From an uncultured Ectothiorhodospiraceae bacterium (GTDB lineage Bacteria; Pseudomonadota; Gammaproteobacteria; S012-40), in contig CALZJE010000044.1 in NCBI GenBank assembly GCA_945787715.1, positions 1 through 32,505 on the forward strand: a stretch of DNA of 32,505 bases, given 5' to 3'. Within the stretch, counting starts at the first letter, position 1, and every line of letters begins with the position of its first letter. This document shows, in pieces, positions 1 through 32,505 of this stretch. A program made the translations under genes and the position numbers. The notes under the pieces were generated by a model. It was not told where the DNA came from and ran no database searches. It worked only from the letters and a program-made list of their open reading frames with translations.

Positions 1-255
1 GCTATCGAAAAACAGATGTGGGATCAAAAGAAACTCTTCCCCAATCTGGATTTTTATAGTGCATCTACTTATAATTTTATGAATATTCCAGTCTCGCTAT
101 ACACGCCAATTTTTGTTTGTTCTCGAATTACCGGATGGGCATCTCATATTTTCGAGCAGAGATCAGATAATGCGCTTATTCGCCCAAGTGCAAATTATAA
201 CGGGCCAGAACTTCGTTCTTTTTTACCGATTGATCAACGTATTACTCAACGCTAG
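1..255 (+). CDS. prpC: 2-methylcitrate synthase, C-terminal fragment (cut by window edge)
   Basis: The frame is open from the first base and ends in TAG at 253-255, giving the last 84 residues of a citrate-synthase-family protein. The segment LDFYSAST carries the Asp that is catalytic in this family. The following TPIFVCSRITGWASHIFEQR and LIRPSANYNGPE are typical of the C-terminus of 2-methylcitrate synthase, which condenses propionyl-CoA with oxaloacetate. The prpD homologue starts 14 bases downstream, and this gene order supports PrpC over a housekeeping citrate synthase. The N-terminal part lies outside the window. Confidence 0.88.
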   Translation, partial: AIEKQMWDQKKLFPNLDFYSASTYNFMNIPVSLYTPIFVCSRITGWASHIFEQRSDNALIRPSANYNGPELRSFLPIDQRITQR

Positions 256-269
256 GATAAATAACAAAA

Positions 270-1647
270 ATGATAGATATTCGTTCTGCTGTTCGGCCCG
301 AATCAGATTCCATATTGGTTAAAATTGCCGACTATGTAGTAGATGCAGAAATCAAAAGCGAAGCGGCTATTCAAACGGCCAGACTTTGCTTGCTGGATTC
401 AATAGGGTGTGCGTTGATGGCGTTGAAATTTCCTGCTTGTCAGAAATTAATGGGACCAATTGTTCCTGGCGCAGAGATGGAAAATGGTGCGACAGTACCA
501 GGTACCAGATATCGACTTGATCCTGTGCAAGCTGCTTTTAATATTGGCACGATGATTCGCTGGTTGGACTATAATGATACATGGCTAGCTGCTGAGTGGG
601 GGCACCCTTCGGACAATTTTGGTGGTATTTTAGCGTTGGCTGATTATCTTAATACACAACGTCTTAAACATGATCAAAATCCAATTACCGTGTCAGAGGT
701 TCTAATATGGGCAATTAAGGCATATGAGATTCAGGGAGTTCTCGCCTTGGAGAATAGTTTTAATCGTGTTGGTTTGGATCATGTCATATTGGTGAGAATT
801 GCTACAGCAGCGGTAGCAACAGCTATGCTCGGTGGAAACAAGGAGCAAGTGACTAATGCGATTTCAAATGCTTGGATAGATGGTGGTGCCTTGAGAACAT
901 ATCGTCATGCGCCTAATACCGGCTCTCGAAAAAGCTGGGCAGCGGGAGACGCCACAAGTCGTGGTGTTCGATTAGCATTAATGGCTATGGCTGGTGAAAT
1001 GGGTTATCCCTCAGCGTTGAGTGCAAAGCAATGGGGATTTTATGATGTGCTGTTTAAAGGAAAAAGTATTTCACTTCCCCAAGAGTTTGGTTCCTATGTT
1101 ATGGAGAATATTCTTTTTAAAATTTCATTTCCCGCAGAATTTCACGCTCAGACTGCTGTTGAAGCCGCATTAACATTACACAAAACCATCAAAGATCGTA
1201 TCGATGATATTGATAAAATTGTTATCGACACTCAGGAAGCAGGCATACGTATTATCGATAAGACAGGCCCTTTGATTGCTTGCGAGTGATTATGAAGATG
1301 ATATTGCAAGGGACGCACGCATTGATCTTTTAAGAAGTAAAATGGTGGTTCAGGAAGATAAACATTACAGTGAAGAATACTTGGATTCAAATAAACGTTC
1401 AATCGCGAACGCTATTCAGATATTTTTTAATGATGGCACTGTGACAGATAAGATAGAAGTAAAGTACCCTGTTGGTCACAAGAAACGGCGGGCGGAAGCC
1501 ATACCAAAATTGATGGCTAAATTTCAATTCGCGGTTAAAGAAAGCTTGCCAGTACAACAGAAACAGAAAGTTGATGTCATAATAAAAGAGTTGGATAATA
1601 AAATGAGTATGTCTGTCGGAAGATTTATGCACGCGTTTTACTTATGA
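270..1647 (+). pseudogene. prpD: 2-methylcitrate dehydratase, disrupted by an internal deletion with frameshift
   Basis: Two overlapping frames together make one MmgE/PrpD-family protein. Residues 1-339 (270-1289) run from the N-terminus to IIDKTGPL and then stop at TGA 1287-1289. The rest continues in the +1 frame from about 1276, reading [24 protein letters not shown] and on to the normal C-terminus. In intact PrpD proteins about 20-25 residues (a conserved NPADRDHC-type stretch) lie between TGPL and the ASDYED segment; here they are missing. The total is about 460 residues against about 480 in the family. A deletion that is not a multiple of three explains both the shift and the missing block. 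The stop overlaps the yciA start by four bases (ATGA). As written, no full-length dehydratase can be made, although a sequencing or assembly error is not excluded. Confidence 0.8.
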
Positions 1648-2021
1648 TAATATTACCATCTACCTTACCTACAACTCGGTTACTCGCAATGCCGGAACAT
1701 ACCAATACAGCTGGCGGAATTTTTGGCGGTTGGATTATGTCGCAGATGGATATTGCGGGAAGTATTGTCGCTCATAAAGAAGCAAATGAAAGGATTGCAA
1801 CTGTAGCAGTTCAATCTATGCAATTCTATAAGCCTGTTTATGTCGGTGATGTAGTCAGTTGTTACGCTAAAATTGAAGAGACAGGTAATACTTCATTAAC
1901 AATTTCAATAATGCTTTATGCAGAAAGAGATCACGCAAGAGGTGAGTGTGTTAAGGCGGCTGAGTCTGTCATTACCTATGTGGCTGTGGATGATGAAATG
2001 TTACCAAGAAAACTAAATTAG
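1644..2021 (+). CDS. yciA: Acyl-CoA thioesterase, YciA type (hotdog fold)
   Basis: This 125-residue protein has the YciA/BFIT-like hotdog signature near its N-terminus: PEHTNTAGGIFGGWIMSQMD, with the conserved Asn, the Gly-Gly-Trp turn and the Asp at the end of the long helix. The family hydrolyses short- and medium-chain acyl-CoAs. The ATG overlaps the prpD stop codon (ATGA), so it is translationally linked to the methylcitrate genes. A role in relieving propionyl-CoA or methylmalonyl-CoA load is plausible from that context but is inference. The length matches the family (about 130 residues). Confidence 0.85.
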   Translation: MIILPSTLPTTRLLAMPEHTNTAGGIFGGWIMSQMDIAGSIVAHKEANERIATVAVQSMQFYKPVYVGDVVSCYAKIEETGNTSLTISIMLYAERDHARGECVKAAESVITYVAVDDEMLPRKLN

Positions 2022-2132
2022 TTGGTTAAAAAGAAGAGTAAATTGCTAAGTATCTATTTTAAGATGTCGTTGTTTTCACGCATTCTAAATCGAATGCATC
2101 ACTAAGCTAATAAATTAGATTTACTTAATAAA

Positions 2133-2321
2133 TTACAAATAAACTTGCCAGCCAAGAATATCGTCTTTTTTTAAATCAAGATCTTTAGCAGGACCCCACG
2201 ATATGGTGATATCGTCTATTTCATCATTGTCTTGCATACCAGCTTCTTCAGCGCGTTTTTTAAATTCACCCCAAGTGAGTTTTCCATCACGAGGCTCAAC
2301 TATTTTAATCACATTATTCAT
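2133..2321 (-). CDS. Small acidic protein of unknown function (62 aa)
   Basis: A 62-residue frame starts at ATG 2321 (minus strand), with a TAGG-type ribosome-binding site seven bases upstream. The composition looks like a real soluble protein: many Asp, Glu and Lys, three Trp (TWGEF, SWGPA, LGWQVYL), no Cys and no membrane segment. It stands alone, convergent with yciA. I do not recognise the family and assign no function. The start signal and the balanced composition favour a real gene. Confidence 0.45.
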   Translation of the reverse strand: MNNVIKIVEPRDGKLTWGEFKKRAEEAGMQDNDEIDDITISWGPAKDLDLKKDDILGWQVYL

Positions 2322-2527
2322 AACAGCCTACCAATTTGTTTGGGAATAGATAACAAAGAGCTATATTAACTAGTATTGCACGTGGAAAAAATTTATCAAA
2401 TGAAAAACGAAATAAAATCTAAAATTAATTTGATTCGATATTTGCTATGCAGTAAAAAATTAATTTTTCTAGATTTATAGGTGATGATTGTTAATTGGCA
2501 GTTATTTGAAATTGTCTATTAGCCAAT

Positions 2528-2746
2528 GTGAATATAATGTTTGGTTCTTTTAAAAATTATGAATTATTTTCGTTACAAAGAAGATGGCAAGTTGAATTTG
2601 AGTTGGCCTCAAGTAGAAATATTCTGGTTTCTATTTTGATGGATCATTCAGTCGGTTCCGAATTAATGGAATTAATGAAAGTTAAACGAAGATGCAAGGA
2701 TGAAAACTTAAAATATGTGCATGTAGATTCAGTAAAGATATTTTGA
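2528..2746 (+). CDS. Hypothetical small protein (72 aa)
   Basis: The frame opens with GTG at 2528, with an ATG three codons later at 2537, and ends at TGA 2744-2746. The product is basic and has a Met-rich central stretch (LMELMKVKRR). No good ribosome-binding site is visible and no family is recognised. It lies between the small gene at 2133-2321 and an inverted-repeat element at 2803-2953. It could be chance, or the end of a decayed gene. Confidence 0.25.
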   Translation: MNIMFGSFKNYELFSLQRRWQVEFELASSRNILVSILMDHSVGSELMELMKVKRRCKDENLKYVHVDSVKIF

Positions 2747-2802
2747 TTAATTGCTGCGCTGTTATCGACTTCAGAAATCATCCGCTAATACAATTCAAGC
2801 AA

Positions 2803-2953
2803 TTGTAACTACTCAGCGTATTATGCACAAATCGCATTTGGTACTATACATGTCTTCAAAACACGCTGTGAACCCATAACGGTTTCTACGACAGGTATAG
2901 CACCAAGCGCTCAATTCTAAGTTTTAAATTTAGAATACGCTGAGTAATTACAA
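2803..2953. mobile_element. MITE-like element with 20-bp terminal inverted repeats
   Basis: The left end TTGTAACTACTCAGCGTATT (2803-2822) and the right end AATACGCTGAGTAATTACAA (2934-2953) are inverted repeats matching at 19 of 20 positions. A second inner pair, 2840-2854 and 2890-2904, matches at 13 of 15, so the single strand can fold into a long two-part hairpin. The 9-bp direct repeat CAAGCAATT occurs at 2796-2804 and 2951-2959, at or overlapping the outer ends, as expected for a target-site duplication. No transposase frame is present. This looks like a small non-autonomous element. A structured RNA or an intergenic palindromic repeat is an alternative. Confidence 0.5.
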
Positions 2954-3098
2954 GCAATTTAATGAAATGCATGCTTTACCTCATATACAGGCACTAGGTA
3001 TTGAAAAAGGGATAGTGAGTGATGAGCGGGTTGCTGAAGTAGCAGTGTCCAAATATAGGGATATTCTGATTTGTTTTGGAGTAACAGTATTCGGAAAT

Positions 3099-3129
3099 AA
3101 AAAAGGGTTGCCGTCTGGAAACCCTTTTT
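3099..3129 (-). terminator. Rho-independent terminator of the first tRNA-Asn
   Basis: AAAAAGGGTT at 3100-3109 pairs with AACCCTTTTT at 3120-3129. Read on the minus strand, the stem ends in a U-run just past the tRNA 3' end at 3137. Confidence 0.75.
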
Positions 3130-3136
3130 CTGTGTA

Positions 3137-3212
3137 TGGCTCCCCGAACTGGACTCGAACCAGTGACCCAATGATTAACAGTCATTTGCTCTACCAACTG
3201 AGCTATCGGGGA
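3137..3212 (-). tRNA. tRNA-Asn (anticodon GTT), CCA encoded
   Basis: The reverse complement begins TCCCCGATAGCTCAGTTGG and ends TTCGGGGAGCCA. The acceptor stem TCCCCGA/TCGGGGA, the anticodon arm AATGA-CTGTTAA-TCATT with anticodon GTT, and the T-arm with TTCGAGT are all intact over 76 bases including CCA. It is identical over its full length to the copy at 3452-3527. Confidence 0.96.
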
Positions 3213-3228
3213 ATTAAGTTGTGCGCGT

Positions 3229-3257
3229 ATCTTACTGATCACGTTCTATCAGGTCAA
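3229..3257 (-). promoter_or_regulatory. Sigma-70-type promoter of the first tRNA-Asn
   Basis: On the minus strand, TTGACC (3257-3252) is followed after 17 bases by TAAGAT (3234-3229), 17 bases before the tRNA 5' end. The same arrangement occurs in front of the second copy. Confidence 0.75.
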
Positions 3258-3360
3258 TACTTTATCTAACCGTTTTAGATACTTATCTGTAGTACTAAGT
3301 ATCAGTATAACGGTTTATTTCCAAAAACTCTTCCATAGAAAATAATTGAGCCTATTATTA

Positions 3361-3412
3361 AACCTATGAATATAAACCTATGAATATAAACCTATGAATA
3401 TAAACCTATGAA
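3361..3412. repeat. 14-bp tandem repeat, about 3.7 copies
   Basis: The unit AACCTATGAATATA is repeated exactly at 3361-3374, 3375-3388 and 3389-3402, followed by a partial unit to 3412. It lies between the promoter of the first tRNA-Asn and the terminator of the second. There are no spacers, so it is not a CRISPR array. It is likely a slippage-prone microsatellite. Confidence 0.9.
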
Positions 3413-3415
3413 AGT

Positions 3416-3446
3416 AAAAAAGGGTTACCAATGGTAACCCTTTTTT
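3416..3446 (-). terminator. Rho-independent terminator of the second tRNA-Asn
   Basis: AAAAAAGGGTTACC (3416-3429) pairs perfectly with GGTAACCCTTTTTT (3433-3446) across a three-base loop. It lies five bases beyond the tRNA 3' end when read on the minus strand. Confidence 0.9.
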
Positions 3447-3451
3447 ATGTA

Positions 3452-3527
3452 TGGCTCCCCGAACTGGACTCGAACCAGTGACCCAATGATTAACAGTCAT
3501 TTGCTCTACCAACTGAGCTATCGGGGA
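3452..3527 (-). tRNA. tRNA-Asn (anticodon GTT), second copy, CCA encoded
   Basis: Seventy-six bases identical to the tRNA-Asn at 3137-3212, with the same acceptor stem, anticodon GTT and encoded CCA. The flanks differ outside the promoter and terminator cores, which argues against an assembly artefact. The two copies are separate transcription units in the same direction. Confidence 0.96.
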
Positions 3528-3542
3528 ATAAGTTGAGCGCGT

Positions 3543-3571
3543 ATATTACTGATGCGGCCTCGCTTGGTCAA
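3543..3571 (-). promoter_or_regulatory. Sigma-70-type promoter of the second tRNA-Asn
   Basis: On the minus strand, TTGACC (3571-3566), a 17-base spacer and TAATAT (3548-3543) form a near-consensus promoter 15 bases before the tRNA. A GC-rich stretch (ACGCGC) follows the -10 box, as often seen at stringently controlled stable-RNA promoters; stringent control is inference. Confidence 0.8.
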
Positions 3572-3652
3572 CAGTGTATTGCAAAAAGTATAACAAAAAA
3601 CTCTAATTATTTTAAATTCACATTCTTAGCGTTATTCATTCATGGAGCCTAC

Positions 3653-4840
3653 TTAAGAAGACAGGGCGTTATTTAACCGATCCAATGCTTCATTTAAGTT
3701 TTCTAATGAAGTTGCAAATGACAATCGTTGAAAACCGGGTGCGCCAAACGCAGAGCCGGGTACTAATGCAACACCTGCATGCTCCAATAAATAGGCAGCC
3801 ATCTCCACGTCATTGTTTACTCCCTCTGTTGCAGCAATTGCTTCAGAAAAATCAGGGAATAAATAAAAGGCACCTTGAGCTGGATTGCAGCTTACACCCG
3901 GCAATGCATTGAGTTTGGGGTGTACCACATCATGTCGTTCGTGAAATGCTTTGAGCATATTCGAAATACAAGCTTGGTCGCCGGTCAGTGCCGTAGCAGA
4001 AGCAGCTTGTGAAATAGATGCTGGATTTGACGTACTTTGCGACTGAATTGTTTTCATTGCTTTGATCAATGGTGCCGGGCCTGCGGCATAACCAATACGC
4101 CAGCCAGTCATGCTGTAGGCTTTGGATACACCGTTTAATATGATAGTTTGTTCATAAAGCTCTGGGGCAACTGAAAGAATATTGCAATAAGGTTTTGAAT
4201 TCCAGACAATGGCTTCATAAATATCATCTGAAACAACTAAAATGTTGGGGTGTTTTTTCAAAACTTCTGCAAGTTGCTTTAGTTCGTCTTCACTGTATAC
4301 CGCACCCGTTGGGTTGGATGGGCTGTTGAGAACTAGCATTCGTGTTTTGTCTGTGATGCTGTTTTCTAACTGTTCTGCCGTGATTTTAAATCCTTGTTTA
4401 GCTGATGCAGAAATAATAACTGGCGTACCATTAGCAAGCTCTACCATAGGAGGGTAGGAGACCCAATAAGGTGCTGGGATAATAACTTCATCACCGTCTT
4501 CAATGAGCGCCTGGCAAAGATTATAAAAGCTGTGCTTGCCACCGCAAGATACGAGGATTTGATCAGTAAAATAGTTTATTCCATTATCACGTTTAAACTT
4601 ATTAATAATGGCTTGTTTGAGTTCAGGTGTTCCATCAACAGCGGTATATTTGGTTAATCCTTGTTCTATTGCGTGGATTGCCGCGGTTTTGATGTGATCC
4701 GGTGTATCAAAATCTGGCTCGCCAGCGCCAAGACCTATGATATTTTTACCGGCTGCTTTTAGTTCGGCAGCGCGAGCGGTGACTGCCAGAGTAGGTGATG
4801 GCTTCAGATTTTTTGCTCGCTGAGAAAGCTTCAGTTTCAA
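3653..4840 (-). CDS. aspC: Aspartate aminotransferase, class I (PLP enzyme)
   Basis: A fold-type I aminotransferase of 395 residues, interconverting aspartate/2-oxoglutarate and oxaloacetate/glutamate in the cytoplasm. Visible motifs are GLGAGEPDFDTPDHIK near the start, YTAVDGTPELK, SPSNPTGAVYS, the cofactor lysine in SKAYSMTGWRIGYAAGP, and the substrate-binding Arg in FQRLSFATS at the C-terminus. The frame also allows an ATG at 4873 (406 aa), but that site has no ribosome-binding site and lies only about 15 bases after a likely -10 box TATGAT at 4893-4888. The TTG at 4840 has GAGGA a short distance upstream and gives the usual family start (KLKLSQRAKNLKPSPTLAV), so I chose it. It is divergent from uvrB, an arrangement common in gammaproteobacteria. 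Specificity for aspartate rather than other amino acids is from family resemblance only. Confidence 0.9.
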   Translation of the reverse strand: MKLKLSQRAKNLKPSPTLAVTARAAELKAAGKNIIGLGAGEPDFDTPDHIKTAAIHAIEQGLTKYTAVDGTPELKQAIINKFKRDNGINYFTDQILVSCGGKHSFYNLCQALIEDGDEVIIPAPYWVSYPPMVELANGTPVIISASAKQGFKITAEQLENSITDKTRMLVLNSPSNPTGAVYSEDELKQLAEVLKKHPNILVVSDDIYEAIVWNSKPYCNILSVAPELYEQTIILNGVSKAYSMTGWRIGYAAGPAPLIKAMKTIQSQSTSNPASISQAASATALTGDQACISNMLKAFHERHDVVHPKLNALPGVSCNPAQGAFYLFPDFSEAIAATEGVNNDVEMAAYLLEHAGVALVPGSAFGAPGFQRLSFATSLENLNEALDRLNNALSS

Positions 4841-5107
4841 ACGTACATCCTCACGTATTTTCTGATAATTCATTTTACAATGAGTGTATCATAGGAATTG
4901 AAATTCCACATCTACAGTTAATTGACATCAAGGTATGAACCTGAGCAATTAATAAATATTGTGTTTTCTTGCTTGTCCTTTGCTTTTACAAATGATTTTC
5001 TTCATTTGGCGGGACACACCAGTCCGGCGCTCAATCAGGAAATCAATTGTAAAATCAAATTACGGCGCGATAAACTCACACAACATAAATTATTCAGGTT
5101 AAGTTTA

Positions 5108-7114
5108 ATGGCAAGCAAAAAGTTTGAATTGGTAACCGACTATAAACCTTCAGGTGATCAGCCGACAGCAATCAAACAACTGGTGGAAGGTTTAGAGGCA
5201 GGAGAAGCAGGACTTACCCTTTTGGGGGTGACAGGTTCAGGTAAAACCTTTACCGCAGCTAACGTGATTCAAACATTACAACGGCCAGCCGTGTTTATGG
5301 CACCCAATAAAACATTGGCTGCACAGCTCTATGGGGAGATGAAAGATTTTTTTCCGCATAACTCTGTTGAGTATTTTGTCTCTTATTATGATTACTATCA
5401 GCCGGAAGCTTATGTTCCTGCATCGGACACCTTCATCGAAAAAGATTCATCGGTGAATGATCATATCGAGCAGATGCGTCTCTCTGCCACCAAGGCGTTA
5501 CTTCAGCGAGAGGATAGCATTATTATTGCGTCGGTATCGGCAATTTATGGTCTTGGTGATCCTCAATCCTATCTGAAAATGGTTTTACATCTAGATCGCG
5601 GCGATAAACTGGATCAAAGAGCATTATTGCGACGTTTAGCCGATCTTCAATATAAAAGAAATGATATAGAGTTACATCGTGGGACTTTTCGTGTTCGTGG
5701 TGATGTTGTCGATATTTATCCTGCCGAGTCTGATCGCGATGCTGTGCGAGTTGAATTGTTTGATGATGAGATTGATTCACTTTGTTATTTTGATCCGTTA
5801 ACCGGTGATATCACAAAGCGTGTACCTCGATTAACGATTTTCCCCTCAAGTCATTATGTGACTCCTAAAGAGACAATTCTCGGCGCTATTGATAATATTA
5901 AAAATGAGTTGCAAGAGCGCTTAAAACAGCTCTATGAGGTGAATAAACTGGTTGAAGTGCAGCGTATTGAACAACGTGTAAAGATGGATATCGAGATGAT
6001 GGTGGAGTTGGGATATTGTAATGGTATCGAAAATTACTCGCGCTATCTTTCTGGTCGAGGGCCAGGGGAAGCACCGCCAACATTGATGGAATATATTCCC
6101 AAAAATGCATTACTGTTTATTGATGAAAGTCATGTCACTGTTCCGCAAATAGGGGGTATGTATAAAGGGGATCGTTCACGAAAAGAGACGTTGGTGGAAT
6201 ACGGATTTCGCTTACCTTCTGCTTTGGATAACAGACCTTTGCGTTTTGAAGAGTTTGAAAAGCTTATGCCGCAGACGGTGTATATCTCTGCAACGCCTTC
6301 TCAATATGAGGCGGAACATTCCGGCGCTGTTATAGAGCAAGTTGTGCGCCCAACGGGGTTGATTGATCCTGAAATTACTATTCGCCCTGTTGGTATACAG
6401 GTTGATGACCTTATGTCAGAAATCAATAAAGTGATTAAAAATGATGAACGTGTGCTTGTCACTACGCTGACCAAGAAGATGGCAGAAAATTTAACAGAGT
6501 ATTACACCGAACATGGTATGCGGGTACGCTATCTTCATTCCGACATTGATACGGTAGAGCGAATGGAAATATTGCGAGACCTGCGACTTGGTGAATTTGA
6601 TGTATTGGTAGGGATCAACTTATTAAGAGAAGGGCTTGATCTGCCTGAAGTATCATTGATCGGAATATTGGATGCGGATAAGGAAGGATTTCTACGTTCA
6701 GAGCGCTCACTGATTCAGACAATAGGGCGGGCTGCTCGAAACATAAATGGCCGAGTCATTATGTACGCCGATAAAATCACCAATTCCATGCGAAAGGCGA
6801 TTGATGAAACTGATCGCCGTCGAGAAAAACAGGTAGATTATAATAAAAAACACGGCATTACGCCCAAGGGCGTTAAAAAAGCCATCAAAGATATTATGGA
6901 AGGGGCTTATGGGGGTGGCAAGCAAGCGGGTGCGTATGGAAAAGTGGCGGATATTGCTGCGGAGTACCTGGTGTTAACACCAACGCAAAAAGTGAAAAAA
7001 ATAAAACAGCTAGAGCACAAAATGTACGCATATGCGCAAAACATGGAGTTTGAAGAGGCGGCTAAACTGCGTGATGAGATTCGTCATTTGCAGGATGATG
7101 ATATTGGTATATAA
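5108..7114 (+). CDS. uvrB: UvrABC excision nuclease subunit B
   Basis: A 668-residue UvrB, the damage-verification helicase of nucleotide excision repair that loads UvrC. Walker A is GVTGSGKT at residues 40-47. The beta-hairpin follows as [12 protein letters not shown], Walker B is the FIDESH segment, and helicase motifs [11 protein letters not shown] and QTIGRAARN are present. The C-terminal UVR domain includes [17 protein letters not shown]. The ATG at 5108 gives the standard N-terminus ([19 protein letters not shown]) and length (E. coli about 673). The open frame reaches back to 4922, but that stretch does not resemble UvrB. I looked for a CTG-N10-CAG LexA box in 4874-5107 and did not find one, so SOS control is not supported here. 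Confidence 0.97.
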
Positions 7115-7198
7115 AGCTGAGCTGTCGATGTTTTCATCCAACCTCTTACTTTAAATAACGAATTGTGAAAATAAAAATTAAATTAGTTATTGCATGGC

Positions 7199-7226
7199 TT
7201 GATTAAATCAAATAGTGTGCTAAAGT
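7199..7226 (+). promoter_or_regulatory. Possible promoter of tRNA-Val
   Basis: TTGATT at 7199-7204 and TAAAGT at 7221-7226, spaced by 16 bases, lie 16 bases upstream of the tRNA. Both boxes are imperfect. Confidence 0.4.
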
Positions 7227-7242
7227 TCGCATCCTGATTTAC

Positions 7243-7319
7243 AGGCGCGTAGCTCAGTTGGTTAGAGCACCACCTTGACATGGTGGGGGTCGGATGTTCG
7301 AGTCATCTCGCGCCTACCA
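7243..7319 (+). tRNA. tRNA-Val (anticodon GAC), CCA encoded
   Basis: A 77-base cloverleaf with acceptor AGGCGCG/CGCGCCT and D-arm TAGCTCAGTTGGTTAGAGC. The anticodon arm is CCACC-TTGACAT-GGTGG with GAC at positions 34-36. The T-arm is GGATG-TTCGAGT-CATCT, followed by ACCA. The GAC anticodon reads GUC/GUU valine codons. Confidence 0.95.
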
Positions 7320-7324
7320 GTTTT

Positions 7325-7357
7325 AAAAAAGGCATCGTTTTTTGCGATGCCTTTTTT
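7325..7357 (+). terminator. Rho-independent terminator after tRNA-Val
   Basis: AAAAAAGGCATCG (7325-7337) pairs with CGATGCCTTTTTT (7345-7357). It separates tRNA-Val from thrS, so thrS needs its own promoter in the short gap 7358-7413. I could not pick one out there with confidence. Confidence 0.9.
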
Positions 7358-7413
7358 GTTTGTTTTTCACGTGGTCTTTGGTAGGGATCACCACTGTAGA
7401 TAAGGAACTTAAA

Positions 7414-9330
7414 ATGCCAGTCATTACTCTCCCAGATGGTTCTCAACGTTCATTCGAAAATGCGGTAACAATTTTAAATGTTGCTGCGGATATTGGACCT
7501 GGTTTAGCAAAATCAACACTTGCAGGCAAAGTTGATGATCAAATAGTTGATGCCTCATATCTTATTGAAGAAGATGTAAGGTTAAGTATTATTACTGATC
7601 GTGATCCAGAAGGTTTAGAGGTTATTCGTCATTCTTCAGCTCACTTGCTCGCACAGGCGGTAAAAGAGTTGTTTCCTGAAGCTCAAGTAACTATCGGCCC
7701 TGTCATCGAAGACGGTTTTTATTACGATTTTGCTTTTGAGCAAGGTTTTACGCCAGAGAATATGGCTGCTATTGAGAAGAAAATGGCAGAGCTTGTCAAA
7801 GCTGATTTCCCAATCACACGTCAAGTGATGGAGCGTGATGAGGCAGTGGCATTTTTTAACGGCATGGGTGAAAAATATAAAGCTGAAATCATCGCGAGCA
7901 TTCCTGAAGGGCAAGAGATCGGCCTTTATCAACAAGGCGATTTCATCGATTTATGCCGTGGTCCTCATGTGCCTTCAACAGGAAAACTGAAATCATTTAA
8001 GTTAATGAAGTTAGCAGGTGCTTATTGGCGCGGTAATTCAGATAACGAAATGTTGCAGCGCGTTTATGGCACAGCTTGGGCGAATAAAAAAGATCTTAAA
8101 GCCTATCTTCATCGTTTAGAAGAAGCGGAAAAACGCGATCATCGTAAACTTGCTAAACAACACGACCTTTTTCATATGCAGGAAGAAGCGCCGGGTATGG
8201 TTTTTTGGCACGACAAAGGTTGGGCAATCTACCGCACCGTGGAAGCTTATGTGCGAAGTGTGCTGGAAGAGCATAACTACCAGGAAGTTCGTACACCTCA
8301 ATTAGCTGATCGTAAATTGTGGGAAAAGTCTGGTCACTGGGGTAAATTTGGTGACGAAATGTTCACCACTCAATCTGAAAATCGCGAATATGCCGTAAAA
8401 CCCATGAACTGCCCTTGCCATGTTCAGATATATAACCATGGTCTTCGTAGCTATCGTGATTTGCCATTGCGGATGGCGGAATTCGGTTCCTGTTATCGAA
8501 ATGAACCATCTGGAACTTTGCATGGTCTCATGCGTGTTCGTGGCTTCACTCAAGATGATGCTCACATCTTCTGCACTGAAGGTCAAATTCAATCAGAAGT
8601 GGGAGAATTTATTGATCTACTCTATAAAGTCTATGCAGATTTTGGATTTGATGACGTTATTATCAAGCTTTCAACACGACCTGAAAATCGAGTCGGGACT
8701 GATGAAGTATGGGACAAAGCAGAGCAAGCACTAGAAACTGCGCTTGATAACAAGGGTCTGGAATGGGAGTTGCAGCCTGGTGAGGGCGCTTTTTATGGGC
8801 CGAAAATCGAGTTTTCTCTCAAAGATTGTTTGGGTCGAGTTTGGCAATGTGGGACAATCCAGGTGGATTTTTCCATGCCGGGTCGTCTGGATGCGCATTA
8901 CATTGCGGAAGATGGTTCAAAGCAAGTTCCTGTTATGTTGCACCGAGCAATTTTAGGGTCGTTGGAACGTTTTCTTGGAATTTTAATTGAGAACTATGCG
9001 GGCGCATTTCCCAGTTGGTTGGCGCCGGTTCAAGCTGTAATTGTCAATATTACCGACAAACAGTCCGAATATGTAACAAATTTGCAAGAAAAGCTGCAAA
9101 AACAAGGATTCAGAGTGAAATCCGACTTGAGAAATGAAAAGATCGGATTTAAAATTCGTGAGCACACATTACAGCGTGTGCCTTTCTTATTGGTCATTGG
9201 TGATAAAGAAGTCGCTGGTGAGTCTGTGGCCGTACGAACGCGTAGCGGTGAAGATCTCGGTACAATGTCTGTTGAGGCATTTATCGAACATCTTGATACT
9301 GATATCGCAAAAAAAGGCCGAACTGTTTAG
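7414..9330 (+). CDS. thrS: Threonyl-tRNA synthetase
   Basis: A 638-residue class II synthetase that charges tRNA-Thr. The N-terminal TGS domain opens with [15 protein letters not shown]. The editing domain carries HSSAH (His 73 and 77) and CRGPH (Cys181, His185). The catalytic zinc ligands are visible as Cys333 in MNCPCH, His384 in QDDAHIFC and His510 in [13 protein letters not shown], very close to the E. coli numbering. Motif 2 is [19 protein letters not shown]. The start at 7414 follows AAGGA and gives the standard N-terminus; the frame upstream of it overlaps the tRNA-Val terminator. The stop TAG lies inside the infC ribosome-binding site, so thrS and infC are co-transcribed and probably translationally coupled. 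Confidence 0.97.
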
Positions 9331-9345
9331 GAGGAAAACGCCATC
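9329..9345 (+). promoter_or_regulatory. infC ribosome-binding site and non-canonical ATC start
   Basis: AGGAGG (9329-9334), eight bases, then ATC (9343-9345). The site overlaps the thrS stop codon TAG. A near-perfect Shine-Dalgarno sequence in front of an AUC codon is the hallmark of IF3 genes, where the abnormal start codon mediates feedback control by IF3 itself. Confidence 0.85.
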
Positions 9346-9867
9346 GCTGCTGGCAAACGTGAAGTTCGATTGAATAATGAAATTACAGTACCAAATGTTA
9401 GGTTGACTGATTCAAAAGGTGAACAACGAGGTATTGTAACGATACAAGAAGCTATTAGTTTAGCGGAAGAGGTGGATCTAGATTTGGTTGAGGTTTCGCC
9501 GACTGCGGAACCACCTGTCTGTCGTATCATGGATTACGGCAAATTTGTGTTTGAGCAGAACAAGAAGCAGCAAGACGCGAAGAAAAAGCAAAAGCAGACT
9601 CAGGTCAAAGAGATAAAGTTTCGTCCTGGCACTGAAGAAGGCGATTATCAGGTAAAACTACGCAACCTGACTCGTTTCTTGAACGACGGAGACAAAACTA
9701 AAATTACCTTACGATTTCGTGGCCGTGAAATGGCTCACCAGGAACTTGGACGACAGCTTTTACAGCGCGTTGAAAAAGACCTGGCAGAAATCGGTACTGT
9801 CGAACAATTTCCTCGTATGGAAGGTCGGCAAATGGTAATGGTAGTCGCTCCTAAAAAAGCGAAGTAA
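9343..9867 (+). CDS. infC: Translation initiation factor IF-3
   Basis: A 174-residue IF3, which binds the 30S subunit and rejects non-AUG start codons. The N-domain has [19 protein letters not shown] and [20 protein letters not shown]. After the Lys-rich linker ([21 protein letters not shown]) comes the C-domain with [17 protein letters not shown] and MVMVVAPKK. No ATG exists at the expected N-terminus. The ATC at 9343 has an ideal AGGAGG upstream and gives (I/M)[20 protein letters not shown], matching the family start. The TTG at 9370 would remove nine residues and lacks a comparable ribosome-binding site. ATT, ATC or ATA starts in infC are established as the basis of IF3 autoregulation. Confidence 0.95.
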
Positions 9868-9963
9868 AAAAAGGGGTAGAACGGGTGGTAGCATAGCTAC
9901 CGAAAAATCGTGATTGCGATTACCTGCCTGCCAAAACATTATAACAATGCGGAGTAAGCAGCA
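9868..9963 (+). promoter_or_regulatory. infC-rpmI leader with two hairpins, possible L20-binding control region
   Basis: This 96-base gap can form GGTAGC-ATA-GCTACC (9887-9901) and AATCG-N6-CGATT (9906-9921) ahead of the GGAG ribosome-binding site of rpmI. In E. coli and other bacteria ribosomal protein L20 represses rpmI-rplT by binding structured RNA in this region. The position fits, but I cannot show an L20 site from the sequence alone. Confidence 0.4.
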
Positions 9964-10161
9964 ATGCCGAAAATGAAATCATGCTCAAGCGCGTTAAAGC
10001 GTTTCAAGCGTACAAGTAAAGGTCGTGTAAAACGCGGTCAATCTCATCGTAGCCACATCTTGACTAAAAAGTCGACTAAGCGTAAACGTCAACTACGTTC
10101 ACCTATGGCGATTCACGAGGCTGATGTTGTATTAATTAATCGTATGTTGCCTTACAGATAA
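9964..10161 (+). CDS. rpmI: 50S ribosomal protein L35
   Basis: A 65-residue, very basic protein with the L35 pattern MPKMKS...ALKRFKRTSKGRVKRGQSHRSH and the C-terminal ending HEADVVLINRMLPYR. Length and position between infC and rplT are standard. The more usual N-terminal KTN-type stretch reads SCS here, a minor variation. It is part of the infC-rpmI-rplT operon. Confidence 0.96.
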   Translation: MPKMKSCSSALKRFKRTSKGRVKRGQSHRSHILTKKSTKRKRQLRSPMAIHEADVVLINRMLPYR

Positions 10162-10206
10162 GCACTACGAATATTTTTAAAACATTAGAATCGAGAGGCA
10201 AATAAG

Positions 10207-10566
10207 ATGGCTAGAGTAAAACGTGGCGTAACGGCAAGAAGACGTCATAAAAAGGTTTTGAAATTAGCAAAAGGTTATTCAGGCGCACGTAGCCGAGTTT
10301 TCCGAGTTGCTAAACAAGCAGTAACAAAAGCAGGTCAATATGCATATCGTGACCGTAGACAGCGTAAGCGTCAATTCCGTGCTTTATGGATTGCGCGTAT
10401 CAATGCGGCGGCTCGTATCAATGAAATGTCGTACAGTCGTTTCATTAACGGTTTGAAAAAATCAAACGTTATTATCGATCGTAAAGTATTAGCTGATATC
10501 GCAGTATATGACAAAGATGGTTTTGCTCGTATCGCTGATATTGCTAAAGCTGGATTGTCTGCATAA
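10207..10566 (+). CDS. rplT: 50S ribosomal protein L20
   Basis: A 119-residue basic protein starting [23 protein letters not shown], with the helical extension ([34 protein letters not shown]) and globular end ([20 protein letters not shown]) of L20. The ribosome-binding site GAGAGG precedes the ATG. L20 is an early assembly protein of the 50S subunit and in many bacteria represses its own operon. It is followed by an attenuator-like hairpin. Confidence 0.97.
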
Positions 10567-10574
10567 GCAAGCGT

Positions 10575-11679
<1,105 letters not shown>

Positions 11680-11735
11680 TTTTACAGTCCTCGTTGAAAT
11701 TTAATCAGTGACAAACATGTTTGGAAAAGTAATCA

Positions 11736-14114
11736 ATGAAATTTAGTGAACAATGGTTAAGAGAATGGGTTAATCCAGCCGTTGATACAGCAACACTTGC
11801 AGAACAATTAACAATGGCCGGTCTTGAAGTGGATTCCGTAGAGTCTGCTGCGCCAGCGTTTAACAATATTTTTGTCGGTGAAGTGGTTTCGTTAAGACCA
11901 CATCCTGAAGCAGATCGATTAAATATTTGTGAAGTGAATGTGGGACAAGCAGAGAATCTGACAATTATTTGTGGAGCAAGCAATGTTGCTCAAGGGGTTA
12001 AAGTGCCCGCTGCGGTGATCGGTGCAATTCTACCGGGCGATTTCAAGATTAAAAAAGCCAAGCTTCGTGGTGTCGAGTCGTTTGGTATGCTTTGTTCAGC
12101 TAAAGAAATTGGTTTGGCTGAATCCGCTGAAGGATTAATGATTCTGCCAGCAGACGCTAAAGTGGGTGAAAGTATTCGTGACTACTTTTCATTGGATGAC
12201 CAGGTGATCGAAGTTGATTTCACGCCTAATCGGGGCGATTGTTTGAGTGTTGCAGGCATCTCACGTGAAATTGGCGTGTTAAACAATTCAGAAGTTACCC
12301 CGGTAGCTTGTGATGCAGTTGCACCTGAAATAGATGATACTTTCACTATTGATGTTCAAGCCCCTGCTGATTGTCCACGCTATTTGGGTCGTGTGATAAA
12401 AGGAATCAATGCAAACGCTGAAACACCTATTTGGATGCAGGAACGATTGCGCCGAGCTGGATTGCGTAGTCTTAGTCCGACAGTAGATGTGACTAACTAT
12501 ATTTTGTTAGAACTTGGTCAGCCCATGCACGCTTTCGATCTCAATAAATTGAACGATAAAATCGTAATACGTCGTGCTAAGAAAAATGAAAAGATTAAAC
12601 TGCTTGATGAATCTGAAGTGACGTTAGATGAGAATATCCTTGTCATTGCTGATAGCAACACTGCGGTGGCATTCGCTGGTGTGATGGGTGGATTTGATAG
12701 TTCGGTGACAAGTGAGACTCAGGATATCTTTCTGGAATGTGCTTTCTTTCAACCAGACACCATTCGTGGAAAAGCTCGTCAGTTTGGTATGCAAACTGAT
12801 TCCTCCTATCGTTTTGAGCGAGGTGTTGATTTTAACATGCAACAACGTGCTATGGAGAGAGCAAGCAAACTGATTGTTGAGATAGCCGGTGGCAAGGTAG
12901 GACCAATCACGGAAAAAGTTGAAGAAGTCTCTTTTCCCAAACGTCAAAATATCACATTTCGTCGCAGTCGTTTGACGCGTGTGTTAGGTTTTTCTGTTGA
13001 AAACAGTGTTGTCGAGAATATACTCACACGTCTTGGTATGATCTGGAGTCATACGGATGAAGGTTGGTTAGTCGTTGCTCCTGATTATCGATTTGATATT
13101 GCAATTGAGGCAGATCTTATTGAAGAGATTGGTCGTGTTTACGGCTACAATAATCTTCCAACACATAGCTCTCTCTCCGAATTGCGTTTTGTTGAAGAGC
13201 CAGAAGCAAATTTAAATAAGGCCCGTATTCGTAACACAATGGTGGGATTAGGTTACCAGGAAGCGATTACCTATAGCTTTGTCGATAAAAAAATTCAACA
13301 AATGTTGGATCCCACTAACGAACCTGTTGAACTGGCAAATCCAATCTCTGCGGAAATGTCAGTCATGCGTACTACACTATGGTCCAGCTTGTTAAAAACA
13401 GCGGAATATAATCAGGCACGTCAACAATCTCGCTTACGTTTGTTTGAAACCGGCAAGCGATTTATCAAGTCTGGCAATGAAACAGTGCAAGAAACTGTCA
13501 TTGCAGGATTAATCAGTGGTGATGTTTTACCGACACAATGGGGCTCTGAACAACGAAAAGCTGACTTCTTTGACATGAAAAGTGATGTCGAGCATCTTCT
13601 TAATTTGACAGGAAATAGCGACAAATTCAGCTTTGTTGCTGCTGAGCACCCAGCCTTACATCCTGGTCAATCTGCGCAAGTTTTGGTAGAAAACCAGCCC
13701 ATAGGTTGGTTAGGTAGCTTGCATCCCGCTATAAAACAGCAAATTGGTCTTAATTTGCCTGTAATATTGTTTGAATTGTCCTATACTTATCTAGAAAAAG
13801 GGGTTGTTCCTAAATATTGCCCTGTGTCTAAGTTTCCGTCAATTAATCGGGATCTTGCTCTGGTAGTGAAAGAGAGCGTATCTGCTGGCAGAGTTTTTGC
13901 TGAAATTAGGAAGTCGGGCGATGATCGCTTGCAACTTGTGGAAATCTTTGATATTTATCGTGGTAAAGGAATAGCAGAAGGTTCAAAGAGCTTAGCTGTT
14001 TCACTTACCATTCAGGATGATCAAAAAACGCTCGTCGATGATGAGGTGGATGGAATCATTCAGAAAATATTAGTGTCGCTACAAGATTCTATTGGTGCAA
14101 CTTTAAGAGAATAG
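11736..14114 (+). CDS. pheT: Phenylalanyl-tRNA synthetase beta subunit
   Basis: A 792-residue beta chain, close to the 795 of E. coli. It opens with MKFSEQWLREWVNP. The EMAP-II-like tRNA-binding domain follows (about residues 40-150, GEVVSLRPHPEADRLNIC and FGMLCSAKEIGLAE). Then come the B3/B4 editing core (SPTVDVTNYILLELGQPMHAFD), the B5 domain, the class II-like catalytically inactive domain, and the C-terminal FDX-ACB anticodon-binding domain (FPSINRDLALVVKE). It lies 56 bases after pheS and four bases before ihfA, in one operon. Confidence 0.97.
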   Translation: MKFSEQWLREWVNPAVDTATLAEQLTMAGLEVDSVESAAPAFNNIFVGEVVSLRPHPEADRLNICEVNVGQAENLTIICGASNVAQGVKVPAAVIGAILPGDFKIKKAKLRGVESFGMLCSAKEIGLAESAEGLMILPADAKVGESIRDYFSLDDQVIEVDFTPNRGDCLSVAGISREIGVLNNSEVTPVACDAVAPEIDDTFTIDVQAPADCPRYLGRVIKGINANAETPIWMQERLRRAGLRSLSPTVDVTNYILLELGQPMHAFDLNKLNDKIVIRRAKKNEKIKLLDESEVTLDENILVIADSNTAVAFAGVMGGFDSSVTSETQDIFLECAFFQPDTIRGKARQFGMQTDSSYRFERGVDFNMQQRAMERASKLIVEIAGGKVGPITEKVEEVSFPKRQNITFRRSRLTRVLGFSVENSVVENILTRLGMIWSHTDEGWLVVAPDYRFDIAIEADLIEEIGRVYGYNNLPTHSSLSELRFVEEPEANLNKARIRNTMVGLGYQEAITYSFVDKKIQQMLDPTNEPVELANPISAEMSVMRTTLWSSLLKTAEYNQARQQSRLRLFETGKRFIKSGNETVQETVIAGLISGDVLPTQWGSEQRKADFFDMKSDVEHLLNLTGNSDKFSFVAAEHPALHPGQSAQVLVENQPIGWLGSLHPAIKQQIGLNLPVILFELSYTYLEKGVVPKYCPVSKFPSINRDLALVVKESVSAGRVFAEIRKSGDDRLQLVEIFDIYRGKGIAEGSKSLAVSLTIQDDQKTLVDDEVDGIIQKILVSLQDSIGATLRE

Positions 14115-14117
14115 TTT

Positions 14118-14468
14118 ATGGCATTAACTAAGGCGGATATGACTGAACGTTTGTTTGAAGAGTTAGGTTTGAATAAACGTGAAGCTAAAGACCTGGTAGA
14201 CACTTTGTTTGAAGAAGTCCGTTGTGCTTTGGTGAGAGGCACATGTGTCAAATTATCAGGTTTCGGCAATTTTACTTTACGGGATAAATCTCAACGACCA
14301 GGTAGAAATCCAAAAACCGGAGAAGAGATTCCTATTAGCGCACGGCGCGTAGTAACTTTTCGGCCTGGGCAAAAACTAAAAGCAAGAGTAGAGGCCTATG
14401 CTGGAACCAGTGAACAGCCACAAGAACCAATCCAAGAACAGCCTAGAACTTCCACCGATTCCGAGTAA
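14118..14468 (+). CDS. ihfA: Integration host factor alpha subunit
   Basis: A 116-residue DNABII protein that with IhfB bends DNA sharply at specific sites. The start [24 protein letters not shown] and the beta-arm with its intercalating proline ([22 protein letters not shown]) are clear. E. coli IhfA has 99 residues; here there is a Gln/Pro/Glu-rich tail of about 17 residues ([19 protein letters not shown]), whose codons overlap the next gene. It starts three bases after the pheT stop codon. The pheT-ihfA linkage is conserved in gammaproteobacteria. Confidence 0.96.
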
Positions 14469-14808
14469 GCGTTATTTTACCATCGGTGAAGTTAGTGAGC
14501 TGTGCGCGGTAAAACCACATGTTCTCCGCTATTGGGAACAGGAGTTTTCACAGTTAAAACCAGCTAAACGGCGCGGTAATCGTCGTTATTATCAGCATCA
14601 CGACGTACTAATGATTCGTGGTATCCGTGAATTGCTCTACGATAAAGGTTTTACGATTGGCGGTGCAAGGCTGCAACTTTCAAAACCCAGTGAACCAGTT
14701 TCGACGGTTGTAGCAGATGAACGGCCAAAAACAAAATCTGCTAGCAATAAACTCGTATCTGAGCTTTGCAAAGAGCTGGAAGAATTGCTGGTTGAATTGA
14801 AAGCGTAA
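14398..14808 (+). CDS. MerR-family transcriptional regulator
   Basis: A 136-residue protein whose N-terminal winged HTH is typical of Mer[27 protein letters not shown] followed by [36 protein letters not shown] short Leu/Glu-rich C-terminal helix replaces an effector domain, and the Cys ligands of metal-responsive MerR proteins are absent. The ATG at 14398 overlaps ihfA by 71 bases; the residues before the HTH (MLEP...[12 protein letters not shown]) match what I recall of the Pseudomonas orthologue, supporting this start. The same gene follows ihfA and precedes tRNA-Pro in Pseudomonas. The regulated targets are not known to me. Confidence 0.9.
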
Positions 14809-14871
14809 TGAAAATGCTTAAAAACAATCCATATACATAATCCACAAAAAAGTCTCCATTATAATTAATCA

Positions 14872-14900
14872 CTTGTGAAATCTTAATGCTGTTGTATAAT
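14872..14900 (+). promoter_or_regulatory. Promoter of tRNA-Pro
   Basis: TTGTGA (14872-14877), a 17-base spacer, and a perfect TATAAT (14895-14900), with CCGCGC just downstream and the tRNA starting at 14913. Confidence 0.8.
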
Positions 14901-14912
14901 TCCGCGCTCAGT

Positions 14913-14989
14913 CGGGATGTAGCGCAGCTTGGTAGCGCACTACAATGGGGTTGTAGGGGTCGGAGGTTCGAATCCTCTCATCCCGACCA
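14913..14989 (+). tRNA. tRNA-Pro (anticodon GGG), CCA encoded
   Basis: A 77-base cloverleaf with acceptor CGGGATG/CATCCCG and D-arm GCGCAGCTTGGTAGCGC. The anticodon arm is CTACA-ATGGGGT-TGTAG with GGG at 34-36. The T-arm has GGTTCGAATCC, followed by ACCA. It reads CCC/CCU proline codons. The location after the merR-like gene is as in Pseudomonas. Confidence 0.95.
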
Positions 14990-15462
14990 ATATTTAATTC
15001 TTTTCCAGTTTGGTGGATACCTATTTTTATCTACTCGCGTTAATTCAACTATACCTACATCACCTGAATTAACTTCTTTAACTGCTATATCTTTTTCGTT
15101 CTTGTAATTTTGTTTGATGTTGAAACAGTTGTGAATGAATACTGGATGTGTTTGGTAGCCAAGTTTTCAATTTAGTGCTTAGATAAGCCACTAAAAATTT
15201 TTCAAAATCATCAAGATTGCTTTTAATCCCCTGCTTTTCCTTATCTAGTTTCTTTTTGTTTGCCGGCTACTCTAGTTTTTCTAATTGATGCTTAAATCGC
15301 TAAACAAATATTCAATCCTACATTCATAGAACAAATAGAACAAAGTGTGTAAAAACGAGAGCAGATTACAAATATTGTGAATGACAGGGTACCGCGTGAT
15401 TAGATCTGCGTTTTGTGCAATGAACTTACAACTGTGACGGCATCTTCGTACACATAATAACG
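14990..15462. other. Gene-free stretch downstream of tRNA-Pro with a possible decayed frame
   Basis: No convincing gene lies here. On the minus strand, 15266 down to the stop at 15080-15078 forms an open frame without a start codon, 62 codons rich in Lys, Leu and Gln (for example NLDDFEKFLVAYLSTKLKTW). An in-frame TAG (15269-15267) separates it from a short Lys/Glu-rich stretch upstream. It reads like the worn end of a lost protein, but no family is recognised. The DNA is AT-rich. No repeat of the tRNA 3' end was found that would mark an integration site. Confidence 0.3.
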
Positions 15463-15494
15463 GGGAGAGGGTGTTAAACACCCTCTCCCTTTTT
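15463..15494. terminator. Strong hairpin at the 3' end of the GSDH/CHRD gene
   Basis: GGGAGAGGGTGT (15463-15474) pairs perfectly with ACACCCTCTCCC (15478-15489). A run of five T follows on the plus strand (15490-15494). On the minus strand it lies eight bases past the stop of the gene at 15502-17475, but there the U-tract is weak (CGTTATTAT). It may terminate transcripts from both sides. Confidence 0.65.
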
Positions 15495-15501
15495 GGAATG
15501 A

Positions 15502-17475
15502 CTACCTTTGTATCTGCCCACGTATCTCTCCGCCGCGGTTCTCCACTGTGTGCACATTGATATAGGCGTTGTCGTTGCGTATCTCGTCAATCAACACTGC
15601 CAGTGGCATTCCCGTTAATGGTCCAACTAGATCATCTGCCATGGCCACGCCTCTGACCCGAAAACGCTTCTCATTCAAGGGTTCAGCAACAAAAGGTCCA
15701 CCTGTGAGAAAGCCCGCTGTGTTGGGTACGATACTGAGTGCGATGGGACCATTCTCACCTAATGGGGCAAGATGGATATGCACACCAATCACGTTTTCTA
15801 TCTTTTTCATATCCACAGAGAACTTTAGTTTGGTACCATCATGGTTAAGCTTGAAAAACGCGTTTCCATACGCTGGTGTGTCGACCGGAATAGTCTGCTC
15901 TGCTCCGCTGAGTCGGGTATAAAACTTCATCGAAAGATTTGGATTAAGGGGCGAGATTTTCATAACTACTCCAGTCTCTCCGCTAGGTACGCCTGTCGTG
16001 TTGGCAAGAACATAGAGCTCTCCACGCGCATCCTGTCCGAAACCCAATAGTGACATGCCCAGCCCATCTTGCCCGGTAATCATAAACTCGGTGATTTCAC
16101 TGGTTTTGACTCGGTTGTGCTTATGGTGATAGTTTTTGTAATGGTGATTTTTACCGCGATAGTTTTTGTAATGGTGGTTCTTACCATGATGGTTTTTGTG
16201 ATGACGTTTCTTGAACTGATTGTTTTTGACGAGATCCTTCTTATTAAGGAAGAACAGTCGGCCGTTGTTGCCACCAAAATTGCGTGAAAAATCCCCGAAG
16301 ACATAGTGTCCTCTGAGTTTTGGAAGCATGCTACCCCGATAGACGAAACCTCCGACAACCGCGATGCCTTCATCATGATCGTATTCAGCCACTGGATCAA
16401 TCAGCATACCCGGTTCGTTCGGACAAGGATCATCGTCAGTAACAAAACCGCGTTCAGCTCCGTTCGGGTCGAAGCAGAACGAGCCCTCCTTGACTGGCCA
16501 ACCATAGTTGCCACCAGCCATTACTATATGCACCTCTTCGATGTCATTCTGACCGACATCGGCGGCATACATGGCTCCAGAGGCAGTGTCAAAAGAGACA
16601 CGAAAGGGATTTCGAAATCCCCAGGCAAAGATTTCGTCACACACTCCATCGGCACAGCCAACTTCTCCACCAAAAGGTTCTACGCCATCTGGGAAGAATG
16701 GATTGTACTTCGGCACACCGTATTGCCCATTTGCTGAGTTTGAACCATGGGGATCGATGCGTAATATGTTGCCGAGGATATTGCTGCGATCCTGGCCATT
16801 ACCCTGTGCGCTATGTCCTGCACCCTGATCATCCCCTGCACCACCATCACCCACAGCGATATATAACAGGCCGTCAGGACCGAAGTTAAGCGCTCCGGCA
16901 TTGTGGTTGAACTGGGGCTCACCAATACTCATCAGAACGCGGCGGCTGGTAGGATCCACCACAGAATCGGTATTGCCAGGTTCGGGAACTTGCCACTCAG
17001 ATATCACCGTATGGTGATTTGCAGGTGCTCCTAGTGGCACCAAGAAATCAGGCGTGCCACTCACGGGTTCCGAAGTGTAAGTATATAGCAGACCATTACT
17101 CTGATAGTTGGGATGAAACGCCAGGCCGATGAAACCTCGCTCATCAAATGTGCCTGGGCCGCCGACTCCGAGGGCAACAAGCAACCCACTCAGGTCAGCA
17201 AAGACTTCTTTGTCACCGGTAAACAGGTTTACCGCCCATAAAACTCCAATCTGATCGACTACGAACAGTCGCCGCGCATCTCCTGGCGCGAAAGTCCCCC
17301 AATTGGGAGCTGTCATCCCATCCGCGACAGGCTCTAGCCGGATGATCGGCCCGCCCTTGGTAATAGGCTTTACCAGGGGATCTTCGAGCTCGACCCCCAT
17401 TATAGGTGTGGCTAGCAATATGAAAGCAGCCAGTAATGCAAGTGCACCTGAGTTGATTAAAGATTTACTTATCAT
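15502..17475 (-). CDS. Secreted glucose/sorbosone dehydrogenase-like protein with His-rich linker and CHRD domain
   Basis: A 657-residue exported protein with signal peptide MISKSLINSGALALLAAFIL... at residues 1 to about 28. Residues about 35-410 form a PQQ-dependent sugar-dehydrogenase-like six-bladed propeller: RGFIGLAFHPNY, FNHNAGALNFGPDGLLYIAV, DRSNILGNILRIDP, EIFAWGFRNPFRVSFD, GGNYGWP. A Lys/His/Asn-rich linker follows at about 417-456 (HHKNHHGKNHHYKNYRGK...). The C-terminus, from about residue 490, is a CHRD domain (GVHIHLAPLGENGP, INVHTVENRGGEIRGQI). The ATG at 17475 has GGAGGAG seven bases upstream; the longer frame to 17535 does not. GC content is visibly higher than in the flanks (30 G/C of 60 at 16741-16800 against 21 of 60 at 18541-18600), suggesting transfer. 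Enzymatic activity and PQQ use are unproven. No PQQ synthesis genes are in the window. Confidence 0.85.
   Translation of the reverse strand: MISKSLINSGALALLAAFILLATPIMGVELEDPLVKPITKGGPIIRLEPVADGMTAPNWGTFAPGDARRLFVVDQIGVLWAVNLFTGDKEVFADLSGLLVALGVGGPGTFDERGFIGLAFHPNYQSNGLLYTYTSEPVSGTPDFLVPLGAPANHHTVISEWQVPEPGNTDSVVDPTSRRVLMSIGEPQFNHNAGALNFGPDGLLYIAVGDGGAGDDQGAGHSAQGNGQDRSNILGNILRIDPHGSNSANGQYGVPKYNPFFPDGVEPFGGEVGCADGVCDEIFAWGFRNPFRVSFDTASGAMYAADVGQNDIEEVHIVMAGGNYGWPVKEGSFCFDPNGAERGFVTDDDPCPNEPGMLIDPVAEYDHDEGIAVVGGFVYRGSMLPKLRGHYVFGDFSRNFGGNNGRLFFLNKKDLVKNNQFKKRHHKNHHGKNHHYKNYRGKNHHYKNYHHKHNRVKTSEITEFMITGQDGLGMSLLGFGQDARGELYVLANTTGVPSGETGVVMKISPLNPNLSMKFYTRLSGAEQTIPVDTPAYGNAFFKLNHDGTKLKFSVDMKKIENVIGVHIHLAPLGENGPIALSIVPNTAGFLTGGPFVAEPLNEKRFRVRGVAMADDLVGPLTGMPLAVLIDEIRNDNAYINVHTVENRGGEIRGQIQR
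16128..16206 (-). repeat. 30-bp in-frame tandem repeat encoding the His-rich linker
   Basis: Units of 30 bases at 16128-16157 and 16158-16187 and a partial unit at 16188-16206, each containing GATAGTTTTTGTAATGGTG or a close variant. They encode ten-residue Lys-Asn-His-His-Tyr type repeats. Unit length is a multiple of three, so copy number can change without a frameshift. This is an internal coding repeat with no spacers, not CRISPR. Confidence 0.85.
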
Positions 17476-18246
17476 AATATTTCTCCTCCACTTATATATT
17501 GCATCGCTATACGTATACCAAAAACTGCGAAGCAATTTGAGTTGTTTCCTGATGCTTATTGGGCATCAACAGTTATAGGGAAAATAAATGGTTTTTTTAT
17601 ATGGAAATAAGACGATACGTTTCCATGAAATCAAGTGTAGACCAAGGCAATCGGCTTATCCAATAAGGAGAAAAAGTAAATTAAAGAAATAATTCTAAGT
17701 TAAAAAACGGGGAGACTTCAGGACTTGATGAAATCCGCACATAACGAAATAAGTCATTAAGTACTGTAGTTAACATGCTGACTAGAAATTTATTACAAAG
17801 CAATATTTTTTATGCAGCTAAATATCATTCAGGAATGTATAAAGATGTACTCCGAAAAATCAATGCTTGTTTCCAATAATTACTCGAAGTCATAATTAAT
17901 TATAATCGTGTTATTGTATTTCATAATTGAATTTTACTATATTAATTAAATTAACATTTCGTGTCTGCGAGTAATGGACTTTCACCGTCTATTGCAGTTA
18001 TCTTCTGCATTGGTTTTTTGTGCTTTACGACTTAAACAGGGCGTAATATTGAGTAGAAAAAATCATTGAGTACAGCTGTGTTAAATGCAATCAAACGAAT
18101 AGGATGTGATGTAAAAGTGATTACGGTTGAAGTCGTAGATATGAATTCTGAAAGTTATGCGAAAGCAACTTTTTAATTTGATAGTGCCCATTCCTCCTCC
18201 CCCCTCTTTTTTGTTTATTAAAGGGGGAGGAAGTTGAGTTGTTAGA
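17476..18246. other. Intergenic region, AT-rich, with a possible XRE-type antitoxin remnant
   Basis: No intact gene is visible. The only stretch that looks formerly coding is 18066-18176 (plus), TTG to TAA, reading LSTAVLNAIKRIGCDVKVIT and onward. It resembles the L-x2-L-x2-LG-x-DV-x-I ending of small XRE/HTH proteins such as HigA-type antitoxins. A preceding frame (..RLKQGVILSRKNH) ends at a stop one frame away at 18067-18069. If real, it is a frameshifted remnant. The rest is AT-rich with no clear structure apart from the hairpin at 18193-18232. Confidence 0.3.
18193..18232 (-). terminator. Hairpin downstream of the polytopic membrane protein gene
   Basis: TCCTCCCCC (18195-18203) pairs with GGGGGAGGA (18223-18231) around an AT-rich loop of 19 bases. 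It lies about 15 bases past the stop of the gene at 18247-19581. No U-run follows on the minus strand, so factor-independent termination is uncertain. Confidence 0.45.
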
Positions 18247-19581
18247 TTATTCCCAATCTGAGAACTTGGTTCGCATAGTATTTAAACGCAACTTTAGTTT
18301 CCCGCCTTGAGATTCAATGGTCGATGCAACAACGATTGCGATCACGCCAAGAACCGCCAGACTCATCCAGCTACCTAGATCAAAATGCAGAACCAATTCG
18401 TAGAGTTGTTGAGCGATTCCTATTGTCATTAATAAGATTCCGCCGGTGAATACATTGCGTTGTTGGTTTTTGTAACCGAATACTATTAAAACCATGCCAA
18501 CAAAAACACAGGTTAATGCTGCAAGTAAATTTAAAAAAATGATTAAACTAGTTGTCATGCCAATTAATAGACCGATGACAGCGATTAAACGATATCTATC
18601 CGGTCTTTTAGTTGATCGAATTGATATGTCATATAACATTGCTGCAGATATTAACGAACTGATAGGAAGAATGAATTCATCGGGGATAAAAACAATACTC
18701 TCTAAGACGCTGTAGAATAAAAAGGTTACTGATGCGGCAGGTATGATCGAGAAACCTTCCAGTATGATTCTTAATTTTGAATCGGCGATTAATTGAAGCG
18801 ATATTTGTCGCATGATAAAAAATATGGTTGCTGACATAATTGTTAATAAAAATAAGTCAGCGGAATAAAGCCAGAGGCTTCGTCCCACTAATACCGCCAA
18901 AGGGAGAAATTGTAAACCAAGCGCTAGCATGCCCTCATTTGTCTTTGAGGAAGTTTGATTGAAAGAAATTTTTCGACTTAGAATGATTGCGCAGGTCGCC
19001 AGTGTTAACACTAATAAACCAATGATCTGTGGATCACGGATGGGTATTAACAGTGCTGCACTACTCAACAAAAACAATAACGATAATTTTTTAGACATAC
19101 GCCGCGCAAGCACGGTAAAACCAAGAAAAGTTACTGGTATTAATATCAATAGTGCCCCTGCAGTGGTTAATAGCGCAGTATTCATACTATCAACTGTCCA
19201 GGCAACATATTGCGGGTAGAGGCCAATATCAAGCTGCATTGTTTGAGAAAAAAGAAACGCGCCAAGTATGGCAAAATTTGCGGGGATAGAAACCAGCGCC
19301 AGAGTGAGTAATAGTCTCGCCCCTTTGCTTTCTTTTAACCAGTGTCCACTCCCTAAGCCAATAACCGCCAATAAGCCAGTGTGGCCCAACATCAACAGAT
19401 AACGAAAACTATCATTCCCGCTTTCCCAGCCTTTCATGAGAAAACTGTACATGGCAATTAATACCGCAGCAGCACCCAGTATGCGTAGCAAGGTGGGCAG
19501 TTGTTTTATTAGATTGAATTCATTTTTGATGACTTCTTGTTGATCGTTTTCTTCGATCCAGGGATCAGTTTGATGTTTCAT
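18247..19581 (-). CDS. Polytopic membrane protein, about 14 transmembrane segments, partner of PspA-like protein
   Basis: A 444-residue, very hydrophobic protein with a short charged N-terminus (MKHQTDPWIEENDQQEVIKN) and about fourteen hydrophobic segments, beginning LLRILGAAAVLIAMYSFLM and ending MSLAVLGVIAIVVASTI. The C-terminal tail is basic and probably cytoplasmic. I recognise no transporter motif or catalytic residues; it is probably of an uncharacterised family. Its ATG overlaps the stop of the PspA-like gene by four bases, so the two are co-translated and likely act together. It may be an inner-membrane anchor or sensor for the PspA-like protein (inference). Confidence 0.8.
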   Translation of the reverse strand: MKHQTDPWIEENDQQEVIKNEFNLIKQLPTLLRILGAAAVLIAMYSFLMKGWESGNDSFRYLLMLGHTGLLAVIGLGSGHWLKESKGARLLLTLALVSIPANFAILGAFLFSQTMQLDIGLYPQYVAWTVDSMNTALLTTAGALLILIPVTFLGFTVLARRMSKKLSLLFLLSSAALLIPIRDPQIIGLLVLTLATCAIILSRKISFNQTSSKTNEGMLALGLQFLPLAVLVGRSLWLYSADLFLLTIMSATIFFIMRQISLQLIADSKLRIILEGFSIIPAASVTFLFYSVLESIVFIPDEFILPISSLISAAMLYDISIRSTKRPDRYRLIAVIGLLIGMTTSLIIFLNLLAALTCVFVGMVLIVFGYKNQQRNVFTGGILLMTIGIAQQLYELVLHFDLGSWMSLAVLGVIAIVVASTIESQGGKLKLRLNTMRTKFSDWE

Positions 19582-20228
19582 TTTTGTTCCTCCTCAGCCA
19601 ATATCTCTGCCAGTTCTTTTTGTAGTTCCTCTTGTTGTTCCTGGGCAATAAAATCGCGTTCCATAACGTCGCTATTATCGCAACTATCAGTAGTTATTTC
19701 TGCTTGACTGATACTAATTTCCCAGCGATTAAAAGATTCGTCCAATAGGGTTTCAGAACTACTGTTTACTTCGTTAGTTGCATCAAGCGCACAACTCGTT
19801 GATTGGCGTGCTCGCATAAGTGTGAGTTTTTGCTTCATCCCTGCCAGGCGTTGTTCACTGGTTTCAATATCACAGGCAAGCTTGTCGGCAGTCTGTACAT
19901 ATTGCGCTAGGGCTTTTTCCAGGTTGTTAATTTTCAGATGGCATTGGCGACTGCGGCTTACACATTCCAACGCTTTGGCTTCGTCTGTTTTTGCGCACTC
20001 AATGGCTCGTTTTCGCCACAGTACAGTGTTTTCTTTTTGCGCTTGAATCTGCTGCTTTAGCTGTTGTTCTTCACTACGCACTTGCCCTAAACGCAGCTTG
20101 GCTTCTGCAACTTTTTTACGCATGTCATTCAATGTGGCTTGAATAACAGCATCGTGGTTTTCAATTTCGCCAACGACTTGATCAAGTCGAGATACCAGGG
20201 TGGCGGATAGGCGTTTAAAAATTGACAT
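19578..20228 (-). CDS. PspA/IM30-family protein
   Basis: A 216-residue protein, almost entirely alpha-helical coiled coil. The N-terminus MSIFKRLSATLVSRLDQVVGEIENHDAVIQATLNDMRKKVAEAK matches the PspA/IM30 (ESCRT-III-like) pattern of an amphipathic start followed by long heptad-rich helices. The C-terminal third is acidic and the last residues are nearly all Glu/Gln/Lys/Leu. PspA proteins bind stressed inner membranes and reduce proton leakage. A strong ribosome-binding site (GGAGGT) precedes the ATG. The classical partners pspF, pspB and pspC are absent; instead it is coupled to a polytopic membrane protein and faces an HTH regulator. It is therefore a variant Psp-like system, not the enterobacterial one. 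Confidence 0.75.
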   Translation of the reverse strand: MSIFKRLSATLVSRLDQVVGEIENHDAVIQATLNDMRKKVAEAKLRLGQVRSEEQQLKQQIQAQKENTVLWRKRAIECAKTDEAKALECVSRSRQCHLKINNLEKALAQYVQTADKLACDIETSEQRLAGMKQKLTLMRARQSTSCALDATNEVNSSSETLLDESFNRWEISISQAEITTDSCDNSDVMERDFIAQEQQEELQKELAEILAEEEQK

Positions 20229-20323
20229 GATAATTACCTCCGTTTTTTGTTTTCGGAAGTATTGTTGGCTTTGGGATCGAATAAATACACTAATTTGCGC
20301 TTTGTATACGATTCATGATTCTG

Positions 20324-20344
20324 TAGTATAGAAAAGATATACTA
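20324..20344. promoter_or_regulatory. Palindromic operator candidate, site 1
   Basis: TAGTATA-N7-TATACTA is a perfect 7-bp-arm dyad in the divergent gap between the PspA-like gene and the HTH gene, 25 bases before the HTH start. Its core GTATA-N7-TATAC (20326-20342) recurs at 21116-21132 upstream of aas. It overlaps a possible -10 box (TAGTAT, with TTGTAT 16 bases upstream). An extra GTATAC lies at 20304-20309. Confidence 0.6.
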
Positions 20345-20369
20345 TTTGTCATAAAAAGCAGGAAAAGCG

Positions 20370-21101
20370 ATGGCGCAAACGGCAGAACTGGTAAAAACTT
20401 TGAAAGCAGCTTTAAAAAGCAACAACCTGACTTATGCGGAAGTAGCGCGAAGACTAGATATGAGTGAGGCTAATGTGAAACGCTTATTTGTATCGAAACG
20501 ATTTACTCTGCAACGTTTAGAAGATATCTGTCGGCTGATGCAGATGGAGTTAACAGATCTCTTTCAACTTTATCAGGAGTCTCGCCAACGTATTAGTCAA
20601 TTGACGCTGGAGCAGGAGAAAGAGTTGGTGAAGGATGAAAAGTTGTTGCTGGTTGCGGTGAGTGTGCGCAATCATCTCACCTTCAATGACATCATTAATA
20701 ATTATCTGCTCTCTGAAACCGAATGTATCCGTTGCCTGGCAAAACTGGACAAGTTGATGATTATCGATCTTTTACCGAATAACCGAATCAAGCTGCGTAT
20801 TGATGAAGATTTTCGCTGGATAGAAAATGGACCGATTGAAGACTTCTTTGAAAAGAAGATCCAGAAACATTTTCTAAAATCAGGTTTCAGGGGAGAGCTG
20901 GAACATCGTCGATTTTTATTTGGATTATTAGGTGATTCTTCAACTCGGCTGCTGCTCAATAAAATGCAAAATTTGACCAAGGAGTTTGCTGACCTGCATC
21001 GTCAGGATGCTCATTTGCCGCTGGATAAACGGCATAGCATTGGATTCATGATGGCGATGCGTCCCTGGGAGCTGGAAGTTTTTAAGCCATTAATCCGATA
21101 A
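20370..21101 (+). CDS. HTH (XRE/Cro-CI type) transcriptional regulator
   Basis: A 243-residue protein with an N-terminal HTH at residues about 8-55: LKSNNLTYAEVARRLDMSEANVKRLFVSKRFTLQRLEDICRLM. The following 180 residues are an uncharacterised helical domain containing winged-helix-like text (LTFNDIINNYLLSETECIRCLAKLDKLMIIDLL). It may sense a signal or oligomerise. AGGA precedes the ATG. The gene diverges from the PspA-like operon and is followed by aas-lplT. Matching dyads lie before it and before aas, so it is the natural candidate to bind them. Whether it activates or represses cannot be seen. Confidence 0.82.
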   Translation: MAQTAELVKTLKAALKSNNLTYAEVARRLDMSEANVKRLFVSKRFTLQRLEDICRLMQMELTDLFQLYQESRQRISQLTLEQEKELVKDEKLLLVAVSVRNHLTFNDIINNYLLSETECIRCLAKLDKLMIIDLLPNNRIKLRIDEDFRWIENGPIEDFFEKKIQKHFLKSGFRGELEHRRFLFGLLGDSSTRLLLNKMQNLTKEFADLHRQDAHLPLDKRHSIGFMMAMRPWELEVFKPLIR

Positions 21102-21115
21102 AAGTGAGGCAAAAA

Positions 21116-21132
21116 GTATATTAAAAATATAC
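21116..21132. promoter_or_regulatory. Palindromic operator candidate, site 2, upstream of aas
   Basis: GTATA-TTAAAAA-TATAC has the same half-sites and the same 7-base A-rich spacer as site 1 (GTATA-GAAAAGA-TATAC). It lies 105 bases before the aas start and 14 bases after the HTH gene stop. No T-run follows, so it is not a typical terminator. A further half-site GTATATTAA occurs at about 21206, closer to aas. Confidence 0.55.
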
Positions 21133-21237
21133 CGAATATCCATCTAAGTAATACTTCTTGAATATAGGTTTATTTATTCGCTTCTTTCTATGATCATTAC
21201 TGCAAGTATATTAATGGTTAATCAAGAGGAAATAAGC

Positions 21238-23379
21238 ATGTTAAAAATAATCATTCGATGGGTATTAAGCAAACTCTATAGTGTCGAAGTAAATGGTGCT
21301 GAGCATCTCGATCAATTCAGTGAGCGAATATTAGTTGTCGCTAATCACACATCGTTTATTGATGCCGTTCTGCTTTATGCTTATTTGCCTGTCACGGCAA
21401 CGTTTGCCATTAATACTTATGTTGCGCGTAGCTGGATTGGTCGATTGGCTGGTTTACTAGGGAGTTTGTTTCCGATTGATCCCAGCAATCCACTCTCTAT
21501 CCGTTCGCTTATTCGTCGTCTTGACCAGGGTGGTTGCGTGGTGATTTTTCCTGAAGGGCGTATTACCGTTACGGGTTCTTTAATGAAAGTTTATCCCGGC
21601 CCTGGGCTTGTGGCAGCGCGAGCTAAAGCAACTGTATTGCCTATTCGCATTGATGGCGCACAATACACACCTTTTTCACGTCTTCGTGGTCGTGTGCGTT
21701 TAAGCTGGTTTCCTAAAATTACGCTTAACGTACAAGCGCCACGTTGTTTGTATATTGCAGATCAATACAAAGGACGCAAGCGTCGTGAGCAGGCGGGGAA
21801 ATTATTATCAGATATTATGACAGAGATGATGTACGAAACTGCAAATAAAGATCAAACATTAGCAGAACGTTTAATGGAAGCTCGTCGCATACATGGTGGT
21901 TCTCACATTATTGCTGAAGACATTAATCGTAAACCGATGACTTATAATAAACTGCTTGCCAGTTCAGTCGTGCTTGGTAAGCAGCTGGTAAAACATAGCA
22001 ATTTTGATGAAACAATTGGTGTTTTACTACCGGGTACGTTGGCAACTGTCACCACATTTTGGGGTTTGCAGTTAGCTGGAAAAGTACCAGCCATGCTTAA
22101 CTATACAGCTGGCCCACAAGGAATGGTTGCTGCCAGTGAAACGGCTCAATTAAATTACGTTGTTACTTCACGACGTTTTATTCAGCTGGCGAAACTGGAA
22201 CAAGCCGAGATTGCGCTTTCTGAAAAAGTCGAACTGATCTATCTGGAAGACATAGCTGAGAATATTAGTTGGCTTGATAAATTAGCGGGTTTGGTAATTA
22301 GCCGTTTTGATGGATGGTTGAAACGCCTTGCTTCTCGTGATGCAAAACAAAAAGCAGTTATTCTATTTACTTCCGGATCGGAGGGTACGCCTAAAGGGGT
22401 GGTGTTATCGCACCAGAACTTAATGGCAAATGTTCAACAACTGAGTTCACGTATTGATTTTAATGCACAGGATATTGCATTAAACGCATTACCTTTATTT
22501 CACTCCTTTGGCTTAAGTGCAGGGATGATTTTGCCAGTTACCTCTGGTGTCCGCGTATTTTTCTATCCTTCACCTTTGCATTACCGAGTTGTTCCAGAAG
22601 TGGCTTATGAAATTAATGCGACTCTTTTATTCGGTACGAATACTTTTCTTGCAGGTTATGCGCGTTTTGCGGATGCGTATGATTTCTACAGTCTTCGTTA
22701 CGTTTTTGCAGGAGCAGAAAGATTGCAGGATGAAGTACGCCGCACGTGGCAAGACAAATTCGGCGTTCGTATTTTTGAAGGCTACGGTGCGACTGAAACC
22801 AGTCCTGTTATTGCAGGGAATACACCACTAGCAAGCCGGCCTGGTACAGTTGGTCGTTTGATGCCCGGTATGGAACATCGTTTAGTGAAGGTTACGGGGT
22901 TGGAAGAAGGGCAACGATTGCTGGTGCGTGGTCCTAATGTGATGCAAGGTTACTTGTTACATGATAATCCTGGTGTACTTGTGCCACCGGTTAGTGAAGC
23001 AGGGAATGGATGGTACGACACTGGTGATATCGTTACGATTGATGAAGAAGGATTTATTCGGATCTGCGGACGTGCAAAACGCTTTGCAAAAATTGCTGGA
23101 GAAATGGTGTCACTCAGCTCGGTTGAGATGTTAGCCAGTAAAGTTTGGCCAGATGCGCTACATGCTGCGGTAAGCATTCCTGATGAACGCAAAGGTGAAC
23201 TGATTGTATTGCTTACGACGGTTGAAAGCGCAGATCGAACGTCTTTGATAACACAAGCGAAAAGCGATGGCGTTGCAGAAATTGGTGTGCCCCGTAAATT
23301 AGTGCATGTATCGAATATACCTGTACTAGGTACAGGAAAAATTGACTATGTTTCTGCAACTAAAATGTTGGCAGCTTAA
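21238..23379 (+). CDS. aas: Bifunctional lysophospholipid acyltransferase / acyl-ACP synthetase
   Basis: A 713-residue inner-membrane enzyme (E. coli Aas about 719). The N-terminal PlsC-like acyltransferase has the HX4D motif (His37 to Asp42 in NHTSFID) and FPEGRIT. The C-terminal half is an AMP-forming ligase: LFTSGSEGTPKGVVLSH at about 374-390, GYGATETSPV at about 515, YDTGDIVTIDEEGFIRICGR from about 593, and the catalytic lysine in LGTGKIDY near 700. It re-acylates 2-acyl lysophosphatidylethanolamine with fatty acid activated on ACP. ATG 21238 has AAGAGGAAA upstream and gives the normal N-terminus; the frame extends back to 21190 without family support. It is co-transcribed with lplT two bases downstream. 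Confidence 0.93.
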   Translation: MLKIIIRWVLSKLYSVEVNGAEHLDQFSERILVVANHTSFIDAVLLYAYLPVTATFAINTYVARSWIGRLAGLLGSLFPIDPSNPLSIRSLIRRLDQGGCVVIFPEGRITVTGSLMKVYPGPGLVAARAKATVLPIRIDGAQYTPFSRLRGRVRLSWFPKITLNVQAPRCLYIADQYKGRKRREQAGKLLSDIMTEMMYETANKDQTLAERLMEARRIHGGSHIIAEDINRKPMTYNKLLASSVVLGKQLVKHSNFDETIGVLLPGTLATVTTFWGLQLAGKVPAMLNYTAGPQGMVAASETAQLNYVVTSRRFIQLAKLEQAEIALSEKVELIYLEDIAENISWLDKLAGLVISRFDGWLKRLASRDAKQKAVILFTSGSEGTPKGVVLSHQNLMANVQQLSSRIDFNAQDIALNALPLFHSFGLSAGMILPVTSGVRVFFYPSPLHYRVVPEVAYEINATLLFGTNTFLAGYARFADAYDFYSLRYVFAGAERLQDEVRRTWQDKFGVRIFEGYGATETSPVIAGNTPLASRPGTVGRLMPGMEHRLVKVTGLEEGQRLLVRGPNVMQGYLLHDNPGVLVPPVSEAGNGWYDTGDIVTIDEEGFIRICGRAKRFAKIAGEMVSLSSVEMLASKVWPDALHAAVSIPDERKGELIVLLTTVESADRTSLITQAKSDGVAEIGVPRKLVHVSNIPVLGTGKIDYVSATKMLAA

Positions 23380-23381
23380 AA

Positions 23382-24560
23382 ATGGATAACAAAATCTATC
23401 GAGTATTAGCAACACAGTTTCTCACCGCGTTCGCAGATAATGCTGTGTTGTTTACCGCCATTACCATGGTGATGAAACAATCCGAAACCGGAAACTGGTA
23501 TATTCCAGCCCTTCAAGCAGCGTTCTTGATAGCCTTTGTGGCACTCGCACCCTGGGTAGGACGATTTGCCGATGGGCGACCAAAACCGAAAGTGTTATTC
23601 GGCGCTAATGTCATTAAAGCACTCGGCGCGGTAATGTTGTTTTTTCATGTCGAGCCACTGATTGCCTATGCTGTCATTGGTTTGGGGGCTGCAACGTATA
23701 GTCCGGCTAAATATGGGATTTTACCAGAATTAGTAGACGAAAAATCGTTAGTTAAAGCCAATGGCTGGATAGAAGGTTCGACAATACTCGCAATTCTTGG
23801 TGGCACAGTGATTGGAGCATTCCTGTCTGAATATTCCATCACCGTAGCCCTGCTTGTTGTTATGGCGCTATATGTCTTTTCAGCATTTATTGCACTGACC
23901 ATCAAACATACCCAGGTCATTGGTGTTACGAAAGGTAATGCGCTGCAGAATTTTACACATCAAATGAAAGGATTACTCTCAACACCTCGTGCACGTTTTT
24001 CAACGTTGGGAGTAAGTTTGTTTTGGGCATCAGCGACAGTCTTACGTGTTCTTTTAGTGGCCTGGGTACCAGCCGTTTTATTTATAGATTCTACGGCTGA
24101 CATTGCAATGCTTACCATGTTTGTTGCAATTGGTATAGCGGTTGGTTCTATCTTGGTGCCTCGATTAATTCCCATGGCCTATCTTCGTCGCGCACGATTA
24201 GCAGCGTATGTAATGGGAATCGTAATTGTTTTATTGGCAACCATGGATAATGTCTGGTTAGTTCGTGTAGCTCTGTTTACAGCAGGTGTATGTGGCGGTC
24301 TTTTTGTCGTGCCAATTAATGCAGCATTGCAAGAGATTGGGCATAAAACCATAGGCAGTGGCGGTGCGGTTGCTATCCAAAACTTTTTTGAAAATTTCAC
24401 TATGCTTTTAGCGGCTGGTGTTTATTCTATTGTTGCTGGCATTGGGATTGATCCTGTTATCACCATGATATGGCTTGGTGTGTTGGTGGTAATTGCTACC
24501 ATGATTGTTTCGTGGCATTTGCCTAAAGATACGGGAGAGTTATCTGATGAGATTGCGTGA
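23382..24560 (+). CDS. lplT: Lysophospholipid transporter LplT (MFS)
   Basis: A 392-residue MFS protein (E. coli LplT 397) with about twelve hydrophobic segments. The family start is clear (NKIYRVLATQFLTAFADNAVLFTAI), as are APWVGRFADGRPKPKVL and the conserved TYSPAKYGILPELV loop. LplT flips lysophospholipids inward across the inner membrane to feed Aas. The gene starts two bases after the aas stop codon. In some bacteria the two are fused in one polypeptide, which confirms the functional link. Confidence 0.94.
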   Translation: MDNKIYRVLATQFLTAFADNAVLFTAITMVMKQSETGNWYIPALQAAFLIAFVALAPWVGRFADGRPKPKVLFGANVIKALGAVMLFFHVEPLIAYAVIGLGAATYSPAKYGILPELVDEKSLVKANGWIEGSTILAILGGTVIGAFLSEYSITVALLVVMALYVFSAFIALTIKHTQVIGVTKGNALQNFTHQMKGLLSTPRARFSTLGVSLFWASATVLRVLLVAWVPAVLFIDSTADIAMLTMFVAIGIAVGSILVPRLIPMAYLRRARLAAYVMGIVIVLLATMDNVWLVRVALFTAGVCGGLFVVPINAALQEIGHKTIGSGGAVAIQNFFENFTMLLAAGVYSIVAGIGIDPVITMIWLGVLVVIATMIVSWHLPKDTGELSDEIA

Positions 24561-25300
24561 AGTCTTAAGATTTTAACGATGAGTGCAACTTCCTTTTCTA
24601 AGTAAGGAAACGTTTTATCCCAAACATTTTTACGCATGACATGTATGAATATTTCTATTTCACTAACATGACGCACTTTAAGTTCCTTAAACTGCGTTAT
24701 CTTTTCACTTGATCTTGTTGGTTTTCCGAAACAATTGATTGAAGCTGAGTTTATCGATAGACTTGATAACTGGAATGAGTCTCGCTTTGCTGGTCAGGTT
24801 TTTTGCTGTTCGCTCAAAATGAATTTTAGCTGATTCCCCATGCAAATTATGCAGTAATTTTCGGTTATTCTTTTTCATGAAAATGGTGACTTATCGATTG
24901 CGGCTAAATATTGATTAACTGATTGATGAGCCTATCCTTTTCAAATCATTGTTGCTTTCTCATTTTGTCCTTATTAGGCATCACTCTGAAAATTATTTGC
25001 AATATCAAATTACGTTAATGCTGAGTACTCCTCCGGTATAAATTTACACAGCAAAAAAATGTCCGGTCCAGGCTAATTTCAGTAAAACTTAATACTAGAT
25101 TAATTGGAGCAAAAGATAATATTTAATACATTGAATACACTTTGGTAAAAAAACTAAGATAATCAGACTGTTGGGAAATAACTTTAATACAAGTGAAGAT
25201 ACGGATAGTGTGATTTATTCAAAAACAAATAATCCTAGATACAAAGTGGATTTTCAGAAAAATATCTCTGTTAGTGGTTACTAAACTGTGGGTGAAGAAT
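24561..25300. other. Intergenic region with possible gene remnants
   Basis: No intact gene is visible in these 740 bases. A weak stem TTCCTT/AAGGAA (24590-24609) followed by TTTT may terminate aas-lplT. The 31 bases after the lplT stop match 28612-28642 inside the WD40 lipoprotein gene at 26 positions. At 25171-25284 (plus, TTG to TAA) a 37-codon frame (NNFNTSEDTDSVIYSKTNNP...) looks protein-like in composition but resembles no family I know. No promoter for the lipoprotein gene was identified with confidence. Confidence 0.3.
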
Positions 25301-28300
25301 ATGAGTTGCCATGTAAGAAATATAGGTAAGATATTGAATTATAACAATAATTCATTCGTTTGTTTCCCACTTGTGGTCTTGTTTGGTGTGTTACTTGTGA
25401 GTTGTGGAAAAGCACAGCAGGTGGAAGTATGGGGCAGTTCTACTAAAATGAAGGTGCCAACTGAAGAGCAGTTGGCGTTTTCTGTTGATAATGTTCCCAT
25501 ATCACTTTATCAAATGAAGGGTAAGGTAAATAAATCACTATCGAAAACAGTTAAACTCTCGAAAAATTCTCTGAATAGGCAAAAAATCAGACCAGCAGAA
25601 ATTAATGTCACCAATGATGGTGATAATCCGGAATTTAATTTTAGATTTAATCCATTTGGGGCAAACAACACAATAAATAGTCTCGACTCTGATAGTGACT
25701 GTGCGGTACCTCAAGTTGATGGAGAATTGAACAGGCTTCATGATTACGGTCTTGGTTCGTTTTGTTTGGTTGCTGTGGCAAAAATGGCAATGATGCGTGC
25801 ACTATCAAATTACAGCAGTTTTGGTCATATCATGCCATTTATTGCATCAGGATTAGCAGACGCAAACAATCCTAAAGGTGCAATATCAAATTATTCGAAC
25901 TCTGTTGAAACTTATGGTGCAAAGGGACTTAAGATTGAAGTCTTTTACGATGATTGCTCTAATCATCGCCCCGCCAGCTTATCCCCAGATAGTAAAGCAC
26001 TCACGATGTGCACCAGTAAGTCCGACACAGCTGTCTATCATCGGGTCAGGATTCTTGTTGATGGGGAGAATAATGGCTCCACTGCGGGTAGTTCGATAGG
26101 AATAATGGAATGGCTTGTTTATTTGGATGGTTCCACAACTGGGGAGATGATTATCGACCGATTTTTAATGACAGATTTACCCGATGTTCGTTTTGCCCCG
26201 CCCCAAATCCAGTTTGATTTTGAATCAGATGCCAATGCAAATTTTAAATCTTTTACCATGAAGTTTGAGCCACACCCAGTAACCCAATTTGATAGTGTAA
26301 GTCGTCAATGGCGTTGGGAAGCAAATGTAATTAAGTTGACGCGAAGGCCCGCTATAGGTAACGATCCTGCACTTTGGTTTGCGCAAGGAAATATTCTCTT
26401 TTCCATTTCCTCGGGTCACAATCCTTTAGATTCCAATTTCTTTACTGCCTCTGATCCGCATCTGCATCAAGAGTTTTTACGTGTTTATTTTACCGCAGTT
26501 TCTGAAAATACGTTAAACGAGGGTAAAGCCGTTTATAAAGCGATTATGACAGATGAAACCGGTACAGAACTAGCGTCATTTACTGAACCCCAGTGGGAAA
26601 GAGAACTCCACATGTGGGCATATTACAAAAAATTGCTTAAACGCACATGGACCCAATCTCATTACGAACTTCGTCATAACGCTGATAACAAACCATTAAT
26701 GAATCTGGTTAGCACTGCTCTACCTTTAACGGCAGAAGAACAGGCAGAACTGCAAGCATATTATGCGGAACATGCTCATGAACAGGCAATACTTGACGTT
26801 GCATTCAATAGCGCCGATAACAAGTTTGTGACCGGTACCGGTCACTTTCAGTATATTCCGGGAGGTACCATTCGTGTATTTGATGAAGCGCGTCGGATAA
26901 AAATACAACAAATTGACGATGCACATAGCGGTAAAGAAGTCAACAAAGTGAGTTTTCATCCTACCGACGATGATCTTATCCTTTCCGGCGGTGGCGATAA
27001 TTTTGCGCGTATTTATAGAGTCAGTACTGGAGTAGAAGTAATGCCGCTTATAAATGCTTTGAATCCTGTTTGGTCAGCTGATGGAACACGTATTGCCTCC
27101 GTTAGTTATGATGGAAGTAAAATATGGGATGCTGTTACAGGTGAGGTACTCTCTTCTTTTGATGATTCTGAGTATAGGAATAGCATTAAATTTGATCCTA
27201 GCAATAATAATTTTTTAATCACAGGCGGCCAAGGTGGCAGTAGAATTTGGGATATTAACGCACTGAGTACGCCTACCGAATATAATGATCCAGATGGCGC
27301 CACTGTATATGATGTAGCTTTTTCTGAGGATGGAAATTTCTTTGCAACGACAACTTCTGAACATCATGTGCATTTATGGGATCGCAGCAATACCTCAGCG
27401 CCGATCAGGTCAGCGATTACCTATAATCAAAGTACACCAAAAATAGGATCAAAGCTAAAATTCTCAGCTGATGGTAAAAATATTTTTGTCCTCGTGGGTA
27501 ACAGTATTTTAAATTTTAATACAGCAACTCTTGGATCACCACTACCAGAAGGATTACCAGTAGAAACCTGGATGGCTAAGATTAGCGCTTCTGAGCAACG
27601 TTCCATAGAGTCATACGCCCTTAGATCTGATGATATTACGGCATCAATTGGTGTTGATTTCAAATTGTATGGCAGTGGAAGTACACGCGTTTGGCATGAT
27701 ATTAATCTTTTTTCTGGACCAAGTGCAGATTCTTTTTCGATTGATGGTTCAGTAACGGCCCATGAAGCAAATTATTCGCCTGATGGAAAATTTGTTGTCA
27801 GTGCTCATTCAAATGGTGATGTAGTGATATGGGATGCTCCAAAGGGCATAGTATTAGAAAAAATAAATTCAGCACATGCTAGTGCCGCCCTCAGTGCCAG
27901 ATATAATCCGAATGGAACAAAATTTGTAACCGCGAGTGCTGATGGCACAGCAAAAGTCTGGGATGCGACAACGGCTGCATTATTGTCAACGGTTTCTCAT
28001 CTTGGTAATCCTCCGCTCTCAGCAGCTTCTTTTTTAGATGACGCAACGATAGTTACTGCTGCAAGTGATGGCAGTGTTATGAGCTGGGATGCAACCTCGG
28101 GTGCGGAATTATCGACGTTTGATACACAAAGCGTAAGTAGTGCCAATGATATTTACTTTCTGCCAACTGATAGCACTCGGTTTGTTGTAGCCACTAGTGC
28201 GGGAACCCAATTGTGGTCAACAGGCAATCCCACTGCACCATTGTGTACCTTAGGTAGCTCTTCGAATAATAGCGCGCGTATATCGCCTGATGGCCTACGT

Positions 28301-28996
28301 GTCATCACCACTACTAGTTCTAACGCTCACCTCTATAGCATTGACAGTTCTGTCGTTGAAACATATTGTATTGAACGGGGTTTTGTCACTGATAATCGAC
28401 TTCAGCATGCCATATTTTCACCACACGATGGTGGTAAACATGTGATTACGCAAAATTCTGGCAGCGGGAGTAGTGATTATTCTGAATTTTATTTGTGGGA
28501 TATGGATCCAGACTCCCTCGACTTTGAAACGAAACTTAAAGTCATGAGGGAACCCTGTGATTGTCAAAATCAAGAAAGAAGACCAATGTCGAATATCGCA
28601 TACCAGCCGGATGGTCTCAAGGTTTTAACGATGGGCGCAAGTTCTAATTTTAATCCTGCTTGGATTGCCTTTGATGACTGGTTTACTAAAACAGATAACA
28701 GCGGAAAAGCGCTACGTCCTGATGAAGACAATGATCTAAATCCATATTATGTCGATGTTTCAACAACAAATGATGGGTGTTTTACATCAAGCGAGTTTGG
28801 GGGTTGTGGTGAAGGGTCAGGGTATCTAAGTTGCGCAGATGTTGGTGGTTGTGAAGTACATAACGTTGTCTCTCAGTTTGAATTTTATAAGAATGATACA
28901 ACACCCGGTCCAGAATATGATTACTTAAAATCACAATTAGATTTAGTATCGCCAGCTTGGATAATAGATTCCTACTCATCAAAAATTATCGACTAA
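25301..28996 (+). CDS. Large WD40-repeat lipoprotein with uncharacterised N-terminal domain
   Basis: A 1231-residue protein. The N-terminus ends in a lipobox LVSC with Cys35 (VVLFGVLLVSC-GK), so it is probably lipid-anchored in the envelope. Residues about 110-450 contain Cys residues and no recognised domain (CAVPQVDGELNRLHDYGLGS, RWRWEANVIKLTRRP-like text). From about 490 to 1070 there are many WD40-like blades: FHPTDDDLILSGGGDNFARI, SADGTRIASVSYDGSKIWDA, SPDGKFVVSAHSNGDVVIWD, YNPNGTKFVTASADGTAKVWD, probably two propellers. The last 150 residues are Cys-rich (CDC, GCFTSSEFGGCG, SCADVGGC). The ATG at 25301 is preferred over an upstream GTG at 25274 because it gives a normal lipoprotein signal. 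Function is unknown; protein-protein scaffolding is the generic inference for WD40. Confidence 0.82.
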   Translation: MSCHVRNIGKILNYNNNSFVCFPLVVLFGVLLVSCGKAQQVEVWGSSTKMKVPTEEQLAFSVDNVPISLYQMKGKVNKSLSKTVKLSKNSLNRQKIRPAEINVTNDGDNPEFNFRFNPFGANNTINSLDSDSDCAVPQVDGELNRLHDYGLGSFCLVAVAKMAMMRALSNYSSFGHIMPFIASGLADANNPKGAISNYSNSVETYGAKGLKIEVFYDDCSNHRPASLSPDSKALTMCTSKSDTAVYHRVRILVDGENNGSTAGSSIGIMEWLVYLDGSTTGEMIIDRFLMTDLPDVRFAPPQIQFDFESDANANFKSFTMKFEPHPVTQFDSVSRQWRWEANVIKLTRRPAIGNDPALWFAQGNILFSISSGHNPLDSNFFTASDPHLHQEFLRVYFTAVSENTLNEGKAVYKAIMTDETGTELASFTEPQWERELHMWAYYKKLLKRTWTQSHYELRHNADNKPLMNLVSTALPLTAEEQAELQAYYAEHAHEQAILDVAFNSADNKFVTGTGHFQYIPGGTIRVFDEARRIKIQQIDDAHSGKEVNKVSFHPTDDDLILSGGGDNFARIYRVSTGVEVMPLINALNPVWSADGTRIASVSYDGSKIWDAVTGEVLSSFDDSEYRNSIKFDPSNNNFLITGGQGGSRIWDINALSTPTEYNDPDGATVYDVAFSEDGNFFATTTSEHHVHLWDRSNTSAPIRSAITYNQSTPKIGSKLKFSADGKNIFVLVGNSILNFNTATLGSPLPEGLPVETWMAKISASEQRSIESYALRSDDITASIGVDFKLYGSGSTRVWHDINLFSGPSADSFSIDGSVTAHEANYSPDGKFVVSAHSNGDVVIWDAPKGIVLEKINSAHASAALSARYNPNGTKFVTASADGTAKVWDATTAALLSTVSHLGNPPLSAASFLDDATIVTAASDGSVMSWDATSGAELSTFDTQSVSSANDIYFLPTDSTRFVVATSAGTQLWSTGNPTAPLCTLGSSSNNSARISPDGLRVITTTSSNAHLYSIDSSVVETYCIERGFVTDNRLQHAIFSPHDGGKHVITQNSGSGSSDYSEFYLWDMDPDSLDFETKLKVMREPCDCQNQERRPMSNIAYQPDGLKVLTMGASSNFNPAWIAFDDWFTKTDNSGKALRPDEDNDLNPYYVDVSTTNDGCFTSSEFGGCGEGSGYLSCADVGGCEVHNVVSQFEFYKNDTTPGPEYDYLKSQLDLVSPAWIIDSYSSKIID

Positions 28997-29100
28997 GCCG
29001 GATTTGATTAGATTAAAACTCAAAAAAACAGCCAACCCATGAAATAAAGCCAAAGGGCAGTCAGTAACACAGATTCTTGTTTAGCTTAACGAGATGAGAT

Positions 29101-29144
29101 GAAAATAACTTGTTTCACCAAACTAGGTGAAGCAAGCTATTTTC
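29101..29144. terminator. Long hairpin downstream of the WD40 lipoprotein gene
   Basis: GAAAATAACTTGTTTCACC (29101-29119) and GGTGAAGCAAGCTATTTTC (29126-29144) are complementary at 17 of 19 positions around a six-base loop. The stem is flanked by AAAA and TTTT inside the arms, so it could act in either direction. It lies about 105 bases past the lipoprotein stop codon. Confidence 0.6.
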
Positions 29145-29310
29145 ATTCGGCAATTGCTCCATGCATTGCTCTATCTCTTTTGAGTGTCTTTGAATGTATG
29201 TAATCGATCACCATACTCAAATATGCAATCTGTTTGGAATTCTTACCATTTGATTGTAAATTATCCCTGGATTAGTTCTGGGCATCGTTAATATATGTTG
29301 TGAGTATAAA

Positions 29311-30249
29311 ATGAAAAAAATAATAATTTTACTTGGGATTATGAGTTTTCCTGCCTTTGCCGCACCGCCTATATTGATTACCGACTTTCTTGAGCAAGGT
29401 GAACACATGGTAGGTGGCGAATTTAGTCGTTTAAATTCAAATATGAAAGGTTATTTAGATCGGAATGTCGATGGTGATATGGATATCTCAGTAACACGAG
29501 ATGAGCTCACTGTAGAATATGGTTTTGGTTTCACCAAAGATCAAATGTTAACAATTAAATTACCGTATGTAGTGAATAGCTTGGGGAAAAATATTATTGA
29601 TTGGGCTAATGATACAACAACAAAGTATAAATGGTCCCATGAAGGCTTGGGTGATGTATCAGCAGAGTATAAAATTTTGTTGACAAATAGCGAAGCTCAA
29701 CGTCTTGTTGCTAGATTGGGAGCGACTATTCCAGTGGGAGACGATGACTTGGGCGAATCAGAAATTATTGAAGACGGGATAAAAACACAATCTTTAAAAA
29801 AAGGAGGGGCAGGCGAAGGTCGCACTAATTATGAGATTGGCTTGGGTTATTCTTTCATCAGCGGCAATAGTACCGTTTTCTCGACAGTTAACTATGAGAT
29901 TACAGGCACAAAAACGGAAGAGGGTAAAAAGGAAGAGCCGGGAGATGCTATTGCATTGCAAGTGGGTGTGGTGCAAAAAATAGCTACCCAATCCAGAGTA
30001 GGCGCAATGTTGGGATACATTTATACTAATAAGGGTAAAGATGGGGACCACAATGTTTCGAGCTATTCTCTTTATGGTGTTAGCTTCGCATATTTTTACA
30101 GTGCAACAGAAGATCTCATTATAGCTCCCAAGCTAACGTATGTAGAAATACCAAGCAGAAATTATACAAATCGTGTCAATGGCTCTACTGAGAAATATTC
30201 AGATTCACAAGCTGTTACATTCGGTATTGAAGTAAAAAAAACGTTCTAA
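29311..30249 (+). CDS. Probable outer-membrane beta-barrel protein
   Basis: A 312-residue protein with a clear signal peptide (MKKIIILLGIMSFPAFA, cut before APP). Alternating hydrophobic/polar strands end in Phe (FGIEVKKTF), as outer-membrane barrels do. Strand-like segments include ELTVEYGFGFTKDQMLTIKLPYVV, RLVARLGATIPVGDDDLGE, NYEIGLGYSFISGNSTVFSTVNYEI, SYSLYGVSFAYFY. The pattern of a parametrised GATIPVGD stretch followed by GLGYSF recalls transporter-like barrels of the phenol-degradation (MetA-pathway) outer-membrane family, but I would not assign a substrate. It is convergent with the omptin-like gene. Confidence 0.72.
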   Translation: MKKIIILLGIMSFPAFAAPPILITDFLEQGEHMVGGEFSRLNSNMKGYLDRNVDGDMDISVTRDELTVEYGFGFTKDQMLTIKLPYVVNSLGKNIIDWANDTTTKYKWSHEGLGDVSAEYKILLTNSEAQRLVARLGATIPVGDDDLGESEIIEDGIKTQSLKKGGAGEGRTNYEIGLGYSFISGNSTVFSTVNYEITGTKTEEGKKEEPGDAIALQVGVVQKIATQSRVGAMLGYIYTNKGKDGDHNVSSYSLYGVSFAYFYSATEDLIIAPKLTYVEIPSRNYTNRVNGSTEKYSDSQAVTFGIEVKKTF

Positions 30250-30290
30250 AAAAATAACAATGGAAAGATGAGTTAAATCGGCGAAAACTC

Positions 30291-31265
30291 TTAAAAAGAA
30301 TGGCTAATACCAATCATGATAATTTTTTGTTCATTGGTATTACGTAATCCGATTTCAGCTGTTGATATCTCTTCATTGGCTGAAAATTTTTGGGTTTGAA
30401 TACCATTAGCCACTGTTTTTAAATAAACTACTGAAGCAAAAACACTAGTTGATTTCTGTAACAAATAATTCAGGGAAGCATTAAGTGTTGTTCCCCAGCC
30501 ATCGGAGTTGCCGGTAGATATTTTTTTTCGCAAAATATGATTATCATGATCGGTGACTTTTAGCCACGGTGAATATGCTATTGCGAATGTTATTGCTATT
30601 TTTGGATTGAAATTACGAGTTAACATGACAGAAGCAAAAGGCATTCTTGCTTCATATCGATAGGTGATGGTTTTACCTGTGAGTATATCTGCAGGTTTTT
30701 CTGGTGTGGATGGGTAGCTTTGTACGGTGTCGAAGGCTTTAAACTGGTAGCGTTGGAATAATATCCCTCCCCCAATAAAAACATTCCAATAGGAGAGAAG
30801 TTCAGTCGTTAATTTTTTCTGCAATTCTAATTTTAAATCTACAGCGTCGAGAGTTAGTCGACTTTCGGAATATATATCGAGCGAGTCTCGAGGAAAAGCT
30901 TCGCGATTTAGGAAGTAATAATTGATTCCCCAGTCACTATCCTTCATTTCACCAGAGTTTAATGTGATATTTTTTGATGCAGAAGCTGAAGCTAACCAGT
31001 TATTGTTAAATAAGTGGCTAAGTTGAAAATTTATAATGGATGTATTCGTTGCAAAGCGTAATTCACTAAGAGGGAAGCGTAATCGGCCTGTTTCGCCGGA
31101 ATCCAGCGTTATTTGCCCACCGATCTGGAAAGTTATTTCACCTTGTCTTTTGCCATATGCGGCTTCTATCTCTAAGGCAAGTACTGACGAAGATAGCAAT
31201 AAGTTAAGCAATATTATGAAGAAAACAAATTGGACAGAATAGGTATTATTATTTTTATCTTCCAT
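30291..31265 (-). CDS. Omptin-like outer-membrane aspartyl protease
   Basis: A 324-residue barrel protein with a signal peptide (VQFVFFIILLNLLLSSSVLA, cleavage near residue 30-31) and a C-terminal Phe (IMIGISHSF). It aligns by eye with OmpT/Pla. KDSDWG gives Asp109 and Asp111, matching the DQDW pair (Asp83/Asp85 of OmpT). YSPWLKVTDHDNH gives Asp241 and His243, matching SGWVESSDNDEH (Asp210/His212). The spacing between pairs is 130 residues against 125. FIGGGILFQRYQFKA and YEARMPFASVMLTRNF match the strands GLMAGYQESRYSFTA and KQRFKMPYIGLTGSY. Omptins cleave surface and host proteins and need rough LPS. All four residues are kept, so activity is plausible. A Pom-type chlamydial barrel relative is the main alternative. 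Confidence 0.75.
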   Translation of the reverse strand: MEDKNNNTYSVQFVFFIILLNLLLSSSVLALEIEAAYGKRQGEITFQIGGQITLDSGETGRLRFPLSELRFATNTSIINFQLSHLFNNNWLASASASKNITLNSGEMKDSDWGINYYFLNREAFPRDSLDIYSESRLTLDAVDLKLELQKKLTTELLSYWNVFIGGGILFQRYQFKAFDTVQSYPSTPEKPADILTGKTITYRYEARMPFASVMLTRNFNPKIAITFAIAYSPWLKVTDHDNHILRKKISTGNSDGWGTTLNASLNYLLQKSTSVFASVVYLKTVANGIQTQKFSANEEISTAEIGLRNTNEQKIIMIGISHSF

Positions 31266-32349
31266 TTTCTTAAAACCAAATGTAAGTATAAGAAGTATAA
31301 ACTATCTTTATCTAAGAATTCAAAAATGTTCTTTCGTTGGTAGGGGTAGGCTTGATTAAAAAAGGGTTGAAGTGTGGTGAGTTTTGTCTCATGTATTAGT
31401 TATCAGTCTGAGGCTGCATTTTCAAGACCATTCAAGAAAATGTTTGATACGTCACCTGGGAAGTTGAGGCGTGTCGCAGGCAGTTGAAGATATTTATAAT
31501 AAAGAGATCAATATATGATCTACAGTGAAGATGTTAATTTTATCATATTAAAATTGTCATACTGTTGAGATCTTCTTTATACGATATTTATCTATGTGCG
31601 TTAATTTTTGTGCGTGCTCCAATTTCACTAGATTGTTCGGTTTATTCGATTCGAAAAATAGTTTCAACAACCGAAGTAACATCGGCTAACTTTAACTCAT
31701 TGCCATCGAGATCTCGTGTAGGATTATTTTCATCCATTTTCAGCTCATTATGATAATAGATTGATAAATAAGTTTGCTCTATTAAAAAGTTCGGTGTCAG
31801 TCATCTGTGAAATATAAGATTTTTTGGGGTGCATCTTCCATCAAACTATTAATTAACCATTTTCGATCTGAGTTTGGAGGTATAAGTCAGTCGATATATG
31901 CGCTCAATCAAGACATGAGTAAATTTGATGGTTGTGTCGATATTGCTTCCACTACTTCAATGAGCGAGTATCACGCGATAGCTGCAATTTATTTAGATTG
32001 CTGTGCAGGATCTCTTGACGGTTAATTATTATATTGTCGGAATATTTTACAGGACTATCCGCCCTAATATTTTAAATGATAAATAATTTATCAATATATA
32101 ACACATTAGACGTCTGCCCCTACATTGCTACCAATACATCTATGACAGAGCATTACAAGATCTCTTCCAATTATTTCATTGCTATGTAGGGCATCTTATC
32201 TGTGGATTATTATACTGTCGAAATATTTTACAGAAATATATCCATATCCATTTGGTTGACAAATAACTTACTGATATATAAGATAAATTAATATGGCTTA
32301 CAATTTGCTTACAGCTCAGTGTTGCTCCAGCTGTCACGGCTCTCGGGGA
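31266..32349. other. Long gene-poor, AT-rich region with decayed frames
   Basis: No intact gene is visible in 1.1 kb. The longest frames are 31565-31753 (62 aa, TTG start) and 31807-32025 (72 aa, GTG start); neither has a ribosome-binding site or recognised family. The end of the second frame (DIASTTSMSEYHAIAAIYLD) is repeated in degraded form 180 bases further on (YIATNTSMTEHYKISSNYFI then stop). The stretch therefore looks like the debris of a duplicated coding segment. Confidence 0.4.
31938..32289. repeat. Two diverged direct repeats, period about 180 bp
   Basis: Copy 1 (about 31938-32110) and copy 2 (about 32113-32289) align along most of their length with small gaps. The best core is ATTATATTGTCGGAATATTT (from 32028) against ATTATACTGTCGAAATATTT (from 32209), both followed by TACAG. 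The offset there is 181 bases. The end of each copy shares a CTGATATATAA / TCAATATATAA type ending. Confidence 0.6.
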
Positions 32350-32378
32350 TTGGATGGGGAGCGGCAAATCTATATATT
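32350..32378 (+). promoter_or_regulatory. Possible promoter of the partial gene at the window end
   Basis: TTGGAT (32350-32355), 17 bases, TATATT (32373-32378), inside the dyad CTATATATTATATAG. The start codon follows 76 bases later. Confidence 0.4.
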
Positions 32379-32454
32379 ATATAGGGAAATGAGAGAGTTG
32401 CACTTAACTACGGATTGTTCCGTGATAACTAAAGATTAATAGGAAATACTAACA

Positions 32455-32505
32455 ATGAAGAAAAATATGTTGGCCATGGCGATTGCCACAGTTTTCACTA
32501 CAGGA
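32455..32505 (+). CDS. Start of a signal-peptide protein (cut by window edge)
   Basis: The first 17 codons read MKKNMLAMAIATVFTTG. This is a positively charged start and a hydrophobic core typical of a Sec signal peptide, so the product is probably periplasmic or an outer-membrane protein. AGGA lies ten bases upstream of the ATG. Identity cannot be determined from this fragment. Confidence 0.6.
   Translation, partial: MKKNMLAMAIATVFTTG

Follow-up and report, generated by a model that had tools for sequence, protein, structure and literature searches.

A predicted XRE-type repressor with a conserved 17-bp operator probably links PspA-type membrane protection to LplT/Aas lysophospholipid repair

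We propose that in an uncultured Ectothiorhodospiraceae bacterium one small repressor, with XRE and winged-helix parts, probably co-controls PspA-type membrane protection and LplT/Aas phospholipid repair. The proposal comes from analysis of a 32,505-nucleotide stretch of DNA (the window) and its relatives, in which a dyad-symmetric element, a candidate operator that both operons carry, lies on either side of the regulator gene. This arrangement, in which one switch would serve both a PspA-type operon and an operon for phospholipid repair, is found in several related bacteria and is not described in the literature we searched. What appears to be new is an envelope-stress regulon of PspA type that has a regulator class to itself and an arm for lysophospholipid repair.

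The pspA-family gene (PspA/IM30; 19578..20228, minus strand) encodes 216 residues matching PF04012 at 44.5 bits (cut-off 33.9), and its product falls far under the E. coli-type equivalog TIGR02977 (34.9 vs 243 bits). Its end is overlapped by the gene for a DUF2157-like membrane protein (18247..19581, minus strand), a point absent from the original prediction; the match of this protein to PF09925 (E 3e-4, 20.9 bits) is under the cut-off of 32.4. Divergent from the pair is the regulator gene (20370..21101, plus strand), which encodes a 243-residue protein with an XRE HTH (PF13443, 35.5 bits, cut-off 22). It is followed on the plus strand by aas (21240..23379), encoding acyltransferase and acyl-ACP synthetase domains (PF01553 and PF00501; NF005959 806 bits, cut-off 886), and by lplT (23382..24560), encoding a lysophospholipid transporter (NF008397 380.8 bits, cut-off 297). 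The aas ORF opens at 21190, and the ATG at 21240 is its likely start, since it has a ribosome-binding site and homologues begin there. Elsewhere in the window, 25274-28996 encodes a 1240-residue WD40-repeat protein that may be exported, and 15502-17535 a GSDH-CHRD fusion whose middle carries a repeat rich in His, Lys and Asn.

A pattern search of the window returned both dyads at exactly the positions originally predicted: GTATAGAAAAGATATAC at 20326-20342, between the divergent pspA-like and regulator genes, and GTATATTAAAAATATAC at 21116-21132, before aas-lplT. The two flank a single HTH gene, and the window contains no further perfect GTATA-N7-TATAC. Dyad 1 is the core of a longer perfect dyad, TAGTATA-N7-TATACTA (20324-20344), referred to here as operator 1. 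Dyad 2, operator 2, starts 14 bp past the stop codon of the regulator; it does precede aas-lplT, but "directly before aas" overstates the case, as a gap of about 107 bp separates it from the likely ATG. The perfect motif occurs three times in the whole genome (4,396,556 bp), versus five times for a reversed-pattern control. With only three copies in 4.4 Mb it is not common genome-wide; a motif common at random sites is what the original prediction had named as speaking against it. These counts also mean that the motif is not over-represented, and what is unusual is its placement: two of the three copies flank one gene, the regulator; for three sites placed at random, the probability that some pair lies no more than 790 bp apart is about 0.001. 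The third copy (L041:7353-7369), about 30 bp 5' of a ParD-like antitoxin gene, scores 13.9 with the family matrix versus 18.2 and 17.6 for the two window dyads; it looks unrelated to the regulon and is perhaps the antitoxin system's own operator.

Looser matches carry no meaning, given that with up to two mismatches the window has 13 where 14.2 are expected by chance. A large regulon in this genome was rejected on the same kind of comparison, both for a one-mismatch search (91 vs 202 control matches) and for a GTMTA-variant search (7 vs 23); the variant matches either score low with the matrix or fall within genes or at gene ends. A gene for an omptin-family outer-membrane protease (30291-31265, minus strand) was considered as a third regulon member and likewise rejected. 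A one-mismatch site at 31286 (31265-31311) lies about 20 bp 5' of it, with a matrix score of 13.5 (0.09 such sites expected per shuffled window); the site is missing before the orthologue in genome G003 and is therefore probably due to chance.

Regulator homologues were gathered by protein and profile searches, and 74 distinct loci, many of them from metagenome-assembled genomes, were used. Dyads were counted in the 150 bp 5' of the start codon in 72 upstream regions. Exact GTAT-N9-ATAC is present in 38 of the 72 regions, where shuffles predict 0.25, and with one mismatch in 57 (7.0 expected); no other spacing between 0 and 20 pairs the same half-sites in more than two regions. As the homologues are related, raw counts overstate the number of independent events, and counts reduced to one locus per identity cluster are fairer: exact sites are found in 16/39 loci at 60% identity (0.14 expected), 11/24 at 50% (0.10 expected) and 6/16 at 45% (0.04 expected). 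The site orthologous to operator 1 is present in relatives, and the dyad is still present at homologues that share 28-35% identity with the window regulator; about one fifth of the homologues have no recognisable site. This conservation rules out a chance origin of the dyads and bears out the expectation that they would recur upstream of orthologues of the HTH gene. It also narrows the motif, since the dyad as predicted is conserved but its conserved core is GTAT-N9-ATAC, the fifth base being A, C or T family-wide. Pooling the sites gives the consensus AAAGTATAAAAATTTTATACTTT, whose core has its outer G and C conserved at 96%, and the extended consensus is AAAGTATA-N7-TATACTTT. The regulator family is found in 52 of 369 sampled genomes of the class (about 1 in 7), including named Pseudoalteromonas and Gilvimarinus strains, and a phylum-wide search extended the family beyond the class, several of the additional homologues having the same site.

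From these comparisons both dyads are very probably the regulator's own binding sites. Because each arm looks like a -10 hexamer and the genes around operator 1 diverge, one could read the dyads as paired divergent -10 hexamers (TATACT on each strand) that are kept for two promoters and are not operators. We find this hardly credible. The outer G and C at 96% and the fixed nine-base spacing are features that sigma-70 does not demand, operator 2 is located between two genes of the same direction, and the dyad is missing from most aas genes that are not linked to the regulator.

The aas upstream regions were scanned with a matrix trained on regulator-upstream sites only, from which the window and its 90%-identical relative had been left out. 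The matrix was run over 260 bp around each aas start, with p values from 400 shuffles. Operator 2 scored 17.1 (p 0.0025). Wherever aas lies downstream of the regulator, in eight loci, the matrix finds a site (p 0.0125 or better, six at the shuffle floor), and the dyad is thus conserved upstream of linked aas orthologues, as anticipated. The sites in two of these loci, G092 and G216, are weak. This would suit a reading in which only the first site is functional, in autoregulation and pspA control, and the aas site exists as a side effect of lying close to the regulator gene. We consider that reading very unlikely, as the site is found in every linked locus and is retained where the linkage has been altered. 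In G003 aas has moved to a different contig, where it follows an unrelated gene and has GCATACTATAAGTATAC about 100 bp upstream (p 0.0075); at the spot behind the regulator that aas has left, the sequence is GTAAATTGAGTTCTATGC, a dyad that has decayed. In G207 aas retains GTCTATGAAAAATATAC though about 1.1 kb, with an intervening gene, parts it from the regulator. Genes for LplT/Aas, mostly fused, are also the divergent partner of the regulator in other families, namely in eight further loci, five with exact and three with one-mismatch sites. The aas gene of G139 has a site as well; it was not counted as an in-trans control because both genes are at contig edges and may be neighbours. The matrix scan found no site at 11 of the 12 remaining unlinked aas genes; the unlinked aas of G087 has a poor match, yet one that passes the shuffle test.

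On the other side of the regulator, pspA-DUF2157 is the divergent neighbor in 11 loci, and all 11 have a site within one mismatch. Regulator homologues repeatedly adjoin pspA-DUF2157, aas/lplT, or both. The DUF2157 protein is encoded in 17 and the regulator in 52 of the 369 genomes sampled from the class, and 12 encode both (Fisher p 7e-8). Two further homologues adjoin other PspA genes, and by our own reading of the sequence what appears to be a YiaAB-like gene lies between the regulator homologue and the PspA gene in one of these two. Against the link, G207 and G137 each have a pspA-DUF2157 pair that is not next to an intact regulator and that has no site. The G207 pair adjoins a broken second regulator copy (L121:3440-4000) with its operator reduced to a half-site; the intact copy is by aas, on a different contig. 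Together these comparisons support the shared-regulator reading, in which pspA and aas-lplT would form one regulon, and they support the dyad as the probable operator carried by both operons.

The genome of the window has a second PspA gene on contig C15 (L188:1070-2187), whose product is a stronger match to the PspA family. It has no good operator (best matrix score 8.2), and it is preceded by a 137-residue gene that may be of DUF2170/YjfI type. The genome has no PF04024 match for PspC and no match to TIGR02974 above cut-off for PspF. The locus is therefore not the pspF/pspBC system, and the claim that it is distinct from it holds.

The regulator has an N-terminal HTH of XRE type (HTH_26) and matched no family in an NCBIfam search. 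The best AlphaFold2 model has a pLDDT of 86 over the whole protein and 88 for residues 78-243; other models were less confident. The model and fold comparison divide the protein into an XRE domain (about residues 1-74), a winged-helix-like middle and a long-helix C-terminus. Residues 1-74 form a canonical XRE domain, with Z-scores of up to 11.8 to C.Esp1396I. Fold searches with the C-terminal part returned winged-helix matches over residues 78-180 with Z-scores of about 8, though these may be generic; the last helices gave no clear match. A sequence search of solved structures with the regulator profile returned marginal XRE matches only.

In the mechanism that we propose, the 243-residue regulator would dimerize via its XRE-type HTH and bind the 17-bp dyad GTAT-N9-ATAC. 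Operator 1 would sit in the region common to the promoters of the regulator and of the divergent pspA-like/DUF2157 operon, and operator 2 in the promoter region of aas-lplT. Without stress, the bound dimer would block all three transcripts. Membrane damage, the signal suggested by the targets, would release the dimer, sensed either by the C-terminal part of the regulator or by the PspA/DUF2157 proteins. PspA would then stabilize the inner membrane, and LplT/Aas would recover and re-acylate lysophospholipids.

The position of the operators bears on the sign of this control. A sigma-70 promoter of pspA, with a -10 hexamer (TATACT) that coincides with the left arm of operator 1, is predicted at 20325..20352 (minus strand; 10/12 consensus matches); on its own the prediction is weak, as shuffles give about three promoter-like sites in that region. 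Across the family most operator centres are 10-60 bp 5' of the start codon, which the operator directly abuts in six loci. Operators that lie near start codons and cover the predicted pspA -10 hexamer favor repression of the regulator's own gene and of its neighbor, and the regulator would thus be an autorepressor. PspF is an activator of the psp genes, and the regulator might in the same way bind the dyads and activate, switching the operons on upon a signal. The precedent of PspF and the use of predicted rather than mapped promoters to judge operator position lend this alternative some weight. We nevertheless think it unlikely, because a protein bound over the predicted pspA -10 hexamer, or against the regulator start codon as in several loci, would block transcription.

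The locus can be compared with several known systems. Like PspF-PspABC of Escherichia coli and Yersinia, it has a PspA-family gene beside, and divergent from, the gene of a DNA-binding regulator. Here, however, the regulator is a 243-residue XRE/winged-helix protein and not a sigma-54 enhancer-binding protein, aas-lplT is joined to the locus, and the genome is without PspC and without PspF above cut-off. In common with ClgR-PspA-PspM-PspN of Actinobacteria, a Cro/XRE-type HTH regulator gene adjoins pspA. The DNA-binding domains of ClgR and the regulator superpose with a Z-score of 10.2, as many XRE domains do, and only this common domain superposes; the regulator has extra winged-helix and helical C-terminal parts and no ClgR family match in NCBIfam. 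The gene order here is also divergent, the partner is a DUF2157-like protein instead of PspM, and the phylum is different. LiaIH-LiaGFSR of Bacillus combines a PspA homologue with a membrane protein of DUF2157/LiaI-LiaF-TM type (grouping from PMC11237479), to which the partner of PspA here may correspond, its Pfam match being below cut-off (20.9 vs 32.4 bits); the regulator here is a one-component protein and there is no two-component system. The aas-lplT genes are the same two, in the same order, as in the E. coli operon, with LplT above its NCBIfam cut-off and an Aas that has both domains, PF01553 and PF00501, and is just under the NF005959 cut-off (806 vs 886 bits). The difference is that here the operon would carry the operator of a dedicated regulator in common with pspA.

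The PspA contexts catalogued by Ravi et al. 2024 (PMC11237479) include control by PspF, ClgR and LiaRS, and the same authors assign DUF2157 to the LiaI-LiaF-TM domain; the words 'acyltransferase' and 'lysophospholipid' are absent from their main text. Popp et al. 2022 (PMC9239133) describe a general tendency of pspA to adjoin HTH genes, and in Pseudomonas aeruginosa LplT/Aas function is part of the defense against phospholipase toxins (PMC8926400). In the literature searched, outside which most subscription papers lie, we found no paper naming lplT and PspA together, nor any regulator dedicated to aas-lplT.

The range of the regulator family extends far past PspA and Aas, which the original prediction did not address, and since most homologues adjoin neither gene, envelope damage is a common signal that we infer. 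The remaining branches adjoin either DUF2145 and YiaAB proteins together with a small exported one, or a VIT-VWA protein; these neighbors, too, would have envelope functions. In loci L018-L029, L031, L080 and L081 (Alteromonadales and relatives) the regulator, with the same operator, is divergent from the small exported protein and DUF2145, often with YiaAB, and these loci are probably a second regulon of the family. A VIT-domain protein is the divergent neighbor in L015, L016, L075, L077 and L078, and is VIT-VWA in L016, the one scanned with Pfam. We give an even chance to the broader view that the family is a widespread, undescribed class of envelope-stress repressors, composed of XRE, winged-helix and helical parts with one conserved 17-bp operator, that directs PspA-DUF2157, LplT/Aas, DUF2145/YiaAB or VIT-VWA according to lineage.

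If this broader view is correct, the family would add a further kind of psp control to those by PspF, ClgR and LiaRS, and would tie PspA directly to lysophospholipid repair at the level of regulation. One conserved operator tying both operons to one small protein would make this a defined regulon with a concrete sequence. It suggests that these cells may treat the loss of membrane integrity and the build-up of lysophospholipids as one problem.
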